From assembly GCF_013752535.1 (NCBI RefSeq), contig NZ_CP058348.1, positions 3,844,001 to 3,908,000 on the forward strand: a stretch of 64,000 nucleotides of DNA, in the 5' to 3' direction. Both the position numbers and the translations under genes were made by a program. Source of the stretch: Bdellovibrio sp. KM01. Its GTDB lineage: Bacteria > Bdellovibrionota > Bdellovibrionia > Bdellovibrionales > Bdellovibrionaceae. Positions 1 to 64,000 of the stretch are shown here, one piece after another. Position 1 is the first letter of the stretch; the number at the start of each line of letters is the position of its first letter. Under the pieces are notes generated by a model that ran no database searches, was not told where the DNA came from, and was given only the letters and a program-made list of their open reading frames with translations.

Positions 1-1182
<1,182 letters not shown>

Positions 1183-1203
1183 GGCACCACAAGGAGATTC
1201 AAC

Positions 1204-1770
1204 ATGGCAATTGCTGAGATTAAAAAGAACGCTCAAGCTCAAATGGATAAATCTGTTCTTGCTTTGGGTGAAGAACTTAAAAAAATCCGTACTGGCCGCG
1301 CGCAAGTTTCTATGCTTGATGGCGTTCGTGTAAACTACTACGGAAATCCATCTCCACTTTCACAAGTCGCTTCCATCTCTACACCAGATGCGAAATCTTT
1401 CCTTATCGCGCCTTGGGAAGTATCTATTCTTAAAGACATCGAACAAGCGATCATCAAATCTGAGTTGGGCATGGCTCCAATGAACGATGGTAAAGTGATT
1501 CGTTTGAAAGTTCCTGACGTAACTGAAGAGCGTCGTAAAGACCTTGCTAAACAAGTTAAGAAAATCGCTGAAGAAGCACGTGTAGCTGTTCGTATGGCTC
1601 GTCGTGATGCCAACGAAGCTATCAAAAAAATGAAAGCTGACAAAAAAGCGCCTCTTAGCGAAGACGAAGCTAAAAAAGGTGAAGCTGACATTCAAAAAGT
1701 GACAGACGATATGATCAAAAAAGTTGATCAAATCGCTGAAGAAAAAGAAAAGTCAATTTTGACAATCTAG
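1204..1770 (+). CDS. frr: Ribosome recycling factor
   Basis: RRF works with EF-G to split the post-termination ribosome. The 188-residue product has the two-domain RRF pattern: an N-terminal helix with LKKIRTGRAQVSMLDG, the central beta domain with YYGNPSPLSQVASIS, and the long C-terminal helices beginning TEERRKDLAKQVKKIAEEARVAVR. An AAGGAGA Shine-Dalgarno sequence precedes the ATG. It sits 21 bases after pyrH and 14 before uppS. Confidence 0.97.
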   Translation: MAIAEIKKNAQAQMDKSVLALGEELKKIRTGRAQVSMLDGVRVNYYGNPSPLSQVASISTPDAKSFLIAPWEVSILKDIEQAIIKSELGMAPMNDGKVIRLKVPDVTEERRKDLAKQVKKIAEEARVAVRMARRDANEAIKKMKADKKAPLSEDEAKKGEADIQKVTDDMIKKVDQIAEEKEKSILTI

Positions 1771-1784
1771 GTTTTGGGAGCCCG

Positions 1785-2516
1785 GTGACTCTACCTAAGC
1801 ATATTGCAATCATTATGGATGGTAACGGTCGTTGGGCTCAGCTCAAGCGAAAGCCTCGTACTTTTGGTCACATCAAAGGTACTCGTGTCGCTAAGAAAAT
1901 CATTACTGCATGTTCTCGTAAGGGCATTAAAAACCTTACTCTATACGCATTCTCGACTGAAAATTGGTTCCGTCCTCAAGCTGAAGTTTCCTTCCTGATG
2001 AAAATTCTGCGCCGCTATTTAAGCAAGGAAACCAGCAATCTAGTTAAAGAAAACATTCGCTTTTCCGTGATCGGGGATCTTTCCAAAGTTCCTGCTGACG
2101 TATTCAACGCTATTCAACAGGCTCGCGAAGCTACATCTAAATGCACAGGCTTGAACCTTGTCTTTGCATTGAGCTATGGCTCTCGCCAGGAAATCACTTT
2201 GGCCGTGCGTGATATCGCGCAGATGGTTGCCAAGGGTGCTATTAAACCTGACGAAATCGATGAGGCTTTGATTAGCACTTCGTTAAGCACGTATCCGACT
2301 CCAGATCCTGATTTGATTGTTAGAACAAGCGGCGAGCAAAGACTTTCAAATTTCTTGTTATGGCAGGCCGCTTATTCGGAATTCTACTTCACGGAAACTC
2401 TGTGGCCTAATTTCACAGAAGCTCATCTTGAGGAAGCCTTGACTGCTTTTTCCGTGAGACAACGCCGTTACGGCAAGGTCTCTACAAATGACAACTTGGA
2501 AAAGCTTTCTAACTAG
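1785..2516 (+). CDS. uppS: Isoprenyl transferase (undecaprenyl diphosphate synthase)
   Basis: This cis-prenyltransferase makes undecaprenyl diphosphate, the lipid carrier for peptidoglycan and surface polysaccharide. The 243-residue protein starts at GTG and has the family signature IIMDGNGRWA with the essential Asp12, FSTENWFRP in the middle, and the C-terminal RTSGEQRLSNF plus LLWQAAYSEFYF. The last 29 bases overlap cdsA, suggesting translational coupling. In many proteobacteria dxr lies between frr and uppS or next to cdsA; here it is absent from the cluster. Confidence 0.96.
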   Translation: MTLPKHIAIIMDGNGRWAQLKRKPRTFGHIKGTRVAKKIITACSRKGIKNLTLYAFSTENWFRPQAEVSFLMKILRRYLSKETSNLVKENIRFSVIGDLSKVPADVFNAIQQAREATSKCTGLNLVFALSYGSRQEITLAVRDIAQMVAKGAIKPDEIDEALISTSLSTYPTPDPDLIVRTSGEQRLSNFLLWQAAYSEFYFTETLWPNFTEAHLEEALTAFSVRQRRYGKVSTNDNLEKLSN

Positions 2517-3321
2517 AGCCGCGTCTGCCCTGGTGGCATTGGCAATCATCTTTGCACTTTACTATTTCCTGAAAATTCCAGGTTTGAAAATCATTATCGC
2601 ATTTGCTGTTGCACTGAGCGTTTGGGAACTTCTGGGAATTCTATTTAAAAATGAAACTTCAAAAACCCTTAGAGCGGCATTCTTCATTCTGTCGTTTTTC
2701 GTCTTTGCTGTTTCGACAATGGCTCTGAATTTGGGCGCCATCGTCTATGCCATCTCTTTAATTCTTTTAACGATCATCAGTCTGCTAAAACTTCACAACA
2801 CAGGTGATTTGCAGCGCATGGGGAAGTTCCAGGCGAATGCTGCTTTGGGATTGATGTACGTGGGATTACTGCCCTCGTTCGCTTTCCGCCTGCTTGATCA
2901 AGAGCAAGGTATTTTCTGGTTCATTTATTTGCTGGCTGTTGTTTTCGCTGGCGACACAATGGCTTATGCCTTTGGTGTTCTGTTTGGAAAACACAAAGTG
3001 ATGCCGTCTGTTTCTCCTAAAAAAACCTGGGAAGGTTCCCTTGGTGGAATTTTGGGCTCCGTAGTTGCGGGGACAATTTGCTGGAAGTATTTGCTGCCGG
3101 AATTTTCCGGTTATTTCATTGTGGGACTGGCTGCTGTCTCAGGATATGTCGGTCAGTTCGGAGATTTCTTCGAATCACTTCTTAAGCGTGTTGCTGAGGT
3201 CAAAGACTCTGGCAAGATCATGCCGGGTCATGGCGGCGTTTTAGATCGTATTGACGGTGTCCTATTCGCAAGTCCGGTAGTTTTGCTTGGCGTTGTGATC
3301 CTGTCTCATCTTTTGTCGTAA
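2488..3321 (+). CDS. cdsA: Phosphatidate cytidylyltransferase
   Basis: CdsA makes CDP-diacylglycerol from phosphatidic acid and CTP in the inner membrane, the branch point of phospholipid synthesis. The 277-residue protein has about eight hydrophobic segments and the family signature near the C-terminus: VSPKKTWEGSLGG, then GDFFESLLKR and KDSGKIMPGHGGVLDRIDG, which carries the catalytic acidic residues. The ATG at 2488 lies inside uppS and no better start is seen downstream before the first membrane segment, so I keep the 29-base overlap. A 76-base gap with no clear terminator separates it from rseP. Confidence 0.95.
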   Translation: MTTWKSFLTRAASALVALAIIFALYYFLKIPGLKIIIAFAVALSVWELLGILFKNETSKTLRAAFFILSFFVFAVSTMALNLGAIVYAISLILLTIISLLKLHNTGDLQRMGKFQANAALGLMYVGLLPSFAFRLLDQEQGIFWFIYLLAVVFAGDTMAYAFGVLFGKHKVMPSVSPKKTWEGSLGGILGSVVAGTICWKYLLPEFSGYFIVGLAAVSGYVGQFGDFFESLLKRVAEVKDSGKIMPGHGGVLDRIDGVLFASPVVLLGVVILSHLLS

Positions 3322-3397
3322 GAATAAAGTCGAGCACCCCGACATAAAGTTTGTATTTTAGTAGCTCCAAATAGCTCCATCCAATTAGAATAAGCGG

Positions 3398-5074
3398 ATG
3401 GAAATGCTATTAAATTTCGCTGATAAAATCGTGTCTTTTGGGGTTCCTTTTGTCGTTTTGCTTGGAATTTTGATTTTCGTCCATGAGCTAGGTCACTTCC
3501 TTGTGGCTCGCTGGTGTGGCGTTAGAGTCGAAGTATTCAGCTTGGGCTTTGGTAAAAAAATTCTGAAATATAAAAAAGGCGACACAACATACGCGCTTTC
3601 CATCGTACCCCTGGGCGGTTACGTAAAAATGTTTGGTGAACAGCCAGGCGAAAATATTTCCGAAGAAGACAAGAAAGTTTCTTTCACACATAAAACAGTG
3701 TGGCAACGTATCGCCGTAGTACTTGCGGGTCCGTTGATGAACTTTTTCTTTGCGATTCTGGTTTTGGGCGTCGTTGCCTTAGTCGGCGAAGATGCAAAAA
3801 TGCCTGTCCTCGGAGACATCAATCCAAAAACTGCAGCTTACGAAGCAGGTTTCCGCTCGGGCGATAAAGTCATTTCCATTAATGATAAACAAATCGCAAC
3901 TTGGGAAGAGATCCAAAAAGCTCTTAGCCTAAAACAAGAACAAGATCTGCATCTTGATGTCGTGGTTCAACACCAAGGCAGCCAAGAGCAATCCAAGATC
4001 GCAGTAGTTGCTAAGGCGGAACCAAATCCAAATATCTTGAGCTCATTCAACTACGTTGCCAACGTTGAAGGTCTGGCAGCAATGTCTGCCGGTACGACTG
4101 TCGGTGTGGTTGCAAACTCTCCGCTTTATGCATTGGGTTTACGTACAGGTGATTCTATCGTTGGCATCAACGGTACAAAAATCGCCTACTGGAGAGATCT
4201 GGAAACGACGCTTGCTAAAATGAACTCCAAAGACACTTTAACTTTGGAGGTTATGGGCAAACGTGAAGGCGATAAAACTGACAAGCCAATCACAGTGACA
4301 ATGGCTCCTCTTGAAAGCATGAAATCTTTCAGCCTTTCAGCTTTGGGTCTTGAGTCCTCTGAACTTTATCTTTCTAAAGTAATGGATAATTCTCCTGCGA
4401 AAGCCGCGGGAATCAAAGAAGGCGACCGCCTGGTTGCAATCAATAACATTACTTTGAACAAATGGGATGATGTTATCGCAAACATCAAATCCTTCGACGG
4501 TAAAAACCCAGTCGACATTAAAGTTTTGCGCGAAGGTCAGAATGTTGATTTAAAAATCACTCCTAAAATGACAACTCAGATGACAGCGGCCGGTGGCGAA
4601 GAAAAACGCTACACGATCGGTATCGCACCAGTTGTGAACTTGGCTTTGCCTGACACATTGGTGGTTCGCACGAATAACCCACTTGTGGCGGTGGTTCGTG
4701 GTACAGAGAAAACTTGGGACTTCACTGTGATGACAGTGATGAGCTTTGTTCGCTTGTTTGAAAATAAGATCTCTCCAAAGAATATCGGCGGCGTGATCTC
4801 TATTGGTCAGGCAGCAGGTGAAACTTATAAAATGGGTATTACACCATTCTTGCAAATGATGGCGATCATATCTGTGAACTTGTTCATCCTGAATTTGCTA
4901 CCGATTCCAGTTTTGGATGGTGGTCACTTGGTATTCTATGTGATCGAAGTTGTTAAGGGTGCGCCTTTAAGTCTTCGAAAAATGGAAATCGCTCAGCAAG
5001 TTGGTATGGCGTTGCTAATGAGCCTCATGGTCTTTGCCCTGTTCAATGACTTTACTCGCCTGTTCGGTCTATGA
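3398..5074 (+). CDS. rseP: Site-2 zinc metalloprotease RseP with three PDZ domains
   Basis: RseP is an intramembrane zinc protease that cleaves anti-sigma factors and leftover signal peptides. HELGH at residues 29-33 lies in the first membrane segment, and NLLPIPVLDGGH around 499-510 supplies the third zinc ligand Asp507. GGYVKMFGE (73-81) is the family membrane-reentrant loop. The protein has 558 residues against roughly 450 in Escherichia coli, and the excess is in the periplasmic part. I count three PDZ-like repeats, each with a GD(K/S/R)(V/I/L) core: about 143-175, 240-272 and 331-363. The start ATG at 3398 puts the zinc motif at the expected position. The stop overlaps tsaB by four bases. 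Confidence 0.95.
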   Translation: MEMLLNFADKIVSFGVPFVVLLGILIFVHELGHFLVARWCGVRVEVFSLGFGKKILKYKKGDTTYALSIVPLGGYVKMFGEQPGENISEEDKKVSFTHKTVWQRIAVVLAGPLMNFFFAILVLGVVALVGEDAKMPVLGDINPKTAAYEAGFRSGDKVISINDKQIATWEEIQKALSLKQEQDLHLDVVVQHQGSQEQSKIAVVAKAEPNPNILSSFNYVANVEGLAAMSAGTTVGVVANSPLYALGLRTGDSIVGINGTKIAYWRDLETTLAKMNSKDTLTLEVMGKREGDKTDKPITVTMAPLESMKSFSLSALGLESSELYLSKVMDNSPAKAAGIKEGDRLVAINNITLNKWDDVIANIKSFDGKNPVDIKVLREGQNVDLKITPKMTTQMTAAGGEEKRYTIGIAPVVNLALPDTLVVRTNNPLVAVVRGTEKTWDFTVMTVMSFVRLFENKISPKNIGGVISIGQAAGETYKMGITPFLQMMAIISVNLFILNLLPIPVLDGGHLVFYVIEVVKGAPLSLRKMEIAQQVGMALLMSLMVFALFNDFTRLFGL

Positions 5075-5775
5075 AAATTCTAGCCATGGAAACCAGCACT
5101 CTGCTTGGTGGAGTGGCTGTCATTCAAGACGGAAAAGTTGTCGCTGAGGAATCCTCTCAGCGACAAAAGTCCCATACAGAAATTATCTCCCCCTTCGTAG
5201 AAAACTGTTTGAAAACCGCGGGCTTGAAACTTGAGGAAATTGACGTGTTTGCTGTCGGTCAGGGGCCGGGGAGTTTTACAGGTATTCGTGTCGCTGCCAA
5301 CGCGGGTAAGACCTATGCGTATAGCTTTAATAAGCCCATGGTGACGATTGATTCGTTAATGTTGCTGGCAGAGCAATGCCGCCCTTCAAAGCTGCCAGTT
5401 CTGGCAATCATGAATGCTTACAAGAACATGGTGTACCTGGGGCTTTTTGATTGTTCGGGTGAAGAACCTGTTTATCTAAAAGGTCCAGCGGCGATTCCCG
5501 TTCGCGAATTATCCCAACATATCGACATGGAAGTGATGGTTGTGGGTGATGGTTGGGAAACTTATCACGAGTATTTTCCGGAAAATATGAAAAGCAAAAT
5601 GCACCGCGATTCGAAATTTCCGGATGAGCCACAAGCGCGCACTCTGGGTTTGATGGCGGAAAAACGTGCTCAGCGTGGACAAACTTTAGACTGGAAATCG
5701 TTTATTCCCCTTTATATTCGCGCATCTGAAGCCGAAGAGACAAAAAAAGGAATTTTAATTTCCCCGTTGAAATAG
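5071..5775 (+). CDS. tsaB: tRNA t6A37 biosynthesis protein TsaB
   Basis: TsaB is the scaffold partner of TsaD in threonylcarbamoyl-adenosine modification of ANN-decoding tRNAs. The 234-residue product has the ASKHA N-terminus MKILAMETSTLLGGVAV and the diagnostic GQGPGSFTGIRVA motif, followed by the degenerate nucleotide-binding region expected for TsaB rather than TsaD. The ATG overlaps the rseP stop (ATGA), which indicates translational coupling. The DUF-like C-terminal half is variable, as in other TsaB proteins. Confidence 0.93.
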   Translation: MKILAMETSTLLGGVAVIQDGKVVAEESSQRQKSHTEIISPFVENCLKTAGLKLEEIDVFAVGQGPGSFTGIRVAANAGKTYAYSFNKPMVTIDSLMLLAEQCRPSKLPVLAIMNAYKNMVYLGLFDCSGEEPVYLKGPAAIPVRELSQHIDMEVMVVGDGWETYHEYFPENMKSKMHRDSKFPDEPQARTLGLMAEKRAQRGQTLDWKSFIPLYIRASEAEETKKGILISPLK

Positions 5776-5783
5776 GACAGTCC

Positions 5784-6755
5784 ATGGAACGCGACTTCGA
5801 AAACGACAATGTTGAAACTTTGAACTTTAAATCTTCTTCCAATGATAAAGCCCCTGCGAAACTTTGGGTGACAGCATCTGGAAAAGGCGGAGTGGGAAAA
5901 ACCTTTGTCTCTTCGAGCCTCGGGATCACACTTTCCAAACTTGGTCACACAGTCGTGATTGTTGATTTGGATTTGAGTGGCGCAAACATTCACACAGTTC
6001 TTGGCGTAAATCCTTCGCACATGAATATCCGCCACTACTTTGAAGGTGTTAAAACTCTTCAAGATCTGGTGATTCCAACTCAGTATTCGAATCTTTCCTA
6101 TGTCCAAGGCTTCTGGGATTCCTGGTCGCCAATCGATTTCACCATGGACCAGATCGCAAACTTGATTCCACAAATTCACGCCCTTCGCGCTGATTATGTC
6201 ATCGTTGATTTGGGAGCTGGTGCTTTGGAAGCGCATTTGGAATTGTTCAAAGCAGCTGATGAAAAGTTTTTGGTGACATCACCAGAACCAACCAGCATCG
6301 AAAAAACGTATCGCTTCATTGAAGCCTTCGTGTGCCACTCTCTAAAGCAAGACTCCACTCCGGATGCTTACGGCAACATGCTAACTACTTTGCGCAGCCA
6401 TCGCCAAAGAACTTTGGGGAAACCGTTTTCATTCCGTTCCTATCTTAAAGAACAAACTGGTTTGAACTACGACTTCTTTGAAAGTTTGACGTCTAAGCCG
6501 GTGCGTTTGATCGTTAACAGTTGCCGCTATCAAAATCATTCTGAACTTGGATTTGGAATGAAGAGTGTCTGCAATAAGTACTACGACCTTAGTATTGATT
6601 TCGCTGCATCCATCGACTTCGACAATGCGGTGTGGCAGTCGGTAAAAGGCCGTGAACACGTGCTATTTGCACAACCCTTCACGGGGCTAGCGGGACAATT
6701 TTTGACCACGTGCAAACAACTTATTGATCCCGAGGAACTTCGCGCCGTAGTATAA
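5784..6755 (+). CDS. MinD/ParA-family ATPase (FlhG/MinD-like)
   Basis: A deviant-Walker-A ATPase of the SIMIBI class. Around residues 33-43 it has SGKGGVGKTFV, followed by VVIVDLDLSGANIHTVLG (Walker A' with the lysine-loop logic of MinD/FlhG) and DYVIVDLGAG as Walker B. Such proteins position cell-division, flagellar or chromosome components by ATP-driven dimerisation. At 323 residues it is longer than MinD, and I do not see a clear amphipathic membrane-targeting tail at the C-terminus. It sits eight bases after tsaB and seven before the J-like/HTH gene, with no minC, minE or parB nearby, so the cargo cannot be named. FlhG-like or a polar-organising role is possible. Confidence 0.85.
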   Translation: MERDFENDNVETLNFKSSSNDKAPAKLWVTASGKGGVGKTFVSSSLGITLSKLGHTVVIVDLDLSGANIHTVLGVNPSHMNIRHYFEGVKTLQDLVIPTQYSNLSYVQGFWDSWSPIDFTMDQIANLIPQIHALRADYVIVDLGAGALEAHLELFKAADEKFLVTSPEPTSIEKTYRFIEAFVCHSLKQDSTPDAYGNMLTTLRSHRQRTLGKPFSFRSYLKEQTGLNYDFFESLTSKPVRLIVNSCRYQNHSELGFGMKSVCNKYYDLSIDFAASIDFDNAVWQSVKGREHVLFAQPFTGLAGQFLTTCKQLIDPEELRAVV

Positions 6756-6762
6756 TAGGTGC

Positions 6763-7398
6763 ATGGAAGCGACAACACGTTCTAATTACTATGAAATTCT
6801 TGAATTACCTGCAAACTCACCTCAACACGAAGTGACTGCGGCGTATGAACGTGCTCGCAATACCTACTCTGGTGAAAATCCAGCTATCTATACAATTTTT
6901 TCTGAACATGAAGCTCGTGAATTCCTGGTCCTGATCGAGGAAGCGTATCAAGTTCTTGGCAACAAGATCCTAAGAAACATCTACGACCAAAGACTGTTAA
7001 GCGGAATGGCTTCATTGAATGATCTGACTTATGCCTCCATCGTTGAAGCGAGCAAAAAAGTCACTCCTGTTGAAGTGAAAGCGACTGAGAAGAAACCTGC
7101 TGCTGCTTACACAAAAGATGAAGCCTTCGAGGCGGAGATCAAAGCCCAAGAAAATTGGACTGGCGACTTCCTTAAAAAAGTTCGCGAATACAAAGGGATC
7201 ACTGTTGAACGCATGAGCGAGATCACTAAGATCAACGCTTGGTACGTGAAAGCCATCGAAAAAACTGAACCTGATAATCTTCCAGCTGTTGTATTTGTAC
7301 GCGGTTATGTTGTGCAAATCGCAAGAGCTTTGGGTGTTGACGACAAAAAAGCCGCTGACTCCTATATGAAGACATTCAAACAAGCTCTTGGAAAATAA
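6763..7398 (+). CDS. J-domain-like protein with C-terminal RodZ-type HTH; HPD motif absent
   Basis: The first 75 residues look like a DnaJ J-domain: NYYEILELPANSPQHEVTAAYERA, then a helix ending AYQVLGNKILRNIYDQRL. However, the invariant HPD tripeptide between helices II and III is missing; that position reads TYSGENPAIY, so stimulation of DnaK is not expected. After a charged linker (about 85-125), residues 127-211 form a helix-turn-helix of the HTH_25 type found at the N-terminus of RodZ (FLKKVREYKGITVERMSEIT, then NLPAVVFVRGYV). There is no membrane segment. It lies directly after the MinD-like ATPase, so a scaffold role is possible but is inference. Confidence 0.8.
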   Translation: MEATTRSNYYEILELPANSPQHEVTAAYERARNTYSGENPAIYTIFSEHEAREFLVLIEEAYQVLGNKILRNIYDQRLLSGMASLNDLTYASIVEASKKVTPVEVKATEKKPAAAYTKDEAFEAEIKAQENWTGDFLKKVREYKGITVERMSEITKINAWYVKAIEKTEPDNLPAVVFVRGYVVQIARALGVDDKKAADSYMKTFKQALGK

Positions 7399-8410
7399 AT
7401 CCAACTCCGAAAATTCTGAACAGACAATCCAGATCACCGCTCTGCCCGAGATGGTTGGCTTGCGCCTGGATAAAGCGCTGACTTTGCTACCGGAAGTGGA
7501 GACTCGCTCGCGGGCTTCGCACCTGATTGAAAACTCCTTGGTGAAAGTGAATGGCAAAGTTGCCAAGGCGTCATTGGCATTAAAATCAACAGATCTGCTG
7601 GAAATTACTCTGCCAGCACCAGTTCCGACGGAACTTCAATCCTACGATTTGAAATTAGATGTTTTATTTGAAGATTCCGATGTAATTGTGATCAATAAGC
7701 CTGCGGGATTAGTGGTTCATCCCGCTGCAGGCCATGCACACGACACATTGGTGAATGCATTAATCTCGCACACCGATGATCTTTCGATGAAATTTGGGGA
7801 AGAGCGTCCTGGCATCGTTCATCGTCTGGATAAAGAAACCAGTGGGATCATCGTTGTTGCTAAAAACGACAAAGCCCACGAGTCTTTAACTTCGCAATTC
7901 AAAGAGCGCAGTACTCATCGCATATACTACGCAGTGACTATCGGAACCGCTCGCAATTTAAGTGGAACTATTAAAAGTTTTTTGGCTCGACATCCGGTGG
8001 ATCGTAAAAAATATGCTTCTGTGATCGGCGATGATCGTCGCCCTTTACAAGATCAAGAAGATCCCCCAATGATCGGAAAATGGGCCGTCACTCACTATGA
8101 AACTGTGAATCGCAAAAGCGGTCTTAGCTATATGAAACTTAAGCTTGAAACCGGACGGACTCATCAGATTCGCGTCCACCTTTCTGAAAATGGTTTGCCG
8201 ATTGCGGGTGACACTCTTTATGGTGCCGACCGTAAAATCAAATCGGTCGAGCAACGTCAGATTCAGGAAGACCTTCGCGCACTGCCAAGATTTTTGCTCC
8301 ACGCGGCTGAATTGGGTTTCACTCACCCCCGCACTCAAGAGCGCATGTTTTTTAAACAAGATTGGCCGGAAGATATTCTGTCACTGATTAAAAAATGGGG
8401 TTTAGTATGA
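7388..8410 (+). CDS. RluD-family ribosomal RNA pseudouridine synthase
   Basis: The 340-residue protein has an N-terminal S4 RNA-binding domain (about residues 20-75, including LRLDKALT and ASHLIENSLVKVNG) and an RluA/RluD catalytic domain. The active-site motif GIVHRLDKETSG carries Asp148, and the domain also shows INKPAGLVVHPAAGH and KLETGRTHQIRVHL. RluD-type enzymes isomerise uridines of helix 69 in 23S rRNA; the exact target here is not proven. The start is TTG at 7388, overlapping the previous gene by 11 bases. An insertion with DRRPLQDQEDPP around 215-230 is somewhat unusual. Confidence 0.92.
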   Translation: MENKSNSENSEQTIQITALPEMVGLRLDKALTLLPEVETRSRASHLIENSLVKVNGKVAKASLALKSTDLLEITLPAPVPTELQSYDLKLDVLFEDSDVIVINKPAGLVVHPAAGHAHDTLVNALISHTDDLSMKFGEERPGIVHRLDKETSGIIVVAKNDKAHESLTSQFKERSTHRIYYAVTIGTARNLSGTIKSFLARHPVDRKKYASVIGDDRRPLQDQEDPPMIGKWAVTHYETVNRKSGLSYMKLKLETGRTHQIRVHLSENGLPIAGDTLYGADRKIKSVEQRQIQEDLRALPRFLLHAAELGFTHPRTQERMFFKQDWPEDILSLIKKWGLV

Positions 8411-9105
8411 ATATAGAAAAAACTCCTCTGGGTTATGAAATTAAAAACTCTCATGTGACGTATTTTTTCGGTGGTAAAGAATCACAAATTCAAAATCTGA
8501 AAGCTGCTTATCCTCATTTTGATTTCGTCCGAGTAAAGCAAACTCACAGCGATATCGTCGTGGAATCGAAAGATGCTTCGCTTGATTACCAAGTGAACGC
8601 TGATGGACATATTTCAACTGCCCGGTATTTAGCTTTGTGCGTAGTTACTGCCGACTGCGTTCCCGCTTTATTCTATCACGCTAAAAGCGGCACCATTGCT
8701 GGTGTTCACGCCGGCTGGCGCGGAGTTGCGAACCGTATTTTAATCAATACGATTCGTGATCTGGTTAAACGCGGAATTCCTCCACAAGAAATTGAAGTTG
8801 CTATCGGACCCCACATTCAAAAAGACAGCTTTGAAGTTGGTCACGATGTGCGCGATCAAATTCTTGCCAGTCTTCCGGAATTGTCTAATGAAGAGAAAGA
8901 GATGTTTTACACAGACCTATCCACAGAAAAAAGCCTGGTGGATATTAATCTGATCGTAAAAGCTCAGCTGGAATCCCAGGGAATTTCACCGGAGAACGTT
9001 TCGACCTTGCACATCGATACTGTGAAAGATCAATTTTTTCACTCTCACCGTCGCGATAAGGAACAAGCCGGTCGTCAGATCAGCTTTGTTGTCAGAACGC
9101 CATGA
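8395..9105 (+). CDS. pgeF: Peptidoglycan editing factor PgeF / YfiH-family multicopper-like protein
   Basis: Members of this laccase-domain family act as purine nucleoside phosphorylase/adenosine deaminase in vitro and as PgeF, which removes mis-incorporated L-Ser from UDP-MurNAc peptide. The motifs are present in order: VKQTHSDIVV, VVTADCVPALFYH, IAGVHAGWRG and AIGPHIQKDSFEVG, with the His/Cys/His metal site. The frame overlaps the synthase gene by 16 bases if the ATG at 8395 is used; the second ATG at 8407 would give a four-base overlap and removes MGFS. Both are possible. Confidence 0.92.
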   Translation: MGFSMNIEKTPLGYEIKNSHVTYFFGGKESQIQNLKAAYPHFDFVRVKQTHSDIVVESKDASLDYQVNADGHISTARYLALCVVTADCVPALFYHAKSGTIAGVHAGWRGVANRILINTIRDLVKRGIPPQEIEVAIGPHIQKDSFEVGHDVRDQILASLPELSNEEKEMFYTDLSTEKSLVDINLIVKAQLESQGISPENVSTLHIDTVKDQFFHSHRRDKEQAGRQISFVVRTP

Positions 9106-9683
9106 GTATCATTCCTCAAGATTTCTATTTTGAGGATACAACGTCCGTGGCAAAATCCCTTTTGGGAAAAACTCTGCATATAAAAACCACCGGCAAAGAA
9201 CAGCTCGCACGCATTGTTGAAGTGGAAGCATATTTGGGAATCAAAGATCCCGCCTGCCATACTTTCGGCGGCCGTCAAACTCCCCGCGTGAAATCAATGT
9301 ATCTGTCGGGTGGCCACAGTTATGTCTATCTGATCTATGGAATGTATAACTGTTTAAATATTGTGACTCGAACTGAAGAGCACCCCGAAGCTGTTTTGAT
9401 TCGTGCCGTGGAACCGCTTCCTTTGAGTGCGACGTTTAATAAATCGATGCTCGTTTCAAATGGTCCTGGAAAATTATGCCGTCATTATGGAATCACTAAA
9501 GAACATGACGGAGTCGCTTTATGGAGGAAAAACTCCCCACTTTATCTTTCGGAAGATGGATTCAATGTTCCAAAAAGTCAGATTGTTTCCAAACCACGGG
9601 TGGGCGTAGATTACGCAGGCGAAGCCGCCGAATGGCCTTTACGCTTTTATATCGCCGATAACAAATTCGTTTCAAAAAAATAA
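9102..9683 (+). CDS. mpg: DNA-3-methyladenine glycosylase (AAG/MPG family)
   Basis: This base-excision enzyme removes alkylated purines such as 3-methyladenine and hypoxanthine. The 193-residue product shows the AAG fold motifs: LLGKTLHIK, RIVEVEAYLGIKDPACHTFGG with the catalytic Glu, the SYVYLIYGMYNCLNIVT segment, EAVLIRAVEPL, and NGPGKLCRHYGI. Its ATG overlaps the pgeF stop (four bases), making it the last gene of the long run starting with tsf. Confidence 0.93.
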   Translation: MSIIPQDFYFEDTTSVAKSLLGKTLHIKTTGKEQLARIVEVEAYLGIKDPACHTFGGRQTPRVKSMYLSGGHSYVYLIYGMYNCLNIVTRTEEHPEAVLIRAVEPLPLSATFNKSMLVSNGPGKLCRHYGITKEHDGVALWRKNSPLYLSEDGFNVPKSQIVSKPRVGVDYAGEAAEWPLRFYIADNKFVSKK

Positions 9684-9712
9684 CCAAACAGAAAATGCTG
9701 TGGCGCACCCCC

Positions 9713-9733
9713 AAAAGGTACGGCGTACCTTTT
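9713..9733. promoter_or_regulatory. Perfect inverted repeat upstream of dps
   Basis: Two 10-base arms, AAAAGGTACG and CGTACCTTTT, flank a single G. It lies 30 bases after the mpg stop and 46 before the dps ATG. As RNA it would fold with a small GGC loop and end in a T-rich stretch, so it can serve as the terminator of the upstream run. As DNA its symmetry suits a dimeric regulator of dps (iron or peroxide type). The sequence alone does not decide between these. Confidence 0.6.
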
Positions 9734-9776
9734 TCTCTGAATTGGTTTAAGATGAGTGGCGCTATAGGAGGCCACG

Positions 9777-10253
9777 ATGAAAATCAATATTGGTATTAAC
9801 GACAAAGACAGAAAAGAAATCGCAAAAGGTCTTTCGACTCTTTTGGCCGACACTTACACTCTGTATCTTCAAACTCACAACTTTCATTGGAATGTCGAAG
9901 GTCCAATGTTTCAAACTTTGCATTTGATGTTTGAAACTCAATACAACGAATTGGCGTTGGCAGTGGATTTAATCGCAGAACGTATTCGTGCTTTGGGTCA
10001 CTACGCTCCGGGCACATACGCAGAGTTCTCTAAACTTTCTTCTATCAAAGAAGTTCCAGGAGAAAAATTGAGCGCGACTAAAATGATCGAGACACTTGTT
10101 CTTGGTCAGGAAACTGTTGCTCGCACAGCTCGTGGTTTGTTCGCCGTTGTTGAAAAAGCAAGTGACGAACCAACAGCAGATCTTTTGACTCAAAGACTTC
10201 AAGTTCACGAGAAAACAGCTTGGATGCTAAGAAGCTTGCTTGAAAAGAAATAA
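9777..10253 (+). CDS. dps: Dps-family DNA-protection ferritin
   Basis: Dps forms dodecamers that oxidise and store iron and protect DNA under starvation or oxidative stress. The 158-residue protein has the Dps signature: [13 protein letters not shown] with His37, LHLMFE with His49 and Glu53, and AVDLIAERI with Asp64 and Glu68. These positions correspond to the inter-subunit ferroxidase ligands. There is an ATAGGAGG ribosome-binding site before the ATG. The N-terminus is short, with few of the lysines that bind DNA in E. coli Dps, so direct DNA binding is uncertain. It is a single gene with an upstream inverted repeat and a downstream terminator. Confidence 0.94.
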
Positions 10254-10263
10254 GCCTTAATAA

Positions 10264-10290
10264 AAGGGTCTCGAAAGAGGCCCTTTTTTC
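10264..10290 (+). terminator. Intrinsic terminator of dps
   Basis: Stem GGGTCTC / GAGGCCC (10266-10283) with a GAAA tetraloop, followed by six T. One G-T pair in the stem. Confidence 0.9.
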
Positions 10291-10300
10291 GTTTTTGGGC

Positions 10301-10328
10301 AAAAAAAATCCCGCCTTGTGAGCGGGAT
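10301..10328 (-). terminator. Intrinsic terminator of tRNA-Phe (minus strand)
   Basis: Stem ATCCCGC / GCGGGAT with a seven-base loop; read on the minus strand it is followed by a run of eight T. It lies just downstream of the tRNA gene. Confidence 0.85.
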
Positions 10329-10343
10329 ATAAATCTTAAAAAA

Positions 10344-10419
<76 letters not shown>

Positions 10420-10489
10420 ATTCGGAAATCTCTAGACTGTCGTTAAGAGAGACATTGGTTTAACTTTTGCCCCCCTTGCCTGTCAACAA

Positions 10490-11653
10490 TTAGACTTTGT
10501 CGAATGCAGATTTTAGGTCTGAAAGCAGGTCAGTAAGGTCCTCGATACCCACAGACAGTCTGATTAGCGTGTCGTCGATGCCTAGAGCCTTGCGGTTTTC
10601 AGCTGGCACGGAGGCGTGCGTCATAATCGCAGGGTGTTCGATCAAGCTCTCTACACCACCCAAACTCTCTGCCAAAGCGAAGATTTCTACGCTTTCCAAG
10701 AACTTACGGGCCGCTTCGATTCCTCCTTTGATGTAGAAAGTGATCATGCCGCCGTATCCATGCATTTGCTCTTTCGCCAAAGCATGTTGCGGATGACTTT
10801 CCAAACCAGGATAGATCACTTTTTCAACTTTCGAGTGACCTTCCAGGAAGCGAGCGATTGCCATAGCGTTTTCCTGGTGAGCCTTCATACGCAAAGGTAA
10901 AGTTTTCAAACTTCTTAAGCACATGAATGAATCAAATGGTCCTTGAATCGGTCCCATAGAATTACTTAGGAAAGCCATGCGCTCCGCGATGTCTTCACGA
11001 GATGTCACGGCCACACCGCCAACCACGTCACTGTGACCACCGATATATTTAGTCGCCGAGTGCACTACGATATCCGCACCCAGCTCCAATGGGCGTTGGA
11101 AGTAAGGACTCATGAAAGTGTTATCAACTGCGACGATGATGCCTTTCGCTTTGGCGATCGCGCAGATTTTTTTGATGTCGACCAATTTCAAAGTTGGGTT
11201 TGTTGGAGTTTCCAGCCAAACCATTTTCGTATTTGGCTTGATCGCTTTTTCAAAGTTTTCAACTTTCGTCAAATCAACGAACGAAAACTCCATACCGTCA
11301 TGTCTTAGAACTTTATCAAACAGACGGAAAGTGCCGCCGTACATATCGTCCATCGCAATAACGTGATCGCCACCTTTAATAAGGTGCAAAATCACAGTCG
11401 TTGCCGCGCAACCTGAGGCGAATGCGAAACCATATTTACCGCTTTCAAGACTTGCCATGCAATTTTCATAAGCGCGACGGGTCGGATTGTGAGTACGAGA
11501 ATACTCCCAACCTTTGTGAACGCCCGGAGAAGATTGTACATAAGTCGAGGTCATGTACACCGGAGTCATGATTGCTCCGGTTGTAGGATCTGGAGCTTGT
11601 CCAGCATGAATCGCACGAGTCGCAAAACCAAGTTTAGAATCTGTTGTTTTCAT
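10490..11653 (-). CDS. Cystathionine gamma-lyase/gamma-synthase family PLP enzyme
   Basis: A 387-residue Cys/Met-metabolism PLP enzyme. The PLP lysine is K202 in HSATKYIGGHSD; Asp177 in AVDNTF contacts the pyridine nitrogen; YSRTHNPTR (51-59) supplies phosphate and substrate contacts from the partner subunit. Gamma-lyase (cystathionine to cysteine) and gamma-synthase cannot be separated by motif. The neighbour 11 bases upstream is cystathionine beta-synthase-like, which favours reverse transsulfuration and therefore gamma-lyase. This would allow cysteine to be made from prey methionine or homocysteine. Confidence 0.9.
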   Translation of the reverse strand: MKTTDSKLGFATRAIHAGQAPDPTTGAIMTPVYMTSTYVQSSPGVHKGWEYSRTHNPTRRAYENCMASLESGKYGFAFASGCAATTVILHLIKGGDHVIAMDDMYGGTFRLFDKVLRHDGMEFSFVDLTKVENFEKAIKPNTKMVWLETPTNPTLKLVDIKKICAIAKAKGIIVAVDNTFMSPYFQRPLELGADIVVHSATKYIGGHSDVVGGVAVTSREDIAERMAFLSNSMGPIQGPFDSFMCLRSLKTLPLRMKAHQENAMAIARFLEGHSKVEKVIYPGLESHPQHALAKEQMHGYGGMITFYIKGGIEAARKFLESVEIFALAESLGGVESLIEHPAIMTHASVPAENRKALGIDDTLIRLSVGIEDLTDLLSDLKSAFDKV

Positions 11654-11664
11654 ATCTGCACCGA

Positions 11665-12711
11665 TTATTTAGAAAGATTTTTTAGGGCTTCTTCAGCGGA
11701 AACGACACGATTGAAGACATTCTTCGTATCTTCAGCCTTCAAGAAGCTGTTTTCCACCATCCATTGATCGTTAAATGCCTTGCTCAGATATTGACGGCCG
11801 CTATCCGGGAAAATCACAACGATATTTGATGGTTTTTCCAAAGTTTCAGCATATTTCATGGCAGCTACCATAGCTGTTCCACTTGAAGGGCCCACCAACA
11901 AGCCCTCTTCAGCGACCAGGCGTCTTGTCATCGCGAAAGCCTCGGGATCGCTGACTCGAACAAAGCCATCATAAATATCCAAATGAACATTGTCTGGAAG
12001 CATGTCTTCGCCAATACCCTCGACCTTGTAAGAACCTGGGGGATCGACAATTTTCTTATGATAGAACAAGTCATACAAAATCGATCCGATAGGATCGGCG
12101 CAAATGACTTTTACGGAAGCTTTTTGCTCTTTAAGATATTTAGCGCAACCAGAAAGAGTCCCACCAGTACCCGCACCACCCACGATGACATCGACTTTTC
12201 CATCTGTTTGTTTCCAAATTTCTGGACCAGTCGTCTTGTAGTGACGAGCTGGGTTGTCTTTGTTGTGGTACTGATTCACTAAAAAACCACCCGGAACACC
12301 GTCTGCGATTTTTTTCGAGACATTGTAGTGGCTTAAAGGGTGATCAGGCTCCACCATAGGTGTGATGACCACTTGGGCTCCATAAGCTTTTAAAATGGCT
12401 CTCTTTTCTTCAGACATTTTCTCCGGCATCACAAAGATACACTTGTATCCCTTAATCACGGCAGCGAGTGCCAAGCCTACGCCCGTATTTCCAGAAGTAG
12501 CCTCTACGATCGTACCTCCGGGCTTTAAATCACCGCGCTTTTCGGCCTCTTCAATCATCGCAACAGCGACGCGATCCTTGATGCTCCCGCCTGGATTGAA
12601 ATACTCCACTTTCGCGAAGAATTTGTGTTTAGAACCTTTAGCTACATTGTGAAGTTCCACAATCGGTGTGTTACCAATAGTTTCCAGGATCGAATTATAG
12701 ATTTGTGACAT
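11665..12711 (-). CDS. Cystathionine beta-synthase / cysteine synthase-like PLP enzyme
   Basis: A 348-residue fold-type II PLP enzyme. PLP lysine K45 lies in NPGGSIKDR, the phosphate-binding TSGNTG is at 72-77, and GGAGTGGTLSG is the second glycine-rich loop. EYFNPGGSIKDR and the VEGIGEDMLP-type segment resemble cystathionine beta-synthases more than CysK. There are no C-terminal regulatory CBS domains, as is common in bacteria. The pairing with a gamma-lyase/synthase downstream supports homocysteine plus serine to cystathionine. Cysteine synthase activity remains possible. Confidence 0.88.
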   Translation of the reverse strand: MSQIYNSILETIGNTPIVELHNVAKGSKHKFFAKVEYFNPGGSIKDRVAVAMIEEAEKRGDLKPGGTIVEATSGNTGVGLALAAVIKGYKCIFVMPEKMSEEKRAILKAYGAQVVITPMVEPDHPLSHYNVSKKIADGVPGGFLVNQYHNKDNPARHYKTTGPEIWKQTDGKVDVIVGGAGTGGTLSGCAKYLKEQKASVKVICADPIGSILYDLFYHKKIVDPPGSYKVEGIGEDMLPDNVHLDIYDGFVRVSDPEAFAMTRRLVAEEGLLVGPSSGTAMVAAMKYAETLEKPSNIVVIFPDSGRQYLSKAFNDQWMVENSFLKAEDTKNVFNRVVSAEEALKNLSK

Positions 12712-12717
12712 GATCGA

Positions 12718-12933
12718 CTAGCTTTCTAAGTCTCTTCTTCTGTTGGGTTGAAGTAAGACTGTGTTCATGGACTGCAAAACTGTATTCATTTGAGTCATTG
12801 GATCTACGGAATAATCCATTCCAAGCTCTGAAGTCAGCTGTTTCACAAGATTGCCGTTCGGTTGATCTTTCATCAACTCACTTACCAGCTTTTCAAGCGT
12901 CACAGTTTTCTTTTTAGTATCAAGCTCTGCCAT
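12718..12933 (-). CDS. Small protein of unknown function
   Basis: A 71-residue hydrophilic protein, start MAELDTKKKTVTLEKLVSEL, mostly predicted helical, with a repeated MNTVLQS-MNTVLLQ segment near the end. I chose the ATG at 12933 because GGGGGAA lies seven bases upstream; a longer frame from a GTG at 12963 would overlap the upstream gene by four bases. It is not recognised. It is the third gene of the TadB/TadC-like group and may be translated with it. Confidence 0.6.
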   Translation of the reverse strand: MAELDTKKKTVTLEKLVSELMKDQPNGNLVKQLTSELGMDYSVDPMTQMNTVLQSMNTVLLQPNRRRDLES

Positions 12934-12959
12934 GGATTTCCCCCAACTGGGCCACTCTA

Positions 12960-13397
12960 TCACCCCCCTCCCAAAGAGTGAAAAAAATTTTGCAGCAAGG
13001 GACCAAAAAGAAGCAGCAGAAAAGCGGGAAACTGAAATAAAAGCAGGGGGACTAGTAATAAGAAAGGAAGTCTCGCAAGCTTTGTACTGATCTCTTCCTG
13101 ACAGGCCTCAATCAATTCGCATTCAAGGCTTACGATCATATTGTAAATGGCCTCACCGCGTAGGCCACGCTCCAACAGCTGCAAAACAACCTGCCGATGA
13201 GGAGATGAGATCTCTTTAATGAGGCCATGAGTGTCCTTTCCTTGCTGCAGGAGCGCCAACCAACGACTGACCTGTTCCGGAAATTCTCCCTGATATCGTT
13301 TTAAATAATGAAGCACACCAGATTTGGTGGGTTGACCCTTCTCCAAACCGCGTTTCACGCAAAGTAATAACGATATTGGCGGCGCTACACCTTCCAT
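12960..13397 (-). CDS. TadC-like type II secretion F-domain protein, minimal
   Basis: The 145-residue protein looks like one T2SSF domain: a helical region with LLERGLRGEAIYNMI and CELIEACQEEISTK, then the typical end LPFLLLVPLLLFQFPAFLLLLFGPLL, a strongly hydrophobic hairpin like that of TadC. Full TadC proteins are about twice this length, so the first membrane-bound half is missing. It overlaps the TadB-like gene by 13 bases. No TadA ATPase, secretin or pilin is adjacent. Assignment rests on pattern, not on a search. Confidence 0.6.
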   Translation of the reverse strand: MEGVAPPISLLLCVKRGLEKGQPTKSGVLHYLKRYQGEFPEQVSRWLALLQQGKDTHGLIKEISSPHRQVVLQLLERGLRGEAIYNMIVSLECELIEACQEEISTKLARLPFLLLVPLLLFQFPAFLLLLFGPLLQNFFHSLGGG

Positions 13398-14140
13398 TTT
13401 ATCCTCCGACCCACGCTAAAGATAATAAAGAGCCCAAAAACGAACATAAAAAGGGAGCCAAGAATTAAAAATCGGTGGTTCATAAAGCCAAATTGCGCAA
13501 ATACAAATGCTAAAAGCGCGCCATAAAGGGCGGTGACAATTATCGCCTGCATCTTAATTTGTTGGGTCACTTGTCCGGACCTACGTCGAAAATTTTCTTC
13601 CACTTTATACTGCCGACGAAGTGCTTTTGCCTGATCAAGAGAGCGTGTTTGCGAGCGATCTATTTCCAAAAGTTCCGCCTGCAAATCCTTTATCACAGCG
13701 GATTTCACGGCGATCTTATTTTCGGAAGTGACGATGGAATTATAAATTTCGCGCAGCTGATTACGTTGCCAACCGCTTTGACTTTCGATTGCCATATGTA
13801 GGCTCTGGCGAAAAGATTTTCCGGCCTGAATTCCTAAAACCAGGTTATCAAGCATGGGGATCACGGCAAATTGAAGTCGCTGAATAAGAAAAATGCGGAA
13901 AATTTCAGGAAATAACTTTAAACTTATTAAAAGAATGCCGAAGAAAAGCCAGAGCGATACCGTTGATTGAGTAATCGCGGCGATTAAAGCGATCGCAAAG
14001 AAGTTTAAGATCATCAAAGATCGCAAACTTCGTTGAGAGATTGCAAATTCCCGCGCGATGTTGGCAAGAGAACGCTGAACAAGTGCTTGTCCGATCATCG
14101 AAAGCATAAAAAAAGTGATCAAGTGATGCCTCCTTGGCAT
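13385..14140 (-). CDS. TadB-like inner-membrane protein
   Basis: A 251-residue protein with two N-terminal hydrophobic segments (about 45-75), a cytoplasmic helical domain containing MLDNLVLGIQAGKSFRQSL, which resembles the T2SSF start in TadB, a charged coiled region (about 130-180), and two C-terminal membrane segments around 185-235. TadB/TadC form the platform of Flp-pilus machines. This pair is compact and stands apart from other tad genes in the window; a Flp-prepilin-like gene lies 22 kb away at 36606. The role is inference. Confidence 0.6.
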   Translation of the reverse strand: MPRRHHLITFFMLSMIGQALVQRSLANIAREFAISQRSLRSLMILNFFAIALIAAITQSTVSLWLFFGILLISLKLFPEIFRIFLIQRLQFAVIPMLDNLVLGIQAGKSFRQSLHMAIESQSGWQRNQLREIYNSIVTSENKIAVKSAVIKDLQAELLEIDRSQTRSLDQAKALRRQYKVEENFRRRSGQVTQQIKMQAIIVTALYGALLAFVFAQFGFMNHRFLILGSLFMFVFGLFIIFSVGRRIKWKV

Positions 14141-14270
14141 CTTGTTGATCGCAAAAAATATGCAAGCAATTTTTTTGTTGACGGCGGTGGTCGATTTGGG
14201 AAGACTTAGGTTAAGTAAGGTTTTTTACAAGTAAGTAACAACAACAACGTTTGCATCCTAGGAGGAGCAC

Positions 14271-14390
14271 ATGGCAAAGAAAGCAGCAAAAAAAGCTACT
14301 AAAAAAGCAGCAAAGAAAACTACTAAAAAAGTAGCTAAAAAAGCTACAAAAAAAGTAGCTAAAAAAGCTACTAAAAAAGCTTCTAAGTAG
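14271..14390 (+). CDS. 39-residue Lys/Ala-rich histone-H1-tail-like protein
   Basis: A short reading frame with a strong GGAGGAG ribosome-binding site five bases before ATG and a strong terminator after the stop. The product is built from AxKK tetrads (MAKKAAKKATKKAAKK and so on); 19 of 39 residues are lysine and there are no acidic residues. Composition and periodicity match the tails of eukaryotic H1 and bacterial H1-like proteins such as Hc1 and AlgP, which bind DNA without sequence preference. A nucleoid or polyanion-binding role is inference. The same motif appears in the tail of L21 at 45188. Confidence 0.8.
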   Translation: MAKKAAKKATKKAAKKTTKKVAKKATKKVAKKATKKASK

Positions 14391-14416
14391 TTAGACGCTG
14401 TACTAATTTAGTACAC

Positions 14417-14447
14417 TGAACCCCAGAGGCAACTCTGGGGTTTTTTT
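14417..14447 (+). terminator. Intrinsic terminator of the Lys-rich gene
   Basis: Perfect eight-base-pair stem CCCCAGAG / CTCTGGGG with a GCAA tetraloop, followed by seven T. Confidence 0.95.
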
Positions 14448-14483
14448 ATGCCCGAAATCCGCCACCAGAGCGGGTTTCAAAAG

Positions 14484-14516
14484 AAAAAGGCCCGCATCAC
14501 TGCGAGCCTTTTTTAT
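14484..14516 (-). terminator. Terminator of the mla/OMP operon
   Basis: Stem AAGGC-C-CGCA / TGCG-A-GCCTT with one internal mismatch and a TCAC loop; on the minus strand it ends in a T run. It lies 20 bases after the last gene of the lipid-transport operon. Confidence 0.75.
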
Positions 14517-14536
14517 TTAAATTGTGCTTTAAATTT

Positions 14537-15190
14537 TTAGAAATAATAAAGAGCACCGAACGTGCCTGAAGGAATAAGTTGAGAGCGTTTAACTTCGTAC
14601 ATCGCAACCACTTCCGCAAAGCATGAAACGCCGGCAAAATCTCCGGACAGCTGATTGTACTGAAGACCCAAAGAAGCATTCAAAAAGTCGGTTCCGAAGC
14701 GGCCTGTTTTCTTTTCTTCAGCGGTCAAAACGCGGTCCAAAATCCCCGATTCTTTCCAAGATCCGGAGTTTCCCATCGAATTATACCAGCGAGAATATCC
14801 CGCCGTGTAATAAGGCGCGATATAATCGCCATCAAAAGCATGCTTCCACGCGAATTGGATCGAATTATAACCTGGACCGGTGCCAAATCCGGCGACAACA
14901 CCGTTTTCATCTTCAAAATTGAACTCGGTTGCGATTCCTACAAGCCCTAATTGACCACCAACGGACATTCCAACGCCCACTTTACGGGCTTCACGCATAT
15001 TGAATGTTGATGAATACGTCATGCCCAGTCGCTCGGCGCGCATGGATTGGCTATAATCCTGCTCGATACTGATCGCCTTGCTAGATATTGATGAAGAATC
15101 GGCACTGAGATTGGATGTCGAGATTTCTGCCAGAGAAGTTGATGATGCCAACATGATGATAGCTGCAACGCCTGTGAAACGGGAAAACAT
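14537..15190 (-). CDS. Outer-membrane beta-barrel-type protein, last gene of the mla operon
   Basis: A 217-residue exported protein with a signal peptide ending near STSLAEI. The mature part has alternating-residue beta segments rich in Gly and aromatic residues (VGVGMSVGGQLGLVGIATEF, YIAPYYTAGYSRWY, NASLGLQYNQL) and ends in phenylalanine (FGALYYF), the usual C-terminal signal for barrel insertion by BAM. It starts 24 bases after mlaD with an AAAGGAGG ribosome-binding site and precedes the operon terminator, so it is probably co-expressed. It is not recognised as MlaA. An outer-membrane partner for the lipid transporter is a plausible but untested reading. Confidence 0.7.
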   Translation of the reverse strand: MFSRFTGVAAIIMLASSTSLAEISTSNLSADSSSISSKAISIEQDYSQSMRAERLGMTYSSTFNMREARKVGVGMSVGGQLGLVGIATEFNFEDENGVVAGFGTGPGYNSIQFAWKHAFDGDYIAPYYTAGYSRWYNSMGNSGSWKESGILDRVLTAEEKKTGRFGTDFLNASLGLQYNQLSGDFAGVSCFAEVVAMYEVKRSQLIPSGTFGALYYF

Positions 15191-15214
15191 AAGGGCCTCC
15201 TTTTAGCTCAGGAT

Positions 15215-15991
15215 CTAAAAGATACGGGCTCTGACACCTTCTTCTTGAAGAAACTTTTTGATTGCCGGAGCATCCATAGGTTCCAAGCGGAAAAGAAGTT
15301 TATGAACCAAATCATACGTGTCTTCAGCCTTTTTAGATCGAAGATTCGTCGTAAAATATGCCATGTCATCGCTGATTTTGACTGCATTATCAAGCAATCT
15401 GGATACTTCACGGTTTTTTGTCGTTTTATCCAATAAAACCAGCGTGCGATTAAAGTTTGTCGTCAAAGCATCCAGCTGTTTGATCGTATTTGTTACTGAT
15501 CCTTCATTTTTTTCCAGGATTTCGATCACTTTTCCGGCCAGTCCATATCCTTGGGACAAGAGTTGATCGATGCGCGGAGGATCTTCACCACGAACATAGT
15601 CGCCATTTGCGAACTCACCGGCTGCTGCGTTTCCAGGAGAGATCTCCAAAAACTTTTCCCCGATCACACCCGCAAGATTGATAAAAAACTTCGAGTCCTT
15701 ACGGACACTCGTCCAGGCTTTTTTATCAATGGTAATTGTCAAACGCAGCTTAACTTCTTCACCGTCAGCCATTTTATGTTCAGGATCAAAAGTGATGGAT
15801 TTAACTTTGCCCACTTTGATACCCATTACACGAACGGGAGAGCCTTCCTCGATTCCACCCGCAAAATTAAACATCACATTAAGTTCTTTGGTATTCGAAA
15901 ACGGAGCAATAAAGCCCATGGCATAAGCGAATGCTGCAACCATGATTAGACTTACTAGAGCTAACAAACCGACCTTGGTTTCCACTTTCAT
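15215..15991 (-). CDS. mlaD: MCE-domain lipid-transport protein (MlaD-like)
   Basis: A 258-residue periplasmic substrate-binding subunit with one N-terminal membrane anchor (residues about 8-30) and a single MCE domain (about 38-120) that includes GGIEEGSPVRVMGIKVGKV and the ISPGNAA loop. MlaD hexamers form a channel on the MlaE permease and carry phospholipid between membranes. The C-terminal 120 residues are helical, longer than in E. coli MlaD (about 183 residues in all), and might form a needle-like extension as in other MCE proteins. It lies 18 bases after the second permease. Confidence 0.92.
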   Translation of the reverse strand: MKVETKVGLLALVSLIMVAAFAYAMGFIAPFSNTKELNVMFNFAGGIEEGSPVRVMGIKVGKVKSITFDPEHKMADGEEVKLRLTITIDKKAWTSVRKDSKFFINLAGVIGEKFLEISPGNAAAGEFANGDYVRGEDPPRIDQLLSQGYGLAGKVIEILEKNEGSVTNTIKQLDALTTNFNRTLVLLDKTTKNREVSRLLDNAVKISDDMAYFTTNLRSKKAEDTYDLVHKLLFRLEPMDAPAIKKFLQEEGVRARIF

Positions 15992-16009
15992 AAACGCTCC
16001 CGAAAAGGC

Positions 16010-16729
16010 TCAATAAAGATAACTAAAAGTATAAGACAAAATAAAATCGATAACAATAATTGCAATTGAGGCCACGACCACCGTATTTGTGGTCGCCTTA
16101 CCAACACCTTCAGCACCCTGCTGACAATTGAATCCGAAATAGCATGCAACCAAAGGAATCACACCGCCAAAACAAGCGCCTTTGATCACGGCAAATAAAA
16201 CGTCTTTGAATTGCACGAATCTGTGCATGGAACTAATGAACATACCTGGCGTGTAGCCCAAATAAGCCTGACTGATCATCATCGCTGCGAACAAACAAGT
16301 CATATTGGAAACCACGGTCAATAAGATGCCACCCAAAACACAGGCGAAAAAGCGCGGAATAACCAGATAATTAATGGGATCAATTCCCAGCATCTTTAAA
16401 GCATCCACTTGTTCCGTGATTTGCATCGTTCCCACTTCAGAGGCATAACCCGCACCCACTCGTGAACACAAAAGCAAAGCCGTCACGATCGCCGCTAACT
16501 CGCGCAAAATTAATACAGCAGCAAACCCTGGCACCATCGCATCGTTTTGAATCACCATTTTCATATGAAAAGAGGATTCTAGGATCGTCACAACCGCCGC
16601 AAAACAAACACAGAAAACGATAATGAAAAGACTGCGATTGGCGACGAAATAAAGCTGTTGAAAGAACTCTTTACGTCGAAAAGGTCCAGTGAATGTTCCC
16701 CAGAAAGTATCAGCAAGAAGTGTCATCAT
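16010..16729 (-). CDS. MlaE-family permease, second of two
   Basis: A 239-residue inner-membrane permease with about five hydrophobic segments and the MlaE-family coupling-helix motif EVGTMQITEQVDALKMLGIDP, plus YLVIPRFFACVLGG. It overlaps the first permease by four bases. The two permeases clearly differ in sequence, so they could form a heterodimer, as the paired YrbE permeases of actinobacterial Mce systems do. It begins MMTLLADTFWGTFTGPFRRKEFF, the amphipathic interfacial helix expected before the first membrane segment. Confidence 0.93.
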   Translation of the reverse strand: MMTLLADTFWGTFTGPFRRKEFFQQLYFVANRSLFIIVFCVCFAAVVTILESSFHMKMVIQNDAMVPGFAAVLILRELAAIVTALLLCSRVGAGYASEVGTMQITEQVDALKMLGIDPINYLVIPRFFACVLGGILLTVVSNMTCLFAAMMISQAYLGYTPGMFISSMHRFVQFKDVLFAVIKGACFGGVIPLVACYFGFNCQQGAEGVGKATTNTVVVASIAIIVIDFILSYTFSYLY

Positions 16730-17508
16730 GAGCGGTACCCTCTGACCATTTGAAGAATCACATCACCCAAAAAGCTCGTGAACCAATCCATCACAACGAT
16801 ACAAATCATTGTTGTGACCGCCGTTGCCACGACAGCGCGACCCACACCTTTAGCTCCGCCAGATGTGGTGTAGCCTTTATAAGTACAAATAGTTGCTAAA
16901 ACGATGGCAAAAACCAGACTTTTTATCATTCCACTAAGAATTGAAAGTGGATGAACAATCGTAGGAATATGGCGCGTGTATTCTTCCGGCGTTACACCGG
17001 CAAAAGCCTGTGACAAAGCCATTCCGCCGAACACCGACATCATCAATCCCGCCGCCAGCAGAAAAAAACTGGAAATAACGATGCCGATAAAGCGCGGAAC
17101 GATAATTTCCTGCATGGGATCTGCGCCCAGGCAACGAACAGCATCAATTTGTTCAGTTACGCGCATCGTTCCCAACTCTGCCGAGGTAAATGCGCCTACT
17201 TTTCCACTCAACATAAAGGCAATTAGCATCGGGCCGACTTCACGGAAAGTTGCGCTGGTCGCAAGGCCTCCCAAGAATCCCAACGCACCAAACTCGCGAA
17301 TCGGCATCGCAAATTGGACCGCCATGATCGCACCCACAAAAAATCCTGCCATTGCTGTCGTCGGAAAAGATTCAGTTGAAACCTTCCAAATCTGAACAAA
17401 TATTTCGTGGGTTTTTAGCTTTTTAACAAAAATAGTGGACAAAATCTTTTGCAAAAATAAAAGCGTGCCGCCGATTTCATCCAGAATATGAACTGCGAGA
17501 GAAATCAT
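16726..17508 (-). CDS. mlaE: MlaE-family permease, first of two
   Basis: A 260-residue inner-membrane protein of the MlaE family with the motif ELGTMRVTEQIDAVRCLGADP and IIVPRFIGIVI. Its N-terminal interfacial region is long and includes VKKLKTHEIFVQIW. It overlaps both the upstream ATPase gene and the downstream permease gene by four bases, so translation is likely coupled. In this operon two different permeases match two different ATPases, unlike the single mlaE and mlaF of E. coli. Confidence 0.93.
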   Translation of the reverse strand: MISLAVHILDEIGGTLLFLQKILSTIFVKKLKTHEIFVQIWKVSTESFPTTAMAGFFVGAIMAVQFAMPIREFGALGFLGGLATSATFREVGPMLIAFMLSGKVGAFTSAELGTMRVTEQIDAVRCLGADPMQEIIVPRFIGIVISSFFLLAAGLMMSVFGGMALSQAFAGVTPEEYTRHIPTIVHPLSILSGMIKSLVFAIVLATICTYKGYTTSGGAKGVGRAVVATAVTTMICIVVMDWFTSFLGDVILQMVRGYRS

Positions 17509-18233
17509 GCCGGGACCTCTGCCAAAAAGTCCTGCACCAAGGGAACTTCCGATTTTTTCAATTCACCTGGTGTTCCCATAGCCACGATCTGTCCTTTATC
17601 TAAAACAATGATTCGATCCGCAATGGAAAGCGCACAATTCATGTCATGGCTGACCACGATCGAAGTTGTTTTCAAAGAGCGTGATAAATCCAAAATCAGC
17701 TGGTTCACCGCGGTGGTCGTAACCGGATCAAGCCCCGTCGTGGGTTCATCAAAAAGTAAAATCTTAGGGTCCAGTGCGATGGTGCGGGCAAGGCTCACAC
17801 GCTTTTGCATTCCATACGAGATTTGCGCCGGAAGCTTGTCTTCCACGTCCTTCAAATGCACCAGGCGTAAGGCTTTCAGAACTTTTTCTTTAATCACTTC
17901 CTGGGGAAACTGATAGTGACGGCGTAAACCAAAAGCGACGTTTTCAAAAATCGTCAGGGAGTCAAAAAGAGCCGGGTGTTGAAAAACCATACCGCATTTT
18001 TTACGAATCGGAAGATACTCTTCCTCGGTGAATTTTGAAACCTCTTCGCCGTCGATCCAGATCTCCCCTTCATCGGGAGTTAAAAGACCCACTAGATTCT
18101 TCAACAAAACGGATTTGCCCGTTCCAGAGGTCCCCAGAATAAAAACGATTTCGCCTTCGCGAATAACAGCAGAGAGTCCATTAAGAACTGTGCGGTCACC
18201 AAATCTTTTGACGATCTTTTTGAACTCTATCAC
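17505..18233 (-). CDS. mlaF: MlaF-like ABC ATPase with canonical catalytic site and altered signature
   Basis: A 242-residue nucleotide-binding subunit. Walker A GTSGTGKS is at 34-41, the Q-loop glutamine at 85, Walker B LLFDEP with Asp162 and catalytic Glu163, and the H-loop has His196 (VVSHDM). The signature, normally LSGGQ or ISGGM in this family, reads ISYGMQ (138-143), with Tyr replacing the second Ser/Gly-position residue. It provides a complete ATP-hydrolysing half-site but a weakened trans contribution to its partner. It is separated by 19 bases from the other ATPase gene and overlaps the first permease gene by four. Confidence 0.93.
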   Translation of the reverse strand: MIEFKKIVKRFGDRTVLNGLSAVIREGEIVFILGTSGTGKSVLLKNLVGLLTPDEGEIWIDGEEVSKFTEEEYLPIRKKCGMVFQHPALFDSLTIFENVAFGLRRHYQFPQEVIKEKVLKALRLVHLKDVEDKLPAQISYGMQKRVSLARTIALDPKILLFDEPTTGLDPVTTTAVNQLILDLSRSLKTTSIVVSHDMNCALSIADRIIVLDKGQIVAMGTPGELKKSEVPLVQDFLAEVPA

Positions 18234-18252
18234 TCAGAAATTTTACGGGTTC

Positions 18253-19020
18253 TTATAAGACAGGGTCAAGCGCCGTCAGTGGACCCTGCAGAAGACCGCG
18301 TACAAACTGACGTACTCTTGGATCACTATGGTTCTCGGTCTCCTTGGGAGATCCGGTGATAATAACTTCTTGATCAACAACCATAGCGATACGATCCGCC
18401 ATCTGATAGGCACGATTCATATCGTTCGTGATTGCCACAACCGTCGAGTTATTTTGCTGCTGCAAAGTCTTAATCAGCGAGATAATTTTTTTGGACGTGA
18501 TCGGATCAAGGCCAGCCGTGGGATCATCGTAAAAAATAATTTTTGGATCCAGAGCCAATGCCCGCGCGATTCCCAGGCGTTTTTGCATGCCCCCGCTGAT
18601 CTCGTCGGGATACAAATCTCGTGCGTGCGGAATTCCCACTGCATCCAAAAAGCTCTCAGCTTTCTTTGTTATTTCCCACTCTGTCAGTTGCGTGGTCTCT
18701 CGCAGCGGAAAACAGATATTTTCAAGACAGGTCAAAGAATCGAAAAGGGCATTTTTCTGAAACAAAATTCCCATTTTTTTAAGCAGTGGCAAACGCTCTT
18801 TGCTGCCTAGTGTTAACCATTCGTTTTGTTCAAGAAAAACTCTGCCATCTTGAGGGGTTACGAGGCCTGATAAAGTTTTAAGTAGAGTCGTCTTGCCTTG
18901 GCCACTGGGGCCGACAATCACAAAAGCTTCACCGGACTTTATATCCAGATTTACAGAGCGCAAAACGACCTGTGAGTCAAAAGTCACAGTCACGTTTTCA
19001 AGACGTAGTGCACTCGTCAT
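18253..19020 (-). CDS. MlaF-like ABC ATPase with degenerate Walker B and H-loop
   Basis: A 255-residue nucleotide-binding subunit and first gene of the operon. Walker A GPSGQGKT is at 37-44, Q-loop Gln88, and a canonical signature ISGGMQ at 141-146. However, Walker B reads IIFYDDP, with Asp166 in place of the catalytic Glu, and the H-loop reads AITNDM, with Asn199 in place of the switch His. It should bind but hardly hydrolyse ATP in its own site. These changes complement the altered signature of the neighbouring ATPase. The codons (GAT GAT; AAC) are unambiguous in the sequence. Confidence 0.93.
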   Translation of the reverse strand: MTSALRLENVTVTFDSQVVLRSVNLDIKSGEAFVIVGPSGQGKTTLLKTLSGLVTPQDGRVFLEQNEWLTLGSKERLPLLKKMGILFQKNALFDSLTCLENICFPLRETTQLTEWEITKKAESFLDAVGIPHARDLYPDEISGGMQKRLGIARALALDPKIIFYDDPTAGLDPITSKKIISLIKTLQQQNNSTVVAITNDMNRAYQMADRIAMVVDQEVIITGSPKETENHSDPRVRQFVRGLLQGPLTALDPVL

Positions 19021-19130
19021 TCTGGCCCACCTTCCATCAGTCCTGCGCCCAGCGGTAATCCTTGTTTCTGTCTATGATTTGATATTGAATGGGTCATCAA
19101 ACGCAAGTCTAAATTTCGGGAGTTAAATAA

Positions 19131-20294
19131 ATGAATATTCATGAGTATCAGGCTAAAGAAGTCTTGAGAAAGTTCGGAGTAGCAACGCTTAAAGGTAAGC
19201 TTGCTCACTCTCCAGAAGAAGCAGTTGCTGCTGCTAAAGAAATCGGTGGATCAGTTTGGGTTGTAAAAGCTCAAATTCACGCTGGTGGCCGTGGTAAAGG
19301 TGGCGGTGTTAAAGTTGCTAAGTCTTTGGACGAAGTTGCAGACTACACTAAGAAGATGATCGGCATGACTTTGGTGACTCACCAAACAGGCCCTGAAGGT
19401 AAAGTTGTTCAAAAAGTTTTCATCGAACAAGGTTGCAACATCGCTAAAGAATACTACGTTGCTTGCTTGATCGACCGTGCGACGGGAAGAGCTGCAATGA
19501 TGGCTTCTTCTGAAGGTGGTATGGATATCGAGGAAGTTGCTGAGCACAATCCAAACGCGATCAAAAAAGTAGATATCGATCCAACTGTTGGTTTGATGCC
19601 TTTCCAAGCTCGCGAATTGGCTTTCCAAATCGGAATGGCTCCAGAAATCGTTAATAAAGCTGTGAAATTCTTTGCTGGTCTTTACAACGCTTTCATCGCG
19701 ACTGATTGCTCTATCGCAGAGATCAATCCTTTAGTTGTAACTAAAGAGGGCGATGTTCTTTGCCTGGACGCTAAAATGAACTTCGATTCGAACTCATTGT
19801 TCAGACATCCAGATATCGTTGAAATGCGTGATCTTAACGAGGAAGAACCTTCTGAAATTGAAGCTTCTAAGTTCGATCTAGCGTTCATCAAACTTGATGG
19901 TAACATCGGTTGCTTGGTGAACGGTGCGGGTCTTGCGATGGCGACTCTAGACATCATCAAGTTGCACGGTGCTGAGCCTGCAAACTTCTTGGACGTTGGC
20001 GGCGGCGCTAACAAAGAGAAAGTAACGGAAGCGTTCAAAATCATCCTTAAAGATAAAAACGTTAAAGGCATCCTGGTTAACATCTTCGGTGGTATCATGA
20101 AATGTGACATCATCGCTGAGGGTGTGATCGCTGCTTCTAAAGAACTTGGTTTGAAAGTTCCATTGGTTGTACGTCTTGAAGGTACGAACGTAGAACTTGG
20201 TAAAAAAATGTTGAAGGAGTCTGGCTTGAACATCACTCCAGCAGACAATTTGACTGATGCAGCTAAGAAAATCGTTGCTGCGATTAAAGGATAA
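19131..20294 (+). CDS. sucC: Succinyl-CoA synthetase beta subunit (ADP/GDP-forming)
   Basis: SucC carries the ATP-grasp domain of succinyl-CoA synthetase, the substrate-level phosphorylation step of the TCA cycle. The 387-residue length is normal. It has [33 protein letters not shown] for nucleotide binding, AEINPLVVT, and the power-helix and CoA-ligase region [14 protein letters not shown], with [13 protein letters not shown]. It lies six bases upstream of sucD and is transcribed divergently from the mla operon across about 110 bases. Confidence 0.97.
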
Positions 20295-20300
20295 GCGAAC

Positions 20301-21173
20301 ATGGCAATTCTTATTAATAAAAACACAAAAGTAATCTGCCAAGGTTTCACTGGTGCTCAAGGTACTTTCCACTCTGAGCAAGCATTGGCATACGGAACTA
20401 AAATGGTTGGTGGCGTGACTCCGGGTAAAGGCGGCACGACTCATATCGGTCTTCCAGTGTTCAACACTGTGAAAGAAGCTAAAGCAGCTACAGGTTGCAA
20501 CGCTTCTGTGATCTTCGTTCCACCTCCATTTGCTGCTGACTCTATCATGGAAGCTGTTGATGCTGATTTGGATCTTGTGATCTGCATCACTGAAGGCATT
20601 CCAGTTCTTGATATGGTTAAAGTAAAAGAATACATGAAGGGTAAACGCACTCGTTTGATTGGTCCAAACTGCCCAGGCGTTATCACTCCAGGCGAATGTA
20701 AAATCGGTATCATGCCAGGACACATCCACAAACAAGGTCGTATCGGCGTTCTTTCACGTTCTGGTACATTAACTTACGAAGCTGTTGGTCAATTGACTGC
20801 ACTTGGTATCGGTCAATCTACTTGTGTAGGTATCGGTGGTGACCCGGTGAACGGTACGAACTTCATCGACGTTTTGAAATTGTTCAATGAGGATCCAGAC
20901 ACTGACGGTGTAATCATGATCGGTGAAATCGGTGGTACTGCTGAAGAAGAAGCAGCTGAATACATCAAAGCTCACTTCAAAAAACCTGTGACTGCGTTCA
21001 TCGCTGGTGCTGCGGCTCCTGCTGGTAAACGTATGGGCCATGCTGGTGCGATCATCAGCGGTGGTAAAGGGACTGCTGAAGCGAAGTTTAAAGCGCTTGA
21101 AGCTGCTGGTTGCAAAATCTCTCGCTCCCCTGCTGACATGGGAACGACAATGCAATCTATGCTTAAAAAATAG
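20301..21173 (+). CDS. sucD: Succinyl-CoA synthetase alpha subunit
   Basis: SucD binds CoA and carries the histidine that is phosphorylated during catalysis: His247 in [13 protein letters not shown]. The N-terminal CoA-binding Rossmann part contains [16 protein letters not shown] and [38 protein letters not shown] follows. At 290 residues it is complete. It forms an operon with sucC and is followed by a strong terminator. Confidence 0.97.
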
Positions 21174-21199
21174 TTCTACACTCCAGCACATCTGGAAAC

Positions 21200-21232
21200 C
21201 AAAACCCACGGTGACGAATCGTGGGTTTTTTT
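21200..21232 (+). terminator. Terminator of sucCD
   Basis: Stem CCCACG / CGTGGG extended by A-T pairs, nine-base loop, then seven T in a row. Confidence 0.9.
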
Positions 21233-21260
21233 ATGCTCGGATCAAGTGGTTGGTTTGATT

Positions 21261-22136
21261 TTAAAGCCTGTACAAAGGATCCGACTTATACGTCGAAAAC
21301 GGATCAAATTCCTGCTGGCGAAGCTTTTTGCGCTTGTTGTATTTCTGCCAACGCTCGGCTGCGGCAAATAGATCGTAATCCAGTCCACCTGTTAAAAGCT
21401 GATCTTGTAAGTTCGTAGGAATAGCTTGTTCTCCGGTGGTGCGAGTAAACTTTAGAACGGGTTTTGCGAAGGCCGTTTGCTTCTTGGTATTATCCCCATA
21501 CTTCTCATACAAAAAACTAAAGTGTGCTTGAAAAATCTGACTTTTACCCGTGGGATTCCATTTCGTTTTATCAAAAGATTCCCTCAAACCCTTGATCAAT
21601 GCCCTTAAAGCATGAACCTTCAAAATGGCATCATCCGCTGTAACTTTTAAACCGCTCTGGACGAAATGTCCCTTTTGATCAACTTCAAATTCTACATAGA
21701 CATTTCCGAAATGCCCGTACTGCGCCAAAAGTGAGTCAAACAATAGCTGTTCATCGATTTTTTTAAAGACCTGTTGAAAGTAAGACCATTGATTGCCGTC
21801 AGAAATAAAACCTTCGGCATCACCAATGTAGTTCGCGTGATCTTTATAGTCTGCGACCGGTCTTTCAATTTCGTTTGTATTCTTGGCGTTTGAATCAGCC
21901 ACATAGCCGGAACCAAAAAGATTTAAATTCGAACCTTTGATTTTTGCAGCGGTACCAGATTTTCTTGCGGAGTTGGGCGCGGAGCCCGCAAAGTCGAGTT
22001 TCTGTTTTGTGGATGGGGTTTGTATCTCAAACTGAATCACTTCCTTTTTTGGAAGCTCGTTATTGAAAGAAGCAAAGAAAAATGCCGCCCCCAAAAGACC
22101 ATGAATACCCAATGAAAGTAGAAAGTTTAATTTCAT
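21261..22136 (-). CDS. TonB-like periplasm-spanning protein
   Basis: A 291-residue protein starting MKLNFLLSLGIHGLLGAAFFF, a TonB-type N-terminal anchor with a His in the membrane segment. Next come a 70-residue variable linker and, around 130-220, a region resembling the TonB/TolA C-terminal fold (GNVYVEFEVDQKGHFVQSGLKV, then a helix and KWNPTGKSQIFQAHFSFLYEKYG). The last 70 residues are basic. I chose the ATG at 22136; a 37-residue upstream extension lacks a ribosome-binding site and would remove the divergent promoter space. No exbBD is adjacent. The function is not proven. Confidence 0.6.
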   Translation of the reverse strand: MKLNFLLSLGIHGLLGAAFFFASFNNELPKKEVIQFEIQTPSTKQKLDFAGSAPNSARKSGTAAKIKGSNLNLFGSGYVADSNAKNTNEIERPVADYKDHANYIGDAEGFISDGNQWSYFQQVFKKIDEQLLFDSLLAQYGHFGNVYVEFEVDQKGHFVQSGLKVTADDAILKVHALRALIKGLRESFDKTKWNPTGKSQIFQAHFSFLYEKYGDNTKKQTAFAKPVLKFTRTTGEQAIPTNLQDQLLTGGLDYDLFAAAERWQKYNKRKKLRQQEFDPFSTYKSDPLYRL

Positions 22137-22237
22137 GCGCCCTAGATTATGGTCGAGATTTATTCTTGTAAACAATAATCCCCCAAGAATGATCCCTAAG
22201 TGTTTAATTTTGTTATTCTTTGTGCCGATAGAAAAGC

Positions 22238-23515
22238 ATGCGGACACTTATTGTTTTTCTAGTATTTGTTTTAAATTCTATGGCTTTAGCAGCTTCGACG
22301 ACATGTGTGAACGCCGAAAAAACATTGCGCGAAATGAACGCTGAAATTTTCGGAGAAAAATCGTTGCACATCGACATGACCGACAAGGTGAAACAGGCCA
22401 TGGAACTGGTGAAGAACTGCAAAGTAAGCTTAAGAAAAATTGGCGTACCCGACACGATTTACGCCGATGCTCTTGAGAACAATCGACGTGACGAAATCAT
22501 CCGACGAAAATTCATCCTTGCGCTTTATGCGACAAGTGGAAGAATCGACAGCCAACTGCAGTCTTTTAAGAAGTACATGCTTGGAACAAAAGATATCAAT
22601 CCCGAAAAAACTGAAAAGTTTTTGACTGAAATGAAATCTAAGGCTGACCAATCTTTCGCTGCGGAATCTAAATCCTGCACGGCCATTGATCTGCGAAGCA
22701 AAACCGGGCCGGTACGCAACCAAGGCACCGATGGCTGGTGCTACGCTTTTACAGTTGCAAATATGGTCTCGTGGAAGTCCGGAAAAGAAATCTCCGCGGC
22801 CGGCGTGGCTTTTGGTTATACCGACAATGGCTACCATGATCTATATCGCATGATCGGAATGACTCAAGATCAAATCACAAATCAGGGATTTACTACTGCA
22901 GCCTTCCGCGCATCAAAACACGGTGGATTCTGCCTGGAAAGCGAATTACCAAGTGAAGGTTTTAACGGTATCAACACGAATGTACCGCTCGCTTTCTTAG
23001 ACAAACTGGGCAAGAAGGCCGTGGGCGGAAAAATTTCCGAAGATGAGTTTATCAAAGTCGCTAAGACAATGTTTCCGAATTTAAGCAAAGAGCAATTCTC
23101 TGAGATTATTAGAAAATCCAGCAAGTCGACATACTTTAATACTCTGGTAAGAAAAAGCTGCGAACACCGTGTAAGTGCTGACGGCATGGAGATGTCCTTC
23201 TTTACCAATTTTGACTCTGAAAAGTTTGGCAAACAGATTGAGAAACATCTGGAGCAAGGCACACCCGTTGAAGTTGGCTACAATGCAGATTTCTTTGCTC
23301 ATCCTTACAGCCCTTCCGGCAACGCCTATCACTCAAGCTTGCTGGTCGGCCGCAGAATGAATCCGAAAACAGGTCAGTGTGAGTATCTATTAAAAAATAC
23401 CTATGGCACCACTTGGAAACCAGAGTCTGCAGAATTTGATTCAGCAGATGGATATGCATGGGTTCCAAAGTCCCGTATGATTGAAGCAACAAGGAACGCA
23501 AGCTATGTTAAATAA
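22238..23515 (+). CDS. Secreted papain-like (C1-type) cysteine protease
   Basis: A 425-residue exported protein with a signal peptide ending at LAAS. The first 145 residues are helical and may be a pro-region. The papain core then appears: Gln162 and Cys168 in GPVRNQGTDGWCYAF, His365 in AYHSSLLVGR, and Asn387 in LLKNTYGTTW, in the order and contexts of C1 peptidases (compare NQGxCGSCWAF and KNSWG). The spacing between Cys and His is long because of a helical insertion around 255-315. It probably degrades proteins outside the inner membrane. The next gene overlaps its stop. Confidence 0.82.
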   Translation: MRTLIVFLVFVLNSMALAASTTCVNAEKTLREMNAEIFGEKSLHIDMTDKVKQAMELVKNCKVSLRKIGVPDTIYADALENNRRDEIIRRKFILALYATSGRIDSQLQSFKKYMLGTKDINPEKTEKFLTEMKSKADQSFAAESKSCTAIDLRSKTGPVRNQGTDGWCYAFTVANMVSWKSGKEISAAGVAFGYTDNGYHDLYRMIGMTQDQITNQGFTTAAFRASKHGGFCLESELPSEGFNGINTNVPLAFLDKLGKKAVGGKISEDEFIKVAKTMFPNLSKEQFSEIIRKSSKSTYFNTLVRKSCEHRVSADGMEMSFFTNFDSEKFGKQIEKHLEQGTPVEVGYNADFFAHPYSPSGNAYHSSLLVGRRMNPKTGQCEYLLKNTYGTTWKPESAEFDSADGYAWVPKSRMIEATRNASYVK

Positions 23516-24170
23516 GATCATTCTATTAACTTTATTTTCCATTTCGACTGCTCACGCTGTTGATCAGGTCAAAACTTATGGCTTTGGTGAAACCTCTGCG
23601 GAGCTGGTCGCTGATGGCTACAAGTCTGTCATAAAATCAAACGGCAATGAGATTTATGAAAAACGTGGCAACGGCACGTTGTATAAGATCGTTTCTAAAA
23701 AAAACGAGTATGTCACTCGCGTGTATGGCGATAGCACCGGAAAGTATCTTCAGTACACTAAGCTTGATAATAAAGGAAAGGTGCTGGGGCAGGCTCAATG
23801 TAAATTTAGAAAAGCTGTGATGGCCACTTCATGTGACGTGCAAACGGCGGCAATTTGTAAAGAGCTTATCAACAAAGTCGAATCCGGTGGATTTGATATC
23901 GATCTAAAAAAGATAAAAGAGTGTGCGGAAATTTCTGGAAAAGTAAATTATCGTCACGAGGGAACTGACGAGTTTTTTGTGGAAGCAAAAAAACAACTGG
24001 AATTGACAAACATGGGTGCACTTCCCAACGTTGTGAAAAGCACACCAAGCTCCCTACAAACTCTGTTAAAAGATTACAACGCTTGTAAAGCGGTAGAGTC
24101 TGAACTTTCTGACGATACTGAGTTTTCAGCTGCTAAATCAGCAACCGAAAACGCCAAGGGTACTCGCTAG
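23505..24170 (+). CDS. Exported protein of unknown function, coupled to the papain-like protease
   Basis: A 221-residue exported protein from the ATG at 23505, which overlaps the last codons of the protease gene, so translation is coupled. The signal peptide is MLNKIILLTLFSISTAHA. The mature part has a beta-rich first half (YGFGETSAELVADGYKSVIK, YEKRGNGTLYKIVSKKNEY) and a helical second half with three cysteines around CKFRKAVMATSCDV and AAICKEL. It is not recognised. Coupling suggests a partner, inhibitor or substrate-recognition role for the protease, which is inference. Confidence 0.7.
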   Translation: MLNKIILLTLFSISTAHAVDQVKTYGFGETSAELVADGYKSVIKSNGNEIYEKRGNGTLYKIVSKKNEYVTRVYGDSTGKYLQYTKLDNKGKVLGQAQCKFRKAVMATSCDVQTAAICKELINKVESGGFDIDLKKIKECAEISGKVNYRHEGTDEFFVEAKKQLELTNMGALPNVVKSTPSSLQTLLKDYNACKAVESELSDDTEFSAAKSATENAKGTR

Positions 24171-24172
24171 GA

Positions 24173-24595
24173 TTACTGACAAACCAAACCTGGTTCATTG
24201 CCTTCACTGCGAAAATCAAAGTAACGGCGTTGATCCAGGTCATTCACGAACAATTGACCTGTGTATTTTCCTGTCGCCTTGCCATTCGCAATCTGTGGAT
24301 AAAGTTGCAGATAAACTCCGCCTTGAGTAGCGTCGCCACGCATATTCAAATCACCACTGCCTTGAATTGGAGTTAGCACGATATCTATTTTATAAAGATT
24401 GTTAGAACGATCTTCTTTCACAGTCAGGTGCGCATTGATCGTGCTGAAACCAACCCATGGGCTTTGTGGATCAACGGAACGATCCGTTTGAATACGAACT
24501 AGATCGCCTGTGATCGTGGTGCAGTTCAATTGTGTAAAAGACGCCACTGCAAATACTGGCAACTGGATCAAAACGGCTAGAATCAATGATTTCAT
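24173..24595 (-). CDS. Small exported protein of unknown function
   Basis: A 140-residue protein with signal peptide MKSLILAVLIQLPVFAVASF and two cysteines in the mature form (LNCTTI near the start, LVCQ at the end) that could pair. Secondary structure looks mostly beta. It resembles many small periplasmic proteins of this lineage but no family is recognised. It is convergent with the protease partner gene, with only two bases between the stops. Confidence 0.65.
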   Translation of the reverse strand: MKSLILAVLIQLPVFAVASFTQLNCTTITGDLVRIQTDRSVDPQSPWVGFSTINAHLTVKEDRSNNLYKIDIVLTPIQGSGDLNMRGDATQGGVYLQLYPQIANGKATGKYTGQLFVNDLDQRRYFDFRSEGNEPGLVCQ

Positions 24596-24760
24596 GGACT
24601 ACCTCTTATTTGAGGACCCGTTTAACCCCTCCTTTGCCACGAGGCAAGCGAGGAATTCCAATTAATAACTGATTGAAAACAGATCCTGCTTTCTAGACGA
24701 AGCCTCCAAAGCTGATATATTCTTTTACAAGAGCGAAAACTTCCCATCCCAGGATATCTT

Positions 24761-24919
24761 GTGCTTAAGGATGTTAAACAGACCTATAAAGAAGGCGGCT
24801 TTCGGGCCCTCCGTAAAAAGTACGGTTGGAAGATGTTTGCAGTTATCGTTAGCTATTACCTGGTTCGCGATATCACGCTGTATGTCGTGATCCCCTATTT
24901 CGTCATAAAATCGTTCTGA
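24761..24919 (+). CDS. 52-residue membrane protein
   Basis: A short frame with GTG start and CAGGAT upstream. The product begins VLKDVKQTYKEGGFRALRKK, a basic amphipathic stretch, followed by a hydrophobic segment (KMFAVIVSYYLVRD, then ITLYVVIPYFVIKSF) to the end. The positive-then-hydrophobic layout and lack of rare codons support a real inner-membrane peptide. The rest of the 419-base interval between 24596 and 25014 shows nothing else convincing. Not recognised. Confidence 0.6.
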   Translation: MLKDVKQTYKEGGFRALRKKYGWKMFAVIVSYYLVRDITLYVVIPYFVIKSF

Positions 24920-25014
24920 ATTTGTGTCAAAATTCTCGACAGTTCACCCAGAAGAAATTTCCATTTCGCCATTAGTTTCCCTCTGAAAAACCCATTCTGC
25001 TATGATGCAATTCT

Positions 25015-25842
25015 ATGAAATCATGGGTCGTGCTATTTCCAATTTTACTCGCTGCATGTGGCGCCAAAGAGGCCGGCAGCATGGGACCTATTAACGGGAC
25101 TGCCGCGTATTATGATGGAGATTCTCGGCAGGAGGTAACCGATTCGGATCGCACATATCTAGTTGGTCAAGCGACCGCGATGATCTTTGACGGCACTCGC
25201 AAGAACTTTCCCTCCCTGAAAGATATGTATCCTCTGTGCGAGAATGAACGTTTTCAAGATCAGCGGGTCATCGGATTTTGTTCCGGTGTTTTAGTGGCTC
25301 CTAACAAAGTGCTGACAGCCGCTCACTGCATGCAGGAAGCTTCTCGCTGTGAAAAGGGCAAATTCGTCTTTGGCGCAACCGAGGGCGCCCAGAATCTTGC
25401 GATTTACAGCTGCAAAAAAGTTCTCTGGATTGATCACACACTGGATTATGCGGTGGTTGAGTTAGATCGAAATGTTGATGAGGTTATCCCTGCGCAGATT
25501 GCCACAACGCAGTCACTGAGTAACGGCGATACGGTTTTAAGCATGTCGTATCCCCTGGGACTTCCTTTAAAGCAAGATCTGGGAAAAATTCAAGATGCGG
25601 CACCAGATAAGAACTTTTTTAAAGTCGCAGTCGACACGTTTTCAGGTAGCTCTGGTTCCCCGCTTTTCAATCGCCAAGGCGAGGTTATCGGCATCCTAAG
25701 TCGTGGCGCTGAAGACATCCTTGAAGACGACATCTATCGCGTGCAAACCAAAGGAGGGTGCGTCAACTTCAATGGCTGCGAAAACGGCCAATGCAGAGGC
25801 GAAACCTTCCTCAAGACATCACTGATCAGCGACAAAATTTAA
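25015..25842 (+). CDS. Trypsin-like serine protease lipoprotein
   Basis: A 275-residue S1-type protease with a lipobox LAAC (Cys15), so it is a lipoprotein. The catalytic triad is visible: His104 in VLTAAHC, Asp144 in HTLDYAVVEL, and Ser213 in SGSSGSPLF. Several cysteines (76, 89, 105, 112, 133) could form disulfides, and a C-terminal cysteine-rich stretch CVNFNGCENGQC follows. It is one of several exported hydrolases in this region. It stands as a single gene, with an AT-rich stretch upstream. Confidence 0.88.
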   Translation: MKSWVVLFPILLAACGAKEAGSMGPINGTAAYYDGDSRQEVTDSDRTYLVGQATAMIFDGTRKNFPSLKDMYPLCENERFQDQRVIGFCSGVLVAPNKVLTAAHCMQEASRCEKGKFVFGATEGAQNLAIYSCKKVLWIDHTLDYAVVELDRNVDEVIPAQIATTQSLSNGDTVLSMSYPLGLPLKQDLGKIQDAAPDKNFFKVAVDTFSGSSGSPLFNRQGEVIGILSRGAEDILEDDIYRVQTKGGCVNFNGCENGQCRGETFLKTSLISDKI

Positions 25843-25914
25843 ACATGCCTTGACCATTTGCTCTCTGGATTTGATTCTTCAGATATCAACTTTTTCTGAT
25901 GAACCGAGAGCAAT

Positions 25915-27060
25915 ATGAATCCATCACAACGAATTGAATTTTCTAAAAACTGGCTTACACAAAATGTTTTTCCACTTTGGAGCGAAAAAGGAATCGATCG
26001 CAAAAACGGCGGCTTTGTTGAAAGCCTGACTTTTGAAGGCGAACCAATGGATCTGCCTCGTCGTGCGATGGTACAGTCTCGTCAGATTTATTCTTTCCTA
26101 ACAGGTTTACGAATGAAGACTGTTTCTAAAGAAGTTGCCTCCTTCGCAGTTCAACAGGGCGCCAAATACATGGTTGAAAAATTCTCGCAACCATCAGGCG
26201 CATTTATTTACTCTGTTAATCCAGATGGTACTCCGAAAAGTTTGAATCCTGATCTATACACTCAAGCTTTCGCTTTATTCGGCTTGGCACAAGCATATCG
26301 GCTGGATCCAAAACCCGAATACAAGTCGCGTGCAAAGGAACTGGTAAAGTATCTTTATCGTGAGCGCAGTGTGAAAGCTGGTGGCTTTACCGAGCTCGAT
26401 GAAAAGGGAACTGTTAGCTACAAATCAAATCCGCACATGCACATGTTTGAATCCGCGATCGCGTGGATGCAAATCGATAAAGATCCAGAGTGGTGGAAGC
26501 TGGGCGAGGAACTTGCCCAACTGGCGATCACGAAGTTCATCGACTCGCATACGGGAGTGCTGGGAGAATACTTCGACGAAAACTGGAATCACTTGCGTGA
26601 AAATGGTCGCTTTATCTACGAACCCGGCCATCAGTTCGAGTGGTCTTGGTTGTTTTCACTTTATCAAGAACTGACTGGAAAAGACTGCAAGGCCATTCGC
26701 CACAATCTATTCCTTTTGGCCGAGAAACATGGAACTGATCCCGTTCGTAAGATCGCCTATGATGAAATGTGGAGCGACTTCACTCCAAAATTGATTTCCT
26801 CACGTTTCTGGCCGCAATGCGAGCGCATCAAGGCGGCGGTTCGTTTAGGAACTGAAGTGCCTGCCAATGAAAAAGCTGCCTACCAAAAGGGCGCCGATGA
26901 CGGGATGGATACCCTGTTTAAGTTCTTTGAGACCCCGAAAAAGGGTATGTGGTACGACCAGCTTTCAGCTCAGGATACTTTTTCTGGAAATTCTTCCAAA
27001 TCCAGCTCTTTGTACCATATTATCAATGCCTTAGAGGAATACGTAAACTTGCGAAATTAG
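25915..27060 (+). CDS. N-acylglucosamine 2-epimerase (AGE) family sugar isomerase
   Basis: A 381-residue protein of the (alpha/alpha)6-barrel AGE superfamily, which includes N-acylglucosamine 2-epimerase, cellobiose 2-epimerase, mannose isomerase and YihS. Visible family features are NGGFVESLTFEG, RRAMVQSRQIYSF, NPHMHMFESAIAW, EPGHQFEWSWLF with the catalytic His/Glu area, and RFWPQCERIKAAV. The exact substrate cannot be told; the RxWPQxE segment is typical of mannose/glucose-type epimerases. No signal peptide is present, so it is cytoplasmic. Cells feeding on another bacterium could use it for amino-sugar or mannose salvage. Confidence 0.83.
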   Translation: MNPSQRIEFSKNWLTQNVFPLWSEKGIDRKNGGFVESLTFEGEPMDLPRRAMVQSRQIYSFLTGLRMKTVSKEVASFAVQQGAKYMVEKFSQPSGAFIYSVNPDGTPKSLNPDLYTQAFALFGLAQAYRLDPKPEYKSRAKELVKYLYRERSVKAGGFTELDEKGTVSYKSNPHMHMFESAIAWMQIDKDPEWWKLGEELAQLAITKFIDSHTGVLGEYFDENWNHLRENGRFIYEPGHQFEWSWLFSLYQELTGKDCKAIRHNLFLLAEKHGTDPVRKIAYDEMWSDFTPKLISSRFWPQCERIKAAVRLGTEVPANEKAAYQKGADDGMDTLFKFFETPKKGMWYDQLSAQDTFSGNSSKSSSLYHIINALEEYVNLRN

Positions 27061-27070
27061 GACGGAATGC

Positions 27071-27100
27071 TTGACAGCAGGGTCTCCCCAAGGCTAACAA
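27071..27100 (+). promoter_or_regulatory. Candidate sigma-70-type promoter
   Basis: A perfect -35 box TTGACA (27071-27076) and a weak -10 TAACAA (27095-27100) at an 18-base spacing, about 25 bases before the GTG of the next small gene. Only the -35 is strong. Confidence 0.4.
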
Positions 27101-27126
27101 GAGGACCTTAAAAAAGGGAGACCACT

Positions 27127-27432
27127 GTGAAGAAGCTTTTCGTCATGGCTTTGCTTTTGGCATCGTCGACAGCTCATGCAGGCGCCATCAAGGAAGTTGC
27201 TATCATGGCAATGGACGATGTCGAACAAACTTTGAATCTATTGAATCCTGATTTTCGCTATGTCGTTAAAGGCCAGGGTTTCGCTGAGGCCGATGATTCC
27301 ACAGGAACGGCAATTCAAACAGTGGTTGAGATCCGCAATTTGATCACTCTGCAAGTTCGCGAGTGGAATTGCACGACCCAGTTCCATAAAACACCAGAAT
27401 TTTTTGAAATCACATATACAGTTTGTAAATAA
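27127..27432 (+). CDS. Small exported protein of unknown function
   Basis: A 101-residue protein with signal peptide [20 protein letters not shown] and a mature part of about 80 residues that ends in two cysteines (EWNCTTQF and YTVCK) likely to form a disulfide. GTG start with GGGAG upstream. No family is recognised. It lies 14 bases before ndk but has its own candidate promoter. Confidence 0.7.
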
Positions 27433-27446
27433 CAAGGAGATATCTA

Positions 27447-27872
27447 ATGGCTATCGAACAAACATTCTCAATCATCAAACCAAACGCTATGAAAAAAAAT
27501 GCTATCGGTGACATCATCAGCATGTTCGAAGCAAACGGTTTGAAAATCGCTGCTGCTAAAATCGTAGTTTTGACTGCTGATAAAGCTGGCGAGTTCTACG
27601 CTGAACACAAAGCTCGTCCATTCTTTGGCGAACTAGTTTCTTTCATGACTTCTGGCCCAGTTATGTTGATGTGCTTGCAAGGTGAAGGCGCAGTTTTGAA
27701 AAACCGCGAAATCATGGGTGCAACTGATCCTAAAAAAGCTAACCCAGGCACAGTACGTTCTAAATTCGGTGACAACATGGGCGAAAATGCAGTTCACGGT
27801 TCTGATTCTGTTGAATCTGCTGCTCGCGAACTTGCTTTGTTCTTCGAAAAACACGAAATCTGCAACGTGTAG
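27447..27872 (+). CDS. ndk: Nucleoside diphosphate kinase
   Basis: Ndk transfers the terminal phosphate among nucleoside di- and triphosphates through a phosphohistidine. The 141-residue length is normal. It has [13 protein letters not shown] at the start and the active-site His117 in NAVHGSDS. An AAGGAGAT ribosome-binding site precedes the ATG. Three bases separate it from the rRNA methyltransferase gene. Confidence 0.97.
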
Positions 27873-27875
27873 TTT

Positions 27876-29021
27876 GTGAACGTAAATTCTCGTATCCAAG
27901 TTAAGATCGAGAAAATGGCCATCGGGGGCGCGGGCATTGCCCGCCACGATGGCCTTGTTATTTTTGTACCACTCGCCGCGCCTGAAGACGAACTTCTCGT
28001 AGAAATCACGACAGCCAAGAAAAATTTTGCTGAAGCTCGAATCGTTGATATTTTAAAACCGGGCCCTTCACGCAGAACTCCACCATGTCCCGTAGCGGAT
28101 GTTTGCGGTGGTTGCAACTGGCAACAAATCACTGAAGACGAACAACGAAATCAAAAAGAATCTTTGGTTCTTGAGACGATTAAGAAATTTAATCCAGAAT
28201 TGAATTTCGAATATCTGCCGGTACAGGCCAGTCCTCGTTCGTTCCGCTATCGCAATCGTATTCAGCCTAAGTTTCACAATGGTCGCTTCGGATTTTTCGC
28301 AAGAAACTCCCATGAAATCGTGGAAATCGATGATTGCCCGATCACCGAGGAAATTCTGACGAAAAAATTTGCCGAAGTCAGACAATGGGCCGCAGATAAA
28401 AAATCTCGCGATCTCTTGCGCTTAGAAATGTACATCGCTGAAAATGAAGAAGTCCGTTATGGTCTAATCACTGATGAGGATGATGGTATTGGCTTTTCTC
28501 AGGTCAACCGTTTCCAAAATCCACATTTGTTAGAAACGACTTTGAATTGGGCCGGAGAAATTGAGTACCCGCAGGTTTTTGACCTTTACGCGGGCTCGGG
28601 CAATTTCACCTTTCCGTTAATGCAAAAGTATAAATCTGCCAAAGTGACCGCAGTCGAACTTAATCCTAAATTAGTGGAACGTGGTCGAGGTTTAAATAAA
28701 GATAAGCGTCTTCGCTACTTTATGTCGGATGTGGAAAGCTACATGCGCAGAGCCGATATTCAAAATCAGGACCTGGTGGTCCTGGACCCTCCCCGCGCCG
28801 GAGCCAGCGAATATATCATGCGATCCTTAGCTGCAGCAGCTCCGCAAAAGATCATTTACATCAGTTGCCACCCTGTTTCCCTGGCGCGTGATCTAAAATG
28901 GTTCTTTGCATGGGCGCAAAAGCTCGGCAAAAATTTCCGCCTCGAGCGAATGCAAACATTCGAGATGTTTCCTCAGACAGACCATGTAGAGACTATTGCT
29001 GAGCTCAGGGTTGACTCTTAG
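27876..29021 (+). CDS. RlmD/TrmA-family RNA m5U methyltransferase
   Basis: A 381-residue class I SAM-dependent uridine-5 methyltransferase. An N-terminal TRAM-like strand region (NVNSRIQVKIEKMAIGG) precedes an iron-sulfur motif CxxxxxCGGC (Cys71, 77, 80), with a further Cys in DDCPIT as the likely fourth ligand. The SAM site DLYAGSGNFTFPL and the catalytic cysteine in YISCHPVSLARDL follow. RlmD modifies U1939 in 23S rRNA and TrmA modifies U54 in tRNA; the 4Fe-4S cluster favours the RlmD/RumA type. GTG start. Confidence 0.9.
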   Translation: MNVNSRIQVKIEKMAIGGAGIARHDGLVIFVPLAAPEDELLVEITTAKKNFAEARIVDILKPGPSRRTPPCPVADVCGGCNWQQITEDEQRNQKESLVLETIKKFNPELNFEYLPVQASPRSFRYRNRIQPKFHNGRFGFFARNSHEIVEIDDCPITEEILTKKFAEVRQWAADKKSRDLLRLEMYIAENEEVRYGLITDEDDGIGFSQVNRFQNPHLLETTLNWAGEIEYPQVFDLYAGSGNFTFPLMQKYKSAKVTAVELNPKLVERGRGLNKDKRLRYFMSDVESYMRRADIQNQDLVVLDPPRAGASEYIMRSLAAAAPQKIIYISCHPVSLARDLKWFFAWAQKLGKNFRLERMQTFEMFPQTDHVETIAELRVDS

Positions 29022-29045
29022 CTCTCTAATGATACCTTTTTAGAC

Positions 29046-29798
29046 ATGCGTAAATGGATTATCGCTGCTTGCATGCTTGCTTTGGCTGGCTGTGCAAGTT
29101 GGAGTCAGAACAAAGAAAAGTCGGAATTATATCTTCGAATGGGCAATGCCTTTATCGAAGAGGGTAACTATCCCAATGCGATCGTGGCTCTACAAAAAGC
29201 TCAAGAGCTTGATACCACGAACGCCGCTGTACCAAACAGTATGGGCCAAGCGCTATTCATGCGTGAACGCTATGATCTTGCAGAAAAACAATTCCGCAAA
29301 GCTGTCGCGATGAACCCAAAATACTCCGATGCCCGGAACAATCTGGCGCGTGTATTGATCGAAGAAGGAAAATACGCAGAGGCAGATAAAGAGCTGACTC
29401 TGGTACTCAATGACCTGACTTATTCCGGAGTCGACAAAGCCTTCACCAACTATGGCCTCTCCAAATTCAACCAAAAACAATATGCTGCTGCCCAAGAAGC
29501 CTTCTTAAACGTTTTGAAGACTAAATCGGATGATTGCTGGGCAAACTCATACTATGGTCGAGCTTTCTTTGAAGAAAAAAAGTATGCACAAGCTACAGAA
29601 GCTTTGGATCGAGCCATTGGCTTTTGCCAGAAGAATCTAATCGACGAGCCTCACTATTACAGCGCACTGGCTTATTACCGTGTGGGCGACAAATCCAAAT
29701 CTATCGCGCGCTTTGAAGAAATCATTCGTTACTATCCAGATGGCAAATACCGCGACAAAGCCAAGGGCATGCTGGATCTGATTCGAAAGGGACAATAA
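29046..29798 (+). CDS. TPR lipoprotein, PilF/PilW-like
   Basis: A 250-residue protein with lipobox LAGC (Cys16) and about six TPR repeats from residue 25 on, starting YLRMGNAFIEEGNYPNAIVALQKAQELD. PilF/PilW is the pilotin for the type IV pilus secretin PilQ. The gene lies next to a RodZ-like gene, with an RNA methyltransferase upstream. This mirrors the rlmN-pilF-rodZ order of gamma-proteobacteria, though the methyltransferase is a different family. A pilotin role is likely but other TPR lipoproteins look alike. Confidence 0.78.
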   Translation: MRKWIIAACMLALAGCASWSQNKEKSELYLRMGNAFIEEGNYPNAIVALQKAQELDTTNAAVPNSMGQALFMRERYDLAEKQFRKAVAMNPKYSDARNNLARVLIEEGKYAEADKELTLVLNDLTYSGVDKAFTNYGLSKFNQKQYAAAQEAFLNVLKTKSDDCWANSYYGRAFFEEKKYAQATEALDRAIGFCQKNLIDEPHYYSALAYYRVGDKSKSIARFEEIIRYYPDGKYRDKAKGMLDLIRKGQ

Positions 29799-30886
29799 TG
29801 AAGAAAACAGGTGAGATTTTAAAGGCAGCTCGTGAAGAAAAAGGCCTCTCTCTGAATGAAGTGGCGTTGTCTCTTAAAATCAGCAGCAAAGTTTTGAAAG
29901 CCATCGAAGAAGGTGACGAAAGCCAGCTTCCTGCAAAGACATTTTTGCGTGGTTTCGTAAAAAGCTATGCCACATTTCTGCGTTTGGATGCAGATAAGAT
30001 CCTTGAAAGCTTTTATGAGGAAATGGGCAGCACTCGCCCCCAACCTTACATCCGCCCAAGCAGCACCCCTGAAAAAGATACTGCCGTCGAAAACAAATCT
30101 GAAACAACAGACTCTGCTGAGGCGACAGTTACGCCAATTCGTAAATCTGCACCTGCTTCCAGCAGCAACGACTACTCCCCTTTGAACAAAAAAAACAACA
30201 CCAAGACAATCGTTGCGGCGGTTCTTTTGTGTGTACTTGCGGGACTTATTATCTTTACGAAAAAGATGATCGATAAATATTCCAAAGAAGCAGAAATTCC
30301 ACCGTCCGTTGCGCAAACAATGGAAGGTGTAACTCCTGTTGATGGAGAAGCTCCAACTTTGACAGAGCCTTTGACTTCCCAAAGTCCAACGCCAAGCACA
30401 TCTCCATTGGAAAACTTGACCAAGGCAGATGCTGGCAAAACCGAGCCCGTCAGCAAAGCGACACCGACTGCGACGCCTAAAGCATCTCCTACGCCGTCAG
30501 CAACTGAGACGCCAAAGGCATCGCCAAGTCCTTCAGCAACTCACACTCCTTCACCAACCCCATCTGCATCAGCTTCTCCATCACCAACGGCAAGTGCTGC
30601 TGCGACGGCGACTGCTTCTCCTTCTCCATCGGCTTCTCCAACTCCGGAAAAACCAAAGCCAGTGGAGCTGATCGTGGAAGCACTCGATACGGTTGAAATA
30701 GAATACTCTTCTCCGAATGGCAAACCACAGAAAATCAAATTGTCTGCGGAACAAGTTCATACATTCAAAAGCAAAAGCGGTTTGAAAATTAATTTCTCAA
30801 ATGGCGGCGCTGTAAATTTGATCTTGAACGGAAAAGAATTGGGCATCCCGGGTGACTTGGGCAAGCCAATTAAATTGAGCTATTAA
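29798..30886 (+). CDS. rodZ: RodZ-like cell-shape protein
   Basis: RodZ links MreB to the envelope. Residues 1-80 form the HTH_25 domain (GEILKAAREEKGLSLNEVA, then FLRGFVKSYATFL); one membrane segment lies at about 131-155 (IVAAVLLCVLAGLIIF); residues about 175-290 are a Pro/Ser/Thr/Ala-rich linker with many PSPSAT-type units; the C-terminal 75 residues are a small beta domain (DUF4115-like: VELIVEALDTVEIEY, SAEQVHTFKSKSGLKINFSNGG). Its ATG overlaps the TPR gene by one base. The long low-complexity linker is unusual for RodZ, whose linker is normally shorter. Confidence 0.85.
   Translation: MKKTGEILKAAREEKGLSLNEVALSLKISSKVLKAIEEGDESQLPAKTFLRGFVKSYATFLRLDADKILESFYEEMGSTRPQPYIRPSSTPEKDTAVENKSETTDSAEATVTPIRKSAPASSSNDYSPLNKKNNTKTIVAAVLLCVLAGLIIFTKKMIDKYSKEAEIPPSVAQTMEGVTPVDGEAPTLTEPLTSQSPTPSTSPLENLTKADAGKTEPVSKATPTATPKASPTPSATETPKASPSPSATHTPSPTPSASASPSPTASAAATATASPSPSASPTPEKPKPVELIVEALDTVEIEYSSPNGKPQKIKLSAEQVHTFKSKSGLKINFSNGGAVNLILNGKELGIPGDLGKPIKLSY
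30370..30660 (+). repeat. Low-complexity Pro/Ser/Thr/Ala coding repeat in rodZ
   Basis: Imperfect reiteration of codons for PSP, SAT and TPKASP units within the periplasmic linker. It is rich in TCTCC/CCATCAGC words, so length variation by slippage is likely between strains. Confidence 0.7.
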
Positions 30887-30888
30887 TC

Positions 30889-32205
30889 TTGAAAGACCTC
30901 AAACGACTTTGGCTTATCAGCCTTTTCGTCAAACTGATTCTTGCGGCACTGATTCCTCTCAGTGCCGATGAAGCTTACTACTGGGTCTGGTCTCACCGTC
31001 TGCAACTAAGTTATTTCGATCATCCACCGATGGTGGCATGGCTGTTTTCTTTGGGACATTTTCTTGAGCCTTTTCTGCATTCCGTGCGCTGGCCTGCAGT
31101 TATTCTGGGGCACGCTTCGATTTGGGTAGGAATTAAACTGCTCAGCAAGCACATGGATCTGGAAAAGATTCGCACTTGGATTTACCTGGTTTTGTTCTCT
31201 CCCCTTTTGGGATTTGGTTCGTTGATCGTTACGCCGGATTTGCCAGTGATATTTTTCTGGATCGTGAGTCTTTACTATCTTGATCTGGTGCTGGAGAAGA
31301 AAGATCTTAAGAGCTATGCCGCATTTGGTGTGGCACTGGGTTTAGGATTCTGCGCGAAATACCATATCGTTCTTTTTGTTCCATGCCTTCTTTTGTATTT
31401 AATAATGGAAAAGAAATGGAACGCGGTTCATTGGAAACTCGTTCCCGCCACCTTGATCACGGGTTTGTTATTTTGCCTGCCGGTGATTCTGTGGAACTAT
31501 CAAAATGATTTCGCGTCTTTTAGATTTCAATTGGAACATGGATTTGAAAGACCGCACTACAATCCTGAGTGGACGATTTCTTATGTCCTTGCCCAGATCG
31601 TTATTATCTTCCCTTGGGTTCTTTGGGCCGCCGTTCGCATAAAGCCCGCAAAACCTGTTCGTTATCTGATGTATTTCGCATGGCTACCTTTGTTGTTCTT
31701 CCTGGGCACTTCGTTTAAGGCCCTGGTGGAAGCGAATTGGCCCATCATCGCTTATCCCGCGGTATTTATGCTGGCGGCAATGCACCCACGCATGTCTCAG
31801 TGGAAAAAGTATTATATTGGCTTCTTTGGTTCGATTATAGCTGCCGCTGTAGTGATTTTGTTTGTGCCACGATTCAGAACAATCGATCCAAAGATTAACG
31901 AGCCTTTTGCTCTTCAGAATCTAGCGCAAGAAACTGCTGAATATCAGCCGCTGTATGGCGACTCCTATCAAATGTCATCTTCGCTGTGGTATTTCAGCAA
32001 ATCGCCCGTATTTAAACTGAAAGATATCAGTCGTTTTGACTTTTTCGACACGCTTCCCGAAGCAAAACCCGCCGGAAACAAGTTTTATTTAGTGAAGCAT
32101 CAAGGCAATGGTTTACCCCAGTGGCTTTCCGAACAACAATGGACTTATCAGGAGATTAAGAAAATCGCTCCTGACTTTGTTGTTTTGGAATTCACACGAC
32201 CATGA
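30889..32205 (+). CDS. GT39/ArnT-like membrane glycosyltransferase
   Basis: A 438-residue polytopic protein with about ten membrane segments. The first periplasmic loop has the acidic motif SADEAYYWVWSHRLQLSYFDHPPMVAWL, typical of GT39/GT83-like enzymes such as ArnT and dolichyl-phosphate-mannose-type transferases, which move sugar from a lipid-phosphate carrier onto lipid A or protein. Start TTG two bases after rodZ. Donor and acceptor are unknown. It overlaps the next gene by four bases. Confidence 0.83.
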   Translation: MKDLKRLWLISLFVKLILAALIPLSADEAYYWVWSHRLQLSYFDHPPMVAWLFSLGHFLEPFLHSVRWPAVILGHASIWVGIKLLSKHMDLEKIRTWIYLVLFSPLLGFGSLIVTPDLPVIFFWIVSLYYLDLVLEKKDLKSYAAFGVALGLGFCAKYHIVLFVPCLLLYLIMEKKWNAVHWKLVPATLITGLLFCLPVILWNYQNDFASFRFQLEHGFERPHYNPEWTISYVLAQIVIIFPWVLWAAVRIKPAKPVRYLMYFAWLPLLFFLGTSFKALVEANWPIIAYPAVFMLAAMHPRMSQWKKYYIGFFGSIIAAAVVILFVPRFRTIDPKINEPFALQNLAQETAEYQPLYGDSYQMSSSLWYFSKSPVFKLKDISRFDFFDTLPEAKPAGNKFYLVKHQGNGLPQWLSEQQWTYQEIKKIAPDFVVLEFTRP

Positions 32206-33410
32206 AATCACTAGTCGCTTTTTCATTCTTGCTGGTTTTCTATTTCCTGTTTGGATTTTATCTAAACCAGTTCGACACGTCGATTGTGCCAAGACAGCTT
32301 TCTGCTGCGCACTCCTCTAACTATTACGACTATAAAGGAGTGATGAACGTTCACACCGATTTGTCGTCCGGGTCTGCCACTCCCAGCTTTGTCATCACCT
32401 CTGCAAAACTCGCGAATCTGGATTTTTTAATTTTTACAGATTTGAATTTGTTCAACATGCCAACAAGTTTTGAATCTTATCACGGGAACCTGATGGTGCT
32501 TTCCGCAGGGAAGTACAGCTATCTGGATTCTCGACTGATTTATTACTCCTTATCTCAAGAAAGCATCGGTAGCAGTCTTGGCGATGCGCAAGTGACGCTG
32601 GCCGATTTACTTTCCCAAAAAACAGGGGCGAACAAAGACTCTCTAACGATTTTAGCACATCCCTATAAAGCCGGATTCACGTGGAGCGGGGAAATTCCCT
32701 CCGGTCTTGATGGCTTTGAACTTTGGAATCTAAAAAGTCTTTCGAACCGCGCTTGGCAGGATTCAAAACTTTCTACCATCTGGAGTTTTTTAATTTATCC
32801 ATTTAATCCGCGGCTGTCTTTTCTGCGCCTTTATTCTGAGCCTACTGACGAAATTGCTTTGTTGGATAAGCTTTCCATGGAACGCAAAATCGTTGTCTAT
32901 GCTGGTGCAGAGGCCAACGCCCGCGCGATTCCCCTGGCAAATTATTTTATTCGCTTTCCAAGCTACAAGCGTTCCTTTGAGATTATGAGTAATCACGTGA
33001 TGCTTAAGTCTGAACTGACAGGAAGTTTCAACGGCGACCGCGCCAAGATCTTCAATGCGCTTAAGCAAGGGAATTTCTATATGGCGATGGATATCCTGGG
33101 TGATCCCAAGGGTTTTGTTGCGACGATCGATGACGAAAAGCAGTCCTACATGATGGGTTCCGAGATGAAGTTTAAAAAGGGCATGGTCCTTAAAGTAAAA
33201 CTTCCGACGACGCCTAAAGAATTTTTTGAAATCGTTATCTATCGCAATGGTGAAGCTGTTGCGCGCATCAATCAGCCGGAAACTTCATTTCCCATCACAG
33301 CAGCCGGCGTTTACCGCGTTCAGGTGCGTGTGACTTCGACGATGCCAATTCCCGATGCGAAAAAATGGGTCACGTGGATCTATACTAATCCTTATTACGT
33401 GCATCCTTAG
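32202..33410 (+). CDS. Membrane-anchored PHP-like protein with degenerate metal motif
   Basis: A 402-residue protein with one N-terminal membrane segment (SLVAFSFLLVFYFLFGFYL) and a large outside part. Residues about 45-90 resemble the start of a PHP phosphoesterase (GVMNVHTDLSSGSATPSF, LDFLIFTDLN), but the first metal His of HxH is Asn and the His of the TDHN motif is Leu. Later segments (TILAHPYKAGF, GLDGFELWNL) also match the PHP layout. It may bind rather than hydrolyse its ligand. It is coupled to the glycosyltransferase gene, suggesting a surface glycan role. Inference. Confidence 0.65.
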   Translation: MKSLVAFSFLLVFYFLFGFYLNQFDTSIVPRQLSAAHSSNYYDYKGVMNVHTDLSSGSATPSFVITSAKLANLDFLIFTDLNLFNMPTSFESYHGNLMVLSAGKYSYLDSRLIYYSLSQESIGSSLGDAQVTLADLLSQKTGANKDSLTILAHPYKAGFTWSGEIPSGLDGFELWNLKSLSNRAWQDSKLSTIWSFLIYPFNPRLSFLRLYSEPTDEIALLDKLSMERKIVVYAGAEANARAIPLANYFIRFPSYKRSFEIMSNHVMLKSELTGSFNGDRAKIFNALKQGNFYMAMDILGDPKGFVATIDDEKQSYMMGSEMKFKKGMVLKVKLPTTPKEFFEIVIYRNGEAVARINQPETSFPITAAGVYRVQVRVTSTMPIPDAKKWVTWIYTNPYYVHP

Positions 33411-33708
33411 TGGGTCTTTCGATTACCAAGCCATCGATAGGCTCGGTTTGACAGGCCAAGCGTTCAAAATCCCGAAATCCACGATCCTCAGCGATATCCG
33501 CCTCAATATCATTTCGTGGAGGCAGTTTCTCGAGTCCCTGACGAACAAAAATCCGACACGTTCCGCAAGTTCCGAAGCCGCCACAAGTGTGATCCAAAGC
33601 GAAGCCTTCACGCACAGCCACATCAAGTACGCTCTGGTCCTTTTGACTCACCAAGACATCAATGCCGTCCGGCAAAAAGGTTATATATTTTCCAGACTTA
33701 GGCTTCAC
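33385..33708 (-). CDS. [2Fe-2S] ferredoxin
   Basis: A 107-residue plant-type/adrenodoxin-like ferredoxin with ligands Cys42, Cys48, Cys51 and Cys86 in HTCGGFGTCGTC and RLACQT, the ISC/Fdx spacing. It is an electron carrier in the cytoplasm. No isc genes are nearby, so the partner is unknown. Its 3' end overlaps the PHP-like gene by 26 bases (convergent). Confidence 0.9.
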   Translation of the reverse strand: MKPKSGKYITFLPDGIDVLVSQKDQSVLDVAVREGFALDHTCGGFGTCGTCRIFVRQGLEKLPPRNDIEADIAEDRGFRDFERLACQTEPIDGLVIERPTKDARNKD

Positions 33709-33777
33709 GGCGGAAATCTCCTCTAAACAGACAGTCTTTCATTGAAAGGGCCTCTGCCATTTTGTATCAATTATGCC

Positions 33778-34392
33778 ATGAGATTTGTAGCTTTTGACTT
33801 TGAAACAACTGGAACTGTACCTGGCGTAGACCAAATTATTGAAATTGGGGCTGTCCGCTTCATTAACGGTGAACCAGAGGCCGTATTTGCGACTCTTGTT
33901 GACCCACTTCGCCCGATTGCTCCTGGTGCCTCAAAAGTGAATGGCATTTACGACAATATGGTAAAAGGGAAACCAACGATCGACTCGTTGTTGGACTCTT
34001 TGGCTGACTTCTGTGGTGATGACATCATGGTTGCGCACAATGCTCCTTTTGATGCCCAGTTCCTGACTGCAGACGTAAAGAAATACGAATCAAAAGCTCC
34101 ACGCGGGATCGTCTTGGACTCCTTGCCAATCGCTCGTAAAGTATTCCCGGGCCTTCCAAACTACAAATTGGGCACTTTGGTTCAACACTTGAAAATTCCA
34201 ACAACTGATTTCCATAGAGCTGAAGAAGATGCGACTTATTTGGGTCATATGTTCACTCAAATGCTGAAAAGAATTTCTGTGGGCGGCCAAGCACCTCAAG
34301 TTGCTAACTTGGTGGCTTTGACTGGTAAACCTGAATTGCGTTTCCCACAAATCGTCCGCCAACCGAAACAAATGGATTTCTTCGGCGTTTAG
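33778..34392 (+). CDS. DEDDh 3'-5' exonuclease, DnaQ-like
   Basis: A 204-residue exonuclease with the three Exo motifs: Asp7 and Glu9 in AFDFETTG, Asp92 in HNAPFDAQFL, His146 and Asp151 in FHRAEEDATYLG. This is the DEDDh arrangement of DNA polymerase III epsilon and related nucleases. The C-terminus ends in QPKQMDFFGV: the QMDFF stretch resembles a beta-clamp-binding peptide (Qxx[LM]xF type), so clamp association is plausible. I chose the ATG at 33778; a TTG 36 bases upstream would add residues without conserved content. Confidence 0.88.
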   Translation: MRFVAFDFETTGTVPGVDQIIEIGAVRFINGEPEAVFATLVDPLRPIAPGASKVNGIYDNMVKGKPTIDSLLDSLADFCGDDIMVAHNAPFDAQFLTADVKKYESKAPRGIVLDSLPIARKVFPGLPNYKLGTLVQHLKIPTTDFHRAEEDATYLGHMFTQMLKRISVGGQAPQVANLVALTGKPELRFPQIVRQPKQMDFFGV

Positions 34393-34414
34393 TTTTTCCT
34401 AGATTAGTTCAAAT

Positions 34415-34446
34415 AAAAAGGCCGTGGACACACGGCCTTTTTTTAT
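34415..34446. terminator. Bidirectional terminator between exonuclease and nadE
   Basis: Stem AAAAGGCCGTG / CACGGCCTTTT with a GACA loop; A run on one side and T run on the other, between convergent genes. Confidence 0.92.
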
Positions 34447-34459
34447 TCTCAATCAAGCT

Positions 34460-36073
34460 TTAAGCTTTGTGAGCAATCGGATAGCGACGTCCCCGTCCAA
34501 AAGCATGCGGAGAAACTTTTAGAATCGGCGCCGCCTGCCAACGTTTAAATTCAGTTCTCATCAGCACAGGATACAACCATTTATCTGCCGCAGTTTTTGG
34601 TTCTTTAAACTGCTCAACCAAAGACACCACAGATTTATCCAAATCATCGTACTCTGGCAGTGAATCCTGATCCTTTTGATTTGGGCGAAGCTCTGCTGAT
34701 GGAGGGCGAGTGATGATTGTTTCCGGAATCACTTCGCCTTCTTTGTTATAATGTTTTGCCAGCGCATAGACTTGTTGTTTCGTCAGGTCTCCCAAGGGCG
34801 CCAAACCACCGCACATATCACCGTAAAGAGTTGAATAGCCTGAGGCGTATTCACTCTTATTACCCGTGGTCAGAAGCATGCTGTTGTTTTGATTCGAATA
34901 CGCCATCAGTGTCAGACCACGCAAACGAGCCTGCAGGTTTTCATTCACAACACTAAATCCGGAAAGGCCGATGCCTTTTTCCAAACCTTTCACCACTTGT
35001 TCATACATAGGCGCAATTTCAACGACCTTGAATTCCACGCCAAGGTTTTTCGCCAGAGTTTCCGCCAAAGTTAAACTCATCGATGCGTTGTAAGGGCCCG
35101 GCAAAGCCAGGGTGGTCACATTCGCAGGTCCCATTGCATCCACCGCCAGAGCTGCTGCCACTGCGGAATCAATACCGCCACTGGAGCCTAAATGGACTTT
35201 CTTCATTCCCGTTTTTGCGCAGAAATCACGAATACCCAGAACCAGGGCACGACGAAGTTCTTCGACACCTTGGATTTTGGGATTCTTACTCCACACTTCT
35301 TTTGTGTCGAGATCGATAACGTTTAGATCCTCCTCGAAAGGAAGGCAGGTCATCAGCTTTTTGCCTTTTTTATCCAAAACAAAACTTGCGCCATCAAAAA
35401 TGATTTCATCCTGCGCACCGACCATGTTCGCATATAAAATAGGCGCGTTGAAATACTCAGCCGTTTTACGGGTGACATATTCACGCTGCTTCATCTTATC
35501 CACGAAGTAAGGCGAGGCACTTAAGTTTATCACCATGTCGACTTTTTGTTTTTTTACTTTCGCCAATGGGTTCACTCTATATGCCGAGTGACCTTTAGCA
35601 TCCGGCCAGGCCCAGATATCTTCGCAAATAGTCAGGAAAAACTTCTTACCCTTCCAGGTGAAATAGTTTTTCGACATATCTCCGGGCTCGATAAAGCGGG
35701 CTTCATCAAAAACATCACCCGTCGGTAACAGCTGTTTATGGAAAAGACGTGGCTTTTGACCCTTAACTGCAAAAACAGCAGAGTTGAAATAAGGACGTCC
35801 TTTTTTATCTGGATTGCGCGTGATGACTCCGAAAATGACGGCGATGTTTTTGGGAATTTTTTTCAGTAAATCCCGCATTTCGGTTTCTTGTCTTTTAACG
35901 ATTTGTTCACGTTCCAATAAATCAAAGGGATGATAACCAAACAGTGAACATTCCGGAAATACCACCATTTCGCACTTACGCTGTTGCGCCTGGTGGATAT
36001 AATCCAAAATCTTTTCTTTATTGGTTTTAAAATCAGCAAGAGTGGGGTTGATTTGCGCCAGAGCTATTCTCAT
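34460..36073 (-). CDS. nadE: NAD+ synthase, glutamine-hydrolysing
   Basis: A 537-residue enzyme that makes NAD+ from deamido-NAD. The N-terminal nitrilase-type glutaminase (1-270) has its Glu in MVVFPECSLFGYHP, Lys in FHKQLLPTGDVFDEARF and catalytic Cys in LTICEDIWAW. The C-terminal synthetase has the PP-loop SSGGIDSAV, TGNKSEYASGYSTLYGD and ITRPPSAELRP. Start ATG with MRIALAQINPTLAD, the usual N-terminus. Confidence 0.96.
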   Translation of the reverse strand: MRIALAQINPTLADFKTNKEKILDYIHQAQQRKCEMVVFPECSLFGYHPFDLLEREQIVKRQETEMRDLLKKIPKNIAVIFGVITRNPDKKGRPYFNSAVFAVKGQKPRLFHKQLLPTGDVFDEARFIEPGDMSKNYFTWKGKKFFLTICEDIWAWPDAKGHSAYRVNPLAKVKKQKVDMVINLSASPYFVDKMKQREYVTRKTAEYFNAPILYANMVGAQDEIIFDGASFVLDKKGKKLMTCLPFEEDLNVIDLDTKEVWSKNPKIQGVEELRRALVLGIRDFCAKTGMKKVHLGSSGGIDSAVAAALAVDAMGPANVTTLALPGPYNASMSLTLAETLAKNLGVEFKVVEIAPMYEQVVKGLEKGIGLSGFSVVNENLQARLRGLTLMAYSNQNNSMLLTTGNKSEYASGYSTLYGDMCGGLAPLGDLTKQQVYALAKHYNKEGEVIPETIITRPPSAELRPNQKDQDSLPEYDDLDKSVVSLVEQFKEPKTAADKWLYPVLMRTEFKRWQAAPILKVSPHAFGRGRRYPIAHKA

Positions 36074-36116
36074 GCGCTCAATATACGCTCACCCCTTGGA
36101 CTTTCAAGTCGGGTTT

Positions 36117-36482
36117 TTAATTGTCGATGGGTTTTCGGCCCGAGAAGCCATCGTGGTAACCATGAAAGTGACCAACCTGGGTTTCAGGGAATTTCCAACA
36201 GAAATAGCCCTCGCCGCTGTCAAAATCAGCCATCCATAGACCCTTGGGCTCCGCTCCTAATTTTTCAATCTTGGCCTGCCAGCGATCAATAATGACGTTA
36301 ATTTGCTCTTCGATAACAACAACAGAAGGATGAGTCTTATCGGAATACGCTTCGATCCTGTTCACATGAAGCTTCACTTCGCGATTGGCCTCATCAGTCA
36401 ACCGATAGATGATCGGTAACAACTGACGTGCTTCTTCAATTGTGAAGAATTTCTTGCGATTGATCTCAATCACATTTTCCAA
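36117..36482 (-). CDS. DUF2203-family protein
   Basis: A 121-residue protein matching DUF2203: KKFFTIEEARQLLPIIYRLTDEA, a long amphipathic helix region, then LGAEPKGLWMADFDSGEGYFCWKFPE and HFHGYHDGFSGRKPI at the end. The function of this family is unknown; the conserved Trp, His and Cys suggest metal or ligand binding. I chose the TTG at 36482 because GAGGGGG lies six bases upstream; a longer frame from an ATG at 36545 lacks a ribosome-binding site. Confidence 0.75.
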   Translation of the reverse strand: MENVIEINRKKFFTIEEARQLLPIIYRLTDEANREVKLHVNRIEAYSDKTHPSVVVIEEQINVIIDRWQAKIEKLGAEPKGLWMADFDSGEGYFCWKFPETQVGHFHGYHDGFSGRKPIDN

Positions 36483-36605
36483 AAATGGCCCCCTCGAAAC
36501 AAGCGAGTGCCTTGTATGCTCGAAACAAACGATTGATTCAAGCACTTCCGTTTGGTGACAGACAACTTAAGATTTAATGTGGAATTTTTCTAAACGCGAT
36601 GCAGG

Positions 36606-37472
36606 CTATTTTTCACCACTCTTGGAAAATTGCAGAGCCTGCCCACCGAGGAAGATCACGAGTGCAATTATCAACGCGGCGATGAATAACCAACGTATAA
36701 AATTTCCAAAAGTTACTGGTTCTTCCGGAGCTTCTGCGACGCTTCTCGCTTCCGGTTTTTTCACTGCAGTTTTCTTAGGTTTCGTACTCATATCAGACGA
36801 AACTATAGTGGATTTTTTTCCTGCTTCAGCTTTCTTTTCGAGTTTTTTTCGGTCTTCTTCGGTCATACCACTGATTGGTAAAGAGGCCACACGTCGTCCG
36901 CCTTCAACAGCATAAGAAGATCCGTTTTTTGCTTTGTATAAAGTACCAGCGCCACCACCTTCGAGGGTGATTTCAATTACTTTTCCACCGCCAACGTCAC
37001 TATTTCCAGAGACACCTTTGTTAGGTGCTCTGGCGCTGACGATAGAGTTGCTTCCACGTGGACGAGAGCTTGAGCCAGCATAACTTCCACTGTTTGAAGA
37101 CGAACTGGAACTGGATTTGGAACTGCTTTTATCGGACGAAGAAGAACTACTGCTGGAACTTCCAGAGTTTGATTTTCCGGTATTGGAGGAATTTGAAGTG
37201 TTCCCGGAAACGCCCTGAAAGCTGAATTTACATTCACTCTCTTTAGTGGTGTCAGCACCAAGTGCGGGAAGCTCACCTGTTTCAAGTAAGCATGCAAGAT
37301 AGTCACCCATGAACGACTGAACAAATGCCTGGAATGGCTTGAAGATCTGAGTCATTAACATCAAGACGAGCGATACCGAAATTACCAGCATCAATACGTA
37401 CTCAATGACAGCCTGACCGTGATTTTTTTTTAGTCTAGCTGAATATTTAGATTTCTTCACTCGCATGCGCAT
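36606..37472 (-). CDS. Flp/TadE-type prepilin-like protein with Ser-rich linker and C-terminal membrane segment
   Basis: Near the N-terminus, KKNHGQAVIEYVLMLV fits a class III prepilin: cleavage after Gly, then Glu and Tyr at +5 and +6 and a hydrophobic helix. Residues about 90-150 are almost pure Ser with Gly, Asn and Lys. A basic region with repeated KK follows, then a C-terminal membrane segment (NFIRWLFIAALIIALVIFLGG) and a short tail. Flp pilins are about 60-70 residues; at 288 this is no normal pilin. It could be a pseudopilin fused to a regulatory tail. The start is uncertain; a GTG at 37460 is an alternative. Confidence 0.65.
   Translation of the reverse strand: MRMRVKKSKYSARLKKNHGQAVIEYVLMLVISVSLVLMLMTQIFKPFQAFVQSFMGDYLACLLETGELPALGADTTKESECKFSFQGVSGNTSNSSNTGKSNSGSSSSSSSSSDKSSSKSSSSSSSNSGSYAGSSSRPRGSNSIVSARAPNKGVSGNSDVGGGKVIEITLEGGGAGTLYKAKNGSSYAVEGGRRVASLPISGMTEEDRKKLEKKAEAGKKSTIVSSDMSTKPKKTAVKKPEARSVAEAPEEPVTFGNFIRWLFIAALIIALVIFLGGQALQFSKSGEK
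37072..37205 (-). repeat. Serine-codon low-complexity tract
   Basis: Within the prepilin-like gene, runs of TCC, AGT and AGC codons give a 50-residue Ser-rich tract. Mixed codon choice argues against simple recent slippage of one triplet. Confidence 0.7.
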
Positions 37473-37508
37473 TTAAGTCATAATACAACATATGAAAAGC
37501 AGACTGAA
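37456..37508. promoter_or_regulatory. Back-to-back promoters with overlapping -10 boxes
   Basis: Only 19 bases separate the start codons of the divergent genes at 37472 (-) and 37492 (+). On the plus strand TTCACT (37456-37461), 17 bases, CATAAT (37479-37484); on the minus strand TTCAGT, 17 bases, TATTAT (37485-37480). Each would place the transcript start at or next to the ATG, so both mRNAs could be leaderless. Neither gene has a visible ribosome-binding site. Confidence 0.45.
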
Positions 37509-38556
37509 TTTCAAACACTTGCTCGTGGTAATCATCTTGCCTTTTGTCTCATTATCGACCATTGCCGGAACGGTTACCCCGACTTCTGGTCAGGATAAAG
37601 TCGAAGCTTTGAAAGCGGAAATCAAGAAAGATCCCAAAAACACAAAACTCGTCGTGCAGTTGGCGCAGGAATTTTATACTCAAAAAGACTACGAAAAAGT
37701 TACGCTGCTTCTGTGGAAACAGATTGATAAACTTGATCGTCAGGCAATTCTGCTGTTAGCGAAAGCCCACGAAGCCCGCCAGGAAACCGGCGACATGATT
37801 CGTGCTTTGAATAATTTGATCAGCAAAAATGACAAGGATTTCGAAGCTTATTCCTTGCTGGGCAATGCCTACACTATGCAGAAGAAGCCGAAAGAGGCGT
37901 TAGAGAACTATAAACTCGCTATCGAATCTAACCCCAAGTTCGAGCCACCCTACAACGCCCTCATGAAAATGTACGAAACCCGTCAGCCACCCAACTATTA
38001 TGAAATGCGCATTCTTGCTCAGGATATGATCGATAATATGGGTAAAAAAGCGGAATACCTGGCGAAACTTTGCGAGATCAACACCAATGATGGAACTTTT
38101 GAAGCCGGCGTTACTTCCTGCCGTGAAACAATTCAGAAAGATCCCAAAATTGCAGATGCTCACGTGAATCTGGGTCTTAGCATGAAGGGAATGGGCGAGG
38201 ACGACAAAGCCAAAGCGACTTTGAAAAAAGCCGCTGACAGCTTCCCCAAGTCAGAGTTCGCACAATACACTTATGGACACCTCCTGGAAGAAGATAAAAG
38301 CTCCATAGAGGCGATGAAATACTTTAAGGTGGGCTCCGAGGCAGACCCAAAATCAGCACGCTCCTGGTTGGGATTAGCGACAACATCGTTTGATATTAAA
38401 AAATATGAGGTCGCGCTGATCGCATATAAGAATGCCTGCAAGTACGATAAAAAGAACGCTGTCGCCTTCAGAAAAGCGACGACCGTATTAAGAAATTCCC
38501 GCGTCTCTGAATGGGTTGGGAAGTTTGAGAGTGCTTCGGAGAACTGCACATTCTAA
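37492..38556 (+). CDS. Exported TPR-repeat protein
   Basis: A 354-residue protein with an N-terminal signal or anchor (KHLLVVIILPFVSLSTIAG) and eight or so TPR repeats from residue 30 to the end, for example AYSLLGNAYTMQKKPKEALENYKLAIESNPKFE. It likely scaffolds other proteins in the periplasm. Divergent from the prepilin-like gene with very short spacing, so shared regulation is likely. The last residues include a lone Cys (SENCTF). Confidence 0.75.
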   Translation: MKSRLNFKHLLVVIILPFVSLSTIAGTVTPTSGQDKVEALKAEIKKDPKNTKLVVQLAQEFYTQKDYEKVTLLLWKQIDKLDRQAILLLAKAHEARQETGDMIRALNNLISKNDKDFEAYSLLGNAYTMQKKPKEALENYKLAIESNPKFEPPYNALMKMYETRQPPNYYEMRILAQDMIDNMGKKAEYLAKLCEINTNDGTFEAGVTSCRETIQKDPKIADAHVNLGLSMKGMGEDDKAKATLKKAADSFPKSEFAQYTYGHLLEEDKSSIEAMKYFKVGSEADPKSARSWLGLATTSFDIKKYEVALIAYKNACKYDKKNAVAFRKATTVLRNSRVSEWVGKFESASENCTF

Positions 38557-38576
38557 GCGGCAACGTGATTTAAAAT

Positions 38577-38608
38577 AAAAAAGGCTCCACTTAGGAGCCT
38601 TTTTTATT
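38577..38608. terminator. Bidirectional terminator between TPR gene and rimO
   Basis: Stem AAAGGCTCC / GGAGCCTTT with an ACTTA-type loop, A run before and T run after. Confidence 0.9.
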
Positions 38609-38626
38609 TCTGTATTTACTAGAAGC

Positions 38627-40000
38627 TTAGTTTTCAGTGACGATTTCACCGATAAGGTCGTATTCCATTGAATCTGTCACATGGACTTTAACCATATCGC
38701 CGACCTTAGCTTCACCGTCGTTGATCAATACAACGCCGTCAATATCCGGAGCTTGACCCCAGAAACGACCTTGAAGAAGCAAATCAGTTTCCTCAGAGAA
38801 ACCTTCCACAATGACTTCGATAGTTTTACCTACGAAATCACGGTGCTTGTTACGAGAAATATTTTGTTGAACTTCCATCAAAGCGTCGTGACGGTAGTCT
38901 TTAGTTTCGTCATCAACCTGGTTGTCCATACGGCCACCTGGAGTGTTTTCTTCAGGAGAATACTTGAAGCAACCAACACGGTCGAACTGCTGTTCAGCCA
39001 CGAAGTTTAAAAGCTCTTCGAATTGCTCCTCAGTTTCACCAGGGAAACCAACGATAAATTGTGTACGGATCACAGCTTCAGGCAAGTGTTCACGGATGTT
39101 CATCAACGCCGTTTCGATTTCATCACGAGTCATTTTGCGATTCATTGATTTAAGAACCGCATCATTTACGTGTTGAAGTGGCATATCAAAATAGCGAACG
39201 ATTTTTTTGCTGTTTTTGATAACTTGAACCATCTCTTGTGTGATGCCATCTGGATACAAGTACATCAAACGGATCCACTGAAGACCTTCAACGTGCTCAA
39301 GGGCTTTTAAAAGCTCCACGGGGCTTTCTTTACGAGTTGGATCTTTACGGCGGATGTCCCAGCCGTAGTCAGTGAAGTCATGGCTGATAATGATCAGCTC
39401 TTTAACTCCGCCAGCAACCAACAATTTAGCTTCAGCAACGATAGCGTCGATAGAACGAGATTGTAAGTTACCACGGATCAAAGGAATCGCGCAGAATGCA
39501 CAACGCTTCATGCAACCTTCAGAGATTTTCAAATACGCACGGTGACCCGGTTGAGAGTTCACGCGCGGAGTTGCTTCCTCCTGAAGATATGTTGGAAGAT
39601 TGAAGAAAGTTTTTTGTTTTTCACCAGCTTCAGAGTTCTTCAAGATTTTAGAGATGTTTTGGAACTCACCAGAACCCACGAACAAATCCGCCTCTGGCAA
39701 ACCTTCAACAAGGTCGTCCTTATAGCGTTGAGTTAAGCAACCAGCGACAACAACTTTTTTAACTTTGCCTTGTTGCTTAAGATCACTCATATCCAAAATG
39801 CGCTGGATAGATTCTTTTTTAGAATCTTCGATGAAACCACAAGTGTTCACGATAACTGTGTCAGCTTCTTCAGCCTCGCCCACAACTTGGAAGCCATCTT
39901 TCATTAGAGTTCCCGCCATGATCTCGGAATCTACGAGATTCTTAGGGCAACCCAAGCTGATAAAGTGTACTTTTTTGTTTTCAACTGTTTCTTGCTTCAT
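38627..40000 (-). CDS. rimO: Ribosomal protein S12 methylthiotransferase
   Basis: RimO is a radical-SAM enzyme with two 4Fe-4S clusters that adds a methylthio group to Asp89 of S12. The 457-residue protein has the N-terminal UPF0004 cysteines (SLGCPKN, VNTCGFIEDSK, VAGCLTQR), the radical-SAM triad CMKRCAFCAIP, and the C-terminal TRAM domain. GCPKNLVDSE distinguishes RimO from MiaB. It overlaps lolA by four bases. Confidence 0.95.
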   Translation of the reverse strand: MKQETVENKKVHFISLGCPKNLVDSEIMAGTLMKDGFQVVGEAEEADTVIVNTCGFIEDSKKESIQRILDMSDLKQQGKVKKVVVAGCLTQRYKDDLVEGLPEADLFVGSGEFQNISKILKNSEAGEKQKTFFNLPTYLQEEATPRVNSQPGHRAYLKISEGCMKRCAFCAIPLIRGNLQSRSIDAIVAEAKLLVAGGVKELIIISHDFTDYGWDIRRKDPTRKESPVELLKALEHVEGLQWIRLMYLYPDGITQEMVQVIKNSKKIVRYFDMPLQHVNDAVLKSMNRKMTRDEIETALMNIREHLPEAVIRTQFIVGFPGETEEQFEELLNFVAEQQFDRVGCFKYSPEENTPGGRMDNQVDDETKDYRHDALMEVQQNISRNKHRDFVGKTIEVIVEGFSEETDLLLQGRFWGQAPDIDGVVLINDGEAKVGDMVKVHVTDSMEYDLIGEIVTEN

Positions 40001-40647
40001 AGGTTTGTTACCGGTTTACCTTTAGGTGGTTCATACTTAAATAAATTCTTTTTGATACTGTCTTTGAGCTTGATGTCCGAGAACTTCATCGTCACAAGAT
40101 TCTGTAGGTCATCTGTGTATGAAATCTCTGTGATCTCAGACTTTTTTAAGTCGATGATCATCTGCAAATTTTTAACAGGGAGATCATCTTTGGGGGCGAT
40201 GAACAGAGTTGATGAAGTTTCTCCGTCTTTTTTCTCGTCCACAACTTTGAAAGTTTTTTGGATATCGCCACCAATCAACGTCGCTGCAATTAATTGCCCC
40301 CGCGTTTTTTTATCTGGTTTTCCATGAGCAATCTGTGGATCCCCACCAAATTCTTTCGGCGGATATTGCACGTTCCAGATTGTAACTCCGTCATAAACCA
40401 CAAGAGCTTCATCCGGAGTTTTTGTTTCCAGGCGAAATTTACTATTCGAAATTGAAAGAGTGCCCGTGTACTTCGTCACTTTTCCTGTCAGGTCTGACTT
40501 AACTGTTTTTTCAACAGACATTTCCACAAGCTTCGCTGCGCGATACTTTACGGAAACTTTCTTAAGAGTGGCGTTGGTTTTATCGGCTGCAAATGCACTG
40601 ACTGAAAGTCCAAAAGATAAAATTAAGGCACTGATTTGTTTAAACAT
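39997..40647 (-). CDS. lolA: Outer-membrane lipoprotein carrier LolA
   Basis: LolA shuttles lipoproteins across the periplasm from LolCDE to the outer membrane. The 216-residue protein has signal peptide MFKQISALILSFGLSVSAFAA and the LolA core: FRLETKTPDEALVVYDGVTIWNVQY, NLQMIIDLKKSEITEISYTDDLQNLVTMKFSDI and a C-terminal FKYEPPKGKPV. I start at the ATG at 40647; the longer open frame adds 64 residues before the signal peptide and overlaps comF. The stop overlaps the rimO start. Confidence 0.9.
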   Translation of the reverse strand: MFKQISALILSFGLSVSAFAADKTNATLKKVSVKYRAAKLVEMSVEKTVKSDLTGKVTKYTGTLSISNSKFRLETKTPDEALVVYDGVTIWNVQYPPKEFGGDPQIAHGKPDKKTRGQLIAATLIGGDIQKTFKVVDEKKDGETSSTLFIAPKDDLPVKNLQMIIDLKKSEITEISYTDDLQNLVTMKFSDIKLKDSIKKNLFKYEPPKGKPVTNL

Positions 40648-40669
40648 TCGGGCGTTATAGCAGAACGGG

Positions 40670-41326
40670 TCAGTCTCCGCAAGTAAGCGTCCTATGAGCC
40701 AGGGCCCAAGTTTCAAAATGAGGGGGACTTCCAAGGGCTTCGAACGCGGCAAGCGCTGTGGAGCCCGTGGTAACGATATCGTCGGCAAATACCCATAGGG
40801 CCTCTGACCAAAATTCAGACACCACTGAAGAATTTTCATCGAGCTCTAGGACAACCTCCACCCGCTTATCTCGGGTTGCGCCACGCTGGTGACGGGTCGA
40901 AACCTTTTTTAAACAGGGATGCACCTCTCCCCCGACCGCCTTTGCCAAGGCTTCCGCCCATTGATGGGCGTGATCCTTTTTATGACTTTTCGAGGGGGCC
41001 GGAACGACTAGGATTTTTCGGTCAGGCAGACCTTGCAACATTCTTCTGGTCACAAATCGTGTGGCCCAATAACTCCAGTCGGGTCGCTGATGATATCCCT
41101 TAAGCCCCGCAATTTGCGTCGATAACAGATCACTAGTTCCTGGATTCCAGCGAAACAACGCCAAAGCCTCAAAGATTGCAAGGGGCCGCACTTCCAGATT
41201 TTGCCCCAAATAACTGTTGAGCCTCTGGCGGCAATGTTCACACAGCAAACCTTCGCTTTTCAGCAATGATCCGCAATGCAGACAGGGATGAATGTAGCGG
41301 TTTAATAATTTGATTATAGAGTTCAT
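40670..41326 (-). CDS. ComF-family phosphoribosyltransferase-like protein
   Basis: A 218-residue protein with an N-terminal zinc-finger (CLHCG, then LCEHCRQ) and a C-terminal PRTase domain with the PRPP-binding motif VFADDIVTTGSTALAA. ComF proteins act in uptake and handling of transforming DNA; the enzymatic role is not known. I start at the ATG at 41326; longer starts up to 41404 add residues without conserved content. It lies 22 bases upstream of lolA. Confidence 0.85.
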   Translation of the reverse strand: MNSIIKLLNRYIHPCLHCGSLLKSEGLLCEHCRQRLNSYLGQNLEVRPLAIFEALALFRWNPGTSDLLSTQIAGLKGYHQRPDWSYWATRFVTRRMLQGLPDRKILVVPAPSKSHKKDHAHQWAEALAKAVGGEVHPCLKKVSTRHQRGATRDKRVEVVLELDENSSVVSEFWSEALWVFADDIVTTGSTALAAFEALGSPPHFETWALAHRTLTCGD

Positions 41327-41421
41327 TGCAGACTCTTGGAGCAATTCCCAATCCACCCCCTTGCCTTTCATTTGACAAGATCCTAAGGGCGTCTTAGAAC
41401 CCAAAATGGGTGGGGATTTTC

Positions 41422-42195
41422 ATGAAATTAATCACAGGTCTGGTTACAGCTTTAGTTATACTTGCACCGAATGCCTTTGCGGGATTGTCTGCACATCGCC
41501 AAGCGAATGAGTCGTTCCAAGACGCGCAATCTCGCAGCCGCGGAAATGTTTTGTTTTCTGATCTTGATGGAGAATTTTCCGGCTCAGGTCCCGAGTCATT
41601 GGCGAAACCCATGTCTCAGCTTAAGTTAAATGAAATTCCGGCACTGCCCTCCTATCAAGAACTTGTCGCTCAGTTTTACTTTATTCGTGATTCTTATTTT
41701 GTGAAAGCAGGATACACTCCTCGTCGCCTGACTTGGCTTTTCCCTGATGACGGTTGCTATGCCCGTGCTGAACTGGCGGCAGAACATCTGATTATGAATC
41801 ACGCTATCTCACCAAAAAAAGTTTTCGCATTCGGAGAACTTCACGCAGCGACTAACAACTCGCCAAATGGTTGGGTGGAGTGGTGGTACCACGTTGCTGT
41901 TATCTATCGCGTGGATAACACAGCTTACGTTCTAGATCCGGCGTTGAATCCGCACCAACCTTTAACTTTGTCTCAATGGGGCGAGGCGATCGGCGGGAAC
42001 AAAACGGCGGTTAATTACTCTATCTGCTCCAAAGACGCCTTCGATCCAGACAGCGCCTGCATGCAGCCTCCTAAAATTGATGAAGAAATGGCGGAGCAAG
42101 AACAGGAAGTCTTTCTTCCGGAAGAATGGAACAGAATTTTAGAATTGGGCCGCGATCCAGAAAAAGAACTCGGCAATCAGCCACCATGGCTGTAA
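41422..42195 (+). CDS. Secreted protein-glutaminase-like deamidase
   Basis: A 257-residue exported protein (signal peptide MKLITGLVTALVILAPNAFA) with an approximately 80-residue pro-region. The core has Cys112 in FPDDGCYARAE, His157 in WWYHVAVIY and Asp172 in YVLDPAL, the Cys-His-Asp order and contexts of bacterial protein-glutamine glutaminases such as the Chryseobacterium enzyme, which deamidates protein glutamine side chains to glutamate. FAFGELHAAT between Cys and His also matches. GGGTGGGG precedes the ATG at 41422. The C-terminus is acidic. Target proteins are unknown. Confidence 0.78.
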   Translation: MKLITGLVTALVILAPNAFAGLSAHRQANESFQDAQSRSRGNVLFSDLDGEFSGSGPESLAKPMSQLKLNEIPALPSYQELVAQFYFIRDSYFVKAGYTPRRLTWLFPDDGCYARAELAAEHLIMNHAISPKKVFAFGELHAATNNSPNGWVEWWYHVAVIYRVDNTAYVLDPALNPHQPLTLSQWGEAIGGNKTAVNYSICSKDAFDPDSACMQPPKIDEEMAEQEQEVFLPEEWNRILELGRDPEKELGNQPPWL

Positions 42196-42226
42196 AAAAA
42201 GGCTCCTCACGGGGCCTTTTTTATTT
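42195..42226. terminator. Terminator shared by the glutaminase-like gene and rlmH
   Basis: Stem AAAGGCTCC / GGGGCCTTT (one T-G type mismatch pair) with a TCAC loop, A run before and T run after, between convergent genes. Confidence 0.88.
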
Positions 42227-42262
42227 GGCTCTGACAGGGAGCCGGTTCGATCAAATTCCAAA

Positions 42263-42733
42263 CTAAATATTGTGATACGGAATTTTTTTGATGATCGTAA
42301 AGGCGCGATAGATTTGTTCCAAGCTCATTGCCTGCGCCATTAAATGATTCATGACCATTGGGGAAAGCGCCACTTTTAAATCCGCGCGCTTACGAACCTC
42401 TTCGTTGACCCCAAAGGCTCCGCCGATAATAAAGATCGCGCGTTTCTTAGAACTTCCCAGAATGTTTTCGATTTTTTTTGAGAACTGAATTGAATCCAAA
42501 ACCGATCCACGCTCGTCAAAAAGAATGACGTAGTCGTCTGAATTGATGTTTTTAAGAATGAGCTCGGATTCTTCGTTGCGCTTAAAGTCTGCATCTTCGC
42601 GCGCAGACTTTTTGGCTTTTAGACTTTGAATTTCAAAGGGAATGAAAAAGGAAATTTTCTTTTTGTACAACCCGCTGACTTCGTCAGCCCACGCCTCTTT
42701 GGCGGTTGCAAGGTTGTACAAAATGAACTTCAT
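42263..42733 (-). CDS. rlmH: 23S rRNA pseudouridine-1915 N3-methyltransferase
   Basis: RlmH is a SPOUT methyltransferase acting on helix 69 of 23S rRNA in assembled ribosomes. The 156-residue length is normal; the C-terminal knot motif FIIGGAFGVNEEV and LALSPMVMNHLMAQAM-like ending EQIYRAFTIIKKIPYHN are diagnostic. It follows the nadD-rsfS fusion by two bases, so the ribosome-linked genes obgE, rsfS and rlmH form one operon. Confidence 0.95.
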   Translation of the reverse strand: MKFILYNLATAKEAWADEVSGLYKKKISFFIPFEIQSLKAKKSAREDADFKRNEESELILKNINSDDYVILFDERGSVLDSIQFSKKIENILGSSKKRAIFIIGGAFGVNEEVRKRADLKVALSPMVMNHLMAQAMSLEQIYRAFTIIKKIPYHNI

Positions 42734-42735
42734 TA

Positions 42736-43758
42736 CTATTGTTTCCCAACGTATGGATCTTTAAGAGGCAAAACTGTGCCTTGTCTCCACAAGTTCTCAA
42801 GACCGTACTCAAGGCGTACGAAATCATAGAATACGTGAATGATCAAAGTACCGTAATCAACCAAAACCCAACGACCTTCATCAACACCCTCTACGGATTG
42901 TGGATGAACATTGAACTCTTCTTTAACTGCGATCACGATGTTTTCTGCCATTGCAGTCGCGTGACGAGTGGAAGTACCAGATGCGATCAAAGCAAACTCA
43001 CTTGGCGCCGTGATTTTTCTTAGGTCGTAACCAAGTACGTTGATACCTTTGTTCGCAAACAACACGTTAGCGCAGAATTCAGTGAACTTAGTGTAGTCAC
43101 CGATACGGTCGCCAAGGTTTCTATAAAGTTTGTGTTCTTTGATGTAAGTCTCAACCGCAAGTGGCAAGTACTGCTCAACTGGTTTACCAGAACGAAGCCA
43201 TTTACGAACTTCACTGGAAGAGATTTCGATATCACGCAAAGTAATGAACTGAATGCTACGACCCGTAGTTAGCTCGATAAAGTTGAAATCGAAGTCCGCC
43301 ACAAGTGGTTTCAAGTAACCAGGCATTTCATCCAAAGACTCTGGCATGTCGTAACCTGGGCGAGTAGTCACCACCAAGTTCGTTTCAGCCAGAATTTTAG
43401 AATAGTCTTTCCACTGACTAAGTTCTTCAAACTTGTCGGCGCCCACGATCAAATACAAATCAGATGCTTCGTATGTTTTACGAAGGTTCATGATTGTATC
43501 GATTGTGTAGCTCATGCCACCGCGTTTTAGCTCTTGATCATCAACGAAGTAAGTTTCTCCGTACTGAGCAAAAGCAAGCTTTGTAAGCTCAAGGCGTTGC
43601 TCCGCAGAAGGACCTTCCACTGGTGTTTTAAGAGGGTTTTGAGCTGCAGGTATCACGTGGACTTTATTCAAGCCCATTTTCTTTGCCACTGTTTGAATGG
43701 CATTGATGTGACCCATGTGAGGAGGATTAAAGCTTCCGCCAAAAATACCAATTTTCAT
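42736..43758 (-). CDS. NadD-RsfS fusion: nicotinate-nucleotide adenylyltransferase joined to ribosome silencing factor
   Basis: Residues 1-215 are NadD: IGIFGGSFNPPHMGH with the nucleotidyltransferase HxGH-type motif, LIVGADKFEELSQW, and EISSSEVRKWLRSG (ISSTxxR type). Residues about 220-335 are RsfS (Iojap/DUF143): KGINVLGYDLRKI, FALIASGTSTRHATAMAENI, and EEGRWVLVDYGTLIIHVF-like VDEGRWVLVDYG. In most bacteria these are separate neighbouring genes. The fusion joins NAD synthesis with dimerisation control of the 50S subunit. No stop or frameshift separates the parts. It overlaps the obgE stop by one base. Confidence 0.93.
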   Translation of the reverse strand: MKIGIFGGSFNPPHMGHINAIQTVAKKMGLNKVHVIPAAQNPLKTPVEGPSAEQRLELTKLAFAQYGETYFVDDQELKRGGMSYTIDTIMNLRKTYEASDLYLIVGADKFEELSQWKDYSKILAETNLVVTTRPGYDMPESLDEMPGYLKPLVADFDFNFIELTTGRSIQFITLRDIEISSSEVRKWLRSGKPVEQYLPLAVETYIKEHKLYRNLGDRIGDYTKFTEFCANVLFANKGINVLGYDLRKITAPSEFALIASGTSTRHATAMAENIVIAVKEEFNVHPQSVEGVDEGRWVLVDYGTLIIHVFYDFVRLEYGLENLWRQGTVLPLKDPYVGKQ

Positions 43759-44786
43759 TATTCTTCATCCTTCAAAATCTGGCGACCCAACTCTGTAACA
43801 AGTTCTGTGATGTTTTTCCCTGTAACCGCAGAGATGGCCAAAGGGGCAGAGCCTGTCGCTTTTTTGAATTTCATTTTTAGTTTTTCAAGTTGTTCTGTGC
43901 TGAGAGTATCAATTTTGTTGAGCACGACAAATTGCGGACGCGTCTGCAAAGGGAAGAAACCCTCTTTGTCCTGATTACTCTCATCATACATTTTTAGTTC
44001 ATAGTTAAGGTCTTCAAAATCTTGAAGAGGATCACGGCCCGACAATCCCGATGCATCCACTAAGTGAATGAATACGCGTGTACGTTCAACGTGTTTCAAG
44101 AATTGAATACCAAGACCCACACCTTCGTGTGCGCCTTTAACCAAACCAGGAATGTCAGCAACCACGAATGAGCTATAGTCACCCGCTTTAACCACACCCA
44201 AGTTTGGCGTTAAAGTTGTAAAAGGATAGTCTGCGATTTTTGGTTTCGCTGCCGAGATACGAGAGATCAAAGTCGACTTACCCGCATTGGGGAAGCCGAT
44301 GATACCAACATCAGCGATCAATTTAAGCTCAAGCTTAACTTCCAACTCTTCGTTGTCTTCACCTGGTTGAGCATGCGTCGGAGCTTGGTTAATGGAAGTT
44401 TTGAAAAACTCATTACCTTTACCACCACGGCCACCACGCAAAAGTACGTGTTCATCGATGCCAGTCATGTCGACAACGATTTCACCCTCTAGATTTCTAA
44501 GGATTGTACCTTGAGGAACAACCAGAACCAGGTTTTCACCATCAGCACCATGTTTTTGACGGCCGAAACCCATCTCACCATTTTGAGCTGCGTATCTTTT
44601 ATTTTGTCTGATTTCAAAAAGGGAATTGATATGTCGCGAAGTCTTGATAATTACATCGCCGCCCTTGCCGCCGTCTCCACCATCTGGTCCACCACGAGGA
44701 GCACCCGATTCTCTACGGAAACTAACGCAACCCGGACCGCCGCGGCCAGAGGCTAATGTAATTCTAACTTCATCAATGAATTTCAT
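43758..44786 (-). CDS. obgE: Obg-family GTPase
   Basis: ObgE (CgtA) is a GTPase in 50S assembly and stress response. The N-terminal glycine-rich Obg fold (FIDEVRITLASGRGGPGCVSFRRE) is followed by the G domain with GFPNAGKST (G1), ADIPGLVKGAHEG (G3) and NKID (G4). The 342-residue form from the ATG at 44786 starts MKFIDEV, as in homologs; an upstream ATG adds 12 residues that lie partly in the rpmA terminator and is rejected. Confidence 0.95.
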   Translation of the reverse strand: MKFIDEVRITLASGRGGPGCVSFRRESGAPRGGPDGGDGGKGGDVIIKTSRHINSLFEIRQNKRYAAQNGEMGFGRQKHGADGENLVLVVPQGTILRNLEGEIVVDMTGIDEHVLLRGGRGGKGNEFFKTSINQAPTHAQPGEDNEELEVKLELKLIADVGIIGFPNAGKSTLISRISAAKPKIADYPFTTLTPNLGVVKAGDYSSFVVADIPGLVKGAHEGVGLGIQFLKHVERTRVFIHLVDASGLSGRDPLQDFEDLNYELKMYDESNQDKEGFFPLQTRPQFVVLNKIDTLSTEQLEKLKMKFKKATGSAPLAISAVTGKNITELVTELGRQILKDEE

Positions 44787-44819
44787 AAGAGCACCAATAC
44801 TTTGAGGAGAGATATACAA

Positions 44820-44850
44820 CAAAAAAGGAGCCCAGAGAGGCTCCTTTTTA
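44820..44850 (-). terminator. Terminator of rplU-rpmA
   Basis: Stem AAAAAGGAGCC / GGCTCCTTTTT with a CAGAGA-type loop; T run on the minus strand. It separates rplU-rpmA from obgE, so obgE must have its own promoter or rely on read-through. Confidence 0.88.
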
Positions 44851-44900
44851 TGTATTGTAAAATCTCTTGGTGCTTATCGAAGCTGTGGATCTAGTTAGAA

Positions 44901-45161
44901 CTAGACAGCTTTAGGATAAACACTAACTTTGAAGCGATCTTTTGCAAAACGCTCAAATTTAACAAGACCTTCGATTACAGAATAGATCGTGTGGTCACGA
45001 CCGATTTTTACGTTGTTACCAACGTGGAATTTTGTACCACGTTGACGAACGATAATTGTTCCAGAAAGAACTTTTTCGCCACCGAAACGTTTAACGCCTA
45101 AGCGTTTACTCTGTGAATCACGACCATTCTTTGTACTACCACCGGCCTTCTTACTTGCCAT
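44901..45161 (-). CDS. rpmA: 50S ribosomal protein L27
   Basis: L27 reaches the peptidyl-transferase centre with its N-terminal tail. The 86-residue product starts [29 protein letters not shown], the full L27 signature with no N-terminal propeptide, and has the core [15 protein letters not shown]. It lies 26 bases after rplU. Confidence 0.98.
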
Positions 45162-45187
45162 GACTAACCTCGCTTAAAATCTTTTAA

Positions 45188-45748
45188 TTACGCTTTTTTA
45201 GAAGCTTTTTTAGCTGTTTTTTTCTTAGCGGTTGCTTTTTTTGCAGTCTTTTTAACTGCTTTTTTAGCAACTTTCTTTTTCGCTACAGTTTTTTTAGCAG
45301 CTTTTTTTACAACTTCTTCGCCTTTGTTTTTGTTAGCAGCGCGGTCTTTGCGAGCAGCAACACGAGCTTCAGCAGCTTCAGTGCGTTTCGCAGCAACGTC
45401 TACCACATTTGGCGTAGCATCTGTTTTTGTTGTTTTACCATCAAGAGAAATTGCTTTCACGAAAAGTTCAGTGAACTCTTGTTTGTGAGTTGCGAATTTT
45501 CTGTAACCTTGACGACGTTTCTTTTTGAAAACGATTTCTTTTCTAGTCTTAGCTTGCTTAGTAACTACAACAGTTACTTTTGCACCTTTAACAAGAGGTT
45601 GACCAACATGAGTGGACTCACCACCAACCATCAAGATTTCGTTGATATCAAACTCTGCACCTAGTTTTTGTTCTAGTTTATCAACTTGAACAACATCACC
45701 AGCTTGAACTTTATATTGCTTACCACCAGTACGAATAATCGCGTACAT
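45188..45748 (-). CDS. rplU: 50S ribosomal protein L21 with long Lys-rich C-terminal extension
   Basis: Residues 1-102 are a complete L21 (MYAIIRTGGKQYKVQAGDVV, KKKRRQGYRKFATHKQEFT, ending VKAISLDG). Residues 103-186 are extra: first a mixed, charged helical stretch, then about 45 residues of AKK/VKK repeats (KKAAKKTVAKKKVAKKAVKK and on) very like histone H1 tails. Normal L21 is about 103 residues. The extension is in frame and ends at a clean stop. It may bind rRNA or DNA. A TTGACA box lies upstream. Confidence 0.95.
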   Translation of the reverse strand: MYAIIRTGGKQYKVQAGDVVQVDKLEQKLGAEFDINEILMVGGESTHVGQPLVKGAKVTVVVTKQAKTRKEIVFKKKRRQGYRKFATHKQEFTELFVKAISLDGKTTKTDATPNVVDVAAKRTEAAEARVAARKDRAANKNKGEEVVKKAAKKTVAKKKVAKKAVKKTAKKATAKKKTAKKASKKA

Positions 45749-45781
45749 TAGAACCTCCAGCTACCCGAATTAAGCCAGTCG

Positions 45782-45811
45782 TAAATGCCACTTCGCACTA
45801 GGCTTTGTCAA
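45782..45811 (-). promoter_or_regulatory. Candidate promoter of rplU-rpmA
   Basis: On the minus strand, a perfect TTGACA (45811-45806), 18 bases, and a weak CATTTA -10 (45787-45782), about 33 bases before the rplU ATG. The -10 is poor. Confidence 0.4.
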
Positions 45812-45954
45812 CCTATTACATGCTAATTTTTTCAGCTTTTCAGGAAGAAGAAGAGATTATCGGTGCAGCCGACTCTTGGCAATAAAAAAGACAGCTTTTT
45901 TCAGAATCCAGCCGTTCCGCAATTAGTGCCTGTATTCAAACATTTACCTATATG

Positions 45955-47565
45955 TTAGGGTCTTAGAAGTTCACCCTTTAGCGCGTCGCTCAATCGAAGC
46001 TGCGGATTACTCACGACGGCCTCAATCAATTTTCGATGCGTCTGATAATTTGATTGCGCAGCAACACTTGAAGGATTCTGACTCGAAATAGCTCTGAGTT
46101 CCTGCTTTTCTCGCTTCAAAGCTTCGTAGATTGCCTCTGACTTAGAATTCCCGGTTTCTTTGCTGTAGCTCTTAATAAAATAGTCCGCCGCTTTGTCGTA
46201 TCTTTCGGCGTTCGCATTTATTTTTGCGCCCATCCAGTAGTCACGGTCTGACTTTGTAAGTTTTACATCATTCACCACAGCTTCGAAGGAATCCGCCGCT
46301 GATCGGAAGCTTTGTTTCGCTTCGTTGGTTTTACCGGAACTCAAAAGTTTCTCCGCTTGAAGGCGCATGGTGTTTGAATACGTGCGAGCCGCCGCACCAC
46401 TAGATAGAGAACCCGCAAGACCTTGACGCATTAATAGTTCACGCTCGGTATCGCTAAATCCTGCCGTCTTTAATATGTCAGCTTTATTTTTTAAATCCGT
46501 TGCTGAGTACGTTCCGTAACCTCTCCCTGTTTGAGCTGCCACTTCATGGGCATCGATAAGTGCTTTCTGCTCTGCTGATGTCAGAGTGCGGCCCAAGGAC
46601 TTTTCAGCGGCAGCGATGCGCTCAACATTAGAAAGCTTGGCTGCCTTTTCCAAATCCGCCGCGGTTGCCACCATACGCGCGCCCGAGGTGGCTTTCGAGG
46701 CGTCGACGGAAACGCCTGCGATCTTTGCGATGTTTCGCATTCTTGAGGCCTTCAAAGCCCATCCTGCAGGTCCTATGGCGACAGTGCCCACTTCAGCAAT
46801 GGCTTCGCAAACCATTGCTGCCGCTTGTTGCGAGCTGTAGCACTCCAGTCGAACACCGACTTCCTTCAGTTTTGCTTTCGCCGCATCCAAAAGACTTGTT
46901 TCTGTTCCTGGAAGACGTCTTTGCCCCCACTCGACCAACTCTTTTTCATCTGGGGTCAGGGTGGCTTTTTGTAAAAGCATCTTGCGGTTCAAATTAAGAC
47001 TGAGTTCGTCGGCCTTTTGGCCTTGTTGAAGCTTGATAGTCGCTTTTACTTTGGCACAATTTACTTTCGCCAGAACCGCATCAGAGGGTTTTGCAATTTT
47101 TAAAAGCTTGGGCACGTTTTGGTTGTATTGCTCAATCAGTTGCATTTTTCCATTCGGATCGGCGTCGCAAGTTTTATTCGCGGCGTTTTCCAGTTCGACG
47201 TCATCGACAAGCTTGCCAACACTCTTTGCACCATCAGCAACAGCAGTTCCCATACCGACAAAGGTGTCTTTCACAAAATTCCAGCCACCGATTGCGCAAC
47301 CGGAAGTGTAGCTCCAGGCACTGTACTCTTGGGCCAGAGAATTTCCGTCCGAACAGTTCGGGGCTTTATCCGCAGGGTTTTCCCCAGCATCTTTCATTTT
47401 GCCGTAAAGATCTGTGCATGCTTTTGATTTTACGATCTGCTCGCAGGAATTTTTTGAAAGGTCATTCAGGGCATCAAAAGCCGAATTAGAAACTGTACTG
47501 CAGACTTCACCCCAAGATAGGAGCGGAAGAAGCAAAAATGTCAGCAGCAGCACAAAGTGTTTCAT
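45955..47565 (-). CDS. Large exported protein of unknown function
   Basis: A 536-residue protein with signal peptide MKHFVLLLTFLLLPLLSWGE. The N-terminal 130 residues contain eight or so cysteines. A central segment at about 315-380 has the pattern LGRTLTSAEQKALIDAHE followed by a KADILKTAGFSDTERELLMRQGLAG stretch, which I have a sense of seeing as a recurrent module in exported proteins of this and a few other lineages but cannot name. The C-terminal part is helical, TPR-like (LLSSGKTNEAKQSFRSAADSF, NAERYDKAADYFIKSY). No enzyme motif found. Single gene. Confidence 0.7.
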   Translation of the reverse strand: MKHFVLLLTFLLLPLLSWGEVCSTVSNSAFDALNDLSKNSCEQIVKSKACTDLYGKMKDAGENPADKAPNCSDGNSLAQEYSAWSYTSGCAIGGWNFVKDTFVGMGTAVADGAKSVGKLVDDVELENAANKTCDADPNGKMQLIEQYNQNVPKLLKIAKPSDAVLAKVNCAKVKATIKLQQGQKADELSLNLNRKMLLQKATLTPDEKELVEWGQRRLPGTETSLLDAAKAKLKEVGVRLECYSSQQAAAMVCEAIAEVGTVAIGPAGWALKASRMRNIAKIAGVSVDASKATSGARMVATAADLEKAAKLSNVERIAAAEKSLGRTLTSAEQKALIDAHEVAAQTGRGYGTYSATDLKNKADILKTAGFSDTERELLMRQGLAGSLSSGAAARTYSNTMRLQAEKLLSSGKTNEAKQSFRSAADSFEAVVNDVKLTKSDRDYWMGAKINANAERYDKAADYFIKSYSKETGNSKSEAIYEALKREKQELRAISSQNPSSVAAQSNYQTHRKLIEAVVSNPQLRLSDALKGELLRP

Positions 47566-47611
47566 AGTACTCTCGTCGGATATTTAGAGAGTAAAATGAA
47601 TGGATTTTTAG

Positions 47612-47641
47612 AAAAACACCGACCTTGTTTCAGTCGGTGCG
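47612..47641 (-). terminator. Terminator of the RNase E/G gene
   Basis: Perfect seven-base-pair stem CACCGAC / GTCGGTG with a nine-base loop and TTTTTC on the minus strand, directly after the stop. Confidence 0.8.
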
Positions 47642-47649
47642 TTTCAAAA

Positions 47650-49209
47650 TTAGACGAAAAATATCTCGTATTGTTCTAAGTGGTAGTTAGGCTCGATTTT
47701 GAAAGCAACGGAGCGACCCAGTTTCTTTTCGATTCCCTCTAGACTCTCCCCTTCAACTTCGTAAATCCAATCGACAACTTCACTGTGGCAATGGATCACG
47801 ACATTGGTTTTCTTATTCGTTAACATGTCTGCATCACGCTCAAGTTCACGGAAGATCTCATTCGCCACCGTAGATTTGCGTTTGATATAGCCTTTTCCGT
47901 CGCAGTAAGAGCATGGCTCACACAAAGTTTTGATCAAGCTTGGACGGATGCGCTTACGAGTCATCTCAACCAATCCCAACTGGGACATGGAAACAATGTT
48001 CGTGCGTGCGCGGTCTTTGCTAAGCTCTTCGGCCAAGGCTTCCATTACTTTTTCGCGGTGAGATTCTTTTTCCATATCGATGAAATCGATGATGATAATC
48101 CCGCCGCAGTTACGAATACGCAGGTGATGGGCTGTTTCGCGGACCGCCTCTAAGTTTGTTTTTAAAATTGTGTCCTCGAGGTCTTTTTTTCCTACGAATT
48201 TACCGGTGTTCACGTCGATCACAACCAAAGCTTCCGCTTCGTCAATCACGATGTATCCCCCGGATTTCAGCCAGATTTTTCTTTCCATCGAACGAGAAAT
48301 TTCGATGTCGATATCGTACAAATCGAAAAGAGGTTTTCTTTCTTCATATAACACGATGTTTTGTTTGTACTTAGGCATGAATTGCGAAACAAACTTCACA
48401 ACTTTTTTCTGAACTTCGACGTCGTCAACCCAAACGCTCGTTACATCTTCACTCATCAAATCGCGAAGAGCGCGAAGCTCAACATCAAGTTCCGTATGAA
48501 GGGCGCCGGGGGTTTTCTTTTTCTCGTAGTGCTTGAAGATTTCTTTGCTCATACGATCAAGATATTCGATGTCGGCTTTCAACATTTCTTCGGAAGCACC
48601 GTCACCGGCCGTTCGCACGATGACTCCCCCGGATGGATTGATTTTTTGAACCAATTGGCGAAGTCTGTCGCGCTCTGCTTCGTCTTCGATACGACGAGAA
48701 ATTCCCAAGTGTCTTACCGTTGGCAAGAACACCACGAAACGACCTGGAAGGGATAAGTGCGTTGTTAAGCGTGCACCCTTAGTTCCAAGCGGATCTTTCG
48801 CCACTTGTACCAAAATACTTTGGCCCTCTTTCAATAAATCCTGAATCGGTGTTTTAACTTGATGAGAGTGGGGCTTGTCGTCGTCACCCTCATCCAAAGG
48901 TTCTTCGCGGTCTACGCTGGAAAGAAAATTGTCGTCGACGTCTTCGCGGATGTCGCCAACGTATAAAAAAGCCGCTTTCTCTAGACCAATGTCCACGAAG
49001 GCTGCCTGCATTCCCGGAAGTACACGGATCACCGTCCCGCGGTGAATAGACCCGACCAATGTCGGTGAAGTTTTTCGTTCAATTTTCAAATCAGTAAGAA
49101 TACCGCCTTCAACATAGGCGACGCGTGTTTCTTGAGGTCTAACGTTGATGAGAATTTCTGCGGACACGGGCTCCTCCTGGGTCGTCTCTGTTGATCTTTG
49201 GGAGATCAA
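47650..49209 (-). CDS. rng: Ribonuclease E/G family endonuclease
   Basis: A 519-residue single-strand-specific endoribonuclease for rRNA maturation and mRNA decay. It has the S1 domain (GTVIRVLPGMQAAFVDIGLEKAAFL) with an acidic insertion of about 30 residues (EDVDDNF to DEGDDDKPHSH), the DNase I-like part with catalytic Asp residues in VVIDVNTGKFVG and IIIDFIDM, and the zinc-link CEPCSYCDGKG. It lacks the long RNase E C-terminal scaffold, so RNase G is the better name; the length suits it too. Confidence 0.92.
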   Translation of the reverse strand: MISQRSTETTQEEPVSAEILINVRPQETRVAYVEGGILTDLKIERKTSPTLVGSIHRGTVIRVLPGMQAAFVDIGLEKAAFLYVGDIREDVDDNFLSSVDREEPLDEGDDDKPHSHQVKTPIQDLLKEGQSILVQVAKDPLGTKGARLTTHLSLPGRFVVFLPTVRHLGISRRIEDEAERDRLRQLVQKINPSGGVIVRTAGDGASEEMLKADIEYLDRMSKEIFKHYEKKKTPGALHTELDVELRALRDLMSEDVTSVWVDDVEVQKKVVKFVSQFMPKYKQNIVLYEERKPLFDLYDIDIEISRSMERKIWLKSGGYIVIDEAEALVVIDVNTGKFVGKKDLEDTILKTNLEAVRETAHHLRIRNCGGIIIIDFIDMEKESHREKVMEALAEELSKDRARTNIVSMSQLGLVEMTRKRIRPSLIKTLCEPCSYCDGKGYIKRKSTVANEIFRELERDADMLTNKKTNVVIHCHSEVVDWIYEVEGESLEGIEKKLGRSVAFKIEPNYHLEQYEIFFV

Positions 49210-49315
49210 TCTCTCTTCAATAGTCCAGAAACAATCGTGAGAGCAATTAATATTTAAACATTAGAGCATAACTTACCGAAAAGATCACTGAATTAGACCA
49301 TTTAGGGAGAATAGA

Positions 49316-50401
49316 ATGGCAACGATTGATGAACTGTTTAAACTCATGGTTGAGCAAGGCGCCTCCGACTTGCACATTACAAGTGGTGCCGCACCTTATT
49401 TGCGTCTGCATGGGAACATGGTTCCGTTGAACTATCGTGAGCTTTCAAATCAGGATGTTCAGGGACTAATCTTCGAAATTCTTTCTGAAAAGCAAAAGAA
49501 AGCCTTTGTTGAAAAGTGGGAGCTGGATTTTGCCTATACTCTGCCGGGAATTGGACGCTTCCGTTGCAATGTATTTATGCAGCGTAAAGGCCTTGGCGCC
49601 GTCATGCGTATCATTCCTGAGAAAATTAAAACGGCGCAAGAGCTGGGAGTTCCTCCTGCAGTTCTAGATATGATTGATTGTGATCGTGGTTTGATTCTGG
49701 TTACGGGTCCGACGGGTTCCGGTAAGTCCACGACTTTGGCGGCGATGATCCATCAAATCAATTTAACTCGTGAAGCTCATATCATCACGGTTGAAGATCC
49801 GATCGAGTTCGTGCATCCAAATATTAAATCATTGGTGAATCAGCGTGAAGTTGGTAGCCATACAAAAACTTTCGCTAACGCCCTGAAAGCCGCTCTCCGT
49901 GAAGACCCGGATATCCTGCTGGTGGGTGAGTTGCGTGACTTGGAAACGATCGGCCTTGCGTTGACTGCCGCCGAAACAGGTCACATCGTGTTTGGTACAC
50001 TACATACCAACAGTGCTGCGAAAACTATTGACCGTATCATCGACGTTTTCCCTGCAGGACAACAAGCTCAGATCAGAACGATGCTTGCAGAATCTTTGCG
50101 TGGGGTTGTGGCACAAACACTTTTCTCTCGCGCAGACGGTCAAGGCCGTGTGGCAGCCTACGAGATCATGCGTAATACAAAGGCGATTTCGAATTTGATT
50201 CGCGAGGGTAAGATCCATCAGGTGGCGTCTGCGATGCAAACGGGTTCAAGCCAAGGTATGATTCTGTTCGAAAAATATATCGAGGATCTGGTTCGCAAAG
50301 GAAAAGTTTCTGCTGCTGATGCTAAGACATTCTTGGGTCAGTCCAGTGGTGGCGATACGGCGATCCAAGCCGCGGGTGGAACAAAAGCCAAAACCGGCTA
50401 G
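49316..50401 (+). CDS. pilT: Type IV pilus retraction ATPase PilT
   Basis: PilT disassembles type IV pili and powers twitching. The 361-residue protein has the Walker A GPTGSGKST (131-139), Asp box, Walker B with LLVGELRDLETI, the His box GTLHTNSAAKTIDRIID, and the PilT motif AISNLIREGKIHQ. The ending SGGDTAIQAAGGTKAKTG is an extended tail. Single gene, with a terminator after it; no pilU or pilB adjacent. Bdellovibrios are known to carry more than one pilT. Confidence 0.94.
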   Translation: MATIDELFKLMVEQGASDLHITSGAAPYLRLHGNMVPLNYRELSNQDVQGLIFEILSEKQKKAFVEKWELDFAYTLPGIGRFRCNVFMQRKGLGAVMRIIPEKIKTAQELGVPPAVLDMIDCDRGLILVTGPTGSGKSTTLAAMIHQINLTREAHIITVEDPIEFVHPNIKSLVNQREVGSHTKTFANALKAALREDPDILLVGELRDLETIGLALTAAETGHIVFGTLHTNSAAKTIDRIIDVFPAGQQAQIRTMLAESLRGVVAQTLFSRADGQGRVAAYEIMRNTKAISNLIREGKIHQVASAMQTGSSQGMILFEKYIEDLVRKGKVSAADAKTFLGQSSGGDTAIQAAGGTKAKTG

Positions 50402-50430
50402 AAAACTCAGCTCACTTTTAACGATCAACA

Positions 50431-50466
50431 CAAAGAGCCCTTGGCAAAACCAAGGGCTCTTCTCTT
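50431..50466 (+). terminator. Terminator of pilT
   Basis: Stem AAGAGCCCTTGG / CCAAGGGCTCTT with a CAAAA loop, followed by CTCTTTT, a T-rich but interrupted tail. Confidence 0.85.
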
Positions 50467-50536
50467 TTCAAAGTCGCCATTGCCCTAAACTTTATTCTGC
50501 GGTACCTTTTTCTTTTGAATCTGAATGAGGTGCCTC

Positions 50537-51199
50537 TTGCAGCTAAATAAGTATATCGACCACACTCTCCTAAAACCCGAAGCGCAGTCCGCGCAAATCG
50601 AAAAACTCTGCAAGGAAGCGCGTGAACATGGTTTCTTCAGTGTTTGCGTAAACACTTCTTACGTAAAACAGTGCACAGAATTGTTACGTGGTTCTGATGT
50701 GAAGGTTTGCTGCGTCGTGGGCTTCCCTTTGGGAGCTATGGATTCAGTTAGCAAAGCTTTTGAAACTCGTACTGCTATCGCAAACGGTGCTGGCGAAATC
50801 GACATGGTTGTACATATCGGTGCTTTAAAAGATCGTCGCTTGGATTATGTTCGCGACGACATCAAAGCTGTTGTTCAGGCGGCACCTGGTATAAAAGTTA
50901 AAGTGATCATCGAAACTTCCTTAATCAACGACGAAGAAAAAGTCCTGGCGTGCAAAGCCGCTATGGAGGCGGGAGCTGCGTTTGTTAAAACCAGTACTGG
51001 ATTCGCTGGTGGTGGAGCAACGGTGGAAGATGTAAAACTTATGAAATCTGTCGTTGGTGACAAACTGGAAGTGAAAGCTTCTGGCGGCGTTAAGAATGCA
51101 GAGCAAGCGGTGGCCCTTATTCAAGCGGGCGCGACTCGTTTGGGCACAAGTTCTGGTGTCGCTTTGGTTCAAGGTCAACAATCTCAAGGAGGCTACTAA
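50537..51199 (+). CDS. deoC: Deoxyribose-phosphate aldolase
   Basis: DeoC cleaves 2-deoxyribose-5-phosphate to glyceraldehyde-3-phosphate and acetaldehyde. The 220-residue form has [18 protein letters not shown], the first Lys region in [10 protein letters not shown] and the Schiff-base lysine in [10 protein letters not shown], then [11 protein letters not shown] start at the TTG at 50537 with GAGGTG upstream; an ATG at 50525 in the same frame adds four residues and lacks a site. It heads a nucleoside-salvage operon, fitting use of prey DNA. Confidence 0.93.
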
Positions 51200-52518
51200 T
51201 GTCTTTCCTTCCTGCTGAAATTATTAAAAAGAAACGCAATGGAGGCGAACTATCTAACGACGAGATCCAAGAATTTATTCTGGGTTATGCTCGTGGTTCC
51301 ATTCCTGATTATCAAATGTCTGCTCTTTTAATGGCGATCTTTTTTAAAGGCATGACCAAAGAAGAAACTTTAGGTTTAACCAAAGCGATGCTTCACTCTG
51401 GTGAAGTTGTCGACTTCTCTTCCGTTAAAGGCTTTAAAGTAGACAAACATTCCACTGGCGGCGTGGGAGACAAGACCAGCTTGATTTTGGGGCCGATCGT
51501 GGCTGCGGCTGGCGCCCCCGTTCCGATGATTTCCGGTCGTGGCTTGGGTCACACGGGTGGAACTTTAGATAAGCTTGAAGCCATTCCTGGTTTCAACACG
51601 CAAAAACCTTTGCCTGAATTTATCGAGCTGGTTCGCAAGAATAATATTTGTTTCATTGGTCAAACCAAAGAGATCTGCCCTGCTGATAAGAAAATCTATG
51701 CTTTGCGCGATGTGACTGCAACGGTTGAAAGTCTGCCGTTGATTTGCGCCTCCATCATGTCCAAAAAATTGGCTGAAGGCATCGATGGCTTGGTACTTGA
51801 CGTAAAATACGGCTCTGGCGCCTTTATGAAAACACCTGTTCTTGCAGAAGAACTTGCAACGAACTTGATGAACATTGCAAAAGGTTACGGCAAAAAAGTT
51901 ACTTCGCTTTTGACTAATATGGATCAACCCTTGGGTCGCTATGCCGGCAACTCTTTAGAAGTTGATGAGTGTGTTGCGATCATGAAAAATGAAAAATTCA
52001 TCGGTCCACATGGGTATGATCTTTACGAAGATACGCGCGAGTTAAGTCTGCGTCTTTCTGCTCACATGCTGCTTCTTGCGGGAATTGGTAAAACGGAAGA
52101 TGAGTCTTACCAAATCGCCGTTGAGACTTTAACTTCTGGAAAAGCACTCGCAAAATTTGAGGAGCTTTGTAAAATTCATGGTGGCGATCTTCGCAATGTT
52201 CCAAAACCTAAATTCAATTTGAAAGTTGCTGCTGAAAAATCCGGATTCGTTCAAAGCTTCCATACGGAGAGCATTGGTGTTGCCGGAATTTTAATCAAAG
52301 CTGGTCGCGCGCAAACAACTGATATTATTGCGCCTACAGCCGGGATAGAATTTCACGCTAAAGTTGGTGATGAAGTGAAGGCTGGTGACACTTTGTTCAC
52401 TCTGCATGGTGACGATGAAGGTCTGTTGATGTCTGCAGTTCCGATGCTAAAATCTGCGATTACTATTTCCTTGCAAAAGGTACCAAAGCCTAGTTTGATA
52501 CTGAAAGTTTTGAGCTAA
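51199..52518 (+). CDS. deoA: Pyrimidine-nucleoside (thymidine) phosphorylase
   Basis: The 439-residue enzyme releases thymine or uracil from pyrimidine (deoxy)nucleosides as sugar-1-phosphate. The signature DKHSTGGVGDKTS and the SGRGLGHTGGTLDKLE loop are complete; the C-terminal domain (GIEFHAKVGDEVKAGDTLFTLHG) is the lipoyl-like barrel. Its start overlaps the deoC stop by one base (TAATG), so translation is coupled. Confidence 0.95.
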   Translation: MSFLPAEIIKKKRNGGELSNDEIQEFILGYARGSIPDYQMSALLMAIFFKGMTKEETLGLTKAMLHSGEVVDFSSVKGFKVDKHSTGGVGDKTSLILGPIVAAAGAPVPMISGRGLGHTGGTLDKLEAIPGFNTQKPLPEFIELVRKNNICFIGQTKEICPADKKIYALRDVTATVESLPLICASIMSKKLAEGIDGLVLDVKYGSGAFMKTPVLAEELATNLMNIAKGYGKKVTSLLTNMDQPLGRYAGNSLEVDECVAIMKNEKFIGPHGYDLYEDTRELSLRLSAHMLLLAGIGKTEDESYQIAVETLTSGKALAKFEELCKIHGGDLRNVPKPKFNLKVAAEKSGFVQSFHTESIGVAGILIKAGRAQTTDIIAPTAGIEFHAKVGDEVKAGDTLFTLHGDDEGLLMSAVPMLKSAITISLQKVPKPSLILKVLS

Positions 52519-52543
52519 AACTCAAGGACAATAGGAGAACAAC

Positions 52544-53359
52544 TTGGTACTCAATAAACTTCAAGAATCGATCAGCTTCATCCGTACAAAAACTTCGGCG
52601 AAACCGAAGATCGGTGTCGTTCTCGGCTCGGGTTTGGGTGCCTTTGTAAAAGATGTCGAAGTCGAAACTACGATTCCGTACAAAGATATTCCGCATTTCT
52701 CCCCTCCTACAGTAGAAGGCCATTCTGGAAATTTGATTTTCGGTAAAGTGAACGGTCAATCCATCGCTATTCTTCAAGGTCGCAATCACTTCTATGAAGG
52801 TCACAGCATGGAAAGTGTCGTGTTTCCGACAAGAACTCTGGCAATGTTAGGAATTGAGACTTTGATTCTAACCAACTCTGCTGGTGGTTTTGGTGAAAGC
52901 ATGCAAGCTGGTGATTTCATGATCATCGAAGACCACATCAACTTGATGGGCACAAATCCTTTGATGGGACCGAACATCAAGGAGCTTGGACCTCGCTTCC
53001 CTGACATGACTGAAGCTTACGACAAGCGCTTGATCACAATCATGGAGCAAGTCCTACAAAAACAGGGAACTCGCTATCATAAAGGTATCTACTGTGGCGT
53101 AAGCGGTCCTACTTATGAAACTCCTGCTGAAGTTCGTTACTTGAAAATGATTGGCGGTAAAGCTGTCGGCATGAGCACAGTGCCCGAAACAATCGCAGCA
53201 AATCACTTGGGCCTTCGCGTGTCCGCTCTTAGCTGCATCACGAATCTGGCTGCAGGCATTTCTTCACAAAAACTTTCTCATGACGAAGTCACTGAGACGG
53301 CAAAGCGAGTGGAAATCCAGTTTACTTCGTTCCTCAAAGAATTCATCACAAATATCTAG
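52544..53359 (+). CDS. punA: Purine nucleoside phosphorylase
   Basis: PNP of the trimeric class: 271 residues with VLGSGLG, the phosphate-binding GHSGNLIFGKV, ILQGRNHFYEGH, and TLILTNSAGGF; the GPTYETPAEVRYLKMIGGKAVGMSTVPE segment carries the purine-site Glu. Start TTG, ATAGGAGA seven bases upstream. With deoC and deoA it completes breakdown of deoxyribonucleosides. An 18-base palindrome and a terminator follow. Confidence 0.94.
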   Translation: MVLNKLQESISFIRTKTSAKPKIGVVLGSGLGAFVKDVEVETTIPYKDIPHFSPPTVEGHSGNLIFGKVNGQSIAILQGRNHFYEGHSMESVVFPTRTLAMLGIETLILTNSAGGFGESMQAGDFMIIEDHINLMGTNPLMGPNIKELGPRFPDMTEAYDKRLITIMEQVLQKQGTRYHKGIYCGVSGPTYETPAEVRYLKMIGGKAVGMSTVPETIAANHLGLRVSALSCITNLAAGISSQKLSHDEVTETAKRVEIQFTSFLKEFITNI

Positions 53360-53365
53360 ACTAGA

Positions 53366-53383
53366 GGCTGTTTATAAACAGCC
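53366..53383. promoter_or_regulatory. 18-base perfect palindrome
   Basis: GGCTGTTTATAAACAGCC seven bases after the punA stop. It has no T run and precedes the real terminator by 20 bases. It may be an operator or an RNA 3' end-protecting hairpin. Confidence 0.5.
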
Positions 53384-53403
53384 AAAGGTGTGACTCCACC
53401 CCC

Positions 53404-53442
53404 TGTTTGTTCTGATTTCTCCTCGGGGAACAAACAATTTTT
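53404..53442 (+). terminator. Terminator of deoC-deoA-punA
   Basis: Perfect nine-base-pair stem TGTTTGTTC / GAACAAACA with a 15-base loop, followed by ATTTTTAG. Weak but plausible. Confidence 0.6.
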
Positions 53443-53498
53443 AGTCAATTCGAATATACAAGCTCAAGTTTGCAAATTTGTCTGCCGAACGAATAATC

Positions 53499-54293
53499 AT
53501 GAAAAAGTTTATTCTGTTTTCAATTATTCTTAGTGCACTTACCTCGACGATCATTTCTTGCGGCTCTCCGCCGAAGAAAGAAACGGATTCCTCTTCGACG
53601 ACGCCGACTGTGAAAGATGTTAATTTCGATCAGACGCCAAAAAATACAACTCTTTATGTTGGCGTCCAAACGAGATGGGAAGGTGGTACCGAACTTGTCG
53701 CCCAAGGCAATTGCACAGCTCTGACTACTGATACTCCGGAAGCCGGCGCCAAGGACTGCAATATCTTAATTCCTGAAGGCCAGCTCTATTACAGCGACGT
53801 GATAATTACGCTGGGGTCTAAAACCGCAGACTTTTGTTCAATTGTATCTTTCACTGCATATTCGTATAGAAGGTCAAAAGTCGATGATTACGTTCCTCCA
53901 GGCAGTACCGAGAAAATAAAATGCGCATCCGATGCGGATGCCAAAGCCAACATTGGCTGCTGGGGCGGCGCAGGCCCTCTTATTTATTCCGATTTCCCGA
54001 AAACCGTAGGTCAATACTTTATTATGGCTACAGGATTAAGCACCAGCATCACAATTCCTGCAGCGAATACCAAACGCTATGGAAGCAACAGGGCCACAAC
54101 TAATACGTTGGTAGATCGAACAGTTGATAATGACGACTATGTGGCTGATACGATGAGCGACTACTATATCACTTGCAGGGATATCTGGGCCCAGCCCATC
54201 TATCAGTTCAAATTAACGATAAAAGATGAAGATACACAAGGAACCGAAAACATGCCGGCTCGAAATCAAATTGAGGACTGGCAAGGGTTCTAG
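53499..54293 (+). CDS. Lipoprotein of unknown function
   Basis: A 264-residue protein with signal and lipobox IISC (MKKFILFSIILSALTSTIISC), a Thr/Ser linker, and a beta-rich domain with eight cysteines. I start at the ATG at 53499; a frame from 53478 adds seven residues. It is not recognised. It is followed by a terminator, then by another lipoprotein gene (subtilase). Confidence 0.7.
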   Translation: MKKFILFSIILSALTSTIISCGSPPKKETDSSSTTPTVKDVNFDQTPKNTTLYVGVQTRWEGGTELVAQGNCTALTTDTPEAGAKDCNILIPEGQLYYSDVIITLGSKTADFCSIVSFTAYSYRRSKVDDYVPPGSTEKIKCASDADAKANIGCWGGAGPLIYSDFPKTVGQYFIMATGLSTSITIPAANTKRYGSNRATTNTLVDRTVDNDDYVADTMSDYYITCRDIWAQPIYQFKLTIKDEDTQGTENMPARNQIEDWQGF

Positions 54294-54330
54294 GAAAAAG
54301 ACCAAGGTCGAGGGATCTTGGTCTTTTTGT
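54294..54330 (+). terminator. Terminator after the lipoprotein gene
   Basis: Stem AAAAAGACCAAG / CTTGGTCTTTTT with a ten-base loop and T-rich tail. Confidence 0.9.
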
Positions 54331-54448
54331 TTATGGGCTTAAGGATAAACTAGCCTCATATTGGGACGATTTTTTCCGATCTATTAACCTGTGTGGGTTA
54401 GCATGAAGTCTCATAAATGGGACCTTCGGGCCCGCACAGGGAGTGAAC

Positions 54449-55678
54449 ATGGATGTTCAAAAAATACTCTCGGCGGTTGCTTGCGTCTTAGTATTTACAG
54501 CTTGTAGCAAAAAATCGTCGAACTCGGTCTTCTCAGACAGCACTGCACTTGATTCTGCAGCTTGTATGGGACAAGCGATCAAAAGCAAATACATCGTTCA
54601 GTGGGAAGATGGCCGATTCACTGTTGAATCCGGCACTGATGCTGAATCATTCAAAAAAGAATTTATCGAACCACAATTGGAAAACATTCGCCGTGTCGAA
54701 TTCGATCGTCGCATTCAAGTTGAAGCCACGAAAGAATACGCTTCGTCGTCTGTAAGCGACACTTGGGGCTTAAGCATGATCAAAGCGAACTCTGCTTACA
54801 CTCAAGGCGTATATGGTCAAGGTATTAAGGTCGCAGTTGTGGATGCGTATGTGGATGTCACTCATCCGCAGCTTGCGGGCCGAATTGCTGTGAATACGGG
54901 AGAAATTCCTAATAACGGAATTGATGATGATAAAAATGGTATTGTTGACGATTACTATGGCGCGAGCTTTGTCTCTGTTCCATCCTCAACGACAACACCC
55001 AGCCCCCACGGATCTCATGTCGCTGGGATTATCGCGGCCGACTCAAATTTTGGACCGGTTTCGGGCGTGGCTCCCCGCGCACAAATTATTCCAGCACAGT
55101 TCATCGCCAATGATGGTGGTGGTTCTTTAGGTGACGCAATTCTTGCACTTCAATATGCCGCCAGTCGTGGTGCTAAAATCATCAATGCCAGCTGGGGTGG
55201 CGCTCCCTGTGTCGCTTCCTTGAGAAATGCGTTCCAAGTTTTGGAATCCCAAGGAATTCTGGTTGTCGTAGCAGCGGGTAATGATGCGCGCGATATCGAT
55301 GTCTACCCTGAATTCCCGGCTTCTTTTGATCTTTCAAATCAAATCACTGTGGCGGCATCAAGCGTGAGTGACTTCATGACATCTTGGTCGAACAGTGGCT
55401 TTAATTTTGTCCATGTGGCGGCACCGGGTGAGCATATTTTAAGCACGATTCCCGGCAACAGTTCGACCTACATGGATGGAACGAGCATGGCAGCACCCTT
55501 CGTCTCTGGAACAGCGGCTCTGCTATGGAGCTATAAGCCAAACGCCACTGCAAAGCAGATTAAAGCCGCAATCGAACAGTCAGTTGACGTTACTTCAGGA
55601 CACGAGTTTAAAGTAAAAACTCGAGGCCGAATCAATATTCAAAAGGCACTTCAAGTACTTGGACAGTTAGTCCCATAA
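54449..55678 (+). CDS. Subtilisin-like serine protease lipoprotein
   Basis: A 409-residue S8 peptidase with lipobox FTAC (Cys19) and an I9-type pro-domain (KYIVQWEDGRFTVESG, about 46-100). The triad is Asp132 in VAVVDAYVD, His187 in HGSHVAGIIA and Ser346 in GTSMAAPFVSG, with oxyanion Asn278 in AAGNDA. The Asp motif has DAY where DTG is usual. The ATG at 54449 has AGGGAG upstream; a GTG six bases earlier is possible. A lipid anchor would hold it on the outer membrane surface or inside the envelope. Confidence 0.92.
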   Translation: MDVQKILSAVACVLVFTACSKKSSNSVFSDSTALDSAACMGQAIKSKYIVQWEDGRFTVESGTDAESFKKEFIEPQLENIRRVEFDRRIQVEATKEYASSSVSDTWGLSMIKANSAYTQGVYGQGIKVAVVDAYVDVTHPQLAGRIAVNTGEIPNNGIDDDKNGIVDDYYGASFVSVPSSTTTPSPHGSHVAGIIAADSNFGPVSGVAPRAQIIPAQFIANDGGGSLGDAILALQYAASRGAKIINASWGGAPCVASLRNAFQVLESQGILVVVAAGNDARDIDVYPEFPASFDLSNQITVAASSVSDFMTSWSNSGFNFVHVAAPGEHILSTIPGNSSTYMDGTSMAAPFVSGTAALLWSYKPNATAKQIKAAIEQSVDVTSGHEFKVKTRGRINIQKALQVLGQLVP

Positions 55679-55699
55679 ATTCAACAAGATACCTACTGA

Positions 55700-55733
55700 A
55701 CGCAGAGCAGAAAAACATGCTCTGCGTCTGTCG
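55700..55733 (+). terminator. Terminator of the subtilase gene
   Basis: Perfect ten-base-pair stem ACGCAGAGCA / TGCTCTGCGT with an eight-base loop; the following CTGTCGTTTT is a poor U tract, so strength is uncertain. Confidence 0.7.
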
Positions 55734-55807
55734 TTTTAAGATGATTACTCAAATGCTCATTGATAGAAGTATGCCTTCCGTTTTTTCAAACGTTAAAGAA
55801 GGAATTT

Positions 55808-57373
55808 ATGAGCGAAGTATCTTCAGGCATTCAAGCAAAGCTTGCCGATCTAGAAAAAAGAAATGAAGCCGCGATGGCGGGTGGCGGAGCTGCTCGTGTT
55901 GCGAAACACAAACAAGGCGGCAGACTTTCTGCGCGCGAACGTTTAGATGTTCTTTTAGATCCAGGCAGCTTCGTTGAGATGGATCGTTTCGTTACTCATC
56001 GTTGCACAAACTTCGGCATGGACAAAAATGTTGTTCCGGGCGACGGCGTGGTAACTGGTTACGGTCGTATCAACGGCAAATTGGTTTACGTCTCTTCTCA
56101 AGATTTCACTGTTATCGGTGGATCTATGTCTCGCACTCAAGCTAACAAAATTTGTAAAGTGATGGACCTTTCTATCAAGAACGGTGCACCCTTCATTTCT
56201 TTGAATGACTCTGGTGGCGCACGTATTCAAGAAGGTATCGAATCACTTGGTGGTTACGCAGATATCTTTACACGCAACACGATGGCTTCTGGTTTAGTTC
56301 CACAAATCACAGCAATCATGGGCCCTTGCGCGGGCGGCGCGGTTTACTCCCCGTCGATTACTGACTTTGTATTCATGGTTAAAAACACTTCTTACATGTT
56401 CGTAACGGGTCCTGATGTTATCAAGACTGTGACTCATGAAGAAGTAACTAAAGAAGATTTGGGGGGAGCGACAACTCACTCTGCAAAATCTGGTGTTGCG
56501 CACTTCGCAGCTGAAGACGACAAGCACTGTTTGTTGCTAATCCGCGAATTGATGAACTTCCTTCCATCAAACAACTTGGATGATGCTCCAGCATTGCCGA
56601 ACACAGATCGTCCTGACCGCCTGACTGAGGCGATCATGAACTTGATCCCGGAAAATCCTAAAAAACCTTACGACATGCTTGCAGTTATCACTGAGTGCGT
56701 GGACGAGGGTTACTTCCTTGAGGTTCACAAGCACTTTGCTGCAAACGTTATCGTAGGTTTCGCCCGTTTCAACGGTCGTCCCGTTGGTATCGTGGCAAAT
56801 CAACCAAACGTATTGGCTGGTTGCTTGAACATCGAAGCTTCCCGTAAGGCAGCTCGTTTCATCCGCTTCTGTGACGCTTTCAACATCCCTGTTGTTTCAT
56901 TCGTTGACGTTCCGGGCTTCTTGCCAGGTAAAGATCAAGAGTGGAATGGTATCATCACTCACGGTGCGAAACTTCTTTATGCCTACGCTGAAGCGACTGT
57001 TCCTAAAATCACAGTAATCACTCGTAAAGCTTACGGTGGTGCATACATCGTTATGGGATCTAAACTTTTGAGATCTGACGTGAACCTGGCTTACCCTTCT
57101 GCAGAAATTGCAGTCATGGGAGCTGAGGGTGCGGTAAGCATCATCAGCCGCGAAGAGATCAACAAAGCAAAAGATCCAGCAGCAGAAAAAGCTCGTTTGA
57201 CGGCACAATACGAAGAGAAGTTCTCGAATCCGTACGTGTCTGCAGAACTTGGTTACACTGACGAAGTTATCGATCCAGCTTTGACTCGTAAACGCATCAT
57301 CGATTCTTTGGAAATGCTAAAAAATAAACGCGATATCACTCCGGCTAAAAAGCACGGCAATATCCCTCTGTAG
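55808..57373 (+). CDS. Acyl-CoA carboxylase carboxyltransferase (beta) subunit
   Basis: A 521-residue carboxyltransferase of the PccB/AccD5 family, with both crotonase-like halves in one chain: [32 protein letters not shown] and [11 protein letters not shown] in the first, and [14 protein letters not shown] with [13 protein letters not shown] in the second. It moves carboxyl from biotin to propionyl-CoA or acetyl-CoA; the substrate cannot be told. I start at the ATG at 55808 with AAGAAGGA upstream; the open frame begins 48 bases earlier. Confidence 0.93.
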
Positions 57374-57381
57374 GAGCGAAC

Positions 57382-58884
57382 ATGGCATTGTTTAAAAAAA
57401 TCCTGATCGCAAATCGTGGGGAAATCGCAATTCGTATCACTCGTGCTTGTCGCGAGCTTGGTATCGCATCCGTTGCGGTTTTCTCTGATGCCGATCGTGA
57501 TAGTTTGCACGTTTTCCTGGCGGATGAGGCCTACCACATTGGGCCTTCTCCCTCCAAAGAAAGTTATTTGAATTACAGAAAAATTCTGGAAGTAGCCAAA
57601 CAATCTGGAGCAGACGCCGTTCATCCAGGTTACGGCTTCCTGTCTGAAAACACGACATTTGCAAAAGCGTGTGAAGAAGCGGGAATCACTTTCATCGGAC
57701 CGACTGTCGCTAACATCGAATCTATGGGAGATAAAATCTCTGCCAAAGCTTTGATGAAAAAATCTGGTGTACCAACTGTTCCGGGGTCTGACGGTGGAGT
57801 TGAAACAGTCGAAGAGGCCACTAAAATCGCAGAGAAAATTGGTCTTCCAATTATCATCAAAGCCACAGCTGGCGGTGGCGGTAAAGGGATGCGTATCGTT
57901 CGCAAAATGGACGAAGTGGAAAGCGCTTTCCGTGCTTGCCGTTCTGAGGGTCAGAATTATTTTGCAAACCCTACTGTTTACATCGAAAAATTCATCAACG
58001 ATCCAAAGCACATCGAAATCCAAGTATTCGGCGATAAACATGGCAACCATGTTCATTTGTTTGAACGTGAGTGCTCGGTTCAGCGTCGTAACCAAAAGAT
58101 CATCGAAGAGTCTCCGTCACCTTCAGTTCCTCAGGAAGTGCGTTTGCGCATGGGTGAGGCATCTGTTCGCGCAGCGAAGCAGATCAACTATGTGGGTGCC
58201 GGTACGATTGAATATATCTTTGATAACAAAACCAAAGATTTTTATTTCATGGAGATGAACACGCGTCTACAAGTTGAACATCCGATCACTGAGATCGTGA
58301 CTGGCGTTGACTTGGTTCGCGAGCAAATTAGTGTGGCCGCTGGTAAACCTTTGAGCTTTAAGCAAGAAGACATCAAGCAAAAAGGCCACGCCATTGAAGC
58401 CCGTGTTTGTGCCGAAGACCCTGTGACTTATAAGCCAAGTCCTGGGGTGATCCGCGCTTGCCGACATCCACAAGGTCCGTTCATGCGCGTGGATTCTTAT
58501 GCTTACCCTGGTTACAACGTTCCGATCTATTACGATCCAATGATCTCTAAGGTTATTACTTGGGGTGATACTCGTAATGAAGCGATCGATCGTATGCAAC
58601 GTGCTTTGTCTGAGTTCGTATTGACGGGTATCAAAACAAACATCGTTCTTCACAAAACTATTTTGGACCACCCGACATTCCGTGACGGTACTTACACGAC
58701 ACAATTTATCGAAAAGAACTTCGAAGTTATCGAGCCAGAGATGTTCAAGCAAGTTGACGACCCTGTGTTCTTGATCGCGGCGGCTATTGAGGCCTACAAC
58801 GATCGTAAATCGAAGGATATCCGCCAGCTTAACGTTCGCTCCACATGGAGAAGCGTTGGTCGTAAACTTCAGTTGAGGACGTAA
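57382..58884 (+). CDS. Biotin carboxylase subunit
   Basis: A 500-residue ATP-grasp biotin carboxylase, with FKKILIANRGEIAIRITRACRELG, the glycine loop KATAGGGGKGMRIV, ERECSVQRRNQKIIEE and MNTRLQVEHPITE. It carboxylates biotin on the carrier protein encoded next. Eight bases after the carboxyltransferase gene. PccA-type or AccC-type cannot be separated; separate carrier and carboxylase genes suggest a bacterial acyl-CoA carboxylase. Confidence 0.93.
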   Translation: MALFKKILIANRGEIAIRITRACRELGIASVAVFSDADRDSLHVFLADEAYHIGPSPSKESYLNYRKILEVAKQSGADAVHPGYGFLSENTTFAKACEEAGITFIGPTVANIESMGDKISAKALMKKSGVPTVPGSDGGVETVEEATKIAEKIGLPIIIKATAGGGGKGMRIVRKMDEVESAFRACRSEGQNYFANPTVYIEKFINDPKHIEIQVFGDKHGNHVHLFERECSVQRRNQKIIEESPSPSVPQEVRLRMGEASVRAAKQINYVGAGTIEYIFDNKTKDFYFMEMNTRLQVEHPITEIVTGVDLVREQISVAAGKPLSFKQEDIKQKGHAIEARVCAEDPVTYKPSPGVIRACRHPQGPFMRVDSYAYPGYNVPIYYDPMISKVITWGDTRNEAIDRMQRALSEFVLTGIKTNIVLHKTILDHPTFRDGTYTTQFIEKNFEVIEPEMFKQVDDPVFLIAAAIEAYNDRKSKDIRQLNVRSTWRSVGRKLQLRT

Positions 58885-58885
58885 C

Positions 58886-59413
58886 ATGTATTTCGAAGCA
58901 GAACTTAGAGGAAAAAAATATAAAGTAGATGTGACGGAAGGCCGTCATGCATGGAAGATTTCTTTGCAACAAGAAGGCAAAGAATGGGTTCACCACGATA
59001 TTTCCAAGAATGACTTTAAACACGCAGAGGAGTACATCAGCTTCCTTTTCCAAGGTAAGTCGTACCTGATCGACGTTGTGGGTTCAGACACTGAATACAC
59101 GGTGTTTACGCGCAACTCGTTCCGTTCTATCAAGATCTTCAATGACGAAATGTTGTTGCATGAATCTTTGAAAAAAGGCGGCGGTTTCGGCGGCGATATG
59201 GAGCTTAAAGCTGGTATGCCAGGCAAAATTATCGAGATCTTCGCAAAAGAAGGCGACGTCGTGAAAGCGAATAAGCCCCTTTTGATTATGGAAGCGATGA
59301 AAATGGAAAACGAAATGCGCTCGGCTCGCGATGTAAAAATCAAAGAGATCAAAGTCAAACAAGGTGACTCTGTTGAATCAGGTGCGGTGTTGATCAAATT
59401 CGAAGAGCCTTAA
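58886..59413 (+). CDS. Biotin carboxyl carrier protein of the acyl-CoA carboxylase
   Basis: A 175-residue protein with a C-terminal biotinyl domain: biotin Lys139 in EAMKMENEM, preceded by the LKAGMPGKIIEIFAKEGDVVKAN barrel. The first 95 residues are a beta-rich region like the BT domain in PccA, which bridges to the carboxyltransferase. Overall this looks like the C-terminal third of PccA as a separate chain. It starts one base after the carboxylase stop; a terminator follows. Confidence 0.92.
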   Translation: MYFEAELRGKKYKVDVTEGRHAWKISLQQEGKEWVHHDISKNDFKHAEEYISFLFQGKSYLIDVVGSDTEYTVFTRNSFRSIKIFNDEMLLHESLKKGGGFGGDMELKAGMPGKIIEIFAKEGDVVKANKPLLIMEAMKMENEMRSARDVKIKEIKVKQGDSVESGAVLIKFEEP

Positions 59414-59435
59414 TCGGTTCTTTGATTCAGACAAA

Positions 59436-59473
59436 ATAAAAAGGGAAACTTCTTACGGAGTTTCCCTTTTTTA
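59436..59473. terminator. Bidirectional terminator between the carboxylase operon and tatC
   Basis: Stem AAAAAGGGAAACT / AGTTTCCCTTTTT with an eight-base loop, between convergent operons. Confidence 0.93.
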
Positions 59474-59507
59474 TTATCTAAATTTTACTGGGTCCTGTGA
59501 AAGCGAA

Positions 59508-60272
59508 CTATTCGCGTTCGTTTTGTCGGAATTGCGCTTCACGCTTTCTTTCAAAGATGCCGACCATGATCACGCCGATTTCATATAACAAAACCATCGG
59601 GATCAACATCATCACCATGCTCATCAAATCTGGCGGAGTGATGATTGCTGCAGCGACAGCCAATCCCATGATCGCGTAGCGACGTTTTTCTTTAAGGAAT
59701 TTTTGGCTTACAAGGCCCATCATACCTAAGATTGAAATTACCAATGGAAGCTCAAAAGAGACACCGAACATCAAACACATCTGAGTAAAGAACCCAAGAT
59801 ACTGTTCAATCGAAATCATTGGCTTATCGACAGTGCCACCGTAATTCATCAAGAAGTGGAAAGCCATCGGCAAAACCACATAGTACGAAAACGCTGCGCC
59901 CAAAATGAAAAGAACGGAACCCGCGAAGATAAACCCCATCGAGTATTTCTTTTCTTTTTGATAAAGGCCTGGCGCTACGAATTTCCAAACTTGGTAAAGC
60001 CACAACGGACACGAAATCAAAATTCCACACACAAAGGAAATTTTGATATGTGCGATGAATTTATCCAGCGGGCCCGTATAGATCAATCCGCCACCAGGAA
60101 GGTACGGAGCAATCGGTGCACGAATATAGTCGAAAACTTGTTCGCTAAAGTGATAGCAAATACCAGTCGCTGCCAACAAAATCCAAACCATGCGAACCAG
60201 GCGGAAACGAAGCTCGCCCAAGTGTTCGTAAAGGGATTGGGCTTTTTGGTCTAATTCTTCAGAAGAGCCCAT
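59508..60272 (-). CDS. tatC: Twin-arginine translocase subunit TatC
   Basis: TatC recognises the twin-arginine signal of folded export substrates. The 254-residue protein has six membrane segments and the conserved N-terminal HLGELRFRLVR plus FGVSFELPLVI and the PPDLMSMVMMLIPMVLLYE segment. It overlaps the tatB start by one base. Confidence 0.95.
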   Translation of the reverse strand: MGSSEELDQKAQSLYEHLGELRFRLVRMVWILLAATGICYHFSEQVFDYIRAPIAPYLPGGGLIYTGPLDKFIAHIKISFVCGILISCPLWLYQVWKFVAPGLYQKEKKYSMGFIFAGSVLFILGAAFSYYVVLPMAFHFLMNYGGTVDKPMISIEQYLGFFTQMCLMFGVSFELPLVISILGMMGLVSQKFLKEKRRYAIMGLAVAAAIITPPDLMSMVMMLIPMVLLYEIGVIMVGIFERKREAQFRQNERE

Positions 60273-60664
60273 TAGCCTTTGCTCCCTTTATCGTCGTCAT
60301 CGTTGGAGTTATTTTGAATTTTAAATTCCATCTGTTGTGGAGTTGAATCCTTTGCCGCATTAACTTGTCCATGTGGCACGTGATCTTCAGAAGTCCAATC
60401 ACCTGGATCTTCAGTGTCAGCATCTGACTTTACTTCCGGATTTTCTGGAGGCACCTTCGGCGCTTGCTTGTGTCTATCGTACAAATCGATAGGATCGATA
60501 CGCGCTTGCTGTTTCAAGTCGTCAGTGAATTCACTGGTCGTTCTTTTAAGTTCATTAAGAAAGCGCCCGAGTGTGCGCGCCACTTGTGGAAGTTCCTTGG
60601 GGCCGATCACGATCAGCGCCAAGATAGCTAAGAAAATGATTTCTGACATGCCTAAACCGAACAT
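60272..60664 (-). CDS. tatB: Twin-arginine translocase subunit TatB (TatA/B family)
   Basis: A 130-residue protein with the TatA/B hallmark MFGLGMSEIIFLAILALIVIGPKELPQVARTLGRFL: one membrane helix, Gly-Pro hinge, amphipathic helix, then a polar acidic tail. The Glu at residue 8 (SEI) is typical of TatB rather than TatA. No tatA is adjacent. The tail is acidic with repeated D/N. Confidence 0.9.
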   Translation of the reverse strand: MFGLGMSEIIFLAILALIVIGPKELPQVARTLGRFLNELKRTTSEFTDDLKQQARIDPIDLYDRHKQAPKVPPENPEVKSDADTEDPGDWTSEDHVPHGQVNAAKDSTPQQMEFKIQNNSNDDDDKGSKG

Positions 60665-60682
60665 GGTCGCAGATTAGTGGAA

Positions 60683-61288
60683 TCACCCTTGTTTGCCAAG
60701 CTTTACTTGGTCTTGAGGCAGGGTCAAAACACCCATTTCCACCAGCTTTTCTTTAGCTAGTTCTGAGCCTGTCCGCTGATAGCGATCATAGAGGCGAAGG
60801 ATACTTTCATCAGACTTAATAAAGGAATGCTGGCTAATGTAAGTCAGCACGTCAACGAACTCAATAAAGCGCGCTGAGAACGTTTTATAAACTTTCGCCA
60901 GGCCATCCTCGCGCGTGCAGTGGGCTAAGTGGGTATAGGCCGCTCCACCAATGTTGGCGTAGTAATCCACATCCACAGTTTTTCTTTGGAGTGAGTCGCC
61001 AAAGAAACCACTGATGTACAGTGCGCGGTCGCCAAGCTTTCTAAGCTTTTCAAGCTTCACGGATTGTTCTGCATTTTGCGCGTGCAGGTACATTTCGGCT
61101 AATGTTGCTTCCGCTTCAAACAGAGCTTTGGCATCTAGATATTGCTTCAGAAGATTTACGAGATACGCTTCGACAAGAGGAAGCGTCTGAACTTTACGGT
61201 CGTAAAGTCCCTTAGATACAAGCTCCTGAAAATAGCCTTCAGGGCTTACGAAAAGTTCTACTGTTTGCGAGCCGGTTTTATCTTTCAT
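60683..61288 (-). CDS. Conserved protein of unknown function
   Basis: A 201-residue, mostly helical cytoplasmic protein without signal or membrane segment. Features: AEATLAEMYLHAQNAEQSVKLEKLRKLGDRALYISGFF, then VDVDYYANIGGAAYTHLAH and a C-terminal helical part. The LGDxxLYxSGFFxDSL and VDYYxxxGxxAYxxLA pattern looks strongly constrained and I believe a family of this kind occurs across delta-proteobacteria, but I cannot name a function. It lies 18 bases upstream of tatB. Confidence 0.75.
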   Translation of the reverse strand: MKDKTGSQTVELFVSPEGYFQELVSKGLYDRKVQTLPLVEAYLVNLLKQYLDAKALFEAEATLAEMYLHAQNAEQSVKLEKLRKLGDRALYISGFFGDSLQRKTVDVDYYANIGGAAYTHLAHCTREDGLAKVYKTFSARFIEFVDVLTYISQHSFIKSDESILRLYDRYQRTGSELAKEKLVEMGVLTLPQDQVKLGKQG

Positions 61289-61442
61289 CCTTACTCACCG
61301 CTGTCCCTACTTTAAGTCTAACAAAGGATGAAGGAATTTCGGTTAATTGTTTTTTAGAAGCTGGACATTGGTTTGGGGGAAAAATAATCTCATTATGAGA
61401 TGAAATTTGCCGACAAATTTATGCATCGATCAACGCTCCAAC

Positions 61443-62204
61443 CTACAAGAGAGCGCTTAATGTAGCGGATTCTGGAGGATGTGCCTTCAGATAGGCGTCG
61501 ATTTGTCTTTGAATTTGAGATCTTTTTAAAAGCCGGTTGAAAAGAGCAGCTTTGGATTTTGCATTCGACGCAAAGACGACGTGCAGACTCTTGACCCGTA
61601 TTACGTGTTCATTGATCTGAAGATTTTCTTGGGCTTGGGGTCCTAGCTTATTAATAAGATATTTCGCATTCACTAGATCAAAAAAAGCTCCGTCCACTCT
61701 GCCACCTAAAACTTTTTTGATGTTGGTTTCATCGTCTTTAACTTTTTCAACTTTAACGAGGCCTCGCTCAACCAGGCGATTGAACTCCACAGTGTTTCCG
61801 TAATCGATAACTACACCAATGGTTTTCCCTCGAAGATCTTCAAGTTTTGACCATTTTAAAGGGCTTTTTTTCCTTTCAACAAATCCAACGGGAGAGCGAT
61901 AGACAGAGTCTGATAAATACATTCCCGGAGTAAAGTCTTCCTCCCATGCGGGATAATAACCGTCATATTTCTTCCTTTTCACATCCGAAATTGCGCGCGC
62001 CCACGGAAGAAAAACGAACTGAACTTCAATACCGACATCGTTTAGCATCTTGCGCACGCCGGAGATCCCAGGCCCTTTTCCCGCGCAGGTCTCGCACACA
62101 TAGGGATACCACTCAGAGACGGCAATAACCCACTTTTCCGCCCGTGCAGAGTTGGAAATCATCAAGAAGAAAGTAATGAAAATTACACTGAAAAAACGCG
62201 CCAT
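61443..62204 (-). CDS. Periplasmic solute-binding protein, family 3
   Basis: A 253-residue exported protein (signal peptide MARFFSVIFITFFLMISNSARAE). It has the SBP_bac_3 layout: EWYPYVCETCAGKGPGISGVRKML, then KLEDLRGKTIGVVIDYG and VDGAFFDLVNAKYLI. Such proteins bind amino acids or act as sensors. No ABC permease genes are adjacent, so it may be a stand-alone receptor. A Cys pair (VCETC) near the start is unusual. Confidence 0.8.
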   Translation of the reverse strand: MARFFSVIFITFFLMISNSARAEKWVIAVSEWYPYVCETCAGKGPGISGVRKMLNDVGIEVQFVFLPWARAISDVKRKKYDGYYPAWEEDFTPGMYLSDSVYRSPVGFVERKKSPLKWSKLEDLRGKTIGVVIDYGNTVEFNRLVERGLVKVEKVKDDETNIKKVLGGRVDGAFFDLVNAKYLINKLGPQAQENLQINEHVIRVKSLHVVFASNAKSKAALFNRLLKRSQIQRQIDAYLKAHPPESATLSALL

Positions 62205-62418
62205 TTTTTTAAGTTTTACTACAGGAAAAACGCCTCTAGCAGCGGTACTTTAAGGCTCTGCCGATTTACAAACCCTCGGTGTATCAAAATGGAACGGCTG
62301 CCCTTTCCGCGCAAAGTGTATAACTTCTATACGGTTCCACCGCATCTAATGGGTTTCCACAGGTTTTAACAGTGGCACCGGGCTTGCTCTTTCCAAAGAT
62401 GAAGAAAGAGCGGGTTGC

Positions 62419-63948
62419 ATGATTAAAGTTAATTTGACTACCAAATTGGATACGAAAAAGAAGAAGTTCACCGCGGGCTTCGTGATGACCGTCGTGGCTC
62501 TCACGGGCGTTGTGGCTCTTTATAATTCCGTTCAAATGGTTGATACAGATACTCTATTGGCTGAAACTTCCGCTCCCGTTGAAAAGTCCAATGAGCCTAT
62601 GGTTCTAGCCGCCGATTCTAATGCTGAAATGGATGGCGAAGCTACTGGATTTAATCTGGAAATTCCTCAATTCGTGGCGCTTGATGAAGACACCGGTCCC
62701 ATTGCTGAATCTGGCATTGTGGAAAACCGTGAGGAAATCCTAAATGACTATCAAAATTTGATTTCTGAAGAGTTCCATATCCCTGAAAACCTTCGCGATC
62801 GCGTGGGTTTCTGGTTTGATATCTATACTCTTCACAATTCAAACAAACGCCTTATCCACCACTCAGTTTACCCGTGGATTGTTTTTGAGGTGGTTGATAC
62901 GACGGACATCATTAATTCCGACACCCCAAAACACCGCTGGATGAGAAATCTAAAAGCCGACGCTTTGGTAAAACAACAAGTTGAAAAAACTAAGACAGCG
63001 TTGAAATCGTTAGCAAAAAAGAAAAATCTTGATGATTTAACTGACGATGAAAAGCGCGTTATGGAAGCACTTTCCCGTCTTGATGGTGAAGTGAAAGAAA
63101 AAGCTAAGTTCGCTCTTAAAAATATCCGTGTGCAAACTGGTCAAAGAAACTTCTTCCAAGAAGGCTTGGAAGTATCTCCGAAATACCTTCCAGGTATGGA
63201 AGAGATTTTTGAAAATTACAATTTGCCAGTGGAGTTAACACGTATTCCATTCGTGGAAAGCTCGTTCAACAAACACGCTAAATCTAAAGTGGGCGCATCA
63301 GGCATCTGGCAATTCATGGGTGGCACTGGCCGTAAATTCATGGTTGTGACTGACAATATCGACGAAAGACACTCTCCGTTTAAAGCTACAGTCGCTGCGG
63401 CCCAATTGCTTAAAGAAAACCACATGATCCTAAAGCGCTCTTGGCCTTTGGCAATCACAGCGTGGAACCACGGCCCTCCAGGTATTCGTAAAGGTATGGC
63501 AAAAGCTAAATCTCAAGATTTGGGTGAGATTATCGCTAAATACAGAACAAAATCTTTCGACTTTGCCTCTTCAAATTTCTATTCAGAATTTTTGGGAGCT
63601 TTGTTCGCCGAGAAGTACCACGAAGAAGCATTCAAAGACTTGAATTACTCTGAAAAGTTGAATCTGCACACAGTGAAACTTTCCAGAAGCATCAATGCGA
63701 AAGAACTTTTGCGCAGAAGTAAATTGTCTGAAGATAACTTTATGCTTTTCAATCCGGATCTTAAAAAAGCCGTGCGCGTGAATGCACAAGTTCCATCTGG
63801 ATTTACTTTGATGTTGGATGACGATGCTCGTGATCAGCTTAAGGGAATTGTTGCAAAAGCAACTTTGGGTAAAAAACGTAAGGTTCCTAAAAGCACAACC
63901 GCATCAAGCGAAGTTTCCTTAAGCGAACCAGTAGCTCGCGATCTTTAA
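62419..63948 (+). CDS. Membrane-bound lytic transglycosylase (MltD-like)
   Basis: A 509-residue protein with an N-terminal anchor (about 17-36) and a disordered acidic stretch. A long helical region precedes the SLT core at about 255-400, with catalytic Glu280 in RIPFVESSFN, SGIWQFMGGTGRKF and NHGPPGIRK. The C-terminal part (HTVKLSRSINAKELLRRSKLSEDNFMLFNP) looks like a degenerate LysM. It cleaves peptidoglycan to anhydromuropeptides. Use in predation or growth is possible. Start ATG; no strong ribosome-binding site. Confidence 0.9.
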   Translation: MIKVNLTTKLDTKKKKFTAGFVMTVVALTGVVALYNSVQMVDTDTLLAETSAPVEKSNEPMVLAADSNAEMDGEATGFNLEIPQFVALDEDTGPIAESGIVENREEILNDYQNLISEEFHIPENLRDRVGFWFDIYTLHNSNKRLIHHSVYPWIVFEVVDTTDIINSDTPKHRWMRNLKADALVKQQVEKTKTALKSLAKKKNLDDLTDDEKRVMEALSRLDGEVKEKAKFALKNIRVQTGQRNFFQEGLEVSPKYLPGMEEIFENYNLPVELTRIPFVESSFNKHAKSKVGASGIWQFMGGTGRKFMVVTDNIDERHSPFKATVAAAQLLKENHMILKRSWPLAITAWNHGPPGIRKGMAKAKSQDLGEIIAKYRTKSFDFASSNFYSEFLGALFAEKYHEEAFKDLNYSEKLNLHTVKLSRSINAKELLRRSKLSEDNFMLFNPDLKKAVRVNAQVPSGFTLMLDDDARDQLKGIVAKATLGKKRKVPKSTTASSEVSLSEPVARDL

Positions 63949-64000
63949 TCGCAAGCCTCCCATAAAATTTCTAAATATCATTCGGTCCAACCAGAGAAAT

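Follow-up and report, generated by a model that had tools for sequence, protein, structure and literature searches.

The locus and its gene

The window, that is, the whole stretch of 64,000 nucleotides from Bdellovibrio sp. KM01 that was analysed, carries at 41422-42195 on the forward strand an open reading frame (ORF) of 257 amino acids, which begins with an ATG at 41422 and ends with a stop codon at 42193-42195. An in-frame GTG at 41410 offers an alternative start that would lengthen the protein by four residues, the ATG at 41422 being the likelier of the two. The features of the gene and of its two neighbours are as follows, the basis of each being given in brackets.

41422..42195, + strand: protein-glutaminase-like gene, 257 aa (ORF call, profile search, PDB sequence match, Foldseek)
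41422..41481, + strand: predicted Sec signal peptide, residues 1-20, cut between AFA and G (by eye: Lys, hydrophobic core, A-x-A)
41482..41637, + strand: short pro-segment, residues 21-72, end approximate (superposition on mature protein-glutaminase starts at residue 73)
41482..41499, + strand: GLSAHR, residues 21-26, candidate pseudosubstrate plug (VIA-align ranges in two models; conservation in orthologues)
41674..41988, + strand: Gln_deamidase_2 catalytic domain, residues 85-189 (Pfam profile match)
41755..41757, + strand: predicted catalytic Cys112, in DGCYARAE, residues 110-117 (aligned with protein-glutaminase Cys156; invariant)
41890..41892, + strand: predicted catalytic His157, in WYHVAVIY, residues 155-162 (aligned with protein-glutaminase His197; invariant)
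41935..41937, + strand: predicted catalytic Asp172, in VLDP, residues 170-173 (aligned with protein-glutaminase Asp217; invariant)
42025..42060, + strand: Cys202 to Cys213, invariant pair (alignment of 28 orthologues)
42169..42189, + strand: C-terminal signature LGNQPPW (LGxxPPW), residues 250-256 (invariant in 28 orthologues, absent from paralogues)
40670..41330, - strand: comF-like neighbour, divergent from the glutaminase gene (place conserved in the genus)
42263..42733, - strand: rlmH neighbour, convergent with the glutaminase gene (place conserved in the genus)

The signal peptide (MKLITGLVTALVILAPNAFA followed by G) was read by eye, with putative cleavage after Ala20, and in the alignment of orthologues a signal-like N-terminus is kept ahead of a conserved GLSAxR; the signal peptide claimed in the earlier note is thereby borne out. 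A scan of the locus for promoters and terminators gave a result not above chance; by eye, a hairpin resembling a terminator can be seen at about 42193-42226. Further downstream, the C-terminal third of the protein encoded by the nadD ORF (42736-43758, - strand, 340 aa) resembles, again by eye, the ribosomal silencing factor RsfS, and the same inspection suggests that NadD and RsfS are fused in this way throughout the genus.

Family assignment and active site

From the motifs DGCYARAE, WYHVAVIY and VLDP, the earlier note had proposed a Cys-His-Asp triad in contexts close to those of the protein-glutaminase (PG) of Chryseobacterium, and had named a profile search with the PG family as a check. 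That search returns the Pfam family PF18626 (Gln_deamidase_2) at 98.1 bits, where the cut-off is 25 (E = 4e-28, profile positions 5-105 of 106), a match far outside chance expectation. The NCBIfam equivalog NF040782, which represents the Chryseobacterium-type PG, scores 51.6 bits, under its cut-off of 250, so that a PG-like substrate range cannot be assumed. The only PDB entries matched by phmmer are protein-glutaminases (8z3i, 2zk9, 2ksv, 3a56 and 3a54; best 8z3i, 1.2e-10); the same holds when the PDB is searched with a profile of the orthologues (E down to 1.4e-19), and profile-profile alignment to pro-PG reaches a probability of 98.6 (E 9e-16).

Sequence and profile alignments alike pair C112 with Cys156, H157 with His197 and D172 with Asp217 of pro-PG (Cys42, His83 and Asp103 of mature PG), and the triad is invariant in the 28 aligned orthologues, as the motif reading would have it. 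The pro-PG sequence used is identical to PDB 3a56, from which 3a54 differs by a Gln at position 47; Cys156, His197 and Asp217 are taken here to be the numbers of the active-site residues in pro-PG. An active site made of Cys, His and Asp is given for PG in PMC9396377, which cites Hashizume 2011. Protein-glutamine deamidation is the likely activity of the predicted enzyme.

Predicted structure

Structure prediction was the other check named in the earlier note, with the loss of a papain-like triad geometry as the outcome that would speak against a deamidase. The AlphaFold2 model, built with 33 aligned relatives (pLDDT 89.1, pTM 0.86), matches the PG fold, and the papain-like arrangement is present at fold level; a second model, from which the signal peptide was removed, has a pLDDT of 88.6 and a pTM of 0.88. 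Foldseek against the PDB yields six matches at E <= 0.001, every one a PG, and VIA-align superposes the predicted model on 8z3i with a Z of 16.8 and on mature PG (2zk9) with a Z of 16.4, at 2.4 A over 151 residues. A library of viral structures gave nothing at E <= 0.001.

With the PG of Chryseobacterium proteolyticum (EC 3.5.1.44; 2zk9, 2ksv, 3a56, 3a54) the Bdellovibrio protein shares the fold (Z ~16), the triad, the motif contexts and, as far as the signal read by eye and the models indicate, secretion and an N-terminal pro-segment reaching the active site. The two differ in that core identity is about 25%, the pro-segment counts 114 aa in PG and about 50 aa in Bdellovibrio, and Cys202/Cys213 and the C-terminal LGxxPPW are absent from PG. 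The best match by sequence (1.2e-10) as well as by structure (Z 16.8) is FBPG of Flavobacterium (8z3i), yet identity over the superposition is 20%, its pro-region is longer and its aligned part is without LGxxPPW. The next family in the VIA-align results is human NTAQ1 (Z 7.1), an N-terminal glutamine amidohydrolase with a related papain-like glutamine deamidase fold (12% identity), whose sole target is an N-terminal Gln and which is not secreted.

The broad fold is also shared by enzymes of other chemistry, and transglutaminases and arylamine N-acetyltransferases do appear lower in the fold list, at Z ~4-5; the protein might accordingly cross-link or cut proteins rather than deamidate them. 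Such a transglutaminase-like or peptidase activity is improbable, given that PG stands at Z 15-17 and other families at about 7 or below, that all five sequence relatives in the PDB are PGs, and that its motifs match PG in context (DGCYARA, WxYHVA and DPS/DPA).

The pro-segment and a proposed mechanism

The pro-region that the earlier note had described is found, but it is short, running from residue 21 to about 72 as against 114 residues in Chryseobacterium. The superposition of the full-length model on pro-PG starts with residue 21 on pro-PG 44, and so does that of the signal-less model, in both pro-PG entries. If the two are paired from there without a gap, GLSAHR would lie over MLTAQF and Ala24 over Ala47, as read from the ends of the aligned ranges; this correspondence comes from structure superposition of predicted models alone, the pro-segments of query and pro-PG being left unaligned by the sequence profiles of hhalign and HMMER. 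All 28 orthologues have Arg26, and 27 of them have Ser at position 23; at position 24 no residue but Ala, Ser or Pro occurs. Further on, a poorly ordered linker extends over residues ~44-53, with pLDDT below 50 at 47-53 in one model and at 44-52 in the other.

In the 2011 work of Hashizume and colleagues, a loop of the pro-region reportedly covers the active site of pro-PG and places Ala47 over the pocket, and substrate-like complexes are said to have been captured with A47Q mutants; that A47Q is an engineered site is confirmed by the PDB sequences (3a56 versus 3a54). Chryseobacterium and Bacteroides secrete their PGs as pro-proteins whose cleavable pro-region lowers or blocks activity (PMC13139226, PMC9396377).

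The mechanism proposed for the Bdellovibrio protein would run as follows. In step 1, the protein would be exported by Sec, the signal being visible, and cleaved after Ala20. In step 2, GLSAHR would, to go by the models, lie across the active-site pocket with Ala24 in the position of the substrate glutamine, like Ala47 in pro-PG. In step 3, a protease would cut the loose linker at about residues 41-56 and release the enzyme. In step 4, by analogy with known PGs, His157 and Asp172 would activate Cys112 for attack on the side-chain amide of a protein-bound glutamine, leaving glutamate and ammonia. That the gene product is an exported protein-glutamine deamidase, i.e. steps 1 and 4 taken jointly, has a probability of roughly 0.75. 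That it is a compact self-blocked zymogen, its new N-terminus plugging the active site until the linker is cut (steps 2-3), appears rather probable from the models.

A clade with a C-terminal signature

In the 28-row alignment the orthologues share, besides the LGxxPPW end, invariant Cys202, Cys213, Arg89-Asp90, Arg101-Arg102 and Glu235-Trp236; Cys202 and Cys213 could possibly pair as a disulfide. When further PF18626 sequences were fetched, LGxxPPW proved to be confined to those nearest the query. A maximum-likelihood tree built from 84 sequences unites the proteins with the tail in one clade across Bdellovibrionales (support 100/99), in which 41 of the 43 rows have LGxxPPW, the exceptions being one LGDLPVW and one open frame that ends before the motif. 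The Chryseobacterium PG sits on a long branch, and the tree does not place the clade relative to it. Other Gln_deamidase_2 proteins of Bdellovibrionota (e.g. those at L067 and L045) score well over the PF18626 cut-off and keep the triad letters, but they fall outside the LGxxPPW clade and are without the C-terminal tail.

Distribution, genomic context and selection

An orthologue (E < 1e-30) is encoded in 22 of the 24 genomes of the genus Bdellovibrio, among them those presumed to be HD100, Tiberius, SSB218315, kdesi, ZAP7, NC01, SKB1291214 and reynosensis. On the presumed HD100 chromosome (3,782,950 bp) it occupies 3,709,605-3,710,351. Orthologues are also present in other families of the order and in the presumed genome of Pseudobdellovibrio exovorus JSS, an epibiotic predator. 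At the level of the phylum, PF18626 matches occur in 105 of 197 sampled genomes, as against none of 14 control genomes.

The order of genes in the neighbourhood is rimO, a LolA-like gene, comF, the glutaminase gene, rlmH, nadD and obgE, and wherever a Bdellovibrio locus is long enough to show it, the gene has the LolA-like/comF side on one flank and rlmH on the other. The comF gene diverges quickly, and similarity identified it in only part of these loci. The gene is absent from the presumed genome of strain W (3,006,992 bp), where some 30 bp separate comF from rlmH in a contiguous junction; the strain W assembly may be incomplete (PMC11656739). In the JSS genome the junction is likewise closed and the gene sits elsewhere, the presumed Ca. 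B. qaytius genome (3,348,710 bp) has zero PF18626 matches, and in a fragmented genome (G003) rlmH itself was not found. The comF-rlmH junction is closed in the presumed W, JSS and qaytius genomes (L076 ~1465-1500; L079 ~1441-1500) and occupied by the glutaminase gene in the window (41330-42263) and in the other Bdellovibrio; it follows that either an insertion or a move brought the gene to this place within the genus, or W has lost it.

Between close pairs of orthologues, dN/dS is 0.035-0.044, and the gene is therefore under strong purifying selection. That the protein has kept only the fold, whether as a binding protein or as one without catalysis, is very improbable, for the clade shows no variation at Cys, His or Asp and dN/dS is ~0.04.

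A possible role in predation

Most enzymes known to serve bacterial predation act on peptidoglycan or are proteases, nucleases or lipases. Deamidation gives proteins more negative charge and solubilises them, an effect for which PG is used. An action of the candidate enzyme on prey proteins is plausible. In step 5 of the proposed mechanism, which is speculative, proteins of the prey envelope or released prey proteins would be the substrates, and the negative charge gained would help to unfold and solubilise them for the proteases of the predator, while ammonia would be yielded; prey-protein substrates with such a solubilising effect are a tentative proposal. The near-universal presence of the gene in Bdellovibrio and its presence in the epibiotic P. 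exovorus are compatible with a role in predation. Predation does not strictly need this copy, since it is missing from the presumed W and qaytius genomes, though the former does carry another PF18626 gene (L069).

The same chemistry may serve another purpose: located in the periplasm or at the surface, the deamidase might act on envelope proteins of the predator itself, or it might scavenge nitrogen from any protein in the environment as a general nutritional enzyme, without a particular link to prey. The gene sits amid housekeeping genes (rimO, comF, rlmH, nadD, obgE) and is carried by many Bdellovibrionales whose lifestyle is not known, and PG is secreted by C. proteolyticum and C. cucumeris, which are not known as obligate predators (PMC9396377). 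Its near-universality in a predatory genus under strong purifying selection argues in the opposite direction, as do the several divergent secreted PF18626 paralogues carried by the order, which would suit an external diet. On balance, such another purpose is a serious possibility, though short of an even chance. That Bdellovibrionales have recruited PG for predation, as a compact self-plugged zymogen which is released toward prey and deamidates the proteins of the prey inside the bdelloplast so that they are loosened and digested, is unlikely on present evidence.

Searches of the open-licence literature for PG or deamidases together with Bdellovibrio or predation found nothing relevant, in agreement with the earlier note, in which the family is not known to have a described role in bacterial predation. 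Neither glutaminase nor deamidase is mentioned in the main texts of papers on the predation proteome, the predatosome, empty bdelloplasts, secreted enzymes and comparative genomics. The enzyme class as such is already known, and Pfam detects the KM01 member; what appears undescribed in the open-licence literature is the LGxxPPW-tailed clade spanning the order, the shortness of the pro-segment, and any connection between the family and predatory bacteria.

A conserved exported deamidase in nearly all Bdellovibrio would put protein deamidation on the list of predation enzymes and, were the recruitment toward prey true, bacterial predation would include glutamine deamidation as a step not recognised before. 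The interest of the finding is moderate and would rise were a prey substrate shown. PG is also used in food processing, for which its 114-residue pro-region has to be cut away, and a naturally short pro-form would for that reason interest enzyme engineers.

Further PF18626 proteins of the phylum

Besides the orthologue, the presumed HD100 genome has a second PF18626 gene (L067:8840-9643, + strand; 106.7 bits), in which the cysteine stands in GCEERAHEMSR and the LGxxPPW tail is missing; relatives of it occur in several Bdellovibrio (L057, L058, L099), and in the KM01 genome no copy of this kind exceeds the cut-off. The presumed Halobacteriovorax marinus SJ genome encodes a secreted protein of 541 aa (L045:400-2022, + strand) with the PG domain at residues 369-468; the long N-terminal part ahead of the domain matches nothing in Pfam. 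Seven PF18626 matches in one genome of the order (G103) amount to a family expansion. Finally, outside the window, the KM01 genome encodes a more distant glutaminase-like secreted protein of 405 aa (L035:1270-2484, - strand; contig 1 3638389-3638613, - strand), which at 19.6 bits is under the Pfam cut-off and whose motifs FCFGRA, WTFHVA and IIDP preserve the succession of Cys, His and Asp.
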